From Bacilli bacterium (GTDB lineage Bacteria > Bacillota_I > Bacilli_A > RF39 > UBA660), in contig JAEENX010000025.1 in the NCBI GenBank assembly GCA_016283935.1, positions 1 through 64,000 of the forward strand: a DNA stretch of 64,000 nucleotides, read 5' to 3'. The notes beneath the pieces are model-generated. The model was not told the DNA's origin. It made no database searches and saw nothing but the letters and a program-made list of their open reading frames with translations. Position numbers and translations under genes: made by a program. Positions 1 through 64,000 of the stretch are shown in pieces; the stretch's first letter is position 1; every line of letters starts with the position of its first letter.

Positions 1-1
1 T

Positions 2-2059
2 ACTTTTGATATTAATCCAAAAGATATTAGCTATGAAAAATTAACAGAATTTATGATAGATTTTATTGATTCTTTAAGAGGGGATGTTATTAAACCTGGT
101 CTTGAAAAAAAGTTCGAAAAATTAGGAATTAATAATAGTATCAGAGCATATGAACGTTTAATGAAGTATTTAAATGTAAAGAATAGAGATATAACATTAA
201 ATAGAAACTATTATTTTTATTTGTTTTTCTCAGATAATAGTTTAGAGGAGAAAGCTAAATTTTTTTGTAGAAATCTTAATAAAACAAGTGATATTAAAGA
301 TTTATTTTGTAGAACATTTAATAAAGATGAAAGAAAAAGAGAAGATTTTATTGATGAAATATTAAAATATGATGAAACTTTACCATTTGTTTTATATAAA
401 TGTGTTAATAAAAAAATAAAAAAGAAATTGTTAAAAAAATATGCTAAAGATTTTTATGAATGTAGATTTGATGAATTAACTAATGATGATAAGAAATATG
501 TTTTAAGGGTATTAAAAAATACTGGTGTAATTATTTATGTTGACAATAATGAATATGTGTTAGCTGATGAATTAGATTATGAAGGAAGAATCAATTATGA
601 TTTATTTAGAACATTAATAGGTAAAAAAGATATATCTAAGGAATATATATATAAATTTTATGATAATTTAAAAAAACGTAAAATAAGTAAAGTAACTGAA
701 AAACAATTTATTGATCTTGGATTTAAAGACGATTATAAAAGATTTTTACTATTAAGAAGATATTTTGAAAATAGATCTAATTGTTATTGTGGTTTTAAAT
801 ATAAAATGAATAAATATTTTGATATTTTTGAAAATGTATTGTTTAAAATCAAGACAGATGAAGATAGATTTAATTATTATAAAAGTGTTGTTGATAAATT
901 TGATGGTGCCGGTTTAGCTAGAATGGCAAAATTATTGTATACTGCTGAAGAATTAAAATCACCTGATACTTTAATTAAAATAATTGAAGTAGCACCTGAA
1001 CATATAAGACCATTTTTTTCTCTTTTTGATGATAATAATAAAAATGCAATTTTCCAAAGATTTTATAATGAAATAATTGCACGTTGTAATGGATTATTAA
1101 CTGATGAAGAATATGAATATGTAAAACGAATTGCAAAAATGAATAATGAAGGTAAAGATTCTAGCGAAGAAGAAATGTTAAGCCATATATCATTAATAAT
1201 GCAAAAAAGAAATAGTGATTTACTAGAAAGATTAAAAGCTAGATATGGTAAATCTTATGTAGAAAAAACAAATAAAAGTTTAGATGACGAAGATGAATTT
1301 TTCTATATAATTATAAATTCAAATGTATTAGAAAAATTCTATAGTGATCCTTTTTATACAAATGAAGATATTGATACTTTAAACTCTATATTAAATGAAT
1401 ACGATTTCAGTGGTCAATTTGATACTAAACTTATTAGACAAAGAATTGAAAAAATAAAACTTAATTTGAGAAAAAAAGAAAATCATTTATTTAATACTAT
1501 AGTGTCATTAAAAAATAATGATGAAGAATTAGAAATATTCTTAAAATCTATGAATATTAAAAAAGAAAACTTTTCTAAATATATAAGAGAAAGAAAATTC
1601 TTAGATAAAAAAATGAAAGAAAGTTTATTATTAATACTTGCATCACATTATCAAACAGAATATGTATCTTTATATGATGTTCTTGAAATGATTCAAGAAT
1701 CTGAAGAGGCAGGTAAAGATTTAAATGTAATATTAAAAGAAAATGATATAGATGTTAAATACTTTAAACATATATTTGGAAAATTAAAAACTGAAAATCC
1801 AGAGTTATTCAGTTTAATAATGAATGCAAATAATCAAAATAAGAGATTAATAAAAATATATTCTTCATTAAAAGAAAGTAATATTTGTTCATATAAATCT
1901 TTTGTGCTTAGATATAGAAAAACACCTGAAGAAATACTAGCTTTATTTGAAGAAACAGAATTATTTGATGAAGTATTTAAAATGTTATCTAGTTGGTATT
2001 CATTTATGCCACCTGAAGATAATAAAAATATAAATGTAACTGGACCAAAAAAGAATTAG
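2..2059 (+). CDS. Unknown large charged helical protein, 5' end outside window
   Basis: The reading frame is open from base 2, so the Met at 53 is probably internal and the gene starts before the window; at least 685 residues are encoded here. I do not recognise a family. The protein is Lys/Glu/Asn-rich, apparently all-helical, with no obvious membrane segment or signal peptide and no catalytic motif I can name. It ends in a perfect intrinsic terminator whose left arm overlaps the last codons. The next gene has its own strong promoter, so this is the last gene of its transcription unit. Confidence 0.75.
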   Translation, partial: TFDINPKDISYEKLTEFMIDFIDSLRGDVIKPGLEKKFEKLGINNSIRAYERLMKYLNVKNRDITLNRNYYFYLFFSDNSLEEKAKFFCRNLNKTSDIKDLFCRTFNKDERKREDFIDEILKYDETLPFVLYKCVNKKIKKKLLKKYAKDFYECRFDELTNDDKKYVLRVLKNTGVIIYVDNNEYVLADELDYEGRINYDLFRTLIGKKDISKEYIYKFYDNLKKRKISKVTEKQFIDLGFKDDYKRFLLLRRYFENRSNCYCGFKYKMNKYFDIFENVLFKIKTDEDRFNYYKSVVDKFDGAGLARMAKLLYTAEELKSPDTLIKIIEVAPEHIRPFFSLFDDNNKNAIFQRFYNEIIARCNGLLTDEEYEYVKRIAKMNNEGKDSSEEEMLSHISLIMQKRNSDLLERLKARYGKSYVEKTNKSLDDEDEFFYIIINSNVLEKFYSDPFYTNEDIDTLNSILNEYDFSGQFDTKLIRQRIEKIKLNLRKKENHLFNTIVSLKNNDEELEIFLKSMNIKKENFSKYIRERKFLDKKMKESLLLILASHYQTEYVSLYDVLEMIQESEEAGKDLNVILKENDIDVKYFKHIFGKLKTENPELFSLIMNANNQNKRLIKIYSSLKESNICSYKSFVLRYRKTPEEILALFEETELFDEVFKMLSSWYSFMPPEDNKNINVTGPKKN

Positions 2060-2078
2060 ATAAAATCTAATTCTTTTT
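2047..2078 (+). terminator. Intrinsic terminator after the first gene
   Basis: Perfect 10-bp stem AAGAATTAGA/TCTAATTCTT with loop TAAAA, followed by a T run; the stop codon lies in the left arm. Confidence 0.85.
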
Positions 2079-2080
2079 GT

Positions 2081-2109
2081 TTGACTCTAAGTATACCTTC
2101 TAATATAAT
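2081..2109 (+). promoter_or_regulatory. Sigma-A promoter for the HMA-like gene
   Basis: TTGACT, 17-bp spacer, TATAAT. Transcription should start near 2116, giving a ~100-nt leader. The leader holds GGAGGG followed by two short ATG frames (2126 and 2134) before the real gene. Confidence 0.75.
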
Positions 2110-2216
2110 AAAAGTATGGAGGGATATGTTTTTATGGATAAATTTGATGACTAGTTTTAATTTTGAAGATAAAAAGGTATTTATTAATTATATTATATGT
2201 ATAACTAGGTGGTACT

Positions 2217-2672
2217 ATGAAAGAATTAACAATTGTATTTGATACATTAGGACATAAAGAATTAGAAGAATATTTATTAACTGTAAAAGGTATTAAAGAA
2301 GTTAAAGTAACTAATGAAGAAAAGTTAAAAATAGATATTAAATATGATTCTAAAGAAACAAATCCAATAGTTATAAAAACAGAAATATATATATTTCTAG
2401 AAATATCTAAGACACCTAATATGTATTCTTTTGATAAACATGAGAAGAATATGAAGAAGTGCGAAGTATCAAAGAAATCTGTTTGCTGTGATTACTGTTA
2501 TATGGGATTCATAGAAGATTTATATGATATGGAAGGTATTACTAAAGCTGAATCTAATTTTACTGATTTCTTTATGAGTCAGAAAGAAGAGGTTACTATT
2601 AAAGTGGAATATGATCCTAATATATTAAAAGAAGCTGAAGTAATAGAAAAATTAAATAGTTTATATGAATAG
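2217..2672 (+). CDS. Small two-domain HMA-like (heavy-metal-associated fold) protein
   Basis: 151 residues in two similar halves, each with the beta-alpha-beta-beta-alpha-beta pattern of HMA/copper-chaperone domains. The first half (about 1-65) lacks the CxxC metal site. The second (about 85-151) begins with a Cys cluster, SVCCDYCYMG, followed by a helix and strands typical of the fold. Cys residues at about 82, 89, 90 and 93 could bind metal. SD AGGTGG lies 4 bases before the ATG. Flanked by its own promoter and terminator, so monocistronic. Metal binding is inferred from the fold pattern; a regulatory or redox role is equally possible. Confidence 0.5.
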   Translation: MKELTIVFDTLGHKELEEYLLTVKGIKEVKVTNEEKLKIDIKYDSKETNPIVIKTEIYIFLEISKTPNMYSFDKHEKNMKKCEVSKKSVCCDYCYMGFIEDLYDMEGITKAESNFTDFFMSQKEEVTIKVEYDPNILKEAEVIEKLNSLYE

Positions 2673-2699
2673 AAGAATTACATGTGTAATTCTTTTTTT
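2673..2699 (+). terminator. Intrinsic terminator
   Basis: AAGAATTAC/GTAATTCTT stem, 4-nt loop, T7 run directly after the stop codon of the HMA-like gene. Confidence 0.85.
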
Positions 2700-2768
2700 A
2701 TATGTGGATTTATAAATATTAATATGTGGATATTCTTTTAATATAATTATTTTCATGAGGTGAAAAGA

Positions 2769-4148
2769 ATGTTTAATATTAAAGCAAATTCAAGAAGAGT
2801 AGAACCTGGGGATATATTTGTTGCTATAAAAGGACATACTGTAGATGGACATAAATACATAGATGATGCAGTTAAAAGAGGAGCAAGTGTTGTTGTAGTA
2901 TCAGAAAGTATTCCTGATATAGATGGGGTTAAGATAATTAAAACTGATGATACTCAAAAATGGTTAAATGCATATTTATTAGAAATATATAAAGATAAAT
3001 TTAAGAATATGAAGTTTGTAGGTGTAACAGGTACTAATGGAAAAACTACTACATGTTTTTTAACATATGAAACATTATTAAGTATGGGAATAAATGCTTG
3101 TTATATTGGTACTATAGGTTATTATGATAAGAATACACATTATGAATTGCCTAATACAACACCAAGTATGATTGATTTATATGAGATATTAAATAATGCA
3201 TATGAATCTGGTATAGAAACAGTAGTAATGGAAGTTTCTTCTCATTCACTTGTTGAAAAGAGAGTAGCAGGTCTTCAATATGATACAGTTGGTTATACTA
3301 ACATTACTCAAGATCATTTAGATTTTCATAAAACAATGGAAAATTATTTGAATGCAAAATTATTACTATTAAATCATGTTAAAGATAAGAGTAAAGTTAT
3401 ATATAATCAAGATGATTCTTATTTAGGAAAAGAAGAAAAACTACAAGATGGTATTTCATATGGATTTAATGGTAAGGATTTAAAAATATTTGAATATCAA
3501 AATAAAGAATATGGAACACATATAGTATTTAAGTATAAAGATAAATTTTATTATGTAGATACTAAATTAAAAAATAAATTTAATGTTTATAACTATATTA
3601 TGAGTGCAATACTTGTTAATAATTTAGGATATGATTTAGATGAAGTATTATCTCATTCAATGGAAATAGATCCACCTTCAGGTAGATGTGATATTGTTCC
3701 ATATGATCAAGGTAATATTATTGTTGATTATGCACATACTCCAGATGCTGTTGAAAAAATAATCACATCATTTCAAGAAAATAGTAATGGTAGAATAATA
3801 ACTATAATAGGATGTGGTGGAGATAGAGATTCAACTAAAAGACCTATTATGGGTGATATAGCTACTACAAACTCTGACTATGCTATTATTACTTCAGATA
3901 ATCCTAGAACAGAAGATCCTGAAAAGATTATTGAAGATATATTAACTGGTATTAAAAGAAAGAATTTTATTGTTATACCAGATAGAATAAAAGCTATTCA
4001 AAAAGGTATAGATATGTTACATCCTGAAGATACATTATTGATATTAGGAAAAGGCCATGAGAATTATCAAATAATAGGTACTGTTAAATATCATATGGAT
4101 GATAAAGAAATAGCAAAAGATTATATAGAATTAAAAAAGAAAAAATAG
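2769..4148 (+). CDS. murE: MurE, UDP-N-acetylmuramoyl-tripeptide synthetase
   Basis: Cytoplasmic Mur ligase that adds the third stem-peptide residue to UDP-MurNAc-L-Ala-D-Glu using ATP. Seen: Walker A GVTGTNGKTT (about 86-95), NTTPS, EVSSHSL, QDHLDFH, DYAHTP, GCGGDRD and DNPRTEDP (about 377). In characterised MurE enzymes DNPR marks meso-diaminopimelate specificity, while Lys enzymes differ there, so mDAP peptidoglycan is inferred. The ORF-track GTG (2760) lies inside the SD GAGGTG; the ATG at 2769 has 6-nt spacing and gives 459 residues, normal for the family. A TATAAT sits at 2742-2747. Not in a mur/dcw cluster here. Confidence 0.95.
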   Translation: MFNIKANSRRVEPGDIFVAIKGHTVDGHKYIDDAVKRGASVVVVSESIPDIDGVKIIKTDDTQKWLNAYLLEIYKDKFKNMKFVGVTGTNGKTTTCFLTYETLLSMGINACYIGTIGYYDKNTHYELPNTTPSMIDLYEILNNAYESGIETVVMEVSSHSLVEKRVAGLQYDTVGYTNITQDHLDFHKTMENYLNAKLLLLNHVKDKSKVIYNQDDSYLGKEEKLQDGISYGFNGKDLKIFEYQNKEYGTHIVFKYKDKFYYVDTKLKNKFNVYNYIMSAILVNNLGYDLDEVLSHSMEIDPPSGRCDIVPYDQGNIIVDYAHTPDAVEKIITSFQENSNGRIITIIGCGGDRDSTKRPIMGDIATTNSDYAIITSDNPRTEDPEKIIEDILTGIKRKNFIVIPDRIKAIQKGIDMLHPEDTLLILGKGHENYQIIGTVKYHMDDKEIAKDYIELKKKK

Positions 4149-4167
4149 GAAGGTTACTTCCTATTTT
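4142..4167. terminator. Bidirectional terminator between murE and the Sel1 gene
   Basis: Perfect 11-bp stem AAAATAGGAAG/CTTCCTATTTT with loop GTTA; A and T runs on both sides serve the two convergent genes. The Sel1 stop codon lies in the stem. Confidence 0.85.
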
Positions 4168-5678
4168 ATTATGCTTAAATCTATATTTTTATTATCTTTT
4201 ATATCTTTTAATATTTTGTTTATTTTATCTTTTAATTCATTATTATATTTTTTATTATTTTCAATTAAATTAACAATTCTTTTTAATTTAAAATAAACAT
4301 CTTCTTGTTTATTTTTAACATATTTATGAGCATATATATTTAATAACTCTAATTCAGCGTCAAGTATATTAAATTCAGCAGCATTTTCAAAATATTCAAT
4401 AGCTTTATTAATATCTTTATCTATGTATGCATATGGATTTCCATTTAAATAATAATATTTAGCTAAATTATAATAAGCGTAGTTACAAACATTATTAATA
4501 GGTACATTTATTGAATCTGAATAATATTTAAATGCTTCTTTATAGTTACCTAGTTTTCTTTCTCTTTCTCCAAGTTTATTAGCAGCCCATGAATTATCTA
4601 ATTCATATGATTTTTGATAATATTCATATGCTTTATCTAAATCATTTCTATCTTCATATATTTTCCCTAAGTTATTATATGCATATGAATAATTTTTAGA
4701 AGCAGCTTCTTCAAAGTATTCAATAGCTTTATTAATATCTTTTTTTACTGGAGTATATCCGTTTAAATAAAATAATCCAATTTCATTTATAGCAGCTATA
4801 GAACCTAGTTCCATTGCTTTAGTTGCATTTTTATATGCATATTCATAATCTTCTTTTGAATTAGTTCCAACTAATCCTTGTAAATATAATTTAGATATAA
4901 CATAATATGAACCTGCATGATTAGAATTAGCAGCTTCTTTAAAATATTGAAGAGCAATATTATATCTTGGATATCCTTCATATAAACCATTCATTTCTTC
5001 TAATCCTAATTCATAGCATGCATATGCGTTACCTTTATTAGCTAATTTTTTTAAATTCATATTAAAGTTTATTTCTTCTGCAAGTTTAATATTTAAGTAT
5101 TCTTTTAAATCATTAGCAGATATATTAGTATCACTTAATATATTTTCCATGATTTCAACTTTAACTTCTTCTTCATATAAAGGTTGTTTTTTATCTAGTA
5201 TTACAAAGAATAGAATAGTACTCATAGCTTCTATAAGATTATTATGATTTATTAATGATAATAATTCTCTTGTAAATTCTTCTTTACAATCATGATCATT
5301 TTTAGAAATGTTATATAACTTTAAACATAAACTCTTTAATGATTCTGATTGGTTAATATCATATTTATCATCGTGTAATCTACCATCTATAATTGATACT
5401 AAATTTATAATAATATCTTTTAATATATTTTTATCATTTATATATTTCTTTTGATAATTAATATATGTTTGTTTATAATCATCATTTATTCCACGTACTC
5501 CAACACAGTAGTTGTTTATAGTTGTGTCATTTATACTATCAACATTAAATAGAGTACAGAATATTTCAGATTGCATTGCTGAAGATTTATTTTTTGCTTG
5601 AGTTTTGATTAATCTACATAGATTACCAAATGATAAATGATTATCATCTATATTTAATTTTATAAACTTTTTTTTCAT
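4161..5678 (-). CDS. Sel1-like/TPR repeat protein
   Basis: 505 residues. From about 215 to 460 there are tandem Sel1-like units (A-x2-LG-x2-Y-x-G patterns, KDINKAIEYFEEAA repeated nearly verbatim as KDINKAIEYFENAA), which form a solenoid used for protein-protein contacts. The N-terminal ~200 residues are a different helical region that I do not recognise. No signal peptide or membrane segment, so probably a cytoplasmic scaffold. SD GAGGG precedes the ATG. A minus-strand promoter lies just upstream and the gene shares its terminator with murE. Partner unknown. Confidence 0.8.
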   Translation of the reverse strand: MKKKFIKLNIDDNHLSFGNLCRLIKTQAKNKSSAMQSEIFCTLFNVDSINDTTINNYCVGVRGINDDYKQTYINYQKKYINDKNILKDIIINLVSIIDGRLHDDKYDINQSESLKSLCLKLYNISKNDHDCKEEFTRELLSLINHNNLIEAMSTILFFVILDKKQPLYEEEVKVEIMENILSDTNISANDLKEYLNIKLAEEINFNMNLKKLANKGNAYACYELGLEEMNGLYEGYPRYNIALQYFKEAANSNHAGSYYVISKLYLQGLVGTNSKEDYEYAYKNATKAMELGSIAAINEIGLFYLNGYTPVKKDINKAIEYFEEAASKNYSYAYNNLGKIYEDRNDLDKAYEYYQKSYELDNSWAANKLGERERKLGNYKEAFKYYSDSINVPINNVCNYAYYNLAKYYYLNGNPYAYIDKDINKAIEYFENAAEFNILDAELELLNIYAHKYVKNKQEDVYFKLKRIVNLIENNKKYNNELKDKINKILKDIKDNKNIDLSIIK

Positions 5679-5700
5679 AATAATCCCTCACTTATGACGT

Positions 5701-5728
5701 ATTATACATCAAGTGTGGATTTCTGCAA
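5701..5728 (-). promoter_or_regulatory. Promoter of the Sel1 gene
   Basis: On the minus strand: TTGCAG, 16-bp spacer, TATAAT, about 22 bases before the ATG; the SD lies in between. Confidence 0.7.
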
Positions 5729-5810
5729 ATAAAATAATAAAAAGTGTGGTTATATGTGTATTAAAAGTGTAAACCTTCAGTTCTATAATGTAGCTATGAA
5801 AGGAGTAATT

Positions 5811-7082
5811 ATGAAGAATTTTCTTAAAAATTACAAACAAACTATTATTTTATTAGCAAGTATTATAGTAGGTGCTATAGTTGGTTTAATATTTAAAGAA
5901 AAGACTGCTGTACTTAGTCCATTTGGTGATATTTTTATCAATATGATGTTTGTTGTAATAGTACCTTTAATATTCTTAACTATTACAACATCTATTGCTA
6001 AGATGAAATCTGGTAAGAGATTAGGCAAAGTATTAGTTACTATATTTGTAATATTCTTTGTTACAAGTTTAGTAGCATTAGTAGTAGGATTTTTAACAAC
6101 ATTTAAAACTAACTTAGTTTCTCCAAATGATACTGAAGCAATCAGAGCAAGTTTTGTAGAACCTGAAGAAGTGACTGAAGAATTAACTATTTTAGAAAGA
6201 ACCGTTAAAACATTAACAGTAAGTGATTTTAGCTTACTTTTATCTAAGAGTAATTTAATTGCTTTATTAGTAGTATCTTTAATAACAGGATTTGCAATTA
6301 GAATGAGCAAAGAGAAAGGTGAAAAGTTTAGAGAAGTACTTGAAAGTGCAAATGATGTTTTAATGAACTTCATTAAAATAATTATGTATTATGCACCTAT
6401 AGGATTAGGTTGTTATTTTGCTGCATTAGTTGGGACATTTGGAAGTGAAATAGCAGTTGGATTCTTAAAAGTATTTATTCTATATACAGTAGTATCTGTT
6501 TTATATTACATTATTGTTTATTCAATATATGCATATATTGCAGGTGGATTTGCTGGTGTTAAAAAGTATTGGTCTAATATTATTCCTGCAACTGTTACAT
6601 CACTTGCAACATGTTCATCAGCTGCATCAATTCCAGTTAATTCAAAATGTGCAAAGAATATAGGTGTATCTGAAGATATAGCAGATACTATGATACCTTT
6701 AGGAACTAGCTTCCATAAAGATGGAAGTATAATTGGATCATTATTTAAAATAATGTTCTTAGTTTGTTTATTTGGAACTCCATTAACAAGTGTTGGAGAA
6801 ATAGCAAAAGTATTTGGAATAGCATTTGTTGCTAACTTACTTATAAGTGCTGTACCAATTGGTGGTGGAACAATCTCTGAAATGATGATTATTACACTTA
6901 TGGGATTCTCACCAGCTTGTTTACCAGTTCTAACAATTATTGCTACTATAATTGATCCACCTGCAACTATGTTAAATGTAGTAGGTGATTCAGCATCAAG
7001 TATGTTAGTTGCAAGAATAGTAGATGGTAAGTATTGGTTAGCACCAACCGATAAGAAAACAAAAAAGAATAAGAAAAAATAA
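5811..7082 (+). CDS. Dicarboxylate/amino-acid:cation symporter (DAACS family)
   Basis: 423-residue multi-pass membrane carrier with the GltPh-type plan: about eight membrane segments, a Ser-rich hairpin ATCSSAASIPV, and the TM7 cation motif, which reads HKDGS instead of the usual NMDGT. The C-terminal hairpin GGGTISEM and TM8 IDPPATMLNV are also present. It should import an anionic or zwitterionic substrate with Na+ or H+. The ORF-track start (5754) is upstream of a TATAAT at 5784-5789, so it cannot be transcribed from that promoter; the ATG at 5811 follows GAAAGGAG with 6-nt spacing. Substrate not predictable. Confidence 0.85.
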   Translation: MKNFLKNYKQTIILLASIIVGAIVGLIFKEKTAVLSPFGDIFINMMFVVIVPLIFLTITTSIAKMKSGKRLGKVLVTIFVIFFVTSLVALVVGFLTTFKTNLVSPNDTEAIRASFVEPEEVTEELTILERTVKTLTVSDFSLLLSKSNLIALLVVSLITGFAIRMSKEKGEKFREVLESANDVLMNFIKIIMYYAPIGLGCYFAALVGTFGSEIAVGFLKVFILYTVVSVLYYIIVYSIYAYIAGGFAGVKKYWSNIIPATVTSLATCSSAASIPVNSKCAKNIGVSEDIADTMIPLGTSFHKDGSIIGSLFKIMFLVCLFGTPLTSVGEIAKVFGIAFVANLLISAVPIGGGTISEMMIITLMGFSPACLPVLTIIATIIDPPATMLNVVGDSASSMLVARIVDGKYWLAPTDKKTKKNKKK

Positions 7083-7097
7083 TCTTATTCTTTTTTT
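7061..7097 (+). terminator. Intrinsic terminator of the symporter gene
   Basis: AAAAAAGAATAAG/CTTATTCTTTTTT with a 10-nt loop; the next promoter begins immediately at the end of the T run. Confidence 0.8.
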
Positions 7098-7098
7098 A

Positions 7099-7107
7099 TG
7101 TTATAAT
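7099..7107 (+). promoter_or_regulatory. Extended -10 promoter of the glycan operon
   Basis: TGTTATAAT starts directly after the preceding terminator T run; no good -35. The predicted start near 7114 leaves only about 9 nt before the ATG at 7123. Confidence 0.6.
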
Positions 7108-7122
7108 TGTTATGTGATAGAT

Positions 7123-8454
7123 ATGGAAAAAATATATAATAATAAAATTATAACAATCTTTTTTCTTATTCAACCAATTCTAGATATATTAACTAGTTTA
7201 CTTAATATACCTGCATCAATTGGTATTTTATTTAGAGGTGCTTTTGTTTTATATGCACTTATATATTGTTTTATTAAAGGAAATAAAATTACTTATATAT
7301 ATTTAGCTATATCTAGTATATATCTTTTAACTAACTTAATTGTACATGCTCATACTATAGATGGTTTTAGTGTTGGTACTCAAATGAATAGTTTAATTCA
7401 TTTAACATATTTTCCAGTTTTATTATTATTCTTTTATAAATATTTTACTAATATAAAAGGTAAATTATTAGATAATAAAACCTTTATATTAAATGCTCTT
7501 ATAATAGGATTATCATTAGTATTAAGTATGGCTACTAAAACTAATTTATGTTCATATGAAAAATGTATTATGCATGGAACTACAGGTTGGTTTAATTCAG
7601 CAAATGAATATGGAATTATACTTGTATTCTTATTAAGTATATCCATGACATATATGATGAAAAGTAAATCTGTATTACCTGTTATATCTTATTTATTAAC
7701 TAATGCATTTATGATTTTAATAGGTACTAAGACTACTTATATTGCAATGTTATTTATTAATATAGGTTATGTATTATTTTATATAGTTTCTTGTTTTATA
7801 GATAAGAAAAGAATAAAAAAATATTATAAATTTAATATATTATTCTTAATCATGGGAATAGCTGCTATTGTATTCTTTCCTATGACTCCTCTTAAATATA
7901 ATATAGATTTAAGAGCTCAAGATGGAATAGAAAAAGTTGTAGATAATAAAACAGAAGAAAAAATAGATGTACATATATCTACAGAAGAATTAAATAATAA
8001 TTATCAAGAAATTATAGTAGATAATCAAGGTGAAATAAAAGATAGTCAAGTTAAAACAGTAGCTTTCAATGGAAGAGATGAATTCTTAGCATATAATAAA
8101 GATTTATATAAAAAATCTTCTTTATTTGATAAGTTCTTTGGTATAACTAATCAACATAAAGAATATGAACATTTAACTGAAATGGATTTATTTGATATTT
8201 TAATATTCCATGGAATATTTGCTGTAATATTAGATTTAATAGTTCCATTATTTTTAATAGTTAAAATAATCATTGGATTAATTAAAAAGATGGATTTATT
8301 ATTTGATTCTGATGTTGCTTTACCAGGAATGACATTATTTGTATTCTTATTAGTTTTATGGTTTGCAGGACATGTATTATTACAACCAGCAGTTTCAATA
8401 TATTTAGCTTATTTATTAGTCTACTTATATAAGAAAGTAGGTGTTAAAGAATGA
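7123..8454 (+). CDS. O-antigen ligase/polymerase-like polytopic membrane protein
   Basis: 443 residues with about ten hydrophobic segments and one large extracytoplasmic loop (about 260-340) before the last membrane segments, the topology of the Wzy/WaaL (O-antigen ligase) group. NSANEYG in the middle matches the conserved region before the loop in this family. It probably polymerises or ligates a lipid-linked glycan. The ORF-track GTG (7114) is part of the GTGAT SD; the ATG at 7123 is preferred. The next gene overlaps by 4 nt (ATGA), so the two are co-translated. Confidence 0.7.
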   Translation: MEKIYNNKIITIFFLIQPILDILTSLLNIPASIGILFRGAFVLYALIYCFIKGNKITYIYLAISSIYLLTNLIVHAHTIDGFSVGTQMNSLIHLTYFPVLLLFFYKYFTNIKGKLLDNKTFILNALIIGLSLVLSMATKTNLCSYEKCIMHGTTGWFNSANEYGIILVFLLSISMTYMMKSKSVLPVISYLLTNAFMILIGTKTTYIAMLFINIGYVLFYIVSCFIDKKRIKKYYKFNILFLIMGIAAIVFFPMTPLKYNIDLRAQDGIEKVVDNKTEEKIDVHISTEELNNNYQEIIVDNQGEIKDSQVKTVAFNGRDEFLAYNKDLYKKSSLFDKFFGITNQHKEYEHLTEMDLFDILIFHGIFAVILDLIVPLFLIVKIIIGLIKKMDLLFDSDVALPGMTLFVFLLVLWFAGHVLLQPAVSIYLAYLLVYLYKKVGVKE

Positions 8455-9287
8455 AAAAAACAGGTATAGTAATTGTTAATTATAATGATTATAAAAATAC
8501 ATCTACTATAATAGATGATATATATACTTTTAATAATATTGATGAAATAGTTGTAGTAGATTCTGGATCTACTGATGATTCTTTAGAAAAAATAAAAAAA
8601 ATAAAAGGTATAACTGTATTACCTACAAAAAATAAAGGATATTCACATGCTTTAAATGTAGGTAGTAAATATTTAGTTGATAAATATAAAGATATTAATA
8701 TTATTGAATCAAATGCAGATATATTAATAGGTAAAGAAAGTATTATAAATGAATTAAATAAAATGATTGATGATAATACTAAAGTAGTAATGCCTGCTAT
8801 AAATGAAAATGGTGTTATTAAATATGGATGGAGAAATAGAAATAAATATATAGATTTATTAGTTAATATTCCATTTATAAATAGACTTTATAGAGATAAA
8901 CTTATTTACTATAAAAAAGATTATTATAAAGATATTGTTAATGTAGAATGTGTATATGGATGTTTCTTTATGATAGATGGTAAAACATTAGAAAGTATAG
9001 ATTACTTTGATGAAAATGTATTCTTATATTATGAAGAAGATATATTAGCTAAAAAGTTAAAGAATAAGAACTTATTATCTAAATGTAATTGTAATATACA
9101 AGTTAAACATATGCACAATGCTACTATAGGTAGTAATGTTTCAAATTTAAATAAATATAAAATACATGCTAATTCTAAATTCTATTATGAATCTAAATAT
9201 AATAAAGCTAGATTAAGTATGTTATTATTTAAATTGTTTTATTTAATTAACTTAATACCATATAAAATAAAAGCAAAGAAGAAGTAA
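8451..9287 (+). CDS. Family 2 glycosyltransferase
   Basis: 278 residues, GT-A fold. N-terminal TGIVIVNYND, VVDSGSTDDS (donor-binding Asp) and ESNADILI (DxD-like site) are standard GT2 features; GCFFMIDGKTL and a C-terminal basic region resemble rhamnosyltransferase-like members. Cytoplasmic face of the membrane, transferring a sugar to a lipid-linked acceptor. It overlaps the preceding polymerase-like gene by 4 nt and ends in its own terminator. The donor sugar cannot be read from sequence; rmlB nearby makes a dTDP-deoxysugar possible. Confidence 0.85.
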   Translation: MKKTGIVIVNYNDYKNTSTIIDDIYTFNNIDEIVVVDSGSTDDSLEKIKKIKGITVLPTKNKGYSHALNVGSKYLVDKYKDINIIESNADILIGKESIINELNKMIDDNTKVVMPAINENGVIKYGWRNRNKYIDLLVNIPFINRLYRDKLIYYKKDYYKDIVNVECVYGCFFMIDGKTLESIDYFDENVFLYYEEDILAKKLKNKNLLSKCNCNIQVKHMHNATIGSNVSNLNKYKIHANSKFYYESKYNKARLSMLLFKLFYLINLIPYKIKAKKK

Positions 9288-9302
9288 AACTTCTTCTTTT
9301 TA
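9275..9302 (+). terminator. Intrinsic terminator of the GT2 gene
   Basis: AAAGAAGAAGT/ACTTCTTCTTT, loop AAA, then Ts; overlaps the stop codon. Confidence 0.8.
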
Positions 9303-9304
9303 AT

Positions 9305-9333
9305 TTGCAATAAGGGTTAAAAAGTGTTATCAT
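9305..9333 (+). promoter_or_regulatory. Promoter of relQ
   Basis: TTGCAA, 17-bp spacer, TATCAT, about 30 bases upstream of the ATG. Confidence 0.6.
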
Positions 9334-9363
9334 GATAGTCCATTAAAGAGAAAGGGGAAAAAC

Positions 9364-9999
9364 ATGAATATAACTGAGTTAAAGTTAAATGATAAAGCAT
9401 TTGATGATATCATGCTTAAACACAGCTTGGCCTTAAAGATGTTAGAGACAGAATTAAAGATCATGATTCAAAACTATGAATATACAAATAATTGTAATCC
9501 AGTTGATCATGTTAAATCTCGTCTTAAATCTAAGGAAAGCATAATTAAAAAACTTGAAAGAAAAAAATATCCAATTACAACTGAAAATATTGTTAAACAT
9601 GTACATGATATTATAGGTATAAGAATAGTATGTTCTTTTATCAATGATGTATATGATATCATTGATTTAATTAAACAAAATACTAAATATACTATAAGAG
9701 AAGAAAAAGATTATATATCTAATCCTAAAAATACAGGATATATTTCATATCATATTATATTAAAGATGCCTATATTCTTAGATGGTGAAGAAGTTGAAAT
9801 TGAAGCAGAAGTTCAAGTAAGAACAATCGCAATGGATTTCTGGGCTTCATTAGACCATAAGATAGGTTATAAATTAGATGATATGCCTGATGAATTAAGA
9901 GAAGAAATGTATAACTGTTCTAAAGAAATCAAAGAATTGGATAAACAAATGTATAAGATAAAGAAAAAAGCTGATAAATATAAAAGAGAACATCAATAA
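9364..9999 (+). CDS. relQ: Small alarmone synthetase, RelQ type
   Basis: 211-residue single-domain (p)ppGpp synthetase; transfers pyrophosphate from ATP to GDP/GTP. Seen: VDHVKSRLKSKESIIKKL, DIIGIRIVC with the catalytic-side Asp, YISNPKNTGYISYH (guanine-binding G-loop, usually GYRSxH) and EVQVRTIAMDFWASLDHK with the conserved E-x-Q-x-R-T. There is no HD hydrolase, TGS or ACT domain, and a C-terminal basic helix matches the tetramer-forming tail of RelQ. SD GAAAGGGG. Monocistronic between its own promoter and terminator, embedded in glycan genes. Confidence 0.92.
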   Translation: MNITELKLNDKAFDDIMLKHSLALKMLETELKIMIQNYEYTNNCNPVDHVKSRLKSKESIIKKLERKKYPITTENIVKHVHDIIGIRIVCSFINDVYDIIDLIKQNTKYTIREEKDYISNPKNTGYISYHIILKMPIFLDGEEVEIEAEVQVRTIAMDFWASLDHKIGYKLDDMPDELREEMYNCSKEIKELDKQMYKIKKKADKYKREHQ

Positions 10000-10015
10000 A
10001 TGTTCTCTTTTTTTT
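9982..10015 (+). terminator. Intrinsic terminator of relQ
   Basis: AAAAGAGAACAT/ATGTTCTCTTTT with loop CAATAA and a T8 run. Confidence 0.85.
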
Positions 10016-10022
10016 GTAAAAT

Positions 10023-10056
10023 ATACTAAAATGTACTTTTTTGTACTTTTTAGTAT
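10023..10056. repeat. Inverted repeat / hairpin downstream of relQ
   Basis: Arms ATACTAAAA-t-GTAC and GTAC-t-TTTTAGTAT flank T6; 13 of 14 positions pair. Not followed by a clean T run, so it may be an operator-like palindrome or mRNA hairpin rather than a second terminator. Confidence 0.5.
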
Positions 10057-10071
10057 GTTATTTTACTTTTT

Positions 10072-10128
10072 GGACGCATTAACTAGATGCAAACCATAAT
10101 AAGGTAGCATCAGTTTATTAATGCTTCC
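10072..10128 (+). ncRNA. Candidate structured RNA element upstream of the 42-aa ORF
   Basis: A 57-nt extended hairpin can be drawn by hand: GGA-c-GCATTAA pairs with TTAATGC-t-TCC. After an internal loop (CTA / AGTTTA), GATGC pairs with GCATC, then ACC with GGT around ATAATAA. Eighteen pairs in very AT-rich DNA is notable. No T run follows, so it is not a terminator. It precedes a short membrane ORF by about 55 bases and could be a leader element. No known class was matched with confidence. Confidence 0.4.
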
Positions 10129-10183
10129 TCTAAAAAAATATATATTATTTGATTAATATATTCAATATGAGAGAGGGGATAAA

Positions 10184-10312
10184 ATGGAAGAAAATTATGT
10201 ATTAAAAGTGAGTGATATTAGTAGTGTTTCTAAGAATGGAGGAATTGATAATGGTTATTATTATATAGGCTGTTTATTTTTATTATTAATTTTTTATTTA
10301 TATATGTTATAA
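10184..10312 (+). CDS. 42-aa single-pass membrane peptide (not in ORF track)
   Basis: The ATG at 10184 follows a strong SD (GAGAGGGGAT, 3-nt spacing). It encodes 42 residues: a polar N-terminus starting MEENYVLKVSD, a Gly/Asn-rich turn, and a C-terminal hydrophobic stretch (about 25-42, YYYIGCLFLLLIFYLYML) long enough for one membrane helix, ending at TAA. The stop overlaps the extended -10 of rmlB. Function unknown. The strong SD and the structured region upstream favour a real gene over a chance ORF. Confidence 0.55.
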   Translation: MEENYVLKVSDISSVSKNGGIDNGYYYIGCLFLLLIFYLYML

Positions 10313-10313
10313 T
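10305..10313 (+). promoter_or_regulatory. Extended -10 promoter of rmlB
   Basis: TGTTATAAT overlapping the stop codon of the 42-aa ORF; rmlB ATG about 44 bases downstream. Confidence 0.55.
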
Positions 10314-10356
10314 TTAATTGATGGAATAACTTTGAGGGTTGAGGAAGAAGGTTTAT

Positions 10357-11373
10357 ATGAAATATTTAGTTACAGGTGGATCAGGATTTGTAGGTTCAAA
10401 TTACTTACATTATGTTGTTAATAAATATCCGGAAGATCAATTTATATGTGTAGACATGCTTACTTATGCAGGTAATTTTAATAATATAGTTTCTTTGGTG
10501 GATAAACCTAATTTTAAATTTTATAAAATAGATATTAGAAATGCAGAAGCTATAGATACATTATTTGCAAAAGAAAGACCTGACTGTGTTATTAACTTTG
10601 CTGCAGAATCACATGTAGATAATTCTATAAAAAATCCTAATTTATTTAGTGAAACTAATATATTAGGAACTATGACAGTTATGAATGCATGTAGAAAACA
10701 TGGAAATGTAAGATTTCATCAAATATCTACTGATGAAGTATATGGAGATTTACCTTTAGATAGACCTGACTTAAAGTTTAAAGAAGATACACCAATTAGA
10801 CCATCAAACCCATATTCAGCTGCTAAAGCTGGAGCTGATATGCAATTAATGGCATATCAAAGAACATATGGATTACCAATTACTATTTCAAGATGTTCTA
10901 ATAACTATGGTGCTTATCAATTCCCTGAAAAGCTTATTCCAGTTGTAGTAAGTAAAGCATTAAAAAATGAACCTATTCCTATATATGGTAAAGGTGAAAA
11001 TATAAGAGACTGGGTTCATGTAGATGATCACAATAATGCTATAGATTTAATATTACACAAAGGTAAAATAGGTGAAATATATAATATAGGTGGACATTCT
11101 GAAAAGAAAAATTTAGAAGTAGTTAAAACTATATTAAATATACTAAAGAAAGATGAATCACTTATATCTTTTGTAGATGATAGACCTGGACACGATTTAA
11201 GATATGCTATTGATTCTAGTAAAATAGAAAATGAATTGGGATGGAGCTTATCTCATACGTTTGAAGATGGTATTGAAGAAACAGTTGATTGGTATGTTAA
11301 TCATCAAGACTGGATAGAAGATATTCAAAGTGGTGAATATAGAAAAGCTTATGAAAAACTATTAAAGAGATAA
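10357..11373 (+). CDS. rmlB: dTDP-glucose 4,6-dehydratase
   Basis: 338-residue short-chain dehydrogenase converting dTDP-glucose to dTDP-4-keto-6-deoxyglucose with bound NAD. Seen: N-terminal TGGSGFVGSN Rossmann motif, INFAAESHVDNSI, STDEVYGDL, catalytic YSAAKAG (YxxxK), RCSNNYG and RDWVHVDDH, all typical of RmlB. The TTG at 10339 in the ORF track is upstream of AAGAAGG; the ATG at 10357 is chosen, giving MKYLVTGG, the usual N-terminus. No rmlA, rmlC or rmlD is in the window, so the deoxysugar made is unknown. Confidence 0.92.
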   Translation: MKYLVTGGSGFVGSNYLHYVVNKYPEDQFICVDMLTYAGNFNNIVSLVDKPNFKFYKIDIRNAEAIDTLFAKERPDCVINFAAESHVDNSIKNPNLFSETNILGTMTVMNACRKHGNVRFHQISTDEVYGDLPLDRPDLKFKEDTPIRPSNPYSAAKAGADMQLMAYQRTYGLPITISRCSNNYGAYQFPEKLIPVVVSKALKNEPIPIYGKGENIRDWVHVDDHNNAIDLILHKGKIGEIYNIGGHSEKKNLEVVKTILNILKKDESLISFVDDRPGHDLRYAIDSSKIENELGWSLSHTFEDGIEETVDWYVNHQDWIEDIQSGEYRKAYEKLLKR

Positions 11374-11390
11374 TATTATTATCTCTTTTT
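11364..11390 (+). terminator. Intrinsic terminator of rmlB
   Basis: AAAGAGATAAT/ATTATCTCTTT, loop ATT, then Ts. Confidence 0.8.
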
Positions 11391-11445
11391 ATTTAATATA
11401 TTTATTATTTAGAAAATATGATATTATATGTATAGGTGGTAATGT

Positions 11446-12486
11446 ATGAAAAAAGTTGCTATATTTCAAAGAAATTTAAACATAGGTGGTATTGAAAGAT
11501 CATTAATTAATCTATTAAATTGTATAGATTATACTAAGTATGAAGTGGATTTATACTTATTTCATCGTGAAAATGTATTTATTAAAGATGTTAATGAAAA
11601 TGTTAATATCTATTATTTAGATAGACTACCTCAATTTACAAAAGTAATAAGTTTTAATCTTGTTAAAGCTTTTTATAGATGTAAAATTAATAAAGAATAT
11701 GATATAGCAATAGATTATAATTCTTATTCTGTAGATTGTGCATTAAATGCAATATTATGTCCTGCTAAGAAAAGAGTTATATGGGTTCATAATGATATAG
11801 ATATTAAATTAAAAGAAGAATTTAAATATAGAATACTTTATAGAGCTTTTAAAGCTAAATATAATTATTTTGATACTTTCGTATGTGTATCTCAAGGAGC
11901 AAAAGATGCATTTGAAAAAGTTACACATATAGATAAAGAATATAAAGTTATACCAAATGTAATTGATACTAAGAAAATAAAAGAATTAAAAGATGTTGAA
12001 ACTAAATTTAAAGTTAATGATGATGTAGTAAATATTTGTTCAACAGGTAGATTAGTACATCAAAAAGGTTTTGACCTACTTATAAGAGAATTTGCTAAAG
12101 TAATAGAAGAAGATACTGGATATCATTTATATATAATTGGTGATGGTAGAGAAAGACAAAATCTTAAACATTTAATTGAAGAATTAAAGATGGAAGAATA
12201 TATTACTTTAACAGGTAAATTTAATAATCCATTTAATGTAATGAATAAATGTGATGCATTTACATTGATGTCTAGATATGAAGGTCAAGGTATGGCAATC
12301 TTAGAAGCTAAAGCTTTAGGATTAGATATAGTTATTCCTAAACATCTAGAAAAATATATTGATGATATTGAAGGATGTGAATCAGTTAAAGAAGGTATTC
12401 TTCAATTATGTAAACATGAAAAAAGAGATTTTGATGATTTAAAGAAATATAATAATGATATTATTGAAAAGATAAATGAACTTTAG
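11446..12486 (+). CDS. Family 4-like (GT-B) glycosyltransferase
   Basis: 346 residues, two Rossmann-like halves. N-terminal NIGGIERSLINLL is the acceptor-side glycine motif of GT4. The C-terminal half has GRLVHQKGFDLLI, IIGDGRERQNL and SRYEGQGMAILEA, the E-x7-E-like donor nucleotide site. Retaining transferase acting on the cytoplasmic face in surface glycan assembly. SD AGGTGG. It is followed after 9 bases by the Alg14/Alg13-like pair, forming a three-gene unit that ends in one terminator. Confidence 0.85.
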   Translation: MKKVAIFQRNLNIGGIERSLINLLNCIDYTKYEVDLYLFHRENVFIKDVNENVNIYYLDRLPQFTKVISFNLVKAFYRCKINKEYDIAIDYNSYSVDCALNAILCPAKKRVIWVHNDIDIKLKEEFKYRILYRAFKAKYNYFDTFVCVSQGAKDAFEKVTHIDKEYKVIPNVIDTKKIKELKDVETKFKVNDDVVNICSTGRLVHQKGFDLLIREFAKVIEEDTGYHLYIIGDGRERQNLKHLIEELKMEEYITLTGKFNNPFNVMNKCDAFTLMSRYEGQGMAILEAKALGLDIVIPKHLEKYIDDIEGCESVKEGILQLCKHEKRDFDDLKKYNNDIIEKINEL

Positions 12487-12495
12487 GAGTTTTTC

Positions 12496-12966
12496 ATGAA
12501 GAAGAAAAAAGTAATATTTGTTGCTGGAGTAGGAGGACATCTAACTGAATTACTTCAATTAGATTCAATCTTTAAAGATTATGATTATACTTTAGTAACT
12601 GAAAAAACTGAAGTTACTAAAGATTTAAAAGATAAATATAATGTTAGATATTTTATATATAATAATAAAAAGAATTTCATTAAATACTTATTTGTAAATG
12701 GATTTAATTTATTAAATAGTATATATACTTATATAAAAATAAGACCTGATGTTGTAGTAACAACAGGACCTAATACAGGTGTTTATCTATGTCAATTAGC
12801 ACATATGTTTAAAAAGAAAGTAATATTCATAGAAACATATGCTAATGTTACTAATTCTACAAAATCAGGTAGAATAGTATATAAATTTGCTGATCATTTT
12901 GTTGTACAATGGGAATCTTTAAAGAAAGAATATCCAAATGCTTTATACTTTGGAGGTATTAATTAA
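12496..12966 (+). CDS. Alg14-like membrane-anchoring glycosyltransferase subunit (PssD/CpsF type)
   Basis: 156 residues. Matches the N-terminal half of a GT-B enzyme: VAGVGGHLTELLQL glycine loop, a hydrophobic segment (about 58-75), VVVTTGPNTGVYLCQLAH, and IETYANVTNSTKSGRIVYKFAD before the short tail. In streptococcal and rhizobial systems (CpsF/CpsG, PssD/PssE) this subunit binds the lipid acceptor and recruits the catalytic partner encoded next. The stop overlaps the partner's start (TAATG), so equal synthesis is likely. Sugar not predictable. Confidence 0.88.
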   Translation: MKKKKVIFVAGVGGHLTELLQLDSIFKDYDYTLVTEKTEVTKDLKDKYNVRYFIYNNKKNFIKYLFVNGFNLLNSIYTYIKIRPDVVVTTGPNTGVYLCQLAHMFKKKVIFIETYANVTNSTKSGRIVYKFADHFVVQWESLKKEYPNALYFGGIN

Positions 12967-13433
12967 TGATATTAGTTACACTTGGTACTCAAGACCAAAA
13001 AATGTATAGATTATTAGATATGTTAGAACATAGTAATATTAAAGATGAAATAATTGTACAAGCAGGAGGATCATCTGATTATAAATCAGATAAAATGAAA
13101 ATATTTAAATTTGTTTCGATGAGTGAAATGGATGAATTATTAGATAAAGCTGATATAGTTATTACTCATGGAGGATCTGGATCTATATTATCTGCTATAA
13201 AAAAAGATAAAAAAGTTTTAGCAATTCCTAGATTATCTAAATATGGTGAACATATAAATGATCATCAAACTGAAATAGTATCTGAATATGTTAAAGAAGG
13301 ATATATTTTAGATATTAAAGAAAAAGATAATATAGAAGATAAAATAAAAGAGTTAAAGAAATTCAAACCTAAGAAGTTTGTAAGTAATAAAAAACATTTC
13401 ATTGAAGAAATAAAAAAACTAATTGATGAATAA
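12966..13433 (+). CDS. Alg13-like catalytic glycosyltransferase subunit (PssE/CpsG type)
   Basis: 155 residues, the C-terminal donor-binding half of a GT28-type GT-B enzyme. MILVTLGTQDQ at the N-terminus, ADIVITHGGSGSI (nucleotide-sugar site) and PRLSKYGEHINDHQTEIV are characteristic of EpsF/CpsG/Alg13. It works only with the Alg14-like membrane subunit, whose gene it overlaps by one base. Last gene of the GT operon. Confidence 0.9.
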   Translation: MILVTLGTQDQKMYRLLDMLEHSNIKDEIIVQAGGSSDYKSDKMKIFKFVSMSEMDELLDKADIVITHGGSGSILSAIKKDKKVLAIPRLSKYGEHINDHQTEIVSEYVKEGYILDIKEKDNIEDKIKELKKFKPKKFVSNKKHFIEEIKKLIDE

Positions 13434-13459
13434 GGAAATATTTAATATTTCCTTTTTTT
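13432..13459 (+). terminator. Intrinsic terminator of the GT operon
   Basis: AAGGAAATA/TATTTCCTT, loop TTTAA, T7 run. Confidence 0.8.
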
Positions 13460-13498
13460 ATATTCTATTAAGAGTAGAGTATTAAAATTGTTTATAGG

Positions 13499-13507
13499 TG
13501 TTATAAT
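13499..13507 (+). promoter_or_regulatory. Extended -10 promoter of the XRE gene
   Basis: TGTTATAAT about 19 bases before the chosen ATG; weak or absent -35. Confidence 0.55.
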
Positions 13508-13525
13508 AAGTGTGTGGTGATGAAA

Positions 13526-14137
13526 ATGGATTCAAAAAAGTTTGGTAAACTTGTATATGACTTAAGAATTAAACATAAAATGACTCAAAAGGAATTAGGA
13601 GACAAATTATTTGTTTCTGATAAAACAATTAGTAAATGGGAATGTGGAAAAGGTTTGCCAGACGTTTCATTGTTGATTCCACTTGCTGATTTATTTGGTA
13701 TATCAGTAAGAGAATTAATGGATGGAAAATTAGAAGAAAAAACTACAATTACAAATAAAGATATTAATATAAATGTAAAAAAAGCAATTGATTTTAAAAA
13801 TGAATTTGATAAAAAGAAAAGAAGAAAAATTACAATTATTAAAATAGTTGTTTCTGTTTTAATTATATTTATTGCTATTTTTATAACTAATATTTATATG
13901 GTTAATCAATATTTTGTTAAACCAATTTTTGTTATGAATTCATTTAATAGTCATGTACATACTGAAGATGCAAACTATTATGAAAAAAATTATACTGGTC
14001 TAGGATATAATTTTTATACGAGAGGTCAAATGGAAGATGGTGAGTATTCAATAGATTATGTTGAAACATCTATCTTTGGACATACTATCTCTAAAAATGC
14101 CAAGGGTGTTGGATGGAATGTTAGATGGTTTAATTAA
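13526..14137 (+). CDS. XRE-family HTH regulator with membrane anchor
   Basis: 203 residues. Residues 1-60 form a Cro/CI-type helix-turn-helix (MTQKELGDKLFVSDKTISKW, with the recognition helix around DKTISKWE). A basic linker (KKKRRK) then leads into one transmembrane helix (about 108-130), followed by an outer region with several Tyr and a short C-terminal domain. So it is a membrane-tethered DNA-binding protein that could sense an external signal. Three in-frame starts exist; the ATG at 13526 lies 4 bases after GGTGAT as in other genes here. Target unknown. Confidence 0.8.
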   Translation: MDSKKFGKLVYDLRIKHKMTQKELGDKLFVSDKTISKWECGKGLPDVSLLIPLADLFGISVRELMDGKLEEKTTITNKDININVKKAIDFKNEFDKKKRRKITIIKIVVSVLIIFIAIFITNIYMVNQYFVKPIFVMNSFNSHVHTEDANYYEKNYTGLGYNFYTRGQMEDGEYSIDYVETSIFGHTISKNAKGVGWNVRWFN

Positions 14138-14172
14138 AGAAAATATACTTAGGTATTATAATAAAATAAATT

Positions 14173-14201
14173 AAGGGAAATATTTAATATTTCTTTTTTT
14201 T
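14173..14201 (+). terminator. Intrinsic terminator after the XRE gene
   Basis: GAAATA/TATTTC core with flanking G-U pairs, loop TTTAA, T8 run; a TATAAT (14206-14211) for the ASCH gene follows at once. Confidence 0.65.
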
Positions 14202-14231
14202 ATTGTATAATTAAAGCATGAGGTGATTTAT

Positions 14232-14564
14232 ATGTATAGAATGCATTTAGATAAGGAACATTTTGAAAATGTAAAAGCAGGAAATAAGACTGTTGAAATA
14301 AGACTAAATGATAAGAAAAGAAGAGAATTCAAAGTAGGAGATAAAATTGAATTTGAAAATAGAAGCGATAAGAGTAAGATAGACGCTACTATTACTGAAT
14401 TAAATATATATACATCATTTGAGGAATTATATAAACATGAAGATAAAATATCTATGGGATATAAAGAAGATGAAGTAGCTTGTCCTGATGATATGAGTGT
14501 TTACTATTCAGAAGAAGATCAAATTAAAAATGGCGTAGTCGCTATTCATTTCACATTAAATTAA
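14232..14564 (+). CDS. ASCH-domain protein
   Basis: 110 residues matching the ASCH/PUA-like barrel: an N-terminal helix containing VKAGNKTVEIRLNDKKRREFKVGDKIEF, the family's hallmark E-x-R plus G-D pattern, followed by strands. ASCH domains bind RNA or modified nucleotides and some are nucleases or hydrolases; no specific activity can be assigned. The GTG at 14223 is inside SD AGGTGAT; the ATG at 14232 is used. It is 15 bases upstream of the next membrane protein gene, so probably co-transcribed with it. Confidence 0.8.
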   Translation: MYRMHLDKEHFENVKAGNKTVEIRLNDKKRREFKVGDKIEFENRSDKSKIDATITELNIYTSFEELYKHEDKISMGYKEDEVACPDDMSVYYSEEDQIKNGVVAIHFTLN

Positions 14565-14579
14565 TTACAGGGTGGTTAC

Positions 14580-15284
14580 ATGAAAAGAAGTAAGAAAACT
14601 TTAAGAGTTTTTGCATTACTATTTGGTGTTATTGGTATATTAGTTACGTTAGTATTTGGAATTATAGGTTTTAGATATTTCTTAGTATATAATAATAGAG
14701 ATATAGCATATGCTAAAGTAATGGAAATAAATCATAGAGAAGGATATACCATAGTAAGATATACAACAAATGAACAATCATATAATAGAAAATTAAGAAT
14801 GATTGATTCAAGTTGGTATGAAAATGGATATATTACAGTTATATATGATAAAGATAATCCAAATAAGAGTTTTATTAAGAATCAAGCTATTACGGCTTTA
14901 TCATTAACAATAGTTGGTGTAGTATTCTCAATGATTGGTTTTATATCATATATGATTTTACGTTCTTATAATAAAAGAAAAAAATATTTATTAAAGAAAG
15001 GTAAAAAGATAGAAGCTAATATTGATAGAGTATCTGTTAATAATGCTATTCATTTTAAAGGTAAAAATCCATATCAAATTGAATTAAGCTATACTGAAAA
15101 TGGTAAAGAATATAAATTTATCCATCAAGAACTATGGTTTGATGTTAATAAAGTTATAGAAGAATACAAATTAAAAACTGTAGAAGTATGTGTAGATAAA
15201 AAGGATTATAATAATTACTATATTAATTTAGGAAAATATGGTAAAAATGACAATAAAAAGAAAAATGTAAAAAAGCGTAAATAG
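14580..15284 (+). CDS. DUF3592-like two-helix membrane protein
   Basis: 234 residues with membrane helices at about 10-32 and 106-128. Between them is a small beta domain with an alternating pattern ending YDKDNPNKSF, and the C-terminal cytoplasmic part repeats a similar domain; YDKDNP resembles the YDPxNP signature of DUF3592. Very basic C-terminus. Function unknown. SD GGGTGG; the gene ends in a perfect terminator whose loop is its own TAG stop codon. Confidence 0.65.
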   Translation: MKRSKKTLRVFALLFGVIGILVTLVFGIIGFRYFLVYNNRDIAYAKVMEINHREGYTIVRYTTNEQSYNRKLRMIDSSWYENGYITVIYDKDNPNKSFIKNQAITALSLTIVGVVFSMIGFISYMILRSYNKRKKYLLKKGKKIEANIDRVSVNNAIHFKGKNPYQIELSYTENGKEYKFIHQELWFDVNKVIEEYKLKTVEVCVDKKDYNNYYINLGKYGKNDNKKKNVKKRK

Positions 15285-15296
15285 TTTACGCTTTTT
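15269..15296 (+). terminator. Intrinsic terminator
   Basis: AAAAAGCGTAAA/TTTACGCTTTTT with the stop codon TAG as a 3-nt loop. Confidence 0.85.
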
Positions 15297-15350
15297 ATTT
15301 TATCTTTTACAGTAAATATTGTAGACTATTAATAGTAGGAGAGTGATATT

Positions 15351-15557
15351 ATGATTTATCCATCAATAGATAAAATATTAAATAAAGTAGGTTCTAAGTA
15401 TGTTTTAGTTCATGTAGCATCTATGAGAAGTAAACAAATGTTAGAAACTAAACACTACCAAATGAATGAAAAAGATTATGTTTGTAAAAGAGAAATTGGT
15501 AGAGCTTTAGAAGAAACTGAAAAAGGATTAATCAAAGTTATTAAGCTTGAAGATTAA
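15351..15557 (+). CDS. rpoZ: RNA polymerase omega subunit
   Basis: 68 residues. IDKILNKVGSKYVLVHVASMRSKQM is the omega/Rpb6 N-terminal helix region, which clamps the beta' C-terminus during RNA polymerase assembly, followed by REIGRALEETEKGLIKVI. SD AGGAGAGTGAT. In Bacillus rpoZ lies between gmk and coaBC; here it stands alone between a membrane protein and a P-type ATPase. A weak GAAGA/TCTTC hairpin with Ts (about 15549-15570) may end the transcript. Confidence 0.92.
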   Translation: MIYPSIDKILNKVGSKYVLVHVASMRSKQMLETKHYQMNEKDYVCKREIGRALEETEKGLIKVIKLED

Positions 15558-15596
15558 TTCTTCTTTTTTATTATGTAGCTTAAGGAGTTGGTTTAT

Positions 15597-18176
15597 ATGT
15601 TTTTTAATAAGAATATAAAAGAAATATATAAAGAGTTGAATACTAGTGAAGATGGTTTAACTTTAAAACAAGCTGAGTCTTTATATGTAGAAGTGGGTCC
15701 TAATGAAATAGTAGAAGGAAAAAAGAAATCAAAGATTGTTAAATTTTTAAGTCAATTTAACGATATGATGATTATCATTTTAATAATAGTAGCAATATTA
15801 ATGTTAATATATGGTTTATTATATTCACATGATTATACAGATTCTATTGTTATTGCTGTAGTTGTATTAATAAATGCTATCATGGGATTTATACAAGAAG
15901 AAAAAGCAGAAGTAACACTTGAAGGTTTGAAGAAGTATGTTTCTTCTACTTGTAAGGTAAAAAGAAATGGTAAAGTTGAAGTAATTGATACTAAGCTATT
16001 AGTTCCTGGAGATTATATTATTTTGGAAGCTGGTGAAAAAGTACCAGCTGATGCAAGAATAGTATCTTTATCTAATTTATTAGTAGATGAATCACCTTTA
16101 ACAGGTGAATCAAATCCTGTTAGTAAAAGAAGTGAAAAAGTAGCTGGTACTAAATTACAAATACAAGATCAATATAATATGTTATTCAGTGGTACAAATA
16201 TCACTAATGGTAGAGTTGAAGCAATTGTTACTTCAACAGGTATGTATACTGAATTAGGTAAAATAGCTGTATCTTTAAATACACCATATGAAATAAAGAC
16301 TCCTTTAGAATTAAGAATTGAAGAAATAAGTAAGAAATTAACTTTCTTAGTATTTTTAATATTAATTTTTATATTTATATATAGTTTTATTCAAAAATAT
16401 GAAGTAATGGAAATAATTATGCTATGCGCATCTCTTGCAGTAGCTGTTATTCCAGAAGGATTACCTGCAGTTATTACTATTAGTTTATCTAATGGGGCAG
16501 GTGCACTTGCTAAAAAGAAAACTATAGTTAGACAAATGACTGCTGTAGAAACATTAGGTTCAACTGATGTAATTTGTTCTGATAAAACAGGAACTATTAC
16601 TCAAAATAAAATGAATGTTCAAAAGAATGTAGTTTTAAACCAAGATTGGTTAGACTATGTTAAAATTCTATGTAATGACGCTATGTATTCTAAGGGAAGT
16701 TTTGTTGGAGATCCAACTGAAACTTGTATGTTAGAAGAATTAGGATATAAGAAGGTATCAACTGTTGCAAATGATTGTCCTAGAATAATGGATATTCCAT
16801 TTGATTCTGATAGAAAAATGATGTCTACTGTAAATGTTATAAATGGTAAGACATATTTATTAGTTAAAGGATCTTTAGATAGTTTAATGAAAAAATGTTC
16901 ATATATGTATAAAGACAATAAGAAAGTTAAATTAACTAAAGAAATGCAAAGAATTATAAATGAAGAAGAAGCTCATATGGCTGAAAATGCATTGAGAGTT
17001 ATTTCTTTTGCATATAAAGAATTAAAAGGTGTTCCTAAAAAGAATACTGATTTAATAAAAGAAGAAGAGAATCTAATATTAGTTGGATTAACAGGTATGA
17101 TAGATCCACCTAGAGTTGGTGTTAAAGAATCAGTTGCACTTGCTCAAAAAGCTGGTGTTAGAACAATAATGATAACAGGAGATTCTTTAATAACAGCAGG
17201 AGCTATAGCTAAACGTGTAGGTATAGTAGATTCTAGAGATGAATGTTTATTAGGTTCTAAATTAGATGAATATACAGATGAAGAATTAATTGATATTGTT
17301 AATAAGTACTCTGTATATGCAAGAGTTAGTCCTATACATAAAGAAAGAATTGTTAAAGCATTACAAGCTCAAGGTAAAGTAGTTGCCATGACAGGTGATG
17401 GAGTAAATGATGCACCAGCAATTAAAGATGCTCATGTTGGTATTGGTATGGGTATAACAGGTACTGAAGTTACTAAAAATGTGGCAGATATTATATTATT
17501 AGATGATTCATTTAGTACAATTGTAACTGCAATTGAAGAAGGTAGAAGAATATTTGCTAATATTAGAAATAATGTTATTTATTCTTTATCATCTAATTTT
17601 GGTGAATTATTTACTATATTAATTGCGATGTTTACTGGAACTACTATATTATTGCCAATTCATATATTATTTATAGATTTAGTAACAGATTCTATTCCTA
17701 GTATTTGTTTATCATTTGAACCTTCTGAAAAAGGTATTATGGATAAACCACCTAGAGGATTAGATAAACCAATGTTTACACCATTTGCAATTGCTAATAT
17801 TACAACATCAGCAATTGTTGAAACAGTAGCAGTGTGTTTAACATTCTTCTTAGTATTAAAGAATTATAATACTGAAATAGCAATGTCATGTGCTTTATTA
17901 ACATTGGTAATGCAAGAAATAATATATGCAATAACATGTAGAAATCTAAAACAATTTGTATTTAAACAAGGTTTCTTCTCAAATAAACAATTTAATATAG
18001 GAATATTAATTATATTAATAATAGAAGGAATATTCTTCTTAACTCCTTTAAGACAATTTATTGGAGTAGTAAGTGTATCAATTCCTTTAATGTTATTAAT
18101 AATAGTTGCTAATTTAGTAGTATTCTTTATATATGAGTTATTAAAACCTGTTTTAATAGGTTTATTTGAAGATTAA
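15597..18176 (+). CDS. Cation-transporting P-type ATPase (Ca2+-ATPase-like, type II)
   Basis: 859-residue membrane pump. Seen in order: N-terminal cation ATPase domain, TM1-2, actuator loop with TGES (about 166), TM4 PEGLPAVITIS (ion site), phosphorylation motif DKTGTITQNK (about 328), nucleotide-binding domain with KGSLDSLMKKC, GDGVNDAPAIKDA (about 600) and C-terminal membrane helices. PEGLP in TM4 is typical of Ca2+ pumps of the PacL/SERCA group, so Ca2+ efflux is the best guess. The TTG at 15588 overlaps SD TAAGGAG; ATG 15597 chosen. Monocistronic with terminator. Confidence 0.92.
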   Translation: MFFNKNIKEIYKELNTSEDGLTLKQAESLYVEVGPNEIVEGKKKSKIVKFLSQFNDMMIIILIIVAILMLIYGLLYSHDYTDSIVIAVVVLINAIMGFIQEEKAEVTLEGLKKYVSSTCKVKRNGKVEVIDTKLLVPGDYIILEAGEKVPADARIVSLSNLLVDESPLTGESNPVSKRSEKVAGTKLQIQDQYNMLFSGTNITNGRVEAIVTSTGMYTELGKIAVSLNTPYEIKTPLELRIEEISKKLTFLVFLILIFIFIYSFIQKYEVMEIIMLCASLAVAVIPEGLPAVITISLSNGAGALAKKKTIVRQMTAVETLGSTDVICSDKTGTITQNKMNVQKNVVLNQDWLDYVKILCNDAMYSKGSFVGDPTETCMLEELGYKKVSTVANDCPRIMDIPFDSDRKMMSTVNVINGKTYLLVKGSLDSLMKKCSYMYKDNKKVKLTKEMQRIINEEEAHMAENALRVISFAYKELKGVPKKNTDLIKEEENLILVGLTGMIDPPRVGVKESVALAQKAGVRTIMITGDSLITAGAIAKRVGIVDSRDECLLGSKLDEYTDEELIDIVNKYSVYARVSPIHKERIVKALQAQGKVVAMTGDGVNDAPAIKDAHVGIGMGITGTEVTKNVADIILLDDSFSTIVTAIEEGRRIFANIRNNVIYSLSSNFGELFTILIAMFTGTTILLPIHILFIDLVTDSIPSICLSFEPSEKGIMDKPPRGLDKPMFTPFAIANITTSAIVETVAVCLTFFLVLKNYNTEIAMSCALLTLVMQEIIYAITCRNLKQFVFKQGFFSNKQFNIGILIILIIEGIFFLTPLRQFIGVVSVSIPLMLLIIVANLVVFFIYELLKPVLIGLFED

Positions 18177-18202
18177 AACATGGATATTATCCATGTTTTT
18201 TT
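18176..18202 (+). terminator. Intrinsic terminator of the P-type ATPase gene
   Basis: AAACATGGAT/ATCCATGTTT, loop ATT, T7 run. Confidence 0.85.
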
Positions 18203-18270
18203 ATGTAAATTAAAAGGTAATTAAGTGTTATATATTATTTATGTATATTATAATTAATATAGGTGATTAT

Positions 18271-19368
18271 ATGGAAATCAGAAAATTGAATGGAAAAGAT
18301 ATTCAAGAAATAATAATTGGAGCTAATCCTGAAAGAGGTTTTAATTTTCCTTTTACTTTATTAGTACCAGTAGATTTATGTGATGATTATTATATGATAT
18401 ATAAATGTAATTTACCTAAGAATTATATTAAGGGGAGTAATAGTTTAGAAGAAATACAAAAAAAGACTTTAGAAGATAAAGGAAATATTGATCCAATAGA
18501 TAAACATTTTTTATGTGAATTGGATTTTCCACTTTTAGTTCCAGCTATTCCAAGAGGATATGAGTGGAGACCTAATTTTTTAGGTAAAGATTTTATACAT
18601 GGAATAAATTTTATAGATGAAAGAGATGATATTCTTGATAAAGATAAATATGTAGGTTTGCCTGAACAAATTAAGAATATGATTCAATATGGATTAGAAA
18701 TATTAAATGATATGAAACCAATTATTCATAATAAGGCAATTATAACTGGTTATTCTGAAGGTGCTAAATGTGCATCTCATTTTGCACTTTTGCATCCGGA
18801 AACAATTGAAGCAGTAGTAGCAGGTGGAACAGGTGGAGCAATGTCTATGCCTATAAAAGAAAAAAATGGATATGAATTTATATATCCAACTGGTATAGCT
18901 GATTTACCTTATTTTGATGAAGAAGAATATAGAAAGATAGCTTTCTTCTATTATATGGGAGATAAAGATGTAACAGATTCAGCTGCTCCATATTTTGATG
19001 ATGTTCATTATATAGATGAAAATGGAGAAGATAGAATCTTATGTGATGTAAATGGTAACCATATACCAGCAGTTGATGAATATGGTAGACAAGTATTTAA
19101 ATTAGACGAAAATGGTAATTATACAGCAAAATATTCTTTATTTACTGATTCAGAAGTAAATGCTATATGTAAGGTATTTGGTGCTGAAACACAAGATAGA
19201 TTTGTTAATCAATCTAATCAGTTAAAAGAATTAGGTTTAAATGTTATGTGCAAAAAATATCCTGGTGATCATCATACAGTATTTGACAACAAAGAGGAAA
19301 TAAAGAAAGATATAGATAATTTCTTAGGAGAAGTATTAAATAAAACTAGTGGAAAACAAATGAAATAA
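18271..19368 (+). CDS. Alpha/beta-hydrolase-fold protein
   Basis: 365 residues. GYSEGAKCA (about 161-169) is the nucleophile elbow with a candidate catalytic Ser. GDKDVTDSAA (about 230) offers the acid, and GDHHTVFD (about 334) supplies the His near the C-terminus. A Pro-rich N-terminal region (LLVPAIPRG) lies near the expected oxyanion strand, and there is a long lid-like insertion of Asp/Gly-rich strands between acid and His (about 240-300). No signal peptide, so intracellular. Substrate unknown. The in-frame ATG at 18241 lies at or before the -10 (TATAAT 18249-18254); ATG 18271 follows AGGTGAT. Confidence 0.75.
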   Translation: MEIRKLNGKDIQEIIIGANPERGFNFPFTLLVPVDLCDDYYMIYKCNLPKNYIKGSNSLEEIQKKTLEDKGNIDPIDKHFLCELDFPLLVPAIPRGYEWRPNFLGKDFIHGINFIDERDDILDKDKYVGLPEQIKNMIQYGLEILNDMKPIIHNKAIITGYSEGAKCASHFALLHPETIEAVVAGGTGGAMSMPIKEKNGYEFIYPTGIADLPYFDEEEYRKIAFFYYMGDKDVTDSAAPYFDDVHYIDENGEDRILCDVNGNHIPAVDEYGRQVFKLDENGNYTAKYSLFTDSEVNAICKVFGAETQDRFVNQSNQLKELGLNVMCKKYPGDHHTVFDNKEEIKKDIDNFLGEVLNKTSGKQMK

Positions 19369-19381
19369 TATATAAAATATA

Positions 19382-19409
19382 TTGACAAATAATTTATATT
19401 TGATATAAT
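19382..19409 (+). promoter_or_regulatory. Promoter of the infC-rpmI-rplT operon
   Basis: Consensus TTGACA, 16-bp spacer, TATAAT; transcription predicted near 19416, followed by the L20 leader. Confidence 0.85.
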
Positions 19410-19415
19410 CATATT

Positions 19416-19565
19416 GTTTTAAAAAGGAAAGCGATGTATCCACATCCACCCGAGATCAGATAGTACTGGGTAAAGAGCCAAATAGAAAATAAATATAATT
19501 AAAGTATTAATTAGAGTTATTTTATAAGAGGTTTCAAAGGTGGATACGTAAGTATTCACTTTTTA
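19416..19565 (+). ncRNA. Ribosomal protein L20 leader (transcription attenuator)
   Basis: About 150 nt between the promoter and infC. GTATCCAC (19436-19443) can pair with GTGGATAC (19540-19547) as an antiterminator. Alternatively GTGGATAC pairs with GTATTCAC (19552-19559) across loop GTAA, followed by T5, forming a terminator. The two pairings are mutually exclusive. In Bacillus the infC leader is attenuated by L20, the product of the third gene; the same logic is inferred here. The L20 contact site was not mapped. Confidence 0.85.
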
Positions 19566-19591
19566 ATTGAAAAATATTGGAGGTGCTTACC

Positions 19592-20149
19592 ATAGCAAAT
19601 TTTAACAATAAGAAAAATGATGATTTACCTATTAATGATAGAATAAGAGTTCCTGAACTTATGCTTATAGGACCTAATGGAGAACAAATGGGTACAAAAC
19701 CTTTAGCATTCGCAATGCAAATTGCAACAGCTGCTGGTTTAGACTTAGTTCTTATGAATCCTGGAGCAGATAGACCAGTTGGAAAGATCATGGACTATAA
19801 TAAGTTCAAATATGAAAAGAACAAAAAAGCTAAAGATGCATTAAAGAGACAAAGAGAAAACAACAAAGATATGAAAGAATATCAATTATCATTAAAGATT
19901 GATGTTCATGATTTTGAAACTAGAAGAAAAAATGCAAGAGAATATCTTGAAAAAGGTCATAAGATAAAAGTTACTATCAGATTTAGAGGTAGAGAAATGG
20001 CTTTTACTGATCAAGGTAAAGATGTAATGCAAAGATTCTTTGAAGCATTAGAAGAAGTATGTACTATCGAAAGCAATCCATCATTAGAAGGTAGAACAAT
20101 GACAATGATATTAGCACCTAAAAAAGAGAAAGAAGTAGGAGGAAATTAA
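19592..20149 (+). CDS. infC: Translation initiation factor IF-3, apparent AUA start
   Basis: 185 residues. IF3 binds 30S, prevents premature 50S joining and checks the start codon. PNGEQMG, the long linker helix and KIKVTIRFRGREMAF are conserved. The ORF-track TTG (19577) and the GTG (19583) lie in or before the SD GGAGGTG. With 6-nt spacing the in-frame codon is ATA at 19592, giving MANFNNKK. Non-canonical starts on infC (AUU in E. coli and Bacillus) let IF3 repress its own synthesis, so an AUA start fits the family. First gene of the L20-controlled operon. Confidence 0.9.
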   Translation: MANFNNKKNDDLPINDRIRVPELMLIGPNGEQMGTKPLAFAMQIATAAGLDLVLMNPGADRPVGKIMDYNKFKYEKNKKAKDALKRQRENNKDMKEYQLSLKIDVHDFETRRKNAREYLEKGHKIKVTIRFRGREMAFTDQGKDVMQRFFEALEEVCTIESNPSLEGRTMTMILAPKKEKEVGGN

Positions 20150-20150
20150 T

Positions 20151-20339
20151 ATGCCAAAACAAAAAACACATAAAGCAACTGCAAAAGTTTTAAACAAACA
20201 TAAAAGTGGATTAATCACTTACAAAAAATCAGGTGGTAACCACCAAACTGCTGGAGATTCATCTAAGCAAATAAGACAAAGAAGAAGAAAAGGACAATTA
20301 GCGAAAGGAATAGCAGATAGACTTAAAAAAGTTATCTAG
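20151..20339 (+). CDS. rpmI: 50S ribosomal protein L35
   Basis: 62 residues, basic; starts MPKQKTHKATAKV and contains the Lys/Arg-rich core RQRRRKGQLAKG typical of bL35. One base separates it from the infC stop, and SD AGGAGG lies inside the end of infC, so translation is coupled. Middle gene of infC-rpmI-rplT. Confidence 0.95.
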   Translation: MPKQKTHKATAKVLNKHKSGLITYKKSGGNHQTAGDSSKQIRQRRRKGQLAKGIADRLKKVI

Positions 20340-20356
20340 TTATAAGGTGATGTAAG

Positions 20357-20902
20357 ATGACAAGAGTTAAAGGCGGAAACGTAGCTAAAAATAGAAGAAG
20401 AAAAGTATTAAAAGCTGCAAAAGGATATTTTGGATCTAAACATAGATTATATAAAACAGCTCAAGAACAATTATTCCATTCAGGAGTTTATGCTTATAGA
20501 GATAGAAAAGCAAACAAGAGAAACTTCAGAAAATTATGGATTACAAGAATCAATGCTGCTTGTAGAATGAATGATATTTCTTATTCAAGATTTATCTCAG
20601 GATTATCAAAAGCTGGTGTAGAAATCAATAGAAAGATGTTAGCTGAAATCGCTATCGATAACGCTACATTATTTACTTCTTATGTAAATATTGCTAAAGA
20701 TGCATTAGCTGGTAAATCAGTTGCTGCTAAAGCTGAAAAAGCAAACAAAGAAGTAGCTAAAGCTGAAAAAGAATCTTCAGTTGAAAACACTGATATTTCT
20801 AAATTATCTGTTGCTGAATTAAGAGAAATGGCTACAGCTAATGGTATTGAAGGCGCTGCTTCAATGAAAAAAGCTGAATTAGTAGAAGCTTTAAATAAGT
20901 AA
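20357..20902 (+). CDS. rplT: 50S ribosomal protein L20 with C-terminal Rho_N/SAP-like extension
   Basis: 181 residues; bL20 is normally about 118. Residues 1-118 are standard L20 ([40 protein letters not shown]), which binds 23S rRNA early in 50S assembly and should also control the leader upstream. A linker rich in Ala/Lys/Glu (about 119-145) then leads to a ~35-residue domain, [18 protein letters not shown] through [11 protein letters not shown]. This matches the helix-extension-helix Rho N-terminal/SAP-like fold known to bind nucleic acid. The frame is continuous, so the tail is genuinely encoded. Confidence 0.93.
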
Positions 20903-20903
20903 T

Positions 20904-20934
20904 AAAAAGGGTATAAAAAATATACCCTTTTTTT
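20904..20934 (+). terminator. Intrinsic terminator of the infC operon
   Basis: AAAAAGGGTATA/TATACCCTTTTT, loop A5, T run. Confidence 0.88.
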
Positions 20935-21002
20935 GTTGTAAAATTCATGTAATTATATGTATTAATATTTTTATATTTTATATAATAAATTAGGTGATAT
21001 TA

Positions 21003-21551
21003 ATGATTAGAACATATGTGGGTCCAATGTTCAGTGGAAAGTCAGACTCATTGATTACAATTTACAACAAAATATGGAACAAAAAGCTTGTTTTAGCTTT
21101 TAAACCTAAATGTGATTCTAGAGATGGAGCATCAATAAAATCTAAGAATTATGATGTTGAAATACCAGCTATTTATATTAAAGATTTAAAAGAAATTAAG
21201 AAACATATAAAGGGTAAAAATATACATACTATTTTTATTGATGAAGCTCAATTTTTAACAGGTGATGTTAAAGAATTAGTCAAATTATCAGTAGTAGATG
21301 AAATTGATTTCTATATTGCTGGCTTAAATATGACAAGTGAACAAAAACCATTCGGTATTATGCCTGAAATATTAGCTGTATCTGATACAGTACATACTAT
21401 AACTGGTTTTTGCCAAGAATGTAATAAACCTTCAACTTTTACATATTATGAAGCTAAAAAGAAAGAAGATGTATTAGTAGGAGATGAAGGATATATATCT
21501 TTATGTCAAAGATGTTTAAAAAAACATATGTTGAAAGGAAAAAAGAAATAA
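21003..21551 (+). CDS. tdk: Thymidine kinase
   Basis: 182 residues, type II thymidine kinase phosphorylating thymidine to dTMP with ATP. Seen: Walker A GPMFSGKSD, DEAQF (Walker B), the substrate lasso region after GLNMTSEQKPFG, and zinc-binding CQECN and CQRC pairs. The GTG at 20994 is inside SD GGTGAT; ATG 21003 chosen, giving MIRTYVGP. A TATAAT lies at 20981-20986. The stop overlaps the start of the thymidylate kinase gene (TAATG), giving a thymidine-salvage pair. Confidence 0.93.
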   Translation: MIRTYVGPMFSGKSDSLITIYNKIWNKKLVLAFKPKCDSRDGASIKSKNYDVEIPAIYIKDLKEIKKHIKGKNIHTIFIDEAQFLTGDVKELVKLSVVDEIDFYIAGLNMTSEQKPFGIMPEILAVSDTVHTITGFCQECNKPSTFTYYEAKKKEDVLVGDEGYISLCQRCLKKHMLKGKKK

Positions 21552-22375
21552 TGAGTTTAGGAAAAGTTATTGTTATTGAAGGAACAGATTGTAGTGGTAA
21601 AGAAACACAAAGTAAAATGTTGATAACTAAATTATCTAGAAATGGAGAAAAAACACATTATTTATGTTATCCAGATTATGATACTCCAACAGGTAAAATA
21701 ATTGGATTACCATATTTAGGTAAATCTTATATTGCTGAAGATTTTGTTAGAGCAACAAGAGAAAAAGTAATAGAAAGATTACATGAAAAGAATAAAGAAA
21801 TTTCAGATGATGTAGTTGATTCGGTTTTAGAATCTGTATCAGCTGAATTAGGACATGGTTGGTTCCCAGAAGGAGCACCTCAAGTACCTGGTAAGATTGC
21901 ATCTTTATATTACACAGCAGATCGTGCATACAATAAACATAAGATAGATGAAATTGTTTCTACAGGTGATAATGTTATTCTTGATAGATATGTATATTCT
22001 AACTTTGCACATCAAGGTGGAAAATTGGAAAATGATCAAGATAGACATGATATGTATGAATGGTTATATGATTTAGAATTTAATAAGATGGAATTAAATG
22101 AACCTGATATTAAAATATTCTTACATATGCCTACTGAATATGCTGCACTTTTAAAAGCTTTAAGAGAAGAAAAATTAGATGAGCATGAACAAAACGGAGA
22201 ATATCTAAAGAGAGCAGAAAATGCATATGTAGAAGTGGCTAATTTATATGGATTTATTACTATTGAATGTGTTAGAAATATGGATGGTCCTGTGTCGTTA
22301 GAAAACATTAAAACTAAAGAAGAAATTAACGAAGAATTGTATGAAATTGTAAAGAAAAAAATGGATGAAAAATAA
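21551..22375 (+). CDS. tmk: Thymidylate kinase-like protein (long form)
   Basis: 274 residues; usual bacterial Tmk is ~210. Seen: P-loop EGTDCSGKETQSK, the DRYVYSN motif (DRY/H in Tmk) and a C-terminal NMP-kinase core. It should convert dTMP to dTDP, the step after Tdk. The extra length lies between the P-loop and DRY (about 50-125), a longer LID/substrate region seen in some Bacillota paralogues. The ORF-track start (21503) lies inside tdk; ATG 21551 overlaps the tdk stop by one base, so coupled. I cannot exclude another deoxynucleotide monophosphate as substrate. Confidence 0.85.
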   Translation: MSLGKVIVIEGTDCSGKETQSKMLITKLSRNGEKTHYLCYPDYDTPTGKIIGLPYLGKSYIAEDFVRATREKVIERLHEKNKEISDDVVDSVLESVSAELGHGWFPEGAPQVPGKIASLYYTADRAYNKHKIDEIVSTGDNVILDRYVYSNFAHQGGKLENDQDRHDMYEWLYDLEFNKMELNEPDIKIFLHMPTEYAALLKALREEKLDEHEQNGEYLKRAENAYVEVANLYGFITIECVRNMDGPVSLENIKTKEEINEELYEIVKKKMDEK

Positions 22376-22401
22376 TTGGCTAAATAATAGCCAATTTTTT
22401 T
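22374..22401 (+). terminator. Intrinsic terminator of tdk-tmk
   Basis: AATTGGCTA/TAGCCAATT, loop AATAA, T7 run. It isolates the housekeeping pair from the type IV secretion locus. Confidence 0.85.
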
Positions 22402-22432
22402 GATTTTACTTAACATTTTTCATACATTTTGG

Positions 22433-22462
22433 TTGATAATAAAGTGTATTTTATATTATAAT
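22433..22462 (+). promoter_or_regulatory. Promoter of the type IV secretion operon
   Basis: TTGATA, 18-bp spacer, TATAAT; start predicted near 22469. Just downstream TTATAGT (22465-22471) and ACTATAA (22486-22492) form an inverted repeat at the transcription start that could be an operator or 5' hairpin. Confidence 0.6.
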
Positions 22463-22520
22463 TATTATAGTGTATTATAGGGATTACTATAAATATAAAA
22501 GCAATTGGAAGTGAATAGAT

Positions 22521-25169
22521 ATGCTAATAAGCGGTGTTTTGTCTTGGGGAGCAACTTTACTCCTTGAATTAATAATGATATTTTTTGATACTACTGCATA
22601 CGGTTTAGCCATAGTAGCAATTTCTATTTTTAACGGTTTAGCACGTATGGATTTCTTCTCGACTAAAGCAGGAGCTGCAATTTATACTGATATAACTAAT
22701 AGAATTTATGGCATTATTGGTATTATTATGATTTTCTTTTTCACTTATCAATTGATAATGCTTGTTATAAATCCGGATGGAGATTCTAAAACTTCATCTG
22801 CATTAGTAAAAAAACTTATCACTTCAGTTATAATGATTGCGTTCTTCCCAACACTTTACCATTACATGGCGGTGTTCCAAGAACATGTACTAACTGAAGG
22901 AACTATATTTGGTATTGTTACAGGAACTGCTTCTGGCGGTGATTCTGATTCGATGGGTAGAAATACAGCACTGATTGTTTATCTATCTATGTACCATCCT
23001 GCAGGTGGAGGATATCAATCTCTGGTTGATTCTGATTCGATGGATGAAAATGGAAATATAAGCGTTAAAACTGCACAAGAATGCTATGATGATATTCATG
23101 CAGATGGTGGCGAGGGAGCAAGCCTCGATACATGTCAAAAGTGGGTTGATGCTGTTACAGATTTTAAAAATAAATCAGCTAAATCTAGCATAGGAATTTT
23201 TGGAGGTATTACAGCGTTTACTTTAAATCTTGATTTGACACACACTGTGTTTGAAGAGGGCGGTAGCGAATACATGATAATCATCACATTTGTTTGTGGA
23301 TTCGTATTAGCTTGGTATTATATATCTTATGCAATAGATTTGGGTTACAGAACTATTAAATTGGGATTCTTACAAATTATAAGCCCTGCACCTTTAGTAA
23401 TGAGAATTTTCCCTAAAACTGATGGTGCATATAAAAAGTGGAGACATCAAATGTTTGTGACTTATATGGAAATATTTGTTAGAGTTGCAATTATTGCTTT
23501 CCAAATAGTTATTATTCAAGTAATACCAACTGTAATTAAAGGATTATTTTCAACTTTATTAATGAGCAAATTCTACATTGGATTTGGTGTAGTTGCAATG
23601 ATCTTTGGTATTATGAAGTTTGGTAAAGAATTACCAAAACTAGTTAAAGATATGTTCAGTAATGGTAGTGGATTACTTGATGGTATTGATTGGAAACCAG
23701 GATTCAGAAGAAGAATGAGAGCCGGTGGACAAGAACTTATTGGATATGGAAAGAAAGCCGCTGCTTGGACTAAGAAGAAAGTTGATGGAGCAATTTCACT
23801 TCCTGGTAAAGTTAAAAAATTCACTAGAGGTGTTGGCGGTATTATTGGTGGAGCAAAAACAGGAAGAAACTCATGGAATAATGCTAATCCAGCTGCTACA
23901 GGAATTAGTAAAGCTATTGGTAATATTGCTGGTAGCGTAAAAGGTGGAATATCTGCTTATAATGCATCACAACATATTAGTTCTAAGGCTACACCGGATC
24001 AAGCGCAAAAATTAATGCATGATGCTGCTTCAAGTGCTGGTGGCTCATTGAAAATTAAAAATCTTGCTCAAATGATTAAGGATCGTTCAATTGAATTGGA
24101 AGCTGAAGAAACAATGAGTACTCGTAGAAAAGTAGTTAGAGATGCAAGCAACAATAATAAAGCTCATACTGACTATTTTGATGAAAAAACAGGTGTAAAA
24201 GATATGATATCAAATATCGAAGACTTGAAAAATCAAGCACTAGATAATTTGGCTCAATCAGCGGATGGTACTGCAACAGGTTATACTGTTAATATGAATA
24301 CAGGTAAACGTGGAGAAGATACTGAATCATTTACAAGTGCTAAACAAATTATTGAATATTATGATCGAGCTAAACAAGATGCTCTTAAAGGAAAATTCGA
24401 GAAAAAAATTACTGATGGTATTACTGATCATAACTTTGACAAAATGGTTGAAGATATAACAGCAAGTGGTAGCAAATATGCAACTGATGTATTAAATATG
24501 GATCAATCAGATGATGTTAAGGACAAATATGCAAAAGCAATTTCTAATAAATTGTCTTCATCATTCTTTAAAGTTGCAAATGAAGTATTGAATACTAATT
24601 ATGATACTTCTATGGCACTTGATTCTATAAAGAGTACTAATCTTGAAAGAGAAACAAAGAATAGAGAATGTCAGTTGAAAAATTCTACTCTTGAAAGCGA
24701 AATAGATGCTTTACAAAAATCAATGGATCGTAAGGCTCTAGAAAAAAGATTTACAGATGAACTTGTTGGCACATATGCACCTGAAATTCTTAATGAAGAA
24801 GTAGATAAGGCTGTTAACGCTGAAATTAAAAATATTCAATCTCAAATAGCTGCTAAAAAGAGTGAAATTGCTAATAATACTAGTGAGATAAAAGATTTAT
24901 TAGATGAGAAGGCATCAACTTATATGAGTTTAGAAGATGCTAATAGATTGCTTGCTACAATTAATAGTGACCCTGAAAGTTTCTTTACAGCTCCATCATC
25001 TATGAGTGAAACAGAAGCTGAAGCTTTCCGCAAAGAAAGAGCAGAAGTTTTAAGAGATGTCAGGGAAATGGTTACTAATATGAACAAAGCTGCAAATATG
25101 GATATATTAACTGACTTTGAAGTTTATAGTGCTCCTGCTGAAGAAAGTTCTGGAGATAGTAAGAAGTAA
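22521..25169 (+). CDS. VirB6/TrbL-like polytopic type IV secretion protein with long C-terminal domain
   Basis: 882 residues. The N-terminal ~370 carry about six or seven hydrophobic segments (near 5-22, 62-84, 97-118, 245-270, 280-298, 312-335, 347-367), with a ~120-residue loop between the third and fourth, the plan of VirB6/TrbL inner-membrane channel proteins. Residues ~380-882 are soluble: basic and Gly-rich at first, later a charged coiled-coil-like region. First gene of the locus, with its own promoter. It uses TCG, GCG and CCG codons more freely than its neighbours. VirB6 assignment rests on topology and context. Confidence 0.65.
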   Translation: MLISGVLSWGATLLLELIMIFFDTTAYGLAIVAISIFNGLARMDFFSTKAGAAIYTDITNRIYGIIGIIMIFFFTYQLIMLVINPDGDSKTSSALVKKLITSVIMIAFFPTLYHYMAVFQEHVLTEGTIFGIVTGTASGGDSDSMGRNTALIVYLSMYHPAGGGYQSLVDSDSMDENGNISVKTAQECYDDIHADGGEGASLDTCQKWVDAVTDFKNKSAKSSIGIFGGITAFTLNLDLTHTVFEEGGSEYMIIITFVCGFVLAWYYISYAIDLGYRTIKLGFLQIISPAPLVMRIFPKTDGAYKKWRHQMFVTYMEIFVRVAIIAFQIVIIQVIPTVIKGLFSTLLMSKFYIGFGVVAMIFGIMKFGKELPKLVKDMFSNGSGLLDGIDWKPGFRRRMRAGGQELIGYGKKAAAWTKKKVDGAISLPGKVKKFTRGVGGIIGGAKTGRNSWNNANPAATGISKAIGNIAGSVKGGISAYNASQHISSKATPDQAQKLMHDAASSAGGSLKIKNLAQMIKDRSIELEAEETMSTRRKVVRDASNNNKAHTDYFDEKTGVKDMISNIEDLKNQALDNLAQSADGTATGYTVNMNTGKRGEDTESFTSAKQIIEYYDRAKQDALKGKFEKKITDGITDHNFDKMVEDITASGSKYATDVLNMDQSDDVKDKYAKAISNKLSSSFFKVANEVLNTNYDTSMALDSIKSTNLERETKNRECQLKNSTLESEIDALQKSMDRKALEKRFTDELVGTYAPEILNEEVDKAVNAEIKNIQSQIAAKKSEIANNTSEIKDLLDEKASTYMSLEDANRLLATINSDPESFFTAPSSMSETEAEAFRKERAEVLRDVREMVTNMNKAANMDILTDFEVYSAPAEESSGDSKK

Positions 25170-25193
25170 TAGAATAAAAAGGAAGATGATAAT

Positions 25194-25511
25194 ATGAATC
25201 GATATTTAATTCCTGCGAACTCAAAAAGATCAATGTTGATCTTGAGTATGTTTGCACCAATTGATTTGATTATTGGTGGCGTAGGTGCATTTATTTCAAT
25301 GATCTTATTCTTTATAATAAGCGTTGAAACTACCACTGATATTTTAATAGTTTTGACACCGGCGTTGATTAGCGCTGCTATGATTATACCGGTGCCAAAT
25401 CATAGAAATGTTTGGCAATTAACTGCTAACATTTTGTACTATTTTACAAATCAAAGAAAATATAGATGGAGAGGTTGGTGTATGCTACATGGCGAAGAAG
25501 GAGAACAATAA
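25194..25511 (+). CDS. PrgI/VirB3-like small membrane protein
   Basis: 105 residues with two adjacent membrane helices (about 18-42 and 48-68), after a short N-terminus, and a basic C-terminus rich in Trp/Arg/Tyr (RKYRWRGW). Size, topology and location just before the VirB4 genes match PrgI/TcpE and VirB3 proteins, which seat VirB4 at the membrane. SD AAGGAAG. The 3' end overlaps the next gene by 23 bases. Codon use is less AT-biased, like the VirB6-like gene before it. Confidence 0.65.
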   Translation: MNRYLIPANSKRSMLILSMFAPIDLIIGGVGAFISMILFFIISVETTTDILIVLTPALISAAMIIPVPNHRNVWQLTANILYYFTNQRKYRWRGWCMLHGEEGEQ

Positions 25512-26079
25512 TCAAGCTAAAAGTTGTGAAGATTGGTTACCAATAATTGATATTAAAGGTAGTTATATCGAAGTAAAAGGTGCTAATGCACTAGAAGGCA
25601 ATCAATATGTTACAGGAGTTAGAGTTGAGCCTAAAAATATATTCATTCAAGATGAATTAGTTCAATCTCAAACAATTCGTGGTTTAACTAATTTTTACAA
25701 CACACTAGATTTTGAATTCTGGTTAATGTGTTGCGATAGACCAGTAGATATTAACTTATATAAATCTCAACTTGAAATTATGTATGCTGATGCAACAAGT
25801 CAACAACAAAGAAAGTTAATTGCTGAAGATTTAAGAAAAGTTGATAAGTTTATTGGACCAGAAATTAATGCAGTTGATACAGAATTTTATATATTGTTTA
25901 AAACTTCTGTTAAACAAACTGAATTAATTCAAAAGAGAGTATCAAATATGATATCTGGTTTAGCAAGTGCTGGATTAAATTGTAGACAAATAACTGAAGA
26001 AGATATTAGAGTTTTATTAGATAGTATGTTTAATGATAGTGAAAGAGTAGAATTTGGAACGGTGATGAGTAATGTCTAA
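25489..26079 (+). CDS. VirB4 N-terminal-domain protein (separately encoded)
   Basis: 196 residues. WLPIIDIKGSYIEVKG, a strand-rich region, and the terminal FNDSERVEFG look like the N-terminal domain of VirB4/TraC-type ATPases, which contacts VirB3 and the channel. It lacks an ATPase core, which is in the following gene; 196 plus 597 residues is about the size of one full VirB4. The two frames overlap by 8 bases and the second has its own SD (GGTGAT, 5-nt spacing), so this looks like a gene split rather than a sequencing slip. Start inside the PrgI-like gene. Confidence 0.6.
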   Translation: MAKKENNNQAKSCEDWLPIIDIKGSYIEVKGANALEGNQYVTGVRVEPKNIFIQDELVQSQTIRGLTNFYNTLDFEFWLMCCDRPVDINLYKSQLEIMYADATSQQQRKLIAEDLRKVDKFIGPEINAVDTEFYILFKTSVKQTELIQKRVSNMISGLASAGLNCRQITEEDIRVLLDSMFNDSERVEFGTVMSNV

Positions 26080-27865
26080 GAGTACATTAAAAAGTGAAAT
26101 CGCACCTAAGGGGTTAAATTTTAAAATTAGAGAATTTGATATTAGTGGTAAATACGCTACTATCCTTACAGTGTTAGAATTTCCTAAAGAAATAGGTCCA
26201 GGATATTTAAGTAATTTAACTTCAATTCCTGGAGTTAAAGTTGTTGTAAAACATACTCCAATTGACTTTGGAACAATGTCAAAAACTATCAATAAAGAAA
26301 TTGCTGAATTAAAACAAGAATATCAAAAAGAAAATGATTTAACATTAAAAGAGAGATTAAGACTAGACTATGAATCAATGGAACAATTCATTCAAATGTT
26401 AGCAGCAACAGGATCAAAAATATTCGACTTCCAATTGCATGTTATGATCACTGCTGATACTCAAGATGAATTAGATTCTAGAAAAGTAGAAATAAAGAAT
26501 TATTTAACTGGTATTGGACTTCGTGCAATACCTATGATGTTTGAACAAGAAAAAGTACTAAAGAGTATGGTACCTATCTTCCCAAAACAAGATGTTGAAG
26601 ATAGAATTGGTATACCTGTTCCTGCACCAACAGTTGCAGCTATGTATCCATTTGTTTTCGATAGTATCAAAGACCCAGGATTATCAAGTTTATTAGGAAT
26701 TGATTTCTCTGGTGGTGTTGTTCTATTTAACCAATTTGCTTATCAACAAAGAAGTGTTGAAAATAGACATAATGCTAATATGATTATTTTAGGTACATCT
26801 GGTAGTGGTAAATCTACTGCTGCTAAGTTATTACTTAGAGGACATATTAGAAATGGATATCAAATTGTTTGTATCGACCCTGAAGGTGAATTAGAATTCA
26901 TGGCTCAAAAGAATGAAGGATCATTCATCGATTTAGGTAAAGGTGGATCATATGGTATGATTAATCCATTAGAAATTGTTACAGATACAGATGAAGATGA
27001 TCCAAATGCAACAAGTGGTACAGCTGTACTTGCAAGTGCATTACAATCATTAAAAGCATTTATGAAATATTATTCTCCAGAAATTGAAGATGATGTTTTA
27101 CAAATGTTTAGTGAAGTAGTTCAAGAAACTTATAAGAGATTTGGTATTGATTTTAGTACTAATTTCAATACTTTCGTTCCTGAAAGTTTCCCAGTATTTG
27201 ATGATGTTTATGCTACTATTAAAGGTAAACTATTATCAATGCCTGAAGCTACTAGAGAAAGAGATGTAATGGAAAGACTTGAATTAAGAGTTAGACCATT
27301 CGTTAATGAATTAAGATATTATTTCAATGGACATACAACAATTAATCCTAATACAAACTTTATTGTATTTAGTATTAAGAATGTTATGAACAGTGATGAA
27401 AATATTAGAAATGCATTATTCTTCAACATATTAAAATATGCATGGAGTTTATGCTTAGATAGAAGTAAAAATACTGTAATGATGGTAGATGAAGCACATA
27501 TCTTATTACAAGGAAGTAATGAATTGGGTGCTGAATACTTAGCACAAATGCAAAGACGTGCTCGTAAGTATAACACTGGTACTATCATTATTACTCAACA
27601 ACCTACAGACTTTGCTGCTGATAAAGTTATTATGCATGGTAAAGCAATTTTCGATAATGCTGCTTACTATTTAGTAATGGGATTAAAGAAACAAGCTGTA
27701 GAAGATTTAAGTAAATTAATTGACTTAAATGAAAATGAAAAAGAAAGTATTAAAACGTATACTCAAGGTGAAGCATTATTTGTATGTGGATCTAGAAGAA
27801 TGCGTATTAATGTTGTATTAACTCAAGATGAGTTAGATTCCTTTGGCTCAGGCGGAGGACTATAA
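26072..27865 (+). CDS. virB4: VirB4-family type IV secretion ATPase
   Basis: 597 residues, cytoplasmic ATPase powering assembly and transport. After a ~220-residue VirB4-like lead domain come Walker A GTSGSGKSTAAK (about 241), IDPEGELEF, Walker B MMVDEAHILL (about 470), QMQRRARKYNTG and ITQQPTDF, the standard VirB4/TraC motor motifs. Its usual N-terminal domain is in the preceding overlapping gene. In Gram-positive systems VirB4 is essential for both DNA-transfer and protein-secretion versions. Confidence 0.92.
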   Translation: MSKSTLKSEIAPKGLNFKIREFDISGKYATILTVLEFPKEIGPGYLSNLTSIPGVKVVVKHTPIDFGTMSKTINKEIAELKQEYQKENDLTLKERLRLDYESMEQFIQMLAATGSKIFDFQLHVMITADTQDELDSRKVEIKNYLTGIGLRAIPMMFEQEKVLKSMVPIFPKQDVEDRIGIPVPAPTVAAMYPFVFDSIKDPGLSSLLGIDFSGGVVLFNQFAYQQRSVENRHNANMIILGTSGSGKSTAAKLLLRGHIRNGYQIVCIDPEGELEFMAQKNEGSFIDLGKGGSYGMINPLEIVTDTDEDDPNATSGTAVLASALQSLKAFMKYYSPEIEDDVLQMFSEVVQETYKRFGIDFSTNFNTFVPESFPVFDDVYATIKGKLLSMPEATRERDVMERLELRVRPFVNELRYYFNGHTTINPNTNFIVFSIKNVMNSDENIRNALFFNILKYAWSLCLDRSKNTVMMVDEAHILLQGSNELGAEYLAQMQRRARKYNTGTIIITQQPTDFAADKVIMHGKAIFDNAAYYLVMGLKKQAVEDLSKLIDLNENEKESIKTYTQGEALFVCGSRRMRINVVLTQDELDSFGSGGGL

Positions 27866-27883
27866 TATCTGTGAGGTGAGCTT

Positions 27884-30196
27884 ATGAAAAATAAAAAAAT
27901 GAATAAGATGTTATTGCTAAAGAATATAGGAAAAGTATTGTTAGCAATAACACTTTTTTCAGTTATAGTATATGTTCCAAATAAAGTATATGGAGCCGGT
28001 TTTGAGTATAAAGATTTTGATTGGGATCAATTCCAAGCCAAAAGAAATTATTTCTGGGATGGGGAATGTAGTGATGGTGATACAGAATGTAAGAATTCTG
28101 TTCTAGAATCACAAAAGAAATTTTATACAAAACTATATAAAGCATTAGCTGCATATGATAGAAAAATAGGTAAGGATGGTCAAAGATTACATATAAATGA
28201 TAATATCATTTTAGAAACAATATTCTTTGAACTTACTCATGAAGTTTTTGAAGATAGTGGAACAGGTTATCAAGACAGTTTAAAATCTAAATCACCAGGT
28301 TATACCGTAGATGAAACAAGTGATGGTTCAGCAGCAGCTGATATTGATTACAATACTGTTGATGAACATTACTTTGAAAAAGAAACAGACTCAATTGAAA
28401 CATTAGTTGATAATATGATTGCATATGAAACTATTTGTTGGGGTATTGTTGGAGATGCTACTGCTGTAACTGATTCTGAAGGTGGTACATATTATACATG
28501 TGAAGATGGACATATTCCTAAAGAAGTTTATTTAATAGGTCAAGCTTGGGGATGGAAATGTACTGATAAATTAAGTGATAATGAATTAGGATTCTGGGAA
28601 TATTTTGGATCTAAATTAATGCATGATGTTGCATTAAACAGATTAATATCTCAAGTATTCTTCTTAGATAAATTAATTGTTGATCAAGCTTATGAAGATT
28701 GTAAAAATGCTCAAGGATATGAAAATGGTACATATTATGAATTTACAGATGATAGATATGTAAGTACTGATAGATATTTTGATTTCTTAAAAGATAATAA
28801 CTATTTTGATAAAAAAGCTCATTTACAAAGATATTTTAAAGAAGATGTTTTAGATAAGGCTACAGAAAAATATGGTCAAAAAGTAGATTGTTTAACAAGT
28901 GACGTATGTGATAATTCACTTGATTCAATTGAAGGTGGATATGAAGAATTTTATGGAAATATAGTAGAAGATAGATTAGAAATCATTAAATATATTATTT
29001 CAAATTTAAGATCATATGGAATTGAAATTTCTTATATGGATGATTTTGAATCGGAATTAACTGAAATAAGTAATTCTCAACAAAGAAAGAGTTTCTATTG
29101 GCCAATTGGTAGTGATGAAACTGAAGAAAGAAATGGTAGAACATTTGCTGATAAAGAACCAGCAAGTACTACTATTGTTAGAGAATATGGTGAAAATGCT
29201 AATCCAAGAACTGGAGAAATACAAAAACATTATGGTATAGATATTCAAGGTGTTGAAGGTTCTACTAATGTTATTGCTGTTTATTCAGGTACAGTATTAT
29301 CAGTATACAATTCTTGTACAAAAGGTAATTATTCATGTAATGATGGATATGGAAATACAGTTATTATTTCACATCCAAATGGTGATTTTACTGTATATGG
29401 TCATTTAGCAACTATTCCTTCTAATATAGGACCTGGATATGATGTTGTTAAAGGTGAAGTAATTGGTAAAGTTGGTTCTACTGGTGATACTAATCAAGCT
29501 GCTCTTCATTATGAATTAAGAGTAGGTGGAAACTCAGTAGATAATACAGTTAATCCAACTGATAATACAGATCCAAGTAATCCTAGACCAACAATTCCAT
29601 CTGGAGATTTCTCAGTACATGAAACTTCATTAACAAAAGATCAATTTTGTTCTGGATTAAGAAGTTATTGTAATAGTCATAGCTGTGGAGTATTCTCAGT
29701 AAATTGTGAGACAGTATATGATACTTCAATTAGTTCAAATGTTAACCCTGAATTAGTTGTAGCAAGAGCTATGTGTGAAGGTTTCTCACCTGGTGGTTCT
29801 ACTAATAACTACTGGGGTATTGGATGTTCTAATACTGGTGGTGGAAGAGACTGTCGTTCATACGGAAGTTTAGCTGCTGGTATTCAAGGATTTGCTTCTG
29901 TAGTAGCTAAATATAATACAGCAAGTGATATGATGAAAAAATATGCATATATTGGAAAATATTGGTATAATCCAGGATCATGGTCTACAGGTGGATGTAT
30001 TTATTTCAACTATATTAGACAATATATGAGTACTGGAAGACAATCAACTGTTAATAGTGTATGTAATAGTAGTAGTCATTGCGATACAAGTGGTGGTGTA
30101 TGTACTTCTACAACTGATGAAGACCAAACAGCATATGCTACATGGCAAGTTGCTAATAAAATGGGTCCAATTAGATCTAATATATGGGGATTATAG
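27884..30196 (+). CDS. Secreted VirB1-like wall hydrolase: M23-like plus glucosaminidase-like domains
   Basis: 770 residues. Signal peptide (about 1-37, ending VYG) or N-terminal anchor; helical middle; M23/LytM-like domain (about 447-553) with HYGIDIQG, VYGHLATI and ALHYELRVGG; then a glucosaminidase-like domain (about 619-716) with a Glu after NPELVVARAM and the NNYWGIGC motif. In M23 enzymes the last motif is normally HLH; here the first His is Ala, so the peptidase may be weak or inactive. Its job is presumably to open peptidoglycan for the secretion channel. Many Cys suggest disulfides. SD GTGAGGTGA. Confidence 0.8.
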   Translation: MKNKKMNKMLLLKNIGKVLLAITLFSVIVYVPNKVYGAGFEYKDFDWDQFQAKRNYFWDGECSDGDTECKNSVLESQKKFYTKLYKALAAYDRKIGKDGQRLHINDNIILETIFFELTHEVFEDSGTGYQDSLKSKSPGYTVDETSDGSAAADIDYNTVDEHYFEKETDSIETLVDNMIAYETICWGIVGDATAVTDSEGGTYYTCEDGHIPKEVYLIGQAWGWKCTDKLSDNELGFWEYFGSKLMHDVALNRLISQVFFLDKLIVDQAYEDCKNAQGYENGTYYEFTDDRYVSTDRYFDFLKDNNYFDKKAHLQRYFKEDVLDKATEKYGQKVDCLTSDVCDNSLDSIEGGYEEFYGNIVEDRLEIIKYIISNLRSYGIEISYMDDFESELTEISNSQQRKSFYWPIGSDETEERNGRTFADKEPASTTIVREYGENANPRTGEIQKHYGIDIQGVEGSTNVIAVYSGTVLSVYNSCTKGNYSCNDGYGNTVIISHPNGDFTVYGHLATIPSNIGPGYDVVKGEVIGKVGSTGDTNQAALHYELRVGGNSVDNTVNPTDNTDPSNPRPTIPSGDFSVHETSLTKDQFCSGLRSYCNSHSCGVFSVNCETVYDTSISSNVNPELVVARAMCEGFSPGGSTNNYWGIGCSNTGGGRDCRSYGSLAAGIQGFASVVAKYNTASDMMKKYAYIGKYWYNPGSWSTGGCIYFNYIRQYMSTGRQSTVNSVCNSSSHCDTSGGVCTSTTDEDQTAYATWQVANKMGPIRSNIWGL

Positions 30197-30205
30197 GAGG
30201 ATAAT

Positions 30206-30742
30206 ATGAATTTAAAAAAATTAAGTGATTCAGAAAAAAAAGTATTAACCTTCTGGGCTATCTTAGGTGTATTAATTATTTCGGGACTACTAATTTTTAA
30301 ATTAGTAGCTCCTGATTCATTTGATAGATTATTTAAACTTGGAGAATATGATAAAAAGTATAAATTAGTTCAAGATAGAACACGTTATTATACTGTATCT
30401 AATTCATTAATTAAGTATTATGAATATTCTAGCAATAAAGATTCGCAAGCTGTATTTGATATATTAAATGATAATTATAAAAAGAATAATAATATTAATT
30501 CTTCATCAGATATTAAATTTAAAGAAGATCAAACTAATTTAACATTTAATTCTAGATTAATGTGTCAAAAGAAAATAAAAAAAGGTGTATACAGTTTTTA
30601 TGTATCTGGATTTGAATCAAATCCAAATGTATCTGGAAGATTAAATGTTGCTTATTATGAAGTAGTATTAGATGATAATAATTATTTATTCAGTGTTCAA
30701 CCAATAGATGAAAAAACATTTGGAGGTGAATGTCATGAATAA
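30206..30742 (+). CDS. Single-pass protein with VirB8/TcpC-like outer domain (first of two)
   Basis: 178 residues. Short cytoplasmic N-terminus, one membrane helix (about 15-37), then an outer domain starting with Tyr-rich helices (TRYYTVSNSLIKYYEY) followed by strands. This is the helix-then-sheet order of NTF2-like VirB8/TcpC domains. Two Cys in the outer part. Assignment rests on topology and operon position, not on a strong motif. SD AGGAGG. The last bases overlap the next, similar gene. Confidence 0.5.
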   Translation: MNLKKLSDSEKKVLTFWAILGVLIISGLLIFKLVAPDSFDRLFKLGEYDKKYKLVQDRTRYYTVSNSLIKYYEYSSNKDSQAVFDILNDNYKKNNNINSSSDIKFKEDQTNLTFNSRLMCQKKIKKGVYSFYVSGFESNPNVSGRLNVAYYEVVLDDNNYLFSVQPIDEKTFGGECHE

Positions 30743-31274
30743 ATTTAAAGACTATGTTAAAAAGAATTATTTATTTGTAGGACTAATAGTAGTAGTAATC
30801 ATTATATTTACCATATTAGTCGTAGTTAGAATAAATAATAAAAATAATTTAAAATTTGAACCTATAGAAGGTGACGTTGCATATGAAATAAAAAAACATA
30901 ATGCAAATGAATATAAAATCATATCAGTAGAAGATCAAGATATAGCTATAGCTTATTACAAAGACTGGATATATTTAGTTGTTAATAAGCCAGAAGAAGC
31001 TTATCAAAAATTATCAAAAAAATCTTTAAAGAAATATGATACATATGAAAAGTTTAAAGAATGGGTTGATAGATATAAAACTGTTAAAACAAAAGATAAT
31101 ACTTTAACAGGTTATTCATTCAAACAAAATGGTGAACATAATGAAATACTTGTATCATCAAGTGAAAATATGAGATATCGTTTTTATGAATATTCTGTTT
31201 GGAATTATAAAGTTGAAATTATAGGACAAGAAAGAAAAACAGATAAAACAACTATCGTGACAAAGAAACACTAG
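30735..31274 (+). CDS. Single-pass protein with VirB8/TcpC-like outer domain (second of two)
   Basis: 179 residues. Membrane helix at about 14-36, then an outer domain: DIAIAYYKDWIYLVVNKPEEAYQ, helices, then strands, again the NTF2-like order of VirB8. It overlaps the previous gene by 8 bases, with SD TTGGAGGTGA; the ORF-track ATG at 30708 lies before this SD. Two VirB8-like subunits in tandem could form a heteromeric periplasm-facing ring, as TcpC does with two NTF2-like domains in one chain. That role is inferred. Confidence 0.5.
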   Translation: MNKFKDYVKKNYLFVGLIVVVIIIFTILVVVRINNKNNLKFEPIEGDVAYEIKKHNANEYKIISVEDQDIAIAYYKDWIYLVVNKPEEAYQKLSKKSLKKYDTYEKFKEWVDRYKTVKTKDNTLTGYSFKQNGEHNEILVSSSENMRYRFYEYSVWNYKVEIIGQERKTDKTTIVTKKH

Positions 31275-31310
31275 TTGTATAACAAAATAAACTGAAAGGA
31301 GGTGTATCTT

Positions 31311-32810
31311 ATGCCATTACCTGTCGTTGCTGCCGGAGTTGCTGCTGCTGGAACTGCTGCTGGAACTGCCGCTGCTGGAACTGCCGCTGCTGGAACTGCT
31401 GCTGCTGGAACTGCCGCTGCTGGAACTGCCGCTGCTGGAACCGCTGCTGCTGGAACAACCGCTGCTGCTGGAACAACCGCTGCTGCTGGAACAACTGCTG
31501 CTGCTGGATCAACTGCTGCTGGATCAACCGCTGCCGCTGGATCTACTGCTACTGCCGGAGGAACTGCTGGAACAACTGCTGGAGCTAACGTTGGTACTCA
31601 AGCTGCAGGTCAAGGATTAACACAAGGTGCTAATGCTGGTACTCAAGCTGCAAATGCAGGAACTCAAGGTTCTCAACAAGTTGCACAACAAGCACAAAAT
31701 CAAATAAAGAATGAAGCTCAACAAAAAATAGAAGATGAAGCTAAGAAACGTGTTCAAGATGAAGCAAAGAAAAAAGCAGAAGAAGAACAACGTGAAAATC
31801 TTAAAGACGAGATAAAAGATAGAGTTCAAGATGAATTAAATAAAGAAGATGAAGAACAAGAACAAGTAGAAGAAGATACATCTCCAAGTAAATCTCAATC
31901 TTCAAATGGCAGAAAGCCATATGAAAGAAATAACAATCAAACAAGAACTCAAAGAAGAACAAATCAAAGACAAGAAGGTATTAGAAACGGACAACAAACT
32001 AGTGATAGTGAAGAATCCGATGATCAAGATGAAGAACAAGAACAAGCGGATCAACCACAAACACCAGAACAACAAAAACAACAAAAACAACAAAAGAAAG
32101 TAGAAAGAAAAGAAAAATTCAAAAATTTTATAGAGAAGAGATTAACATTAAAATTTTTGGGTCCAATTATTTTTGGAGTAATTTGCTTATTTATAATCCT
32201 TATGATGGTACTTATACCTATTTTTACAGTTGTTGGTGGCTTCATGGAAGTAACTGATAAAATACAAGAATGGGTTAGTAATGTTGTTGAAGATGTTGAA
32301 CAAGTTGGAGAAACAAACTATACTGCCAAAGAATATGATGTTAATGGATTATTAGCTAAAGTACCTAATTATGATTCATTAAGTTCAACAAGAAAGTCAA
32401 TATTAAATGCTGCTGCTGAAGTAGTAGCTGCAGGATATCCATATAATTGGGGTGGCCATCCATCTGGTCCTGGATTAAGTGGAGTTCCTTCTACAGGTTT
32501 AGACTGTGCTGGATTTGTTCAATATTCATTGTGGACTGGAACTGGATCATCACCTGGATATTTAACTACTGGTACAATTAGTAGTAAGATTGGAACTGAT
32601 TTTATTGAAATAGATTGTATTCATGCTAAACCTGGTGATATTGGATTAAAACGTAGAGGTGGTAGTACAGAAGGTTCTACTAACCATACAGGTGTATATG
32701 CAGGAAATGGATTATGGTTTCATGCTGCATCTAAAAAGACAGGTATAGTAATGGGTACATATAGTAATTTTAAAATATGTTTAAGATATAAAGGGGTGCC
32801 AGAAAATTAA
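31311..32810 (+). CDS. NlpC/P60-like hydrolase with Ala-Gly-Thr repeat N-terminus
   Basis: 499 residues in three parts. Residues ~10-90 are tandem AAAGT/TAAAGS repeats encoded by near-identical 15-bp units. Residues ~100-280 are Gln/Glu/Lys-rich with a likely coiled coil (QDEAKKKAEEEQRENLKDE). One membrane helix follows (about 283-308), then an outer NlpC/P60-like domain with catalytic Cys in LDCAGFVQYS (about 398) and His in NHTGVYAGNG. It probably cuts stem peptides. The GTG at 31302 is inside the SD AAAGGAGGTG; ATG 31311 used. Second wall hydrolase of the operon; the repeat tail lies on the cytoplasmic side. Confidence 0.8.
   Translation: MPLPVVAAGVAAAGTAAGTAAAGTAAAGTAAAGTAAAGTAAAGTAAAGTTAAAGTTAAAGTTAAAGSTAAGSTAAAGSTATAGGTAGTTAGANVGTQAAGQGLTQGANAGTQAANAGTQGSQQVAQQAQNQIKNEAQQKIEDEAKKRVQDEAKKKAEEEQRENLKDEIKDRVQDELNKEDEEQEQVEEDTSPSKSQSSNGRKPYERNNNQTRTQRRTNQRQEGIRNGQQTSDSEESDDQDEEQEQADQPQTPEQQKQQKQQKKVERKEKFKNFIEKRLTLKFLGPIIFGVICLFIILMMVLIPIFTVVGGFMEVTDKIQEWVSNVVEDVEQVGETNYTAKEYDVNGLLAKVPNYDSLSSTRKSILNAAAEVVAAGYPYNWGGHPSGPGLSGVPSTGLDCAGFVQYSLWTGTGSSPGYLTTGTISSKIGTDFIEIDCIHAKPGDIGLKRRGGSTEGSTNHTGVYAGNGLWFHAASKKTGIVMGTYSNFKICLRYKGVPEN
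31326..31560 (+). repeat. In-gene tandem repeat (15-bp units, GCTGCTGGAACTGCC-like)
   Basis: Successive copies of a 15-bp unit and 18-bp variants (GCTGCTGCTGGAACAACC) encode the Ala-Gly-Thr tract. GC-rich relative to the surroundings; prone to slippage in whole-codon steps. Confidence 0.9.
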
Positions 32811-32811
32811 T

Positions 32812-33441
32812 ATGAAAAAGATTAATATATTAGTAATTATTCTATTATCTTTTATTTTTATTCCAACAGTTAAAGCAGAAAATTTCACAAAATTTACTGC
32901 TAGATCTAACTTTTCAAATAATATTAATGTTTCAGCTATACAATCAGTTGTAGCATTAATATCTGTGCCTGGAGAAGAAGATTTTAGAGAAATAGAATTA
33001 ACAAATACAAATTTATTTAATTATGAAACCACTGATATGCCAACTAATGCAGAATTTGATAGTGCATATGTTAAAGGTGATAGAGGTGGAGATTTTACAA
33101 TAACTGGTAGATTAAATAAATCAGGCAGTACAGCTACATTAGAAATAATGGTTTCAGTTTATACAACAACTACAACAACTACAACAACAAAAGTTCAAAC
33201 ATCTAAGTTAGTTGGAGATGATGATATCATTATTATTGATGATAATGGGAATGTAAATACAACTGAAGGAACTAATCCTTATGAAACAGTTGTTATTACA
33301 TCATCATCCGCTTCAATAAGCGAAGCTGCGCAAAATCGTAAGACTATATATAGAATTGTATTATTAGCAGTTGGCTTATTATTAGCAGTAGTAATATTTA
33401 TGATAATTGTAAAGGCAATAAGAACTTCTAACTTAATGTAG
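32812..33441 (+). CDS. Secreted/anchored Thr-rich protein of the type IV locus
   Basis: 209 residues. N-terminal signal peptide (about 1-22, ending VKA), a strand-rich outer domain (about 25-120), a run of nine Thr (YTTTTTTTTTKV-like), an acidic stretch (DDDIIIIDDNGN), and a C-terminal membrane helix (about 180-202) with a short basic tail. I recognise no family. Its place between the NlpC/P60 gene and VirD4 suggests a surface-exposed accessory or adhesin-like subunit. The Thr run may be flexible or glycosylated; that is speculation. Confidence 0.55.
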   Translation: MKKINILVIILLSFIFIPTVKAENFTKFTARSNFSNNINVSAIQSVVALISVPGEEDFREIELTNTNLFNYETTDMPTNAEFDSAYVKGDRGGDFTITGRLNKSGSTATLEIMVSVYTTTTTTTTTKVQTSKLVGDDDIIIIDDNGNVNTTEGTNPYETVVITSSSASISEAAQNRKTIYRIVLLAVGLLLAVVIFMIIVKAIRTSNLM

Positions 33442-33506
33442 CAAAATGTGTATATTTATACTATAATTTTTAATAGAGGATACTAAAAGAAAGTGAGGGG
33501 ATAATA

Positions 33507-36254
33507 ATGAAATTGAATATTAAAGTTACTTCAAAAGATTTAACTGTTTTTATCATATTTTCTGTAATATTATTTTATGTATGTTCAATAACTGTACTTA
33601 ATATTATGTCTATGGTAAATGAAGGCGAATTCGCTGGTTTAAATCCATTTCCTGCATTATTACCTCCATATTTATTATTTACTTTAGTAATATTCTTTTC
33701 TGTTGAAATAGGTATAATTTTAAGCGTAAAAGATACTATCTTTGATATGTCTGATGGTATTGGTTTCTCAATTGGAGAAAAAGAATCTAAAGGATATTCT
33801 AGATGGTTTACTGAAAAAGAAATGAAAAAAGCCTATAAGATTTATAAAGTAGGTGTTAAAGATAAAGATGCTGAACAAGCAGGTGTAGTATTTATCAATG
33901 ATGGTAAGGATATGTGGGTTGATGATTCTGAAAACCATACATTAGTAATTGGTACTACTGGATCTGGTAAAACATCAGCTGTTGTTAATCCTTTGATTTA
34001 TTCTTTAATTAAACATAGAGAATCAATGGTTATAACAGACCCTAAAGGTGAAATTCATGCAGGATTTGCAAATTTACTTAAAGATAGAGGATATAAGATA
34101 GTTGTATTAAACTTCCGTAATCCAAATTTAGGTAATGCGTGGAATCCTTTAACATTACCATATAGATTATATAAAGAAGGTAATGTTGATAAAGCATCAG
34201 AATTAATTGATGACGTTGCATCAAATATTATTAAAGATAAAAAATCTCAAGATCCATTCTGGGAAAATTCATCTGCAGACTACTTTGCAGGTTGTGCTCT
34301 TGGATTAATGGAAGATGGATCAGAAGAAGAATGTAATATTAATTCAATCAACTATATGACTACAGTTGGTGAAGAAAAAATAGGTAGTAAAACATTTATT
34401 CAAGAATATTTCACTATGAAAGGTGAAAATTCAAATGCTTATGTATTTGCATCTAATACTATTAATTCACCTAATGAAACTAAAGGTGGTATTTTAGCAG
34501 TATTTAGATCAAAGATAAGATTATTTGCATCACGTGAACAATTATCTGAAATGTTATCACATTCAGATTTCGATATGGAAATGATTGGTAAAGAACCAAC
34601 AGCTGTATTTATTGTTATACATGATGAAAAGACAACATACCATGCTTTAGCAACAATCTTTGTTAAACAATGTTATGAAACATTAATTGCTGTTGCACAA
34701 GCTAATGGTGGACCACTACCAGTTAGAACAAATTTCATTCTTGATGAGTTTGCGAACATGCCAGCGTTAAAAGACGTTACAACAATGGTAACTGCAGCTC
34801 GTTCAAGACAAATAAGATTCACATTCATCATCCAAAACTTCTCACAATTAAATGAAGTATATGGTAAAGAAGATGCTGAAACAATTAGATCTAACTGTCA
34901 GAACTTAATATATATCTTAACAACTGAGTTATCAGCTCTAGAAGAAATATCTAAGTTATGTGGTGAAGTTAAGAGTAAGAAAGATGATAAGACTGAATCT
35001 CATCCATTAATTACTGTATCTGATTTACAAAAATTAAAGATGAATGAGGTTATTATTTTAAGAAATAGATTACATCCTTTTAAGACTGTATTAAAACAAG
35101 GATTTAATACAGACTGGGGTGATGCAGAATTTGATAAACATGCATCATTTACTGAAAGAGATAAAGTAGAAATTAAATACTTTGATATTAAGAACTTTGT
35201 TACTGTTAGAAAACGTAGTAAAGGTGAAGATATAACTCAATCTAAATCACCATTCGGAGGCGGAAGTCCATTTGGAGGAAGTAGTCCTTTTGGAGGAGGT
35301 TCAAGTCCATTTGGTGGATCAAGTCCATTTGGAGATAATTCGGGTGGAGGCGCAAGAATTCCATCATTTGAAGAATTCATGGCTCAAAGAAATAAAGAAA
35401 AGGCTGAAAGAGCTAAGATGGAACAAAATAAACCTGCAGTACCAAAACCTAACTTTGATATTGATGATTTAGTTAAGAGAATTGATGCTAAGATAGCAGA
35501 ATTAGAAGAAGAACAAAGAAAAGAAGAAGAGGAACAAGCAAGAAAACTTGGTGGTGCACCTGTTGCATCAACTCCTGAAACTCCATTTATTCCTTCTAAA
35601 CCTATAGAAGAAAAGAAAGAAGTTTCTCAACCATTTGTTGAAAAGAAAACATTTGTTGATCCAATCTTGGATGAAGAAGTTCCAATTCCTCCTGAAAATA
35701 ATACAGGTATTAAGACATTTGAAGATATTATTAAACAAACTAATGCTAATATTCCTGATACAAAGAAGGAAGAACCTAAACCAAGTGTAATGATTAATAA
35801 TCCAATTGAAGAAGTTCCAAGTACACCAGTATTTGATACTGATCCAACACCAATCAAAGATGTTGATTCAAGTAGTTTATCTGGTATTGTAGATCCAACT
35901 AATATGACATTTGAGTCATTTATGAATAGTAATGGAGCAAATATTCCAGTTAATAATAATGTTCCAAATAACATTAATATTAATGAAGCTTCAAGTGTTT
36001 CTTCATTTGAAACACCTACAGAACCAATTGCTCCTGATGTACCAACTCAAGTTGTTAATCAAGATACAGTTGTTACACCCGTTATTCATCAACCACAACA
36101 ACAAGTTGTTATTAATACAACAGTTAAGAAACCAATTCAAACTCAAGTACAAGTTGATACTGGTATTAATAATATTAAGGTTGATACTCAATCTCAAGTT
36201 GTTTCACAACCTAAAGACGATGAAGATTTCTTCGATGATTTCTTTGATGAATAA
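33507..36254 (+). CDS. virD4: VirD4/TraG-type coupling ATPase with SPFGG repeats and acidic tail
   Basis: 915 residues. Two N-terminal membrane helices (about 10-32, 48-72), Walker A GTTGSGKTSAV (about 149), DPKGEIHAGF, Walker B FILDEFANMP (about 412) and TFIIQNFSQL: the coupling protein that selects substrates for the channel. The ATPase ends near 565. Then come five SPFGG units, a charged coiled coil (AELEEEQRKEEEEQ), a Pro/Val/Asn-rich disordered region and an extreme acidic end (DEDFFDDFFDE). The tail is where substrate adaptors usually act. SD GAGGGGAT; a TATAAT at 33462-33467 may give it an extra promoter. Confidence 0.92.
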   Translation: MKLNIKVTSKDLTVFIIFSVILFYVCSITVLNIMSMVNEGEFAGLNPFPALLPPYLLFTLVIFFSVEIGIILSVKDTIFDMSDGIGFSIGEKESKGYSRWFTEKEMKKAYKIYKVGVKDKDAEQAGVVFINDGKDMWVDDSENHTLVIGTTGSGKTSAVVNPLIYSLIKHRESMVITDPKGEIHAGFANLLKDRGYKIVVLNFRNPNLGNAWNPLTLPYRLYKEGNVDKASELIDDVASNIIKDKKSQDPFWENSSADYFAGCALGLMEDGSEEECNINSINYMTTVGEEKIGSKTFIQEYFTMKGENSNAYVFASNTINSPNETKGGILAVFRSKIRLFASREQLSEMLSHSDFDMEMIGKEPTAVFIVIHDEKTTYHALATIFVKQCYETLIAVAQANGGPLPVRTNFILDEFANMPALKDVTTMVTAARSRQIRFTFIIQNFSQLNEVYGKEDAETIRSNCQNLIYILTTELSALEEISKLCGEVKSKKDDKTESHPLITVSDLQKLKMNEVIILRNRLHPFKTVLKQGFNTDWGDAEFDKHASFTERDKVEIKYFDIKNFVTVRKRSKGEDITQSKSPFGGGSPFGGSSPFGGGSSPFGGSSPFGDNSGGGARIPSFEEFMAQRNKEKAERAKMEQNKPAVPKPNFDIDDLVKRIDAKIAELEEEQRKEEEEQARKLGGAPVASTPETPFIPSKPIEEKKEVSQPFVEKKTFVDPILDEEVPIPPENNTGIKTFEDIIKQTNANIPDTKKEEPKPSVMINNPIEEVPSTPVFDTDPTPIKDVDSSSLSGIVDPTNMTFESFMNSNGANIPVNNNVPNNININEASSVSSFETPTEPIAPDVPTQVVNQDTVVTPVIHQPQQQVVINTTVKKPIQTQVQVDTGINNIKVDTQSQVVSQPKDDEDFFDDFFDE

Positions 36255-36283
36255 AAAAGGAAAAGTATATTTTCCTTTTTTTT
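36253..36283 (+). terminator. Intrinsic terminator of the type IV secretion operon
   Basis: AAAAAAGGAAAA/TTTTCCTTTTTT, loop GTATA, T8 run. Confidence 0.85.
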
Positions 36284-36320
36284 ATTGTTATTATTTTATA
36301 TAATATTAATGTGATTAAAT

Positions 36321-36911
36321 ATGTTAAGTAGTATAAGTGATTTAAGTTTTTATTTACAAAACTTCCTACTAAGTATTGGTATATGGGGAGGATTATTAGG
36401 TATTCTATTAATAATTGTAGAATCTATTTTACCATGTCTTCCTTTATGTGTTTTTATTACTTTAGTATTTTTAACATTTGGTAATTTAATAGGATTCTTT
36501 ATATGTTGGGGAGCAACAGTTATAGGTTGTTTATTATCATTTACTATATGTAAAAAGCTTAAAGATTGGATGCATAGACATATAAAGAAAAGTAAATATC
36601 ATAAAAAAGTAGATGAGATGATGACTTATATAGGAGATATGAGTGTAGCTAGTTTGGCTATGTTAGTAGCAGTTCCTTTTACACCAGCTTTTGTTGTAAA
36701 TATAGCTGCTGGATTATCAGATATGTCTTATAAAAAATATACATTAGCTATAATAATAGGTAAGTCATTTATGGTTTACTTTTGGGGATATGTCGGAGTT
36801 AATTTAATTGAGTGTTTTACTCATCCAATATATTTAGTAAAAATAATTATCATGGTATTACTTGCTTATGTTTTAGGTAAGATAGTTAATAAATATGTGA
36901 AAGTAGATTAA
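36321..36911 (+). CDS. VTT-domain (DedA/TVP38-like) membrane protein
   Basis: 196 residues, about five hydrophobic segments. ILLIIVESILPCLPLCVF near the start matches the E-x3-P-x2-P entry motif of VTT (SNARE-associated Golgi) proteins. VAVPFTPAFVVNIAAGLSDM matches the second re-entrant motif, where DedA-type proteins keep Arg/Asp residues; here Arg is absent. The family includes lipid scramblases/transporters for undecaprenyl phosphate or phosphatidylethanolamine. It lies upstream of rmuC with a 11-base gap, so probably co-transcribed. Confidence 0.8.
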   Translation: MLSSISDLSFYLQNFLLSIGIWGGLLGILLIIVESILPCLPLCVFITLVFLTFGNLIGFFICWGATVIGCLLSFTICKKLKDWMHRHIKKSKYHKKVDEMMTYIGDMSVASLAMLVAVPFTPAFVVNIAAGLSDMSYKKYTLAIIIGKSFMVYFWGYVGVNLIECFTHPIYLVKIIIMVLLAYVLGKIVNKYVKVD

Positions 36912-36922
36912 GAGGTGTTAAT

Positions 36923-38086
36923 ATGATGGATTATATAATAATTGGTTTATTAGTTGTTACTATTCTTTTATTAATTGCTAATTTATTTAAAAAGAATAAT
37001 AATACAAAAGAGTTAAATGAATTAAAACAAGATTTAATTAAAGAACAAGGCTCTATAAATGAAAATGTTGTTAAAAACTTAGGAGAGTTTTATGCAAACA
37101 TTAATAAAGAATTAGGTAATAATAATACTAGTTTTAGTAAGAATATGAGTGCATTTAAATATGATATGGCTAAAGACTTAAAAGAAGATTTTGAAAAACT
37201 TAATAAGTTAATGGAAGACCGTATAAATATGTTAAATGATAAAGTTAATGAAAAGATTGATAAGAACTTTGAGAAAACTAATAAAACATTTAATGATGTA
37301 TTAGAACGTATTACTAAGATAGATGAAGCTCAAAAGAATATTGATGAATTATCAAAAGATATAGTTAACTTACAATCTGTTTTAACTGATAAAAAAACAA
37401 GAGGTACATTTGGTGAAGTTAACTTAAACTATATTTTAACTTCAGTATTTGGAGAAAAAAGAACAGTATATGATATTCAACATAAGATGTCTAATGGTAA
37501 TATAGCTGATTCTATTATATTTGCACCTGAACCTTTAGGTACAATTTGTATAGATTCTAAATTCCCATTAGAAAACTATGAAAGAATGCTTAATAAGAAG
37601 TTAGAAGCATCTGTTAGAGAACAAGCATTTAAACTATTTAAAACAGATGTTAAAAAACATATTGATGATATAGCATCTAAATATATTATTGAAGGTGAAA
37701 CAGCTGATCAAGCTATCATGTTTATACCAGCTGAAGCAGTATTTGCTGAATTAAATGCATATCATGAAGACTTATTGAGATATGCTTATTCTAAAAAAGT
37801 TTGGATATGTGGTCCAACAACTTTAATGTCTACATTATCAACAATAAGTATGATATTAAAGAACATTGAAAGAGATAAATATACTAAAGTAATTCATGAA
37901 GAATTAAATAAATTAGGTGTTGAATTTAGAAGATATAAAGATAGATGGGATAAGTTATCTAAATCTATTGATTCTGTATCTACAGAAGTTAAAGATATTC
38001 ATACAACAACTGATAAAATATCTAAGAAATTCGAGTCTATTTCAAGTGTTGATATTAAAGAACTTGGATATACTGAGGAAGAGTAA
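36923..38086 (+). CDS. rmuC: RmuC-family DNA recombination protein
   Basis: 387 residues. N-terminal membrane helix (about 4-22), a long coiled coil (about 25-150), then the RmuC nuclease-like domain: RGTFGEVNLNYIL, ADSIIFAPEP, CIDSKFPLENYERM, FIPAEAVFAEL and KVWICGPTTLMSTL. RmuC limits inversions at short repeats in E. coli and has a PD-(D/E)xK-like fold; DSKFP carries the expected acid and Lys. SD GAGGTG. Ends in a terminator; the ftsEX unit follows. Confidence 0.93.
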   Translation: MMDYIIIGLLVVTILLLIANLFKKNNNTKELNELKQDLIKEQGSINENVVKNLGEFYANINKELGNNNTSFSKNMSAFKYDMAKDLKEDFEKLNKLMEDRINMLNDKVNEKIDKNFEKTNKTFNDVLERITKIDEAQKNIDELSKDIVNLQSVLTDKKTRGTFGEVNLNYILTSVFGEKRTVYDIQHKMSNGNIADSIIFAPEPLGTICIDSKFPLENYERMLNKKLEASVREQAFKLFKTDVKKHIDDIASKYIIEGETADQAIMFIPAEAVFAELNAYHEDLLRYAYSKKVWICGPTTLMSTLSTISMILKNIERDKYTKVIHEELNKLGVEFRRYKDRWDKLSKSIDSVSTEVKDIHTTTDKISKKFESISSVDIKELGYTEEE

Positions 38087-38109
38087 AGGTCTAGTAAATA
38101 GACCTTTTT
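38085..38109 (+). terminator. Intrinsic terminator of rmuC
   Basis: AAAGGTCTA/TAGACCTTT, loop GTAAA, then Ts; overlaps the stop codon. Confidence 0.8.
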
Positions 38110-38154
38110 ATATGTAAAAATATATTCAATCCTATATAATTGGACTTGATTTTA

Positions 38155-38163
38155 TGTTATACT
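38155..38163 (+). promoter_or_regulatory. Extended -10 promoter of ftsEX
   Basis: TGTTATACT 25 bases before ftsE, with a second TATAAT at 38135-38140. Confidence 0.5.
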
Positions 38164-38188
38164 TTATATATAAGTAGGGTGATATCTA

Positions 38189-38890
38189 ATGGCATTTATT
38201 GAATTAAATAATGTTTATAAAGTTTATAACAATGGTGTATCTGCTTTAGCTGATGTTAATTTATCTATTGAGAAAGGTGAATTTGTCTTTTTTATAGGTG
38301 AATCTGGATCAGGTAAATCAACACTTACTAAGTTATTATATAGAGAAGAAAAACCAAATCGTGGTTCAGTTATAGTAGGAGGTATAAACGTTGCTAGATT
38401 AAGAAATGGTAATGTTTATAAATTAAGAAGAAAGATTGGTGTAGTATTCCAAGATTTCAAATTATTACCTAAATTAACTGTATATGAAAACGTTGCATAT
38501 CCATTAGAATCATTTGGTTTATCCAAAGCTGAGATTCATGATAAAGTTATCAATGCAATTGAAAGAGTTGGATTAAAAGATAAACTTAGAAGTTTTCCAA
38601 ATCAATTATCAGGTGGAGAACAACAAAGAGTTTGTATAGCTAGAGCTATAGTAAATGATCCTAAATTAATAATATGCGATGAACCTACTGGAGACCTAGA
38701 TCCTAAGTTATCAAGAGAAGTCATGGATGTAATTGAAAAGATTAATAAAGAATTAGGTTCAACTATTATCATGGCTACTCATGATAAAGAAATAGTTAAT
38801 AGAATGAAAAAAAGAGTTATTTGTATACATCAAGGTGTAGTAGTCTCTGATAAAGAAAAAGGAGGTTACGTAGAAAATGAAAGTATTTAG
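38189..38890 (+). CDS. ftsE: Cell division ATP-binding protein FtsE
   Basis: 233-residue ABC ATPase. Walker A GESGSGKSTL, Q-loop VFQDFKLLP, signature LSGGEQQR, Walker B LIICDEPTGDLD and the switch His in MATHDKE are all present. It works with FtsX to transmit ATP hydrolysis at the division site to an extracellular peptidoglycan hydrolase. Overlaps ftsX by 14 bases, so translation is coupled. SD GGTGAT. Confidence 0.96.
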   Translation: MAFIELNNVYKVYNNGVSALADVNLSIEKGEFVFFIGESGSGKSTLTKLLYREEKPNRGSVIVGGINVARLRNGNVYKLRRKIGVVFQDFKLLPKLTVYENVAYPLESFGLSKAEIHDKVINAIERVGLKDKLRSFPNQLSGGEQQRVCIARAIVNDPKLIICDEPTGDLDPKLSREVMDVIEKINKELGSTIIMATHDKEIVNRMKKRVICIHQGVVVSDKEKGGYVENESI

Positions 38891-39773
38891 AATATTAGGT
38901 AAAAGTATAAGAGAAGCTTTTAAATCAATATTTAGAAATTTCTCATTATCAGTTGCATCTATATCATGTACTACAATTACATTGATAATTGTAGCGATAG
39001 CATTACTTGCAACATACAATGTTAATAGTATTACTAAGGAGATAGAAGATGTATTAACAATAGTAGTATTTGTAGATAAGAAAGCTACTGAAGATGAAAT
39101 AAAAGAATTAAGTAATAAGATTTATGCAACAGATAATGTTGATAAAGATAACACAGTATATAATTCAAAAGAAAAGTTAAAGGAAGATTTATCACAAGAT
39201 GAAAAGATGAAAGTATTATTAGATACTGTAGATGAAAATCCTTTACAAGCTACATTTGTTGTTAAAGTTACAGATGTTAAACATTTAACTGAAACAGCAG
39301 AAAAATTTAAAACATATGATAAAGTAGCTAATGTTAAATATGGTGAATCATTAGTTAATAAATTATTAAGAGTATTTAGTATTATAAGAAATGGATGTGT
39401 AGTAGCTGTAGTTGCTTTAATACTTGTTACAGCATTCTTAATAGCTAATACAATTAAAATAACAATATTCTCAAGAAGAACTGAAATAGGAATTATGAGA
39501 TTAGTTGGTACAAGTAATACAGTTATTAAATTACCTTTCTTAATTGAAGGTTTTGTATTAGGTGTAATTGGATCAATTATTCCAATCCTTTTAACTATAT
39601 ATGGATATACATTCTTATATGATTATTCAGGTGGAAACTTATTTACTGAATTAGTAGTATTAGTTAAACCAGCTGAAATAGTATATAGTTCTTCACTTGT
39701 ACTATTAATAGTAGGTGGAGTTGTTGGAATGTTCGGTTCTGTTAGAGCTGTAAGAAAGTTCTTAAAGGTGTAA
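38877..39773 (+). CDS. ftsX: Cell division membrane protein FtsX
   Basis: 298 residues: four membrane helices (about 20-45, 170-195, 220-245, 268-290) and an outer domain (about 50-165) between the first two, which in other species binds and activates a coiled-coil hydrolase. RRTEIGIMRLVGTS is the conserved cytoplasmic coupling segment. The next gene, one base away, encodes that likely hydrolase partner. Confidence 0.95.
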   Translation: MKVFRILGKSIREAFKSIFRNFSLSVASISCTTITLIIVAIALLATYNVNSITKEIEDVLTIVVFVDKKATEDEIKELSNKIYATDNVDKDNTVYNSKEKLKEDLSQDEKMKVLLDTVDENPLQATFVVKVTDVKHLTETAEKFKTYDKVANVKYGESLVNKLLRVFSIIRNGCVVAVVALILVTAFLIANTIKITIFSRRTEIGIMRLVGTSNTVIKLPFLIEGFVLGVIGSIIPILLTIYGYTFLYDYSGGNLFTELVVLVKPAEIVYSSSLVLLIVGGVVGMFGSVRAVRKFLKV

Positions 39774-39774
39774 T

Positions 39775-40968
39775 ATGAAAAAGAAAGTATTAATAACAAT
39801 TTTAATTATATGTTTATTAATTCTTCCTGTTACTCCAATTAGTGCTGGTTCCAAGGCTAGAACTTTAAAAGAATTAAGATCAGAATTACAACAATTAAAA
39901 AATAAAAAGACTAGCACAGCTAATAAAAAACAACAAACTAAAAATCAAATTTCTTCAGCTAAAAATAATATAGCTAATAATCAAAATGAAATCATAGATA
40001 ATCAACAAAAAGCTATTGATGCTACAAATGAAATAGCAGTATTAGAAGAAGAAATTAAAAATGGTAAAGAAGAATTATCAAACTTAATTGAAACTTATCA
40101 AGTAGCAAACGGAGATAATATTTATCTTGAATATATATTTGAAGCTTCATCTTATGAAGATTTAGTATATAGATATGCTATCATGGAGCAAATATTAAAT
40201 GCTCAAAATGAAAAAATAGAAAATTGGTCTGATAAGGTTAAAAAAGATGAAGAATTAAAAGTTGAACTTGCTAACAGGGAAGTTGAACTTAATAATCAAA
40301 TTAGTAGTTTGAATAAAAATATTGATGATTTAGGAGATAAACTTGCTGAATTAGATGAATTAACAATGGATATTAATGATGAAATTCAATCTACACAAGA
40401 TTTAATTAATTATTATGTTAGTATTGGATGTTCTGAAACTGAAGATCTAGATGCTTGTGTATCAGTTAAAGGTGATACAGGATGGACTAGACCATTATAT
40501 AAAGGTAAAATAACTTCATATTTTGGTTATAGAACAGATCCTATTACGGGAAGAGCTCAAAGTTTCCATAGTGGTACTGATATTGGTGGAAATAGTGAAG
40601 GTACTAATGTTTATGCAGCTGCCAATGGTACTGTGGGTAAAATAATATATAAAGCTTCATGTGGTGGTAACCAAGTATATGTATGGCATACAATTAATGG
40701 TAAGAGATATACTACATGCTACATGCATTTATTAACAATAAATGTTGGCTTAGGTGCTAAAGTAACTCCTAATACTGTAGTTGGTACAGTAGGTGGTGGA
40801 AGAGGTACTCGTGGATGGGAAAACTGTTCCACTGGTGCACATTTACACTTAGGTATTGGTACAGGATGGTATGGACAAACTTATACATCATATAGTACAT
40901 GGAGAAGTAATTTATTATCTGCAAAAGATGTAATGAAATTACCAACTTCATGGTCATCTAGATATTAG
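39775..40968 (+). CDS. FtsEX-partner coiled-coil M23 peptidoglycan hydrolase (EnvC/PcsB-like)
   Basis: 397 residues. Signal peptide (about 1-24, ending ISA), long coiled coil (about 27-220), then an M23/LytM domain (about 240-385) with SFHSGTDIGG, YTTCYMHL and AHLHLGIG. All Zn and catalytic His/Asp are retained, so unlike E. coli EnvC it should itself be an endopeptidase, as in Gram-positive CwlO-like partners. Its location one base after ftsX supports direct control by FtsEX. Role: splitting septal or side-wall peptidoglycan. Confidence 0.88.
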   Translation: MKKKVLITILIICLLILPVTPISAGSKARTLKELRSELQQLKNKKTSTANKKQQTKNQISSAKNNIANNQNEIIDNQQKAIDATNEIAVLEEEIKNGKEELSNLIETYQVANGDNIYLEYIFEASSYEDLVYRYAIMEQILNAQNEKIENWSDKVKKDEELKVELANREVELNNQISSLNKNIDDLGDKLAELDELTMDINDEIQSTQDLINYYVSIGCSETEDLDACVSVKGDTGWTRPLYKGKITSYFGYRTDPITGRAQSFHSGTDIGGNSEGTNVYAAANGTVGKIIYKASCGGNQVYVWHTINGKRYTTCYMHLLTINVGLGAKVTPNTVVGTVGGGRGTRGWENCSTGAHLHLGIGTGWYGQTYTSYSTWRSNLLSAKDVMKLPTSWSSRY

Positions 40969-40979
40969 GAGGTAAGAAT

Positions 40980-41768
40980 ATGAAAAAAAGAATTATAAGT
41001 GGAGTAATAATGGCTATATTATTGGTTATTATATATGTATGTCCACCTATAGTATTTGATATAGCAGTAGGTATACTTGCTGCTGGTGCTTATTATGAAT
41101 TAACTAAAGTAAGAAAAGATTTAACAATTCCTAATATAATGAAATATATTGGTTTTATATTTTTAATGTTAATAATGTATATGAATATTGATACTATATC
41201 TTATTCATTTGGTATAGATTATACATCTTTAACAATTGGATTTATTATAATGTTTATTCCAACATTATTTATGCCTAAAAAATATAATACTAAAGAAGCT
41301 TTCTATTTAGCTTCAACTTCATTATTCTTAGGTGTTACATTTAATCTATTAGTGCAAACATTTAATTTAAATAAAGTTATATTAGTTTGGTTAATATTAA
41401 TTGCTTGTTCAACTGATATTTTTGCATTATTTGGTGGTATGTTAATTGGTAAACATAAGCTTACTCCAATTAGCCCAAAGAAAACTATTGAAGGAAGTAT
41501 AACTGGATTAATAGTAGCAGTTATAGTTGGAACATTCTTCTATTTAATATTTATTAATAAAGAAGTTAGTATTCCAGTTATTATGTTAGTTACTGCAGTA
41601 CTTTCATGTGCTGGTCAAATGGGAGATTTATTCTTCTCACTTATTAAGAGAGAAAATGAAGTAAAAGATTATAGCCATTTAATTCCAGGACATGGTGGTA
41701 TTTTAGATAGAATTGATAGTACAGTATTTATATTATTATTTTATATAGTACTATCTAGATTCTTATAG
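40980..41768 (+). CDS. cdsA: Phosphatidate cytidylyltransferase
   Basis: 262-residue polytopic enzyme making CDP-diacylglycerol from phosphatidate and CTP. The C-terminal signature SLIKRENEVKDYSHLIPGHG plus GILDRID matches the CDP-alcohol cytidylyltransferase pattern exactly. About seven membrane helices. SD AGGAGG. Eleven bases before rseP; the usual uppS and dxr neighbours are absent. Confidence 0.95.
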   Translation: MKKRIISGVIMAILLVIIYVCPPIVFDIAVGILAAGAYYELTKVRKDLTIPNIMKYIGFIFLMLIMYMNIDTISYSFGIDYTSLTIGFIIMFIPTLFMPKKYNTKEAFYLASTSLFLGVTFNLLVQTFNLNKVILVWLILIACSTDIFALFGGMLIGKHKLTPISPKKTIEGSITGLIVAVIVGTFFYLIFINKEVSIPVIMLVTAVLSCAGQMGDLFFSLIKRENEVKDYSHLIPGHGGILDRIDSTVFILLFYIVLSRFL

Positions 41769-41779
41769 GAGGTTAATAT

Positions 41780-43096
41780 ATGGCAACAAAGAAAAAAGAA
41801 GATGAAGTAAAAAAGACTAAAGCAACTAAAGTAACTAAAAAAGAAAAAGAAATAAAAGAAGAAGTTAAAAGAGTAGAAGAAGAAAAAGCTACTCCTTTAG
41901 CTATAGCTGAATTTATAGCTATAATAATTGCAATTATTATTATAGAAGTATTTTTTCAAGGTTCAGTTATTTGTAATATAGTAACATTACTATTAATGTT
42001 AACTGTATTAATAACTGTTCATGAATGGGGACATTTTATAATGTCTAAGAAATTTGGTGTTCATGTATATGAATTTGCTATAGGTATGGGACCAAAGATT
42101 TTAGCATTTAGAAGAAAAAATGATCCAACATTATATACAATCAGAGCTTTACCTATAGGTGGTTATAATCAACTTGCAGGTGAAACAGATGAAGATGATG
42201 AAAAGTTAGCTAAAGATAAGTTCTTATGTAATAAACCAAAATATCAAAGACTATTAATTCTTTGTGCTGGTGTTTTTATGAATTTTGTTACAGCTATAGT
42301 ATTCTTATTCATTATTGCATTTGGATGGGGATATACTGAACAAAATAGTTATGTTGGTGAAATAGAATCTAATTCACCAGCTGCAGAAGCAGGAATAGTT
42401 GCAGGAGATAAGATCATTGAATACAATGGTAAGAAAGTATCTACTTGGGATGAAATAACTATTATTGGTGCTTTAAAGAAAGATGTTGAATATAATACAT
42501 ATAAAGTTCAACATGAAGATGGAAGTGAACAAGAATTCAAAATTACTCCAGCTGATTATGTTGTATATGAAAATAAGTATTATAGAGTAACAACTGATAA
42601 TACAAAAGAACAAATTGCAGAAGAATTAAATGTTTCTGTTGATCAATTAGAAGATGCCAAAATAATTGGTATTAGTCAATCAAATAAAAGATATACTGGA
42701 TTTGTTAATGCTTTAAAATATGCATTTACTAAATTTTGGTCATTAACAAAATTATTATTATTAACTTTAGGATATTTATTTACCGGTAAACTTGGACTAT
42801 CTGCTTTAAGTGGACCTGTTGGTATGTATAAAGTAGTAGGAGAAGTTGCTAAGTTTGGTATTGCTAATGTTATTTATTTAACTGCATATCTTTCAATTAA
42901 CTTAGGAGTAATTAATATATTACCATTCCCAGCATTTGATGGAGGTCATGTAGTATTCTTAGCAATTGAAGCTATTACTAAAAAGAAAGTTAGTCCTAAT
43001 GTAGAAAATATTTTCCATATGATTGGATTTATAATTATTTTCTTATTAATGATAATTGTTACAGGACATGATATTTGGAGCCTATTTAATAAATAG
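41780..43096 (+). CDS. rseP: RseP/RasP-type site-2 membrane metalloprotease
   Basis: 438 residues. A Lys/Glu-rich cytoplasmic extension of about 35 residues precedes the first helix, which is unusual. Then zinc site VHEWGHF (about 80), YEFAIGMGPK, PIGGYNQLAG, a PDZ domain (about 185-275) with SPAAEAGIVAGDKI, and the third Zn ligand in NILPFPAFDGGH (about 376). M50B intramembrane protease cleaving anti-sigma factors or signal-peptide remnants. Co-transcribed with cdsA, a common pairing. Confidence 0.94.
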   Translation: MATKKKEDEVKKTKATKVTKKEKEIKEEVKRVEEEKATPLAIAEFIAIIIAIIIIEVFFQGSVICNIVTLLLMLTVLITVHEWGHFIMSKKFGVHVYEFAIGMGPKILAFRRKNDPTLYTIRALPIGGYNQLAGETDEDDEKLAKDKFLCNKPKYQRLLILCAGVFMNFVTAIVFLFIIAFGWGYTEQNSYVGEIESNSPAAEAGIVAGDKIIEYNGKKVSTWDEITIIGALKKDVEYNTYKVQHEDGSEQEFKITPADYVVYENKYYRVTTDNTKEQIAEELNVSVDQLEDAKIIGISQSNKRYTGFVNALKYAFTKFWSLTKLLLLTLGYLFTGKLGLSALSGPVGMYKVVGEVAKFGIANVIYLTAYLSINLGVINILPFPAFDGGHVVFLAIEAITKKKVSPNVENIFHMIGFIIIFLLMIIVTGHDIWSLFNK

Positions 43097-43105
43097 GCTT
43101 CTTTT
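43079..43105 (+). terminator. Intrinsic terminator of cdsA-rseP
   Basis: AGCCTATTT/AAATAGGCT, loop AAT, interrupted T run; the stop codon is in the right arm. Confidence 0.65.
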
Positions 43106-43157
43106 ATTTTGTAAATAAATATGGTAAAATACTTATATAGAATAAGAGGTGTTGAAA

Positions 43158-43961
43158 ATGGGTGCTTTTGAAAAATTTATCGAAAGCGATTTGTTTTTTC
43201 CAGTACTAATAGGTTTACTGTTACTTCTTATTATTGTATTTGTAGTAATTTTAATTTTAGATAGAAAAAGAGAAAAGAAATATATACAAGAATTAAGAGA
43301 GGAATTAGGATCTGATTCTTTAACTCAGACTATTCAAATACCTGTTGTTAAACAAGTTGTTGTTAAGAAACAAGTTGAACCTGTTCAAGAACAAGTAGTT
43401 ATTTCAAATAAGGAAGAACCAGTTCGAGTTGAAGAACCAATTGAAGAAACAAAAGAATCTAATGAATTAGATTTAACTAAAACAGTTGCTCCAACCATTT
43501 TAAAAGAAATGGAAGTTAAACCTAAGGTCGTTGAAAGAACTGAAATAGCAGAAGATGCACCAGTGGTTGATTTAAAGATTGCTGATACATCAAGTGATGA
43601 GTCGTTAGAAGCTACTCAAGTTATTCAAATAAAGGAAGAAGAAAATTTAGATGATGAATTAATAGTACCTGATGCTATTAAACAAATTGAAGAAGAAGGT
43701 GAAGAAATGGAAGCACCTGAAAAAGCAATACAAATTGAAGATGAAGGAACTCAAGTTATTGAACTTCCTAAATTAGCAAAAGAAGAAGATGTAATTAAAA
43801 GGGTTGAAATTAAACAACCTAATGCATTTGAAATCAAAACAGATGGTAATACAAATATAAATGAAGATATTAAGTATGAACCACCTAAAGAATATACAGG
43901 AGTTAAAACTGAAGTATTAGATATAACTGATATAGTTAATGAATTAAATAAGGAGAAATAA
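43158..43961 (+). CDS. Membrane-anchored acidic protein with ZipA-like topology
   Basis: 267 residues. N-terminal membrane helix (about 11-34), then a charged helix (RKREKKYIQELREELG) and a long acidic, Val/Glu/Pro-rich, apparently disordered chain with no folded domain I recognise. This N-out, single-helix, acidic-linker layout resembles ZipA-type division anchors or tethers. The ORF-track GTG 43149 lies in SD AGAGGTG; ATG 43158 used. Own extended -10 (TGGTAAAAT, 43122-43130). Followed three bases later by a small charged ORF. Division role is only a context-based guess. Confidence 0.6.
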   Translation: MGAFEKFIESDLFFPVLIGLLLLLIIVFVVILILDRKREKKYIQELREELGSDSLTQTIQIPVVKQVVVKKQVEPVQEQVVISNKEEPVRVEEPIEETKESNELDLTKTVAPTILKEMEVKPKVVERTEIAEDAPVVDLKIADTSSDESLEATQVIQIKEEENLDDELIVPDAIKQIEEEGEEMEAPEKAIQIEDEGTQVIELPKLAKEEDVIKRVEIKQPNAFEIKTDGNTNINEDIKYEPPKEYTGVKTEVLDITDIVNELNKEK

Positions 43962-43964
43962 TAT

Positions 43965-44162
43965 ATGAACGGAAAAGAATTTAAAAATGTTTACTTAGAA
44001 TTTCCTAATGAAGCAAAAAAAGTTAAAACTGAAGAAGAAAAGAAAAAAGAATTAGAAGAATTTAGAGAAGAAGAAAATCAAAGAATTATTTCTAAGACTA
44101 CTAGATTAAGTAAGGAAGAATTACAAAGACGTCTAGAAGAAACTCAATCTTTACATTTATAG
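43965..44162 (+). CDS. Small charged helical protein
   Basis: 65 residues, over half charged: MNGKEFKNVYLEF, then KTEEEKKKELEEFREEENQ and KEELQRRLEETQ, likely one or two long helices. No family recognised. SD AAGGAG overlaps the end of the preceding gene, so the two are translated together, and a terminator follows directly. It may bind the acidic membrane protein upstream. Confidence 0.6.
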   Translation: MNGKEFKNVYLEFPNEAKKVKTEEEKKKELEEFREEENQRIISKTTRLSKEELQRRLEETQSLHL

Positions 44163-44187
44163 GACAACAGAGGTTGTCTTTTTTTTT
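44161..44187 (+). terminator. Intrinsic terminator
   Basis: GACAAC/GTTGTC with loop AGAG and T9 run, starting in the stop codon. Confidence 0.8.
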
Positions 44188-44220
44188 ACAATGTGATATT
44201 TTAATTTAAGGTGAGACTTT

Positions 44221-46140
44221 ATGGCAACAAAAAAGTATGATGCTGATTCAATTAAGATTTTAGAGGGTTTAGAAGCAGTACGTAAAAGACCTGGTATGTA
44301 TATTGGATCAACCGATAAAAAAGGATTACATCATTTAGCATGGGAAATAATTGATAATGGTATCGATGAAATTATCAATGGATATGGTAATCAAATTAAA
44401 ATTATATTAAATAAAGATAAATCTATAACAATAGCAGATAATGGACGTGGTGTACCAATTGGAAAACACTCATCAGGTAAATCTACTCCTGAAGTAGTAT
44501 ATACAATACTACATGCAGGTGGTAAATTCGAAGAAGGAAACTATAAAGTTTCAGGTGGATTACATGGTGTAGGTGCATCAGTAGTTAATGCATTATCTGA
44601 TTGGATGGATGTAATTATTTATACAGATGGTAAAATATCTGAAATTAAGTTTAAAGAAGGTGGAAAGGTAGATAAACCACTTACTCAAGTTGGTACATCT
44701 AAAAACACTGGTACAGTTGTTACTTTCATGCCTAATTATAATATATTTAAAAACTGTGAATTCTCTTATTCAACAATATGTGAAAGAATGCAAGAAAGTG
44801 CATTCCTTCTAGATAACATCACTATTGATGTTGAAGATAGAAGAGGAGAAGAAGTTAGAAAAGTAAGTTATCATTATGACAATGGTTTAAATTCATTTGT
44901 TGAATATTTAAATGAAGATAAAACTGCTTTAAATAAAATTGTTCCTATTCATGGAGAAAGCAAAGGAATTGGTATTGATATAGCATTACAATATACAGAT
45001 TCATACAATGAAACTATTCTTTCATTTGTTAATAACGTTAAAACGCCAGATGGTGGTTCTCATGAAGTTGGTTTTAAAACAGGTATTACTAAAATCTTCA
45101 ATGATTATGCTAAAGAACAAGGAATCTTAAAAGCAAAAGATTCTAACTTTGATGGATCAGATGTAAGAGAAGGTTTAACTGCAGTTATTAACTTAAAAGT
45201 TCCTGAAAAATTATTACAATTTGAAGGACAAACTAAAGGTAAGTTAGGTACTCCTGAAGCAAGACCTGCTACAGAACAAATTGTATATGATACATTAAAA
45301 TATTATTTAAATGAAAATAAAGCTGAAGCTACTGCTATATTAACAAAGATGGGTAATTCTAAATTTGCTAGAGAAGCAGCTAGAAAAGCTAGAGAAGAAG
45401 CAAGACTTGGAAAAACTAAGAAGAAAGAACAAGCTAGTCTTTCTGATAAGTTAACTCCACCTCAAGGACATAATTCAAAGATTAATGAATTATTTATAGT
45501 CGAAGGTACATCTGCCGGTGGTTCTGCTAAACAAGGTAGAGATAGAAAATTCCAAGGTGTACTTCCTTTAAGAGGTAAAGTATTAAATACAGAAAAAGCA
45601 TCATTAGCAGATGCATATAAGAATGAAGAATTAAATACATTAATCCATTGTATAGGTGGAGGTGTAGGTGCTGAATTTAATTGCAAAGATATTAACTATG
45701 ATAAAGTTATAATCATGACCGATGCCGATGATGATGGATGTCATATTCAATGTTTATTATTAACTTTCTTCTATAGATTTATGAGACCATTAATTGAAGA
45801 AGGACATTTATATATAGCAATGCCTCCTTTATATAAGGTTAATTTCCCAAATAGTAAGAAAGATAATTATTGTTATACTAATGAAGAACTTAAAGAAATT
45901 ACTGCTGGTAAGACAAGTTATACAGTACAAAGATACAAAGGTCTTGGTGAAATGAATCCAGAACCATTAAGAGTAACAACAATGTCTCCAGAAACTCGTA
46001 ATTTAATTAAGGTAAATATCAACGATGCTGCATTAGCAGAAAGAAGAGTATCTGTTCTAATGGGTGACTCAGTTGAACCTAGAAAAGAATGGATAAATGA
46101 AAATGTTGATTTCACATTAGAAGATGATTTTAAAAAGTAG
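44221..46140 (+). CDS. parE: DNA topoisomerase IV subunit B (ParE)
   Basis: 639 residues. GHKL ATPase: EIIDNGIDE, DNGRGVPIG, HAGGKFEEGNYKVSGGLHGVGAS. Then transducer and TOPRIM with VEGTSAGGSAKQGRDRKFQG, MTDADDDGCHIQ and PPLYKV. RDRKFQG, the KNEELNTLIHCIGGGVGA stretch and the overall spacing are ParE-like rather than GyrB-like. EGTSA replaces the usual EGDSA, although the essential Glu is kept. parC, which normally follows, is not in the window. Decatenates chromosomes together with ParC. Confidence 0.9.
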   Translation: MATKKYDADSIKILEGLEAVRKRPGMYIGSTDKKGLHHLAWEIIDNGIDEIINGYGNQIKIILNKDKSITIADNGRGVPIGKHSSGKSTPEVVYTILHAGGKFEEGNYKVSGGLHGVGASVVNALSDWMDVIIYTDGKISEIKFKEGGKVDKPLTQVGTSKNTGTVVTFMPNYNIFKNCEFSYSTICERMQESAFLLDNITIDVEDRRGEEVRKVSYHYDNGLNSFVEYLNEDKTALNKIVPIHGESKGIGIDIALQYTDSYNETILSFVNNVKTPDGGSHEVGFKTGITKIFNDYAKEQGILKAKDSNFDGSDVREGLTAVINLKVPEKLLQFEGQTKGKLGTPEARPATEQIVYDTLKYYLNENKAEATAILTKMGNSKFAREAARKAREEARLGKTKKKEQASLSDKLTPPQGHNSKINELFIVEGTSAGGSAKQGRDRKFQGVLPLRGKVLNTEKASLADAYKNEELNTLIHCIGGGVGAEFNCKDINYDKVIIMTDADDDGCHIQCLLLTFFYRFMRPLIEEGHLYIAMPPLYKVNFPNSKKDNYCYTNEELKEITAGKTSYTVQRYKGLGEMNPEPLRVTTMSPETRNLIKVNINDAALAERRVSVLMGDSVEPRKEWINENVDFTLEDDFKK

Positions 46141-46158
46141 ATTTTATATCTACTTTTT
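46132..46158 (+). terminator. Intrinsic terminator of parE
   Basis: AAAAAGTAGAT/ATCTACTTTTT, loop TTTAT. Confidence 0.8.
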
Positions 46159-46188
46159 ATTATTATATAAATAAGAGGTGATATATAT

Positions 46189-47721
46189 ATGGAATTAAAA
46201 AATATATTAGATCAATATAAAATAAACTATAGTATGTATGGAAATGATATGGCTAAAGTAGATATTATGAATAAACCAAAAGGTAAAATAATATTAGTAA
46301 CAGCTACAAATCCTACTAAATATGGTGAAGGAAAAACAACAGTAGCCATTGGATTAAATGATGCTTTTAAAAAGTTAGGTTATAATTCTATAGCATCTTT
46401 AAGAGAACCATCTATGGGACCTGTATTTGGTGTTAAGGGTGGTGCTACAGGTGGAGGTAAAGCTGTAATAGTACCTGAAGATAAAATCAATTTACATTTC
46501 ACAGGTGATTTTCATGCTATAACATCTGCTAATAATTTAATATGTGCACTTATTGATAATCATATATATCAAGGTAATGAATTAGATATACAAAAAGTAA
46601 CATTTAATAGATGCTTGGATATGAATGATCGTGCATTAAGAAATATTACTATTAAAGATAAAAGATATGAAAGAGAAGAAATATTTAATATAACTGCTGC
46701 TTCTGAAATCATGGGAGTATTTTGTTTAGCTAAAGATATGGATGATTTAAGAAGTAGAATAAGTGATATTATAATAGGATATAATTCTAAAAATGAAGAA
46801 ATATATGTTAAAGATTTAAAATGTGTAGAAGCTGTTATTGCTTTATTATTAGATGCAATGAAACCTAATGCAGTTAAATCTTTAGAAGATAATTTGGTAT
46901 TAGTTCATGGAGGTCCATTTGCTAATATTGCTCATGGATGTTCATCACTTATATCTTTAAATACTGCAAGATCAATTTCAGACTATGTTATTACTGAAGC
47001 AGGATTTGGATCAGATGCAGGAGCAACAAAGTTTTTAGATATATTATCAAGAAATAATTTTGATGAAATATATGCAACTGTATTAATTACAACTATAAGA
47101 GCATTAAAACTAAATGGAGATGGAGAATTAGAAAAAGGTATAAGTAATCTTCAAGCTCATATTGATATATTAAAAGCATTTAATGTTAATGTTGTTGTAA
47201 CACTTAATAAATTTGAAGATGATACAGATGATGAAATTAAATTTGTACAAGAATATGTTGAAAAACAAAATATAAAATTTGCTATAAATGAAGTATATTT
47301 AAAAGGATCTATAGGTGGTATAGATTTAGCTAATAAAATATTAGAAATAGAAAATAATAGTAAGATTAATTATTTATATGATTTAAATGATAAGTTAGAA
47401 GATAAAATTAATAAGTATCTTTCTAATATAGGTTGTATTAAATATAATGCATCAGATGAAGTTAAGGAAAAGATTAATGAATTTAATAAATATAAATATC
47501 CAATATGTGTTGCTAAAACACAATATAGTATTTCAGATGATCCTAAAAAATTAGGATATCCAAAAGATTATGAAGTAACCATAAGAGATATAAAAGTAAA
47601 CAATGGTTCTAAATTTATAGTTATATATTTAGGTGATATTATTACAATGCCTGGATTATCCAAAAATCCATCAGCATTAGAAATAAAGATAGAAAATGAT
47701 GTTATATATTTACCTAGATAA
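46189..47721 (+). CDS. fhs: Formate-tetrahydrofolate ligase
   Basis: 510 residues; most are about 555, so loops are trimmed. GEGKTT (P-loop), REPSMGPVFGVKGGATGGG and INLHFTGDFHAITSANN are family signatures, and GGPFANIAHG and ITEAGFGSDAG follow in order. Makes 10-formyl-THF from formate, ATP and THF for purines and fMet-tRNA; fmt, which uses that product, is 8 kb downstream. SD GAGGTGAT, spacing 8. A TATAAT lies in its 3' end for xseA. Confidence 0.94.
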   Translation: MELKNILDQYKINYSMYGNDMAKVDIMNKPKGKIILVTATNPTKYGEGKTTVAIGLNDAFKKLGYNSIASLREPSMGPVFGVKGGATGGGKAVIVPEDKINLHFTGDFHAITSANNLICALIDNHIYQGNELDIQKVTFNRCLDMNDRALRNITIKDKRYEREEIFNITAASEIMGVFCLAKDMDDLRSRISDIIIGYNSKNEEIYVKDLKCVEAVIALLLDAMKPNAVKSLEDNLVLVHGGPFANIAHGCSSLISLNTARSISDYVITEAGFGSDAGATKFLDILSRNNFDEIYATVLITTIRALKLNGDGELEKGISNLQAHIDILKAFNVNVVVTLNKFEDDTDDEIKFVQEYVEKQNIKFAINEVYLKGSIGGIDLANKILEIENNSKINYLYDLNDKLEDKINKYLSNIGCIKYNASDEVKEKINEFNKYKYPICVAKTQYSISDDPKKLGYPKDYEVTIRDIKVNNGSKFIVIYLGDIITMPGLSKNPSALEIKIENDVIYLPR

Positions 47722-47723
47722 TA

Positions 47724-47732
47724 TGCTATAAT
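47724..47732 (+). promoter_or_regulatory. Extended -10 promoter of xseAB
   Basis: TGCTATAAT just after the fhs stop and 19 bases before xseA. Confidence 0.55.
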
Positions 47733-47751
47733 TATTAAAGGAGGTAATTAT

Positions 47752-49026
47752 ATGAATGAACAAGAAGTAAAGTATTATTCAGTAACACAATACAACAAAG
47801 CAATTAAAAATTATCTTGATGAAATTGATGCATTACGTGATGTTCATATCAAGGGTGAAATAAGTAATTACCGTGGAGCTACAAGAGGACATTTATACTT
47901 CACATTAAAAGATGAAACTTCAAGAATAAGTGTAGTAATGTTTAATGCAGAAGGAAGATTAGACTTTACTCCTAAAGATGGCGATGAAGTTTTAATAGAT
48001 GGTAGAATAACAGTATATGAAGCTAATGGTGGTTATCAAGTATATGCTGACAAAATGACTCTTGCAGGAAATGGAGATCTTCTTAAAAAATTAGAAGAAT
48101 TAAAAAAGAAGTTACAAGCTGAAGGATTATTTGATGAAGCACATAAGAAACCAATTCCTAAGTATCCTGAAAGAATTGGTATAGTAACTGCTCCTAATAA
48201 AGCTGCTATTAAAGATATCTTAAGTACTATTAAGAGAAGATATCCTTTATGTGAAACTATTTTATTTCCAGCTTTAGTACAAGGTGATTTAGCTAAAGAT
48301 AGTATAGTTAAACAAATAGAAGAAGCAAATGATCCTAAATACAATCTTGATACATTAATTGTAGGTAGAGGTGGAGGATCAATTGAAGATTTATGGGCAT
48401 TCAATGAAGAAATAGTTGCAAGAGCTATTTATGATTCTAGAGTACCTATTATATCAGCAGTTGGTCATGAAATAGATTTTACTATTGCAGACTTTGTTGC
48501 AGATATAAGAGCAGCTACTCCTACAGCAGCAGCTGAAATAGCAGTACCTAATTTAGCAGATTTATTAAATACAATTAATCAATATAAGATAAGATTAAAT
48601 AATAATATAACCGGTAATATTTCTTATTTAAAAGATATATTAAAGAAACTAAGTACAAGTTATGTTTTATCTAATCCACTTGCGACTTTTGAAATAAGAG
48701 AGCAAAAGTTAGATGAATTAGTTAATAGATTAAATACTAATTTAATACATAAATTAGATGTATCAAAGAATAGATTTGATAGTATTAAAACTAAGAGAGT
48801 ATTATTACATCCAGAAGATATATTAGTTAAATATAATAATTCAATGGAATTAGTAATTAATAAACTAGAATTATTAAATCCATTAAATGTATTAAAAAAA
48901 GGTTATTCAGTAACTAAAGTTAATGATAAACCTTTAAAGAGTATTAAGGATGTTAAAGAAAAAGATAAATTAAATATTAAAATTATAGATGGTGAAATAG
49001 ACGCTATCGTAGAAGGAGTGAAATAA
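47752..49026 (+). CDS. xseA: Exodeoxyribonuclease VII large subunit
   Basis: 424 residues. N-terminal OB-fold (VHIKGEISNYRGATRGHLYFTLKD), then the catalytic domain with ERIGIVTAPNKAAIKDI, GRGGGSIEDLWAFNEE and SAVGHEIDFTIADFVADIRAATPTAAAE split over two motifs, followed by a helical C-terminal arm. Degrades single-stranded DNA with XseB. SD AAAGGAGG. One base separates its stop from xseB. Confidence 0.95.
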   Translation: MNEQEVKYYSVTQYNKAIKNYLDEIDALRDVHIKGEISNYRGATRGHLYFTLKDETSRISVVMFNAEGRLDFTPKDGDEVLIDGRITVYEANGGYQVYADKMTLAGNGDLLKKLEELKKKLQAEGLFDEAHKKPIPKYPERIGIVTAPNKAAIKDILSTIKRRYPLCETILFPALVQGDLAKDSIVKQIEEANDPKYNLDTLIVGRGGGSIEDLWAFNEEIVARAIYDSRVPIISAVGHEIDFTIADFVADIRAATPTAAAEIAVPNLADLLNTINQYKIRLNNNITGNISYLKDILKKLSTSYVLSNPLATFEIREQKLDELVNRLNTNLIHKLDVSKNRFDSIKTKRVLLHPEDILVKYNNSMELVINKLELLNPLNVLKKGYSVTKVNDKPLKSIKDVKEKDKLNIKIIDGEIDAIVEGVK

Positions 49027-49027
49027 A

Positions 49028-49258
49028 ATGGCAAAAACTGAAGAAAAGAAATTCGAAGAATTAATGAATGAATTAGATGAAATTGTTAAAGACTTAGAAA
49101 GTGGTAATTCTGATTTAGAAGAATCTATTAAAAAGTATACTGAAGCTATGAAAATAGTTAAAATGTGTAATGAAAAATTAGAAACTGCTACAGAAGCAGT
49201 AAATAAAATATTAAAAGAAAATGGAGAATTAGAAGATTATAAAATTGAAGAAGAATAA
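49028..49258 (+). CDS. xseB: Exodeoxyribonuclease VII small subunit
   Basis: 76 residues. FEELMNELDEIVKDLESGNSDLEESIKKY and LETATEAV are the canonical XseB helical hairpin, which coats the long arm of XseA. Directly after xseA and ended by an intrinsic terminator; forms the usual xseAB unit. Confidence 0.93.
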   Translation: MAKTEEKKFEELMNELDEIVKDLESGNSDLEESIKKYTEAMKIVKMCNEKLETATEAVNKILKENGELEDYKIEEE

Positions 49259-49279
49259 TCTTTTATATAAGTGTAAAGT

Positions 49280-49303
49280 AGAACCTTAAAAAGGTTCTTT
49301 TTT
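49280..49303 (+). terminator. Intrinsic terminator of xseAB
   Basis: AGAACCTT/AAGGTTCT, loop AAA, T run. A TATAAT for the Hpt gene follows at 49327-49332. Confidence 0.8.
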
Positions 49304-49358
49304 AATTTAATAATATAGTTTTATATTATAATATAGGTAAGAATAGGAGTATGAGAAG

Positions 49359-49715
49359 ATGAATACTGAAATATTAACATCTGCTGGAGTAGATATAAAT
49401 AAGGGGTTAGAGCTACTTGGTGATATGGACATGTACAACGATACTTTGAGAGACTTTTTAACAGAGTCTGAAACAAGACTTCCTAATCTTATTAATTATT
49501 ATAATCAAGGGGATATGGAAAATTATGGTATACTTGCACATGCAATGAAAAGTGATTCTAAGTATTTAGGTTTTACTAAATTAGCTGAAATGTCTTATGA
49601 TCACGAAATGGCAGGAAAAAGTAATAACAAAGCTTTTGCTGATGAACATGTAAGAGAATTACTAACTGAAGCAAATAGAATCATTGGAGTAGTTAAACAA
49701 TATTTAGGAATGTAG
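49359..49715 (+). CDS. Stand-alone Hpt (histidine phosphotransfer) protein
   Basis: 118 residues, all-helical. LAHAMKSDSKYLGFTKLAEM carries the Hpt pattern H-x-M/L-K-S, with the phospho-acceptor His near residue 61, followed by the small-residue helix. No kinase or ATPase domain. SD AGGAG. It directly precedes, with no gap, a receiver-domain protein, which is its probable partner. No sensor kinase gene is nearby. Confidence 0.82.
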   Translation: MNTEILTSAGVDINKGLELLGDMDMYNDTLRDFLTESETRLPNLINYYNQGDMENYGILAHAMKSDSKYLGFTKLAEMSYDHEMAGKSNNKAFADEHVRELLTEANRIIGVVKQYLGM

Positions 49716-49724
49716 GTGAATAAT

Positions 49725-50444
49725 ATGGATTTTAATTCCGTAGTTGAAAAGTTACCTGAATATGTTTCTAGTTTAGTTGATAATATTTATATTGTTTCTG
49801 AAAGTAAAAATGAATTTTATGATGTTAAATACAATGGAAATGAAATAAATGTTAGTAAAAAGTATAATTTCAATGAAGTTGAAAAATATGTTGATAAAGA
49901 CATATTAACTAAAGAAGGAAAAAGGGTAATAAAAGATAAGTTTTATAGTGTAGTAACAGATGAAGATTATAAAATTATATTTGTAACTACAGTAGAAACT
50001 GAAGAAGTAAAGGAAGAAAAGAATGAAGAAGAGGAAACAGTAGAATTAGATGATCGTCAAATTCTAATTATTGCTGATGATTCGCCTGTAATAACAAAAT
50101 TCTTTAATAAAATTTTTGATCAAGATTATAATGTATTTGTTGCAACAAATGGTAAAGAAGCAATTGATTTAGTTAAGAAATATAAAGATAAACAATTAGT
50201 TGGTTGTTTCTTTGACTTACAAATGCCAGGTACTGATGGTTATTATGCATTAGATTATTTTAAAGAAAATAATTTATTTAAAGATATACCAGTTAGTATC
50301 ATATCTGGTGAAGAAGATTCTAATGCTATAGCAAATGTAACAGAAAATTATAATATTATTGATATGCTACAAAAACCATTTGGTATAGATGCAGCTAAAT
50401 CTATAGTAAATAAGACTATTTCATTTAGTTCAAAGAATAAATAA
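49725..50444 (+). CDS. Receiver-domain protein without DNA-binding output
   Basis: 239 residues. The N-terminal ~100 form a small alpha/beta domain I do not recognise (possible sensor or PilZ/PAS-like fold, unproven), then a Glu-rich linker. The C-terminal receiver domain has the acidic pair ADDS, phospho-acceptor Asp in FFDLQMPGTDG (about 163), Ser in SIISGEE and Lys in QKPFG, all intact. It ends at the receiver, so output is by protein contact. GTG 49716 lies in SD AGGTGA; ATG 49725 used. Paired with the Hpt gene upstream. Confidence 0.82.
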   Translation: MDFNSVVEKLPEYVSSLVDNIYIVSESKNEFYDVKYNGNEINVSKKYNFNEVEKYVDKDILTKEGKRVIKDKFYSVVTDEDYKIIFVTTVETEEVKEEKNEEEETVELDDRQILIIADDSPVITKFFNKIFDQDYNVFVATNGKEAIDLVKKYKDKQLVGCFFDLQMPGTDGYYALDYFKENNLFKDIPVSIISGEEDSNAIANVTENYNIIDMLQKPFGIDAAKSIVNKTISFSSKNK

Positions 50445-50469
50445 AAAGGTACTTTAAAATACCTTTTTT
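50443..50469 (+). terminator. Intrinsic terminator of the Hpt-receiver unit
   Basis: AAAAAGGTA/TACCTTTTT, 8-nt loop; overlaps the stop codon. Confidence 0.75.
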
Positions 50470-50502
50470 ATTTGATAATATATATTGACCGAGGTGATAA
50501 GC

Positions 50503-51690
50503 ATGAAAAAGCTTATAATTATAAAATATGGAGAATTAACTACTAAAAAAGATAATATTAATTTCTTTATTAAAACTTTAAAAGCTAATTTAGAAGAAAC
50601 ATTATCTAATTATAAATGTGATATATCATATGACAAAGGTAGAATGTTTATTGAATCTGATGATGATTTAGAAATCATTAAAGATAAAGTAAAAAATACA
50701 TTTGGTATTCATGAAATAAATATTGCTTATAAATTAGATAATACTAACTTTGATAATATAGCTTCATCTTTATTAACATTAATTGAAGATAAAGAGTTTA
50801 ATACTTTTAAAGTTGAAACTAAAAGAAGTAATAAAAATTATCCAATGGATAGTATGGAAATATCTAGAAAACTTGGTGGAGTAGTTCTAAAAAATAAACA
50901 AGGTGTTAAAGTAGATGTTCATAATCCTGAAGTATTAATAAATGTTGAAATAAGATTTGATGCAGCATTTATTTACTTTGAAAAAGAAAAAGGATTAGGT
51001 GGATATCCAGTAGGAACTTTAGGTAAAGGTTTATTAATGTTATCAGGTGGAATAGATTCACCAGTTGCAGGATATATGGCATTAAAAAGAGGAGTAAGAT
51101 TAGAAGCTATTTATTTTGATGCACCTCCTCATACTTCTGAAGCTGCTAAAAATAAAGTTATTAATTTAGCTAAAAAATTAGCTGGTTATTCAGGATATGT
51201 TAAATTACATGTTATTAACTTTACTGAAGTAGAAGAAAATATTTTAAAGAATTGTCCAAGAGATTATTTGATTACTATCATGAGAAGAATGATGTATAGA
51301 ATAAGTGAAACTATTGCAATTAGAAATAATTGTAAGTGTTTAGTAAATGGAGAATCAATTGGTCAAGTTGCATCTCAAACATTAACAAGTATGTCTGCAA
51401 TTGGTAGGGTTGTAAAACTTCCGGTTATCAGACCAGTTGCATGTTTAGATAAATTAGATATTATTGAAATAGCAAATCAAATTGATACATATGATATATC
51501 TATTGAACCATATGAAGATTGTTGTACTATATTTGTTCCAGATCATCCTGTTATTAATCCAGAGCCTGAATTATGTGAAGAATATGAAAACAATTTCAAT
51601 TGGCAAGATATGATTAAAAAATGTATTGAAGAAGAAACTGTAATAAAGATTGAAAACAAGATAAGTGAAGAATACTCAAGTATATTGTAA
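50503..51690 (+). CDS. thiI: tRNA 4-thiouridine synthetase ThiI
   Basis: 395 residues: ferredoxin-like N-domain with KYGELTTKKDN, THUMP domain (about 60-165), then a PP-loop ATPase with MLSGGIDSPVAGYMALKRG (about 181). It lacks the C-terminal rhodanese domain, as in other Bacillota, where a dedicated cysteine desulfurase supplies sulfur; that gene is not here. Makes s4U8 in tRNA and may feed thiamine synthesis. ATG 50503 follows GAGGTGAT; the ORF-track TTG is upstream of the SD. Confidence 0.93.
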   Translation: MKKLIIIKYGELTTKKDNINFFIKTLKANLEETLSNYKCDISYDKGRMFIESDDDLEIIKDKVKNTFGIHEINIAYKLDNTNFDNIASSLLTLIEDKEFNTFKVETKRSNKNYPMDSMEISRKLGGVVLKNKQGVKVDVHNPEVLINVEIRFDAAFIYFEKEKGLGGYPVGTLGKGLLMLSGGIDSPVAGYMALKRGVRLEAIYFDAPPHTSEAAKNKVINLAKKLAGYSGYVKLHVINFTEVEENILKNCPRDYLITIMRRMMYRISETIAIRNNCKCLVNGESIGQVASQTLTSMSAIGRVVKLPVIRPVACLDKLDIIEIANQIDTYDISIEPYEDCCTIFVPDHPVINPEPELCEEYENNFNWQDMIKKCIEEETVIKIENKISEEYSSIL

Positions 51691-51731
51691 TATTAAGCAA
51701 TATTTAATATAATTATAATAGGTGAAGATAT

Positions 51732-52244
51732 ATGAATAAAAAGTTGGTTATTGTGTGGTCGAGTGTTATAGTTGCTTTCATCTTAATTGGTATATATGGT
51801 TTATCTAATGTAGATAGATTGGTTGAAGATGGAGCAGGTGGACAAATATTTTTAGGTAGTGATGAACGTTTAAGAAAATGTACATATAATACTCAAAAAG
51901 CTAATATTACATATAACTTTATAGTAGGTGAAAATAATAAAAATATAGGTAGAATGGTTATTACTTATAAAACAAATAAAGTTGATCCAGATAGATTTAA
52001 ATTTTCTAAAGCTATAGGAGATACTCAAGTTACTGGAGTTAGTTCAGAACATAAAGGACAAACAGATAATTTTACTTTAACAATGAATGTTGATATGTTA
52101 GCTTATACTGGTGCTGAATCAGCTATAAGTACTAATTTAGTATCTATGGATATATTACTTGAAAAGGTACTTGATTACGATACATATATTCTAGATTTAA
52201 GTAAAACATATGCAGATGATATTAAAAATTTAGCTTGTTCATAA
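51732..52244 (+). CDS. Membrane-anchored extracellular protein of unknown function
   Basis: 170 residues. N-terminal membrane helix (about 5-25), then an outer strand-rich domain with two Cys (in RKCTYN and at the third residue from the end, LACS) that could pair. There is no lipobox. No family recognised. SD AGGTGAAG. Monocistronic with a clear terminator. Confidence 0.6.
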   Translation: MNKKLVIVWSSVIVAFILIGIYGLSNVDRLVEDGAGGQIFLGSDERLRKCTYNTQKANITYNFIVGENNKNIGRMVITYKTNKVDPDRFKFSKAIGDTQVTGVSSEHKGQTDNFTLTMNVDMLAYTGAESAISTNLVSMDILLEKVLDYDTYILDLSKTYADDIKNLACS

Positions 52245-52270
52245 AAGATGCGTTTTTTGCATCTTTTTTT
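52243..52270 (+). terminator. Intrinsic terminator
   Basis: AAAAGATGC/GCATCTTTT, loop GTTTTTT, T run. TATAAT (52295-52300) for ackA follows. Confidence 0.8.
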
Positions 52271-52323
52271 ATTTAATATGCCTATTTTATTTGATATAAT
52301 TAAATACGAGGTGAAAAGGAATA

Positions 52324-53502
52324 ATGAAAATTTTAACAATCAACGCAGGATCTTCATCAATGAAGTTTTCTGTAATGGAAATTCCAGAAAATAAAGAATT
52401 AGTTAATGGATATTTTCAAAGAATTGGTTTAGACGGATCTTTCTATGACGTTAAAATCAATGGTGAAAAATTACATAGAGATGTAGTTTTAACAAATCAT
52501 TTAGAAGCACTTGAATGTGTTAAGAAAGAATTAGTTGAATTAAATGTTGTTGCATCATTAGATGAAATCGATGCAGTTGGACACAGATTAGTTCATGGTG
52601 GAGAAGAATTCAAAAACTCTACATTAATTACTGATGAAGTAATTGAAGCATGTAAGAAGTTTACTAAATTAGCTCCATTACATAATCCAGCAATGCTTGC
52701 TTGTATTGAAGCATCTAAAGAAGCATTCCCTGGTACTCCAATGGTTGCTGTATTTGATACATCATTCCATCAATCAATGGAAGCATATAATTACTTATAT
52801 CCAGTACCATATGAATGGTATGAAAAATATGGAGTAAGAAAATATGGTTTCCATGGAACTTCTCATAAATTTATTAATAGAGAAATTACTGCTAAATTTG
52901 GTAGAGATGATTTAAAAGTTATTTCATGTCATATCGGATCAGGTGCATCTATTTGTGCAATTAATGGTGGTAAAGTAGTTGATACTTCAATGGGATTCTC
53001 ACCAATGACAGGTATCATGATGGGAACTCGTCCAGGTGACGTTGATCCTTCAATCGTTCCATATATGATGGATGAAGCAGGAATGACTTTAGATGAAGTT
53101 ATGACTCAATTAAACAAACATTCAGGATATGAAGGTGTTTGTGGAAAATCAGATTCAAGAGATGTTGAAGCTGGTATTAATGCTGGAGACGAAAAATGTG
53201 CTTTAGCTCAAAAAATGTATGTTCAAAGAATTGCTAACTACATTGCTATGTACAATAATGAACTTAATGGTGCTGATGTTATCGTATTAACTGCAGGTGT
53301 TGGAGAAAACTCTAAAAGTACTAGATTAGAAATTGGTGAAGCTATTAAATCTTTAGGTGTTAAGATTGATGCTGAAAAGAATGATTTCCGTGGAGAATTC
53401 AGAGAAATCTCGACTGATGATTCATCAATTCCAGTATATGTAGTTCCAACTAATGAAGAATTAATGATTGCATTAGATACATATGAAATTGTAAATAAAT
53501 AA
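52324..53502 (+). CDS. ackA: Acetate kinase
   Basis: 392 residues, ASKHA fold. INAGSSSMKF, AVFDTSFHQSM, RKYGFHGTSH, CHIGSGASICAI, DTSMGFSPMTG and TAGVGENS are the family motifs in order. Produces ATP and acetate from acetyl phosphate, the expected end of fermentation; pta is not adjacent. It uses more C-ending codons than neighbours, which fits high expression. SD GAGGTGAAAAGGA. Confidence 0.96.
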   Translation: MKILTINAGSSSMKFSVMEIPENKELVNGYFQRIGLDGSFYDVKINGEKLHRDVVLTNHLEALECVKKELVELNVVASLDEIDAVGHRLVHGGEEFKNSTLITDEVIEACKKFTKLAPLHNPAMLACIEASKEAFPGTPMVAVFDTSFHQSMEAYNYLYPVPYEWYEKYGVRKYGFHGTSHKFINREITAKFGRDDLKVISCHIGSGASICAINGGKVVDTSMGFSPMTGIMMGTRPGDVDPSIVPYMMDEAGMTLDEVMTQLNKHSGYEGVCGKSDSRDVEAGINAGDEKCALAQKMYVQRIANYIAMYNNELNGADVIVLTAGVGENSKSTRLEIGEAIKSLGVKIDAEKNDFRGEFREISTDDSSIPVYVVPTNEELMIALDTYEIVNK

Positions 53503-53521
53503 TAAATAGTTAGGTTGTGGT

Positions 53522-54487
53522 ATGTATATGATAAAGAAAAATATACATAAACAAATTTTAAAGAAAATTAAAGAGTATGATGAAATAGTAATCGCTAGAC
53601 ATATTGGTCCAGATCCAGATGCTATTTCATCTGAAATTGCTCTTAGAGATATTATTAGATTAAACTTTCCTAAAAAGAAAGTTTATGCTGTAGGTAATGA
53701 AGTTTCTAGATTTAGATATTTCGGCAACTTAGATAAAATATCTTCATCTGAACTATCTAATAATACTTTAATGATTATACTTGATGTTCCAAGATGGGAT
53801 AGAGTAGATTATATGAAAAAAGAAGGTTTTGCATATACTATCAAAATTGATCATCATCCATGTGAAGAACAAGTATGCGATTTAGAATTAGTAGATGATA
53901 CCTCAGCAAGTACTACTCAATTAATTACTGAGTTTATATATGAAACTAAGTTGAAAATAAATAAGAATATAGCTGAAAACTTATTCTGTGGAATAGTATC
54001 TGATTCAGATAGATTCTTACTTAGTTATACAACTCCTAAAACTTTAATGTTAGTTTCTAAATTATTAGAAGATTATAAATTTGAATTAATGCCTTTATAT
54101 AATAATTTATATGAAAGACCATTAGATGAAAGAAAGTTTGAATCATATATTATTAATAATATTGATATAACTGAAAATGGATTTGGATCTATTATATTAG
54201 ATAATAAAATATTTAAATTATTTAACGTAGATTCAGCAACAGCATCTAATATGGTAAATGATTTTAATTTTATTAAAGAATTAAAAGTATGGGCATTTGC
54301 TTCATGGGATGAAAGAAACAATATTTTTAAAGTAAATATTAGAAGTAGAGGAACTCAAATTAATGAAGTAGCTGAAAAGTTTAATGGTGGAGGTCACAAA
54401 TTCGCAAGTGGTGCCAGATTACAAACTTTAGACGAAGTTAAAGCTTTATTCAAAGCTTTAGATGATGTATGTAAAGAGAATAAATAA
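53522..54487 (+). CDS. nrnA: DHH/DHHA1 phosphoesterase, NrnA-like
   Basis: 321 residues. DHH domain: HIGPDPDAISSE (motif I), LDVPRWDR, IDHHPCEEQ (motif III) and GIVSDSDRF (motif IV). DHHA1 domain: FNGGGHKFASGAR. Length and order fit NrnA, the nanoRNase/pAp phosphatase of Bacillota, rather than c-di-AMP phosphodiesterase GdpP, which has extra domains. Mn-dependent. ATG at 53522 or 53528 are both possible; the SD is weak. Ends in a terminator fused to the next promoter. Confidence 0.85.
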   Translation: MYMIKKNIHKQILKKIKEYDEIVIARHIGPDPDAISSEIALRDIIRLNFPKKKVYAVGNEVSRFRYFGNLDKISSSELSNNTLMIILDVPRWDRVDYMKKEGFAYTIKIDHHPCEEQVCDLELVDDTSASTTQLITEFIYETKLKINKNIAENLFCGIVSDSDRFLLSYTTPKTLMLVSKLLEDYKFELMPLYNNLYERPLDERKFESYIINNIDITENGFGSIILDNKIFKLFNVDSATASNMVNDFNFIKELKVWAFASWDERNNIFKVNIRSRGTQINEVAEKFNGGGHKFASGARLQTLDEVKALFKALDDVCKENK

Positions 54488-54501
54488 AATTCTCTTTTTT
54501 T
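54473..54501 (+). terminator. Intrinsic terminator fused to a promoter
   Basis: AAAGAGAAT/ATTCTCTTT, loop AAATAAA, T run ending one base before the next extended -10. Confidence 0.8.
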
Positions 54502-54502
54502 A

Positions 54503-54511
54503 TGTTATAAT
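54503..54511 (+). promoter_or_regulatory. Extended -10 promoter
   Basis: TGTTATAAT 18 bases before the gluzincin-like gene start; the 5' UTR would be about 11 nt and consist mainly of the SD GGTGAT. Confidence 0.6.
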
Positions 54512-54528
54512 TTATGTATGGTGATAGT

Positions 54529-55284
54529 ATGAGTGAGCTTAAATTAATATGTGATGAAGAAGAAATGAAGGTTTCTATAGGAGAATCTTTAATGGAATAC
54601 CAAAAGGTAATAATTAATAACTTAAGAGAAAGATTATTCCTTTATAAGAAAGTATTTCATGTTGATAAATTAGATAAGATAAATTATATAATGTTTGATG
54701 ATTTAGAAGAATTTAGAAATTATAATTTAGTTAATTATGGTTATAAGAATCCTGAATATTCTCGAGGATTGTTTATTCCTTCAGCTAGTTTATCTTTAGT
54801 AGTAATAGATTCTGAAATAAGAAATGATAGATTTAAACTACATAAGATGTTATGTAGTAATTCTCATGAAGCATTTCATTACTATTACCAAAAGTATATA
54901 TATAAAGATTCTAAAAATAGAGTAATATGGTTTGATGAAGGAATGGCTCAAAATCTATCAGGTGAATATGAATTTTTAACTCCTGAGGAACAAGTAAGAT
55001 TTTTTAAACATTGGGAACATCATTATATTCCTATAGATAATTTGAATGATAGAATTCAAGGAACAAAAGATGTACCAGATAATCTTATTTTTAAAAGACA
55101 AGGTGTATTTGATGGATATTTAACTAGTTATTTTATTGTTAAGTATATATATGAAACTAGAGGAATAAAAGGTTTAGATGAGTTAATGTTTGATAGAGAT
55201 AAAGTATTAGAAGTAGGTAATTCTAATATAATTGAAGAAATGAGAGAATATTATCTTAAAAAATACGGTACTAAAGTGTTATAA
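54529..55284 (+). CDS. Gluzincin-like metallopeptidase-fold protein
   Basis: 251 residues. SHEAFHYYYQ (HExxH near residue 112) and, about 20 residues on, WFDEGMAQNLSG supply the two His and the Glu ligand of gluzincin (peptidase MA clan) zinc sites. The N-terminal half is a helical/strand region without signal peptide, so cytosolic. SD GGTGAT, spacing 3; the ORF-track ATG 54514 is upstream of it. Its stop overlaps the promoter of fmt. Whether it is an active peptidase is not known. Confidence 0.7.
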   Translation: MSELKLICDEEEMKVSIGESLMEYQKVIINNLRERLFLYKKVFHVDKLDKINYIMFDDLEEFRNYNLVNYGYKNPEYSRGLFIPSASLSLVVIDSEIRNDRFKLHKMLCSNSHEAFHYYYQKYIYKDSKNRVIWFDEGMAQNLSGEYEFLTPEEQVRFFKHWEHHYIPIDNLNDRIQGTKDVPDNLIFKRQGVFDGYLTSYFIVKYIYETRGIKGLDELMFDRDKVLEVGNSNIIEEMREYYLKKYGTKVL

Positions 55285-55285
55285 T
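55277..55285 (+). promoter_or_regulatory. Extended -10 promoter of fmt
   Basis: TGTTATAAT overlapping the preceding stop codon, 18 bases before the fmt start. Confidence 0.55.
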
Positions 55286-55303
55286 ACGTAAGAGGTGAAA
55301 GAA

Positions 55304-56251
55304 ATGCCAAAGACTTTAAAAGATATGAAAGTAGTATTCATGGGTACTCCTGAATTTTCAGTACCTATATTAGAAAAATTAAATGAATTAACTGATGTAG
55401 TATTAGTTGTTAGCCAACCTGATAAAGAAGTAGGAAGAAAGAGAATATTAACTCCTTCTCCTGTTAAAGCTAAAGCTTTAGAATTAGGTTTAGAAGTATA
55501 TACACCAGTTAAAGTAAAACAAGAATATGAATATATATTAAATCAACATCCTGATGTAATAATAACAGCTGCATATGGTCAAATAGTTCCTAAACAAATG
55601 ATAGATTATCCATCATATGGATGTATAAATGTTCATGGATCTATTTTACCTAAATATAGAGGTGCTTCTCCAATTCAATCAGCTATTATGAATGGAGATG
55701 AAACAACTGGTATTACTTTAATGTATATGGAAGAAACAATGGATACAGGAGCTATTATTCAAGCTAAAGAAATAGCAATTGATCCTGAAGATACATATGG
55801 AACATTAAATAATAAGTTATCAGAATTAGCTGTAAGTATTCTTGAAAAAGAAATGCCTAAAATATTAGAAGGTGAAAACTTTGATATACCTCAAAGAGAT
55901 GAAGATGCTACATATTGTAAGAAGATTACAAGAGAAGAAGAAAGATTAGATTTCAATGATACAGCTAAACACTTACATGATAAAGTAAGAGCATTAAATC
56001 CATCTCCACTTGCAAATGTAATAATAAATGGAGAAGAATGGAAAGTATTAGAAACTAAGGTTGGAAATGAATCTAATGGAGAAGTAGGAGTTATATCTGA
56101 AGTTAATAAAGATTCATTTGGTATTAATACGAAAGATAATGTTTTATTAATAACTAAAGTAAAAAGACCTGGTAAAAATGAAATGCTTGTTAAAGACTTA
56201 TTCAATGGTTATAATAAAGATAGTTTATTAAATACTAAAGTAGGTGAATAA
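55304..56251 (+). CDS. fmt: Methionyl-tRNA formyltransferase
   Basis: 315 residues. FMGTPEFSVPIL, YGQIVPKQ, INVHGSILPKYRGASPIQ (formyl-THF site with catalytic Asn-x-His) and GITLMYMEETMDTG; C-terminal OB-like tRNA-binding domain. Uses 10-formyl-THF, which Fhs upstream can supply, to formylate initiator Met-tRNA. GTG 55295 is inside SD GAGGTG; ATG 55304 used. def and priA, often next to fmt, are absent. Confidence 0.95.
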   Translation: MPKTLKDMKVVFMGTPEFSVPILEKLNELTDVVLVVSQPDKEVGRKRILTPSPVKAKALELGLEVYTPVKVKQEYEYILNQHPDVIITAAYGQIVPKQMIDYPSYGCINVHGSILPKYRGASPIQSAIMNGDETTGITLMYMEETMDTGAIIQAKEIAIDPEDTYGTLNNKLSELAVSILEKEMPKILEGENFDIPQRDEDATYCKKITREEERLDFNDTAKHLHDKVRALNPSPLANVIINGEEWKVLETKVGNESNGEVGVISEVNKDSFGINTKDNVLLITKVKRPGKNEMLVKDLFNGYNKDSLLNTKVGE

Positions 56252-56252
56252 T

Positions 56253-56903
56253 ATGGCAAAGAAAAAAAGTAATGGAGAATTAGATAAGGCAAAAAAATTC
56301 TATGATGATATAAAAGATAAAAGAAAGAATGTACCTGGATTTGATTCTTTTTATAAATTAGTATTATGGATGATATTTATTTTTGTTGTACTTTTATTAG
56401 TAGCTATATATGGAAGAACTCCAATCAAAATAGTATCTACTCAACCTACAACATTACCTGCAAATGCATATAGTTATAAAGAACTATTAAATAAAAGAAT
56501 GGAAGTAGGAACTAATTATATTGTTAATGTAGAATACAATGGAACTAAAGTTAGATACGAAGCTACTATTAAAGAAGATAAAATTACTGGTATAGTAGAA
56601 GATAATGTTAATACTGGTAAATTTACTATTAAAGAAGGTAATTATTATTCAGTTAAATTAGATGAAGAAACTTTAGTAAATGATTTAGTTTATAATGTTG
56701 GAGTATTAGATGTTATTAATCTAATTAAAACATTACAAAATAATCAATCATTAAAAACTGTAGATAATAATATTGTTAATTATAAGTATGATATTACTAT
56801 TAATAATATTGCTTATGAAATAAATACTAAAGTAGAAAATAAAGTAGTATCAACTATTATTGTTAAAAATGAAAATATTTCATATGAAATAGTGTTCAAA
56901 TAA
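56253..56903 (+). CDS. Single-pass membrane protein of unknown function
   Basis: 216 residues. Basic cytoplasmic N-terminus (MAKKKSNGELDKAKKF), one membrane helix (about 33-53), then an outer region of repeated strand patterns (YNGTKVRYEATIKEDKITG, later NIAYEINTKVENKVVST). The halves may be a duplicated small beta domain. No family recognised. SD AGGTG lies in the end of fmt, one base of spacing between genes, so co-translated with fmt. Confidence 0.55.
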   Translation: MAKKKSNGELDKAKKFYDDIKDKRKNVPGFDSFYKLVLWMIFIFVVLLLVAIYGRTPIKIVSTQPTTLPANAYSYKELLNKRMEVGTNYIVNVEYNGTKVRYEATIKEDKITGIVEDNVNTGKFTIKEGNYYSVKLDEETLVNDLVYNVGVLDVINLIKTLQNNQSLKTVDNNIVNYKYDITINNIAYEINTKVENKVVSTIIVKNENISYEIVFK

Positions 56904-56929
56904 ACTTAGGTTAATACCTAAGTTTTTTT
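56902..56929 (+). terminator. Intrinsic terminator fused to a promoter
   Basis: AAACTTAGGT/ACCTAAGTTT, loop TAAT, T7 run; TGTTATAAT begins two bases later. Confidence 0.85.
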
Positions 56930-56930
56930 A

Positions 56931-56939
56931 TGTTATAAT
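56931..56939 (+). promoter_or_regulatory. Extended -10 promoter of the GT2 gene
   Basis: TGTTATAAT 17 bases before the start codon. Confidence 0.6.
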
Positions 56940-56955
56940 TACTTTGGTGGTTGAT

Positions 56956-57915
56956 ATGAAGAAAATCAGTATAGTAGTACCTTGTTATAATGAAGAAGCA
57001 AATGTTTCTTTAATGTATGAAGCTATAGTTAATCTTTTTAAAAATGAATTAAAAAAATATAAATATGAAATATTATTTATAGATAATAAATCTAAAGATA
57101 ATACTAGATATGAAATAAGACAAATATGTAAAAAAGATAAAAATGTATTAGCTATTTTTAATATAAAAAACTTTGGTCAATTTAATTCACCATATTATGC
57201 TTTATTACAAACATCAGGAGATTGTACTATTTCAATTGCTGCTGATTTTCAAGAACCAGTTGAACTTATTCCTGAATTTGTTAAATATTGGGAACAAGGA
57301 TATAAAATAGTATGTGGAGTAAAATCTAAAAGTGAAGAACCTGAAATTATATATGAATTAAGAAAACTAGGATATAAAGTTATAAGAAAACTATCTGAAG
57401 TAGATCATATAGAAAACTTTACTGGATTTGGTTTATATGATAAAGAATTTATAAATATATTAAAAGATCTTAAAGAACCACTTCCATATTTTAGAGGTAT
57501 GGTAGCTGAATTAGGATATAATATAAAGACTGTAGAATTTAAACAAAAAAGAAGAAAACATGGAATATCATCTAATAATGTTATGAGTATATTAGATGCA
57601 GGTATGATAGGACTAACTACATATGCAAAGAAAGAAATGCATATAGCAGCTTTATTTGGATTAGGTATTTCATTTTTATCTATTTTTATAGCATTTATAT
57701 ATTTCTTATATAAATTATTACATTGGTATACATTTGATGCAGGTGTAGCACCAATTGTAATAGGTATATTCTTTTTAGGTGGTATACAAATATTCTTAAT
57801 ATCTTTAATTGGAGAATATATTATTAATATGAATCAAAGAATAATTAATAGACCATTAGTAATAGAAGAAGAGAGAATTAACTTTAGTAGAAAGAATAGT
57901 AAGAAAACTAAATAA
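56956..57915 (+). CDS. GtrB/DPM1-like family 2 glycosyltransferase with two membrane helices
   Basis: 319 residues. GT2 core: VVPCYNEEANVSLMYEAI, FIDNKSKDNT, and SIAADFQEP in the DxD position (often DADLQDPP in GtrB). A GFGLYDKEF region and KRRKHGISSNN follow, then two C-terminal membrane helices (about 232-255 and 268-290). This plan matches enzymes that load a sugar onto undecaprenyl or dolichyl phosphate. TTG 56944 is upstream of SD GGTGG; ATG 56956 used. Weak TAAAGT/ACTTTA hairpin after the stop. Confidence 0.85.
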   Translation: MKKISIVVPCYNEEANVSLMYEAIVNLFKNELKKYKYEILFIDNKSKDNTRYEIRQICKKDKNVLAIFNIKNFGQFNSPYYALLQTSGDCTISIAADFQEPVELIPEFVKYWEQGYKIVCGVKSKSEEPEIIYELRKLGYKVIRKLSEVDHIENFTGFGLYDKEFINILKDLKEPLPYFRGMVAELGYNIKTVEFKQKRRKHGISSNNVMSILDAGMIGLTTYAKKEMHIAALFGLGISFLSIFIAFIYFLYKLLHWYTFDAGVAPIVIGIFFLGGIQIFLISLIGEYIINMNQRIINRPLVIEEERINFSRKNSKKTK

Positions 57916-57927
57916 AACAATAAAGTG

Positions 57928-57956
57928 TTTACTTTAAAACAATAAAATGTTATAAT
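57928..57956 (+). promoter_or_regulatory. Promoter of the rimP-nusA-infB operon
   Basis: TTTACT, 17-bp spacer, TGTTATAAT (extended -10). Start predicted near 57963, just before the leader hairpin. Confidence 0.75.
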
Positions 57957-57970
57957 CTTTTTGACAAGAG

Positions 57971-57999
57971 AAGTGGGCAGCAATGCCTACTTGTTTTAT
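57971..57999 (+). promoter_or_regulatory. Leader hairpin of the rimP operon, possible attenuator
   Basis: AAGTGGGCA and TGCCTACTT pair (one G-U) across a GCAA tetraloop, followed by TGTTTTATT. A GC-rich stem with a GNRA loop and U-rich 3' side right after the transcription start suggests a transcription attenuator or NusA-sensitive pause. The regulator is inferred, not seen. Confidence 0.6.
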
Positions 58000-58013
58000 T
58001 GTTAGGAGGAAAT

Positions 58014-58268
58014 ATGGATAGCATTCTTGCAAAAATTAAAGAAAGTATTGAAGCACCTTTGAAAGAAATGGATATTTTCGTAGACTCAGTTACATGGGAA
58101 CTTGAAAATAACTATTATTACTTAAAAATTGTATTAGATAAGGTTAATGGTATTGATTTAGATACTATAGTAGAAGCAACTAATATTATTAATCCTATTG
58201 TAGACAAATTAGATTTAATTCAAGAAGAATACATTTTAGATGTATCAAGTAAGGAAAGAGGAGAATAA
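58014..58268 (+). CDS. rimP: RimP N-terminal domain only (short ribosome maturation factor)
   Basis: 84 residues; RimP is normally about 150. IKESIEAPLKEMDIFVDSVTW and LDTIVEATNIINPIVDKLD are the N-terminal alpha/beta domain, and EYILDVSSKERGE ends where full-length RimP continues with its SH3-like C-terminal domain (EVSSPGLERPL in many). That second domain is absent and nusA starts immediately, so this is an in-place truncation. SD AGGAGG; ATG 58014 chosen over the TTG in the ORF track. Role in 30S maturation is expected but may be altered. Confidence 0.85.
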   Translation: MDSILAKIKESIEAPLKEMDIFVDSVTWELENNYYYLKIVLDKVNGIDLDTIVEATNIINPIVDKLDLIQEEYILDVSSKERGE

Positions 58269-58269
58269 A

Positions 58270-59388
58270 ATGAACGGTAAAGAATTTATTAAAGCATTAG
58301 ATAATATTATTAAAGAAAAAGGTATTTCTGAAGACGTTGTTTATGAAGCAATGGAACAAGGTTTAACTGCTGCTTATAAGAAAAATTATGGTGGAAGTTC
58401 AAACGTTAGAGTAGACATCGACAGAAAAACTGGTGAATTTAAAGTAGTTAGATATTATGTTGTAGTAGACGAATATCTAGAAGGTGAAGAAGTTGTAGAT
58501 GAAGAAGGAAATGTAACTTATACAGATCCTGAAATCAATGAAGATGCTCAATTACTTTTAGAAGAAGCTAAAGAAAAATGGGCTGATGCTAAAGTTGGAG
58601 AAACATATGAAGAAGAAGTTACTCCTGCAGACTTTGGTAGAGTTGCAGCATCTACTTGTAAACAAGTAGTTACTCAAAAAATTAGAGAAGCTGAAAAGAA
58701 TTCAATAGTAGCTGAATATGAAGATAAGCAAGATGAATTAATGGTTGGTATCTTAGCAATGGAAGATGCAAAGAATTATTATGTTGATTTAGGAAGAACA
58801 AGAGGTATTTTACCTAAAACAGAAATGATTCCTGGTGAAAAAGTTGAAATGGGTTCTTCAATTAAAGTTTATGTTCAAAAAGTTGAAATTGGAAATAAAG
58901 GACCTTTAATTCTTTTATCAAGAAAATTCTATGGATTTGTTAAGAGATTATTTGAAACTGAAATTCCTGAATTCCAAGATGGAACATTAATTTTACATGC
59001 TGTTGCAAGAGAAGCTGGTGTAAGATCTAAAGTAGCTGTTTCTTCTACAAATGAAAAAGTAGATGCAATTGGTACTTGTATTGGTGAAAGAGGATCAAGA
59101 ATTGCTTCTATATTAAAAGAATTAAATGGTGAAAAAGTAGACTTAGTATTATATTCAGAAGATCCTGCTGAATTTATTCAAAATGCATTATCACCTGCAA
59201 AGAATGTTATTGTTTCTATAATTGATCAAGAAAAAACTAATGAAGCATTAGCTATAGTACCAGATGATGAATTACCTATGGCTTATGGTAAGAAAGGTAT
59301 CAATATTAGATTAGCTGCTAGACTTACTAAGTTTAAGATTAACGTTAAAACAATGACTCAAGTTCAAGAAGAAGGAAATCAAAATTAA
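58270..59388 (+). CDS. nusA: Transcription termination/antitermination factor NusA
   Basis: 372 residues: N-terminal RNA polymerase-binding domain (about 1-125), S1 domain (about 135-200, YYVDLGRTRGILP), KH1 and KH2 (about 205-350) with REAGVRSKVAV, CIGERGSRIASI and YGKKGINIRLAARLT. No C-terminal acidic repeats, as usual in Bacillota. SD GAGGAGA at the end of rimP; ATG 58270 used. Stop overlaps rnpM (TAATG). Confidence 0.95.
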   Translation: MNGKEFIKALDNIIKEKGISEDVVYEAMEQGLTAAYKKNYGGSSNVRVDIDRKTGEFKVVRYYVVVDEYLEGEEVVDEEGNVTYTDPEINEDAQLLLEEAKEKWADAKVGETYEEEVTPADFGRVAASTCKQVVTQKIREAEKNSIVAEYEDKQDELMVGILAMEDAKNYYVDLGRTRGILPKTEMIPGEKVEMGSSIKVYVQKVEIGNKGPLILLSRKFYGFVKRLFETEIPEFQDGTLILHAVAREAGVRSKVAVSSTNEKVDAIGTCIGERGSRIASILKELNGEKVDLVLYSEDPAEFIQNALSPAKNVIVSIIDQEKTNEALAIVPDDELPMAYGKKGINIRLAARLTKFKINVKTMTQVQEEGNQN

Positions 59389-59639
59389 TGAAGAAAATAC
59401 CAATGAGAACATGTGTTGTTACTCGTGAAAAATTACCTAAGAATGAACTTATAAGAGTAGTTAACACTGAAAATGGTATTGTTGTTGATCTTACTGGTAA
59501 AGTAAATGGACATGGAGTATATCTAAAAAAAGATGAAACAGTTATCTTAGATGCTAAGAAGAAAAAAATATTAGATAGAGCTTTAGAAGTAAAAGTTCCT
59601 GACAATATATATGATGAATTAATAGAAAAAATAAAATAA
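59388..59639 (+). CDS. rnpM: YlxR/RnpM RNA-binding protein (DUF448)
   Basis: 83 residues. PMRTCVVTREKLPKNELIRVV and GHGVYLKKDE are the DUF448 hallmarks; in Bacillus this protein binds RNase P RNA and modulates the enzyme. Overlaps nusA by one base. The L7Ae-like ylxQ gene that often follows is missing; infB comes next. Confidence 0.93.
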   Translation: MKKIPMRTCVVTREKLPKNELIRVVNTENGIVVDLTGKVNGHGVYLKKDETVILDAKKKKILDRALEVKVPDNIYDELIEKIK

Positions 59640-59663
59640 TATAAAGATAAGAGGTGGAAATAT

Positions 59664-61805
59664 ATGACAGTACAAGAATATGCTGAAGAAATGAACTTTA
59701 CTGTTCAAGACGTATTAAATAAATGTAAAGAATTAGGTATTAAAGCAGATTCTAAAGATGATCTATTAGACGATGATGGAATTATCATGTTAGATAACAC
59801 TATGAATTTAATGGATACTGATGAAGAATTATCTTTAGAAGAAAATGATACATTAGATGAATATGTAGAAGATATTATGGCTTCTTCTAATGTTGCTAAT
59901 TCTTATAAAGACGAAAGACTTTCTACTGAAAAAGTTAAGAAGGCTAATAAACAAGAAAACACTTCTACAAATACAAATAATAAAGATTTTTTAAAGAAGA
60001 AAAAACAAATGTATAAAAATAAAGAAAAACTAACATCTAACACTGAAAACAATGTAGATGATTCAGTTGTTCTTTATAAAGAAGCGATGACTGTTCAAGA
60101 ACTTGCTGATGAATTAAAAGTTCCAGGAGTTGAATTAGTTAAGAAATTAATTGGATTAGGAATGATGATTTCATTACCTCAATCAATTGATTTTGAAACT
60201 GCTGAATTATTAGTAGTTGATTATAATAAAACATTAAAGAGAGCCGAAACTCAAGATATTTCTAATTTTGAAAATTTTGAAATTATTGATAAAGAAGAAG
60301 ACTTAGTTAAAAGACCTCCAGTTATTACTATCATGGGACATGTAGACCATGGTAAAACAACTCTATTAGACTATATTAGAAATTCTAATATAGCTGAAGG
60401 AGAAGCTGGTGGAATTACTCAATCAATTGGTGCTTACCAAATTGATTACAATGGAGAAAAATTAACATTCATAGATACTCCAGGACACGCTGCATTTACT
60501 GAAATGAGAGCAAGAGGAGCATCTGTTACAGATATAGTTATTATTATTGTTTCTGCAGAAGATGGTGTAATGCCTCAAACTAAAGAAGCAATTGATCATG
60601 CTAAAGCTGCTGGATGTCCAATCGTTGTTGCAATCAACAAGATTGATAAACCAGATGCTAATCCAGATAGAATTATGCAAGAAATGGCAATGGAAGGAAT
60701 CAACCCAGAAGAATGGGGTGGAGAATATCCATTCGTTAGAATTTCTGCTAAAACTGGACAAGGCATTCCAGAATTAATGGATACATTAATTGCTATAGCT
60801 GAAGTTAATGAATTAAAAGCTAACCCATCTAGATATGCAACTGGTACAGTTATTGAATCTAGATTAGATAAATCAATGGGTGGAGTTGCTTCTATTTTAA
60901 TCCAAAATGGTACTTTAAGAATTGGTGATCCAATTGTAGTAGGTACTGTTCATGGTAGAGTTAGAACAATGAAATCTGATTTAGGAAAAGATATAGTTGA
61001 AGCTGGTCCATCTATGCCTGTAGAAATTTCTGGTTTATCGGGAAATCCTGGAGCTGGAGATAGATTCATGGCATTCGAATCAGAAAAAGAAGCTAGAGAA
61101 ATAGCTGAAAAGAGAGCTATTGAAGCTAAGAATCAAAGAAATGTAACTAAAACAGTTTCATTAGATGATTTATTTGCATCTATTCAATCAGGTGTTAAAG
61201 AAATCAACGTAGTATTAAAATGTGATGTACGTGGTTCAGAAGAAGCTGTTAAGAATTCATTAGAAAAGATTGATGTTGAAGGTGTTAAGATTAAAGTTAT
61301 AAGATCAGGAATTGGTACTATAACTGAATCTGATATTTCACTTGCTCAAGCATCAAATGCAATTATCATTGGATTCAATGTTGTTCCATCAAATGCAATT
61401 AAAGATTCAGCTAAACAAGTTGGTGTTGAATTAAGATTATATACTATTATCTATAAAGTAGTAGAAGAAATGGAACAAGCAATGAAGGGTATGTTAGATC
61501 CTGAATTTGAAGAAAATGTATTAGGTAATGCTGAAGTTAGACAATTATTTAAATTCTCTAAAGTTGGTACTATTGCTGGTTCATATGTTCAAGATGGTAT
61601 TATGAAATCTAATGCTCAAGTTAGAGTTATTAGAGATGGTGTTATCATCTATGATGGTAAGATTGGATCATTACAAAGAGAAAAAGATTCAGTTAAGGAA
61701 GTTAAGAACGGATATGAATGTGGTATAACTATTGAAGGTTATAATGACATTAAAGAAGGAGATATCTTCCAAGCATATGAAATGGTTGAAAAGAAGAGGG
61801 TATAA
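59664..61805 (+). CDS. infB: Translation initiation factor IF-2
   Basis: 713 residues. Two IF2_N domains (about 1-50 and 140-190, each starting with [14 protein letters not shown]) separated by a charged linker. The GTPase follows with [15 protein letters not shown] (about 225), [27 protein letters not shown] and SAKTGQG, then beta-barrel domains and the C-terminal fMet-tRNA-binding domain. Brings initiator tRNA to 30S. SD GAGGTGG. Confidence 0.97.
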
Positions 61806-61807
61806 CT

Positions 61808-62173
61808 ATGAATAGCATTAAACAAGGTAGAATCAGTTCTCAATTAATGAGAGAACTTTCAAATATAATGTTATTAGAAGCAAGAGATGAAACTTTAAAA
61901 CATGTTACTATCACAGGATGTGAAGTTACAAATGATTTATCTGTTGCAAGAATCTATTATACTTATATGGGTGAAGAAGATATTAAAGAAGTAATTAAGA
62001 ATTTAAAAGTAGCTGCTCCTTATTTAAGAACAGTACTTGCATCTAAAATTACTGATTTAAGAAAAATGCCTGAATTAAGATTTATCTATGATAATTCAGT
62101 TGAATATGGTAAACATATTGAAAATATCATAGAAAAAATTCATGAAGATGATGAAGAGATTAATGAAGATTAA
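61808..62173 (+). CDS. rbfA: Ribosome-binding factor A
   Basis: 121 residues, KH-like fold. RISSQLMRELSNIML, VTITGCEVTNDLSVARIYYT, LRTVLASKITDLRKMPELRFIYD and an acidic C-terminus. Assists 16S 5'-end maturation, cold tolerance. Two bases after infB; a terminator begins inside its last codons, so the operon ends here and truB is separate. Confidence 0.95.
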   Translation: MNSIKQGRISSQLMRELSNIMLLEARDETLKHVTITGCEVTNDLSVARIYYTYMGEEDIKEVIKNLKVAAPYLRTVLASKITDLRKMPELRFIYDNSVEYGKHIENIIEKIHEDDEEINED

Positions 62174-62182
62174 TCTCTTTTT
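62154..62182 (+). terminator. Intrinsic terminator of the rimP-rbfA operon
   Basis: AAGAGATTAAT/ATTAATCTCTT, loop GAAG, T run. Confidence 0.85.
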
Positions 62183-62189
62183 CTATAAT

Positions 62190-62214
62190 AAAAAAACAAG
62201 ATTTGATAATCTTG
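62190..62214 (-). terminator. Leftward intrinsic terminator of the toxin mRNA
   Basis: On the minus strand CAAGATT/AATCTTG with loop ATCA is followed by T7. It would end a transcript starting near 62472, giving an mRNA of about 280 nt that spans the whole antisense RNA. It overlaps the -35 of that RNA's promoter. Confidence 0.75.
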
Positions 62215-62240
62215 AATAATTTTATGTAATATATTATAAT
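62212..62240 (+). promoter_or_regulatory. Promoter of the antitoxin RNA
   Basis: TTGAAT, 17-bp spacer, TATAAT; start near 62247. Confidence 0.75.
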
Positions 62241-62246
62241 ATTTAT

Positions 62247-62335
62247 AGAAAAAGGGAATACTTAACGGCGCAATGTTGAGTACTCACCTCATATTTGGTG
62301 ATGCACTTAATCCATTGGATTGAGTGCTTTTTCTT
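62247..62335 (+). ncRNA. Predicted type I antitoxin small RNA (~88 nt)
   Basis: Bounded by a consensus-like promoter and a strong intrinsic terminator, with no good ORF. Three hairpins can be drawn. First, GAATACTTAAC with GTTGAGTACTC around GGCGCAAT; second, CACC/GGTG; third, the terminator. It contains TCACCTC, complementary to GAGGTGA in the SD of the convergent 25-aa ORF, and its entire length is antisense to that mRNA's predicted 3' UTR. Its 5' 14 nt (AGGGAATACTTAAC) are identical to the predicted 5' end of that mRNA. Confidence 0.75.
62303..62335 (+). terminator. Intrinsic terminator of the antitoxin RNA
   Basis: GCACTTAATCC/GGATTGAGTGC (one G-U), loop ATT, then TTTTTCTTTT. Confidence 0.85.
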
Positions 62336-62346
62336 TTATAAAATCA

Positions 62347-62424
62347 TTATCTTATGTATAATAATAGTATAAGTAGAATGATGATAATGATTAATGCAAA
62401 GATTAGAAAATCTTTCTTGTTCAT
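62347..62424 (-). CDS. 25-aa hydrophobic membrane peptide, predicted SOS-induced type I toxin (not in ORF track)
   Basis: Minus-strand ATG at 62424, stop TAA at 62347-62349. The peptide begins MNKKDFLIF and is then almost entirely Ile/Leu, ending in YIR: a charged N-tip, one membrane helix and a basic end, the plan of TisB- and Fst-like toxins. The SD AAAGGAGGTGAT is fully complementary to the 16S 3' end and lies 3 nt before the ATG. The leader sequesters this SD in a perfect hairpin. Promoter with LexA box upstream, antisense RNA convergent. Toxicity is inferred from architecture; not similar enough to name a family. Confidence 0.75.
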   Translation of the reverse strand: MNKKDFLIFALIIIIILLILLLYIR

Positions 62425-62430
62425 ATCATC

Positions 62431-62446
62431 ACCTCCTTTCGGAGGT
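62431..62446 (-). promoter_or_regulatory. SD-sequestering hairpin in the toxin leader
   Basis: Minus strand ACCTCC-GAAA-GGAGGT: six GC-rich perfect pairs closed by a GAAA (GNRA) tetraloop, hiding the SD core. Confidence 0.85.
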
Positions 62447-62478
62447 AAGCACTCAACTGTTAAGTATTCCCTAATAAA

Positions 62479-62506
62479 ATTATATCATTTAGCGAACACA
62501 TGTTCA
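62479..62506 (-). promoter_or_regulatory. Toxin promoter, minus strand
   Basis: -10 TATAAT (62479-62484 complement) with a weak -35 TGAACA (62501-62506) at 16-bp spacing, lying inside the LexA box. Predicted start near 62472, at the beginning of the inverted repeat. Confidence 0.65.
62493..62506. promoter_or_regulatory. LexA (SOS) box
   Basis: CGAACACATGTTCA: matches the Bacillota LexA consensus CGAAC-N4-GTTCG at nine of ten defined positions, with the GAAC...GTTC core complete. It overlaps the -35 of the minus-strand toxin promoter and lies 23 bases before truB. Confidence 0.8.
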
Positions 62507-62528
62507 GCTATAAAATGAGGTGAAATAT

Positions 62529-63371
62529 ATGAATGGAGTAATATTAGTTAATAAAAATAAAAATGTTACATCTAGAGATATTGTTAATGATTTAGTACAT
62601 ATATTTAATACTAAAAAAATAGGACATACTGGTACGTTAGATCCTATAGCATCTGGTGTATTAGTTTGTACAATTGGTAAATATACTAAATTAAATGATG
62701 TATTAACATCTAAATATAAAGAATATATAGCAACAATGGAATTAGGTTATTTAACTGATACTTTGGATAATACAGGTACTATTCTTTCTAAATCAGATGA
62801 TATACCTAATGAAGATAGAATTAGAGAAGTAATATATTCATATCAAAAGAAATATATGCAAGAAGTTCCTATTTATTCATCTGTTAAAGTAAATGGTAGA
62901 AAACTATATGATTATGCTAGAGCTGGAGAAACAGTTGAACTTCCTATTAAAGAAGTAGATATAAAAGAAATAGATATATTAGAAGTAAATGGATATACAA
63001 TTAAATTTAGAGCGTTAGTGTCCAAAGGAACGTATATTAGAAGTCTAATAAGAGATATAGGAGAAGAATTGGGGTGTCATGCTACCATGACAGATCTTAT
63101 TAGAACTAAACAAGGTAAATTTAATATAGAAGATACATATACTATAGACGAAATAAGAGAAGGTAAATATAAGATTTTAAATATAGAAGATGTATTAGAT
63201 TTAGATATAGTTAATACATCAGATAATTTATATAAATTAATATCTAATGGAGTAAAAATAGAATATGATTCTAATAAAGAATTTATATTATTTAGATATC
63301 AAAATGAAGATATAAGCTTATATAAAAAAGAAGATGACAAATATGTCATGTTTATAAGTATAAAGGCGTAA
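62529..63371 (+). CDS. truB: tRNA pseudouridine-55 synthase
   Basis: 280 residues. KIGHTGTLDPIASGVL carries the catalytic Asp; CTIGKYTK, YSSVKVNGRKLYDYAR and SKGTYIRSLIRDIG follow; PUA-like C-terminus. Forms pseudouridine 55 in tRNA T-loops. GTG 62520 is inside SD GAGGTG; ATG 62529 used. Normally co-transcribed with rbfA and followed by ribF; here separated from rbfA by the toxin module and ended by a terminator. Its promoter is unclear (TATAAA at 62509-62514 is very close; TATCAT at 62483-62488 is another option). Confidence 0.94.
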   Translation: MNGVILVNKNKNVTSRDIVNDLVHIFNTKKIGHTGTLDPIASGVLVCTIGKYTKLNDVLTSKYKEYIATMELGYLTDTLDNTGTILSKSDDIPNEDRIREVIYSYQKKYMQEVPIYSSVKVNGRKLYDYARAGETVELPIKEVDIKEIDILEVNGYTIKFRALVSKGTYIRSLIRDIGEELGCHATMTDLIRTKQGKFNIEDTYTIDEIREGKYKILNIEDVLDLDIVNTSDNLYKLISNGVKIEYDSNKEFILFRYQNEDISLYKKEDDKYVMFISIKA

Positions 63372-63387
63372 AATTATGCCTTTTTTT
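63362..63387 (+). terminator. Intrinsic terminator of truB
   Basis: AAAGGCGTA/TATGCCTTT (one G-U), loop AAAT, T7 run. Confidence 0.8.
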
Positions 63388-63397
63388 ATTTTATGTA

Positions 63398-63406
63398 TGA
63401 TATAAT
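63398..63406 (+). promoter_or_regulatory. Extended -10 promoter of ppdK
   Basis: TGATATAAT 32 bases before the ppdK start. Confidence 0.6.
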
Positions 63407-63438
63407 AATGTGGTACAAAATGAAAGGAAGACAATAAA

Positions 63439-64000
63439 ATGCAAAAGTATGTATATTTATTTACAGAAGGTAATGCAAACATGCGTGATCTTCTAGGTGG
63501 TAAAGGTGCTAACTTAGCTGAAATGACTAACATTGGTTTACCTGTACCACAAGGATTTACTATCACTACTGAAGCATGTACTAAGTACTATGAAGATGGT
63601 AGAGAAATTAATGAAGAAATCCAAGAACAAATTAACGAATATATAGTTAAGATGGAAGAAATTACTGGAAAGAAATTTGGGGATAAAGAAAATCCTTTAT
63701 TAGTTTCAGTAAGATCTGGAGCTAGAGCTTCAATGCCTGGTATGATGGATACAATCCTTAACTTAGGTTTAAATGAAGAAGTAGTAGAAGTATTAGCTGA
63801 AAAGTCTAATAATCCAAGATGGGCTTGGGATTGCTACAGAAGATTCATTCAAATGTATTCTGATGTAGTAATGGAAGTAGGTAAGAAATACTTTGAAGAA
63901 TTAATCGATAAGATGAAAGCAGATAGAGGAGTTAAACAAGACGTTGAACTTACTGCTGAAGATTTAAAAGAATTAGCTAATCAATTCAAAGCTGAATATA
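63439..64000 (+). CDS. ppdK: Pyruvate, phosphate dikinase, 3' end outside window
   Basis: Not in the ORF track because no stop is reached; 187 residues visible. [29 protein letters not shown] and [14 protein letters not shown] are the N-terminal nucleotide-binding domain of PpdK, and [24 protein letters not shown] is its hallmark. Interconverts pyruvate + ATP + Pi and PEP + AMP + PPi, usual in fermenters with PPi-linked glycolysis. SD AAAGGAAG. More C-ending codons than neighbours, consistent with high expression. Confidence 0.95.

Follow-up and report, generated by a model that had tools for sequence, protein, structure and literature searches.

The locus studied here is the gap between relQ and rmlB in a 64,000-nucleotide stretch of DNA from a Bacilli bacterium (hereafter the window). 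The relQ stop codon lies at 9999, and the gap holds an AT-rich inverted repeat, a hairpin at 10072–10128 and an open reading frame (ORF) of 42 amino acids (Table 1). The ten congeners searched yielded no close relQ orthologue (best match 35% identity), and the bidirectional terminator of relQ is the likely end for any minus-strand RNA of the locus. The initial annotation had read this gap as a structured RNA with a regulated gene for a small membrane peptide, a description that proved apt for the family of elements reported below, with the ORF and the strand wrongly chosen.

The inverted repeat was confirmed, with 17-nt arms at 10020–10036 and 10043–10059 that are 88% complementary. It has the form TACTAAAATGTAC-TTTTTT-GTACTTTTTAGTA and lies directly 3' of terminators at relQ, smpB and dnaN: further copies occur at G000:C10:61764 (smpB-csp; 87% over 61 nt) and G000:C10:109216 (dnaN-S4 spacer), and at the matching spots of genome G009 (C1:69333 and 113227). 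This motif, which recurs beside unrelated genes, is separate from the cassette described below. A TATACTTTWWTGTAC-like array was seen close to the end of contig C12.

The hairpin is a genuine fold (minimum free energy −19.5 kcal/mol, z = −3.95), equalled by 1 of 200 shuffled sequences. No Rfam family reached its gathering threshold in the window and none reached E ≤ 0.05 in five cassette loci, and we rejected a known RNA family or riboswitch on this ground. Three further copies of the element, at 77–86% identity, are present in the window's own genome, where the complete version is an intact cassette at C23:15283. On the peptide strand of this cassette, the promoter-like motif GTAAAATG-N9-CCGTGTATATATA is followed by a leader, a hairpin that locks GAGGTGAT, the peptide ORF MIKRTDIVIFLLIVIIILLIIFN and the terminator GCATCTAGC-AAAA-GCTAGATGC. 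On the opposite strand, a TTGATA-17-TATAAT promoter-like sequence precedes an RNA of ~75 nt that ends in the same terminator. This predicted small RNA (sRNA) is convergent with the peptide mRNA, exactly complementary to it across the shared terminator, and carries an anti-Shine-Dalgarno (anti-SD) segment.

With one cassette as BLAST query, the element was found in 10 of the 11 genomes of the genus; matches L014–L020 were discarded as AT-rich chance matches, as were the partial peptide matches L108–L110. A covariance model of the sRNA (R1), built with the window copy held out, gave 54 matches in the genus, ~50 of them clear (those in G002:C6 and G003:C173 are probably chance matches) and 39 preceded by a peptide ORF with an SD. 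A possible second cassette relic beside the smpB-csp inverted repeat, suspected by eye, scored at noise. We rejected a wider spread of the RNA, as the 193 family genomes yielded just weak 30–37-bit matches outside the genus, where terminator-like matches are expected, and likewise a phage or plasmid origin, since searches of viral contigs, phages and plasmids found nothing at the sensitivity used. Named matches come from genomes labelled Bacilli or uncultured bacterium from metagenomes, one of them from sheep rumen. Contig ends inside cassettes (the end of G000:C6, the start of C21) suggest that the repeats may break assembly, making the copy number a lower bound.

Intact cassettes span ~290 bp, and their peptides are 20–25 aa long and almost purely hydrophobic, with the consensus M-I-K-x-x-D-x-L-I-L-x-L-x-I-I-I-I-L-L-I-I-F. 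Such a peptide, judged from its sequence to form one membrane helix, is encoded in 39 cassettes; it matched no family searched and gave no Pfam hit above cut-off. Pooled pN/pS is 0.31 among pairs pre-selected at ≥60% identity, so the peptide changes less than synonymous sites do. The predicted antisense RNA gene has its own promoter-like sequence, a terminator and a covarying structure, with two-sided changes at 9 of 17 pairs. The leader hairpin, which folds in 28/28 leaders, has such changes at 5 of 10 pairs. Moreover, cognate leaders and sRNAs are more complementary than non-cognate ones between anti-SD and SD (permutation p 0.002), over the whole leader (permutation p 0.0003) and between the leader motif and the terminator arm (p < 0.001), all three tests being inflated in significance by related cassettes within genomes. 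Copies of the sRNA without a toxin gene recur (G000:C23:16221, G007:C1:161391, G001:C138, G001:C84 and G006:C4) and the G001:C7 cassette has an internal deletion; toxin-less copies in other genomes would be expected from a process that drops the peptide and retains the RNA. The search, seeded with a cassette and therefore liable to hide such genes, turned up no lone peptide gene without its sRNA.

Table 1. Features of the relQ-rmlB gap and of the intact cassette near 62.4 kb (window coordinates; a point marks features given without a strand).
Feature	Position	Strand	Evidence
relQ intrinsic terminator, bidirectional	9982..10011	.	12 and 13 pairs on the two strands; 2 found, 0.1 expected
AT-rich inverted repeat, recurring spacer motif	10017..10066	.	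motif recurs at other spacers
Remnant of peptide-mRNA leader, GGACGCATTAACTAGATG	10072..10089	+	17/18 identical to intact C23 leader
Truncated antisense RNA	10085..10133	-	R1 match, 33.8 bits, E=1.6e-4
Promoter-like sequence of minus-strand RNA, TTGAAT-17-TATATT	10137..10165	-	9/12 matches; equally frequent in shuffles
42-aa ATG ORF with SD	10184..10312	+	no conservation support
Antisense RNA	62249..62336	+	R1 E=0.0074; ends GCACTTAATCC-ATT-GGATTGAGTGC-TTTTTC
Intact peptide gene MNKKDFLIFALIIIIILLILLLYIR	62347..62424	-	orthologue in G009:C27, MTKKDFLIFALIIIIILLILLLYIR
Leader hairpin TTACCTCC-GAAA-GGAGGTGAT, locks peptide-gene SD	62428..62448	-	
Peptide-gene promoter	62479..62505	-	LexA-like box GAACATGTGTTC (62505-62494) and TATAAT (62484-62479)

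Within the gap, the covariance search that had been proposed for the hairpin found no Rfam family and one R1 match, which places the RNA on the minus strand. This copy keeps the 5' hairpin of the sRNA (GCATTAATAAACTGATGC, 18/18 identical to three other copies) and the anti-SD CTACCTT, and has lost the terminator hairpin. Upstream of it, the promoter-like sequence agrees in position with the sRNA promoters of intact copies. Gapped alignment to the two closest cassettes scored 77.7–85.5, where the best of 1000 shuffles reached 50.1, and matched both cassette ends around one large gap between the leader and the sRNA region; the peptide gene, the SD hairpin and the terminator are missing. The gap starts at CTAGATG, a motif that intact cassettes carry both in the leader and in the 3' arm of the terminator, and a deletion between these repeats is therefore the simplest history. 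The reported hairpin is thus the joined outer ends of a cassette that has lost its own 20–25 aa peptide gene, apparently by this deletion. With its 5' hairpin and promoter-like sequence kept, the window copy may be an orphan antisense RNA. A 9-bp pairing of its anti-SD with the SD on the intact C23 peptide mRNA is feasible, but 9% of shuffles pair as well.

The second R1 match in the window belongs to an intact cassette at 62249–62505, between genes that we take, from their protein sequences, to be rbfA and truB. Its LexA-like box is the sole occurrence of GAACNNNNGTTC in the 64 kb (0.21 expected). The G009 orthologue keeps both the peptide and the box, there as GAACGCATGTTC, and among the cassettes a putative box of this kind overlapping the promoter was found in these two only. 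From its promoter, this cassette looks as though it may be switched on by DNA damage. A weak R1 match at 45589–45653 on the minus strand (E=0.063), with no peptide ORF with SD nearby, is probably an ordinary terminator.

Many other cassettes share a promoter motif, GTAAAATN10-CCGTGTATATATA in species-specific variants, with genes elsewhere in their genomes. The motif also precedes comEA-comEC (the ComEA having SLBB and HHH domains), a C39 peptidase ABC transporter, a divergent 17-aa peptide gene, surface-protein genes, and DUF1016, Bro-N, UvrD-like and MvaI-type genes. At ≤2 mismatches it has 9 sites in G000 and 10 in G009, and a reversed control has 0; loci include G000:C14:39877 and sites on C4, C8, C10 and C26, and others in G002:C6, G007 and G010:C16. 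In G002 comEA and a cassette are each preceded by a diverged version, which suggests that the motif evolves together with the cassette. These genes may form an alternative-sigma-like regulon, whose name, competence-type, is taken solely from comEA-comEC. Nothing supports the link to envelope stress suggested earlier for the gap; the promoters of the family point instead to this regulon and, for one copy, to LexA. As a separate observation, the 17-aa peptide gene (MWLRYIRLLYRIFGLFL, at G000:C5:8193-8313; counterpart MWFKYIKFLYRLIGLFF in G009:C16) and the divergent C39 transporter both have a competence-type promoter and are candidates for a signal peptide and its exporter.

The closest layout among known systems is that of the Fst type I toxin-antitoxin par of pAD1 (Enterococcus), with convergent promoters, a shared bidirectional terminator, a leader stem-loop that sequesters the SD, a second antisense contact at the start site, and a one-helix membrane peptide (PMC7472228). 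The cassettes resemble it in each of these respects, the second contact and the membrane helix being predicted in their case. They differ in their peptide, which at 20–25 aa has neither PXXXG nor a charged tail; in the segment shared by leader and sRNA 5' ends, mainly an inverted repeat rather than DNA direct repeats, with a supported SD/anti-SD contact; and in being many per genome, with competence-type or LexA-like promoters. Because PXXXG is absent from all 26 aligned peptides, we do not file the cassette as Fst. The tiny, almost purely hydrophobic peptide and the several chromosomal copies recall Ibs/Sib of Escherichia coli. Sib RNAs overlap the whole ibs ORF, whereas the cassette sRNA overlaps the terminator only, downstream of the stop. 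SOS-type control combined with a small RNA acting on a single-helix membrane peptide is known from tisB/istR-1 and dinQ/agrB of E. coli (PMC8145889, PMC3567139). The cassettes share this through the LexA-like box, a likeness limited to the 62.4 kb copy and its G009 orthologue. The RNA genes of those E. coli systems are not known to converge with the peptide genes on a common terminator, and their peptides show no sequence relationship to those of the cassettes. The type I modules of Clostridioides difficile (CD2517.1-RCd8 and others) have toxins of 34–59 aa with lysine-rich tails and are linked to CRISPR arrays and prophages (PMC6563280); the cassette, by contrast, is without a match among the viral contigs, phages and plasmids searched.

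Taken together, we regard the gap as a deletion derivative of a genus-wide, multi-copy cassette resembling type I toxin-antitoxin systems, with a probability of about 0.78. The anatomy, repetition, homology, deletion and conserved structure of the cassettes are read from the sequence, and we infer in addition toxicity of the peptide, antisense repression, and a residual action of the orphan RNA in trans on intact copies. On this evidence the cassette would work like a type I system of par/Fst layout. In intact copies, the leader hairpin would sequester the SD of the mRNA for the 20–25 aa transmembrane peptide, and the convergent sRNA, pairing with the mRNA at the fully complementary terminator and at the SD, would keep translation off until induction of the mRNA from a stress or competence-type promoter tips the balance. 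In the window copy, recombination of the leader CTAGATG with CTAGATGC in the terminator arm would have removed the peptide gene, the SD hairpin and the terminator, so that the inverted repeat reported as the hairpin remains, together with a promoter-like sequence and the 5' half of the antisense RNA.

The initial annotation had instead made the hairpin a cis-regulatory leader of the plus-strand 42-aa membrane-peptide gene. That ORF is present as described, with an SD (GAGAGGGG) upstream, a C-terminal hydrophobic stretch and a stop overlapping the TATAAT ahead of rmlB. Its SD is strong, ~1% of shuffles of the stretch yield an ORF of such length with an SD core, and the full fold would allow CCTCT at 10127–10131 to pair with the SD AGAGAGG. 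However, the ORF lies outside the cassette element, and the sequence upstream of it overlaps the putative promoter of the minus-strand RNA. It has no relative in the 11 genus genomes and no credible one in 186 family genomes (the family-level matches, the best with E 8e-4 in 1/186 genomes, fall in unrelated frames). Of hairpin and peptide, the hairpin alone proved to be conserved: it recurs through the genus, and its homologues are parts of the cassette, with the RNA on the opposite strand and a different ORF, making a leader function for the 42-aa gene very improbable. The ORF also contains SKNGG, for which a double-glycine leader was considered.

Two other readings concern the family and the fate of the window copy. 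The cassettes might encode a useful small membrane protein or a secreted competence-type signal whose dose the RNA tunes, as the promoter that many of them share with comEA-comEC, the C39 transporter and the DUF1016, Bro-N, UvrD-like and MvaI-type genes would suggest. We consider this unlikely: many copies per genome, RNA kept while the peptide is lost, a purely hydrophobic peptide of 20–25 aa and doubly locked translation are all typical of type I toxins, and the LexA-like box on one copy suits a damage-induced toxin better than a signal. It is an even question, compatible with the toxin-antitoxin-like reading of the family, whether the window copy is a dead relic, transcribed on neither strand, with the hairpin as a deletion scar. 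Its terminator is lost, its promoter score is not above that of shuffles, and its alignment is shorter than that of any intact copy; against this stand a 5' hairpin identical to those of three other copies and a TTGAAT-17-TATATT sequence in the right place.

Their shortness and low complexity let type I toxins slip through annotation, and dozens of copies in 11 genomes here provide comparative evidence for each regulatory helix. The family also gives evidence of repeated loss of the peptide with the RNA kept, and of wiring to a competence-type promoter and a LexA-like box. More tentatively, and with the odds against it, the cassettes may form a new type I toxin-antitoxin family confined to one genus of uncultured gut Bacilli, with up to ~9 copies per genome, wired to a competence-type regulon, one core copy being under LexA control, and with toxin-less copies serving as orphan antitoxin RNAs that hold intact ones in check in trans. 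If true, this would connect peptide toxins with DNA uptake and with responses to damage in an uncultured lineage, and would make orphan antitoxin RNAs testable.
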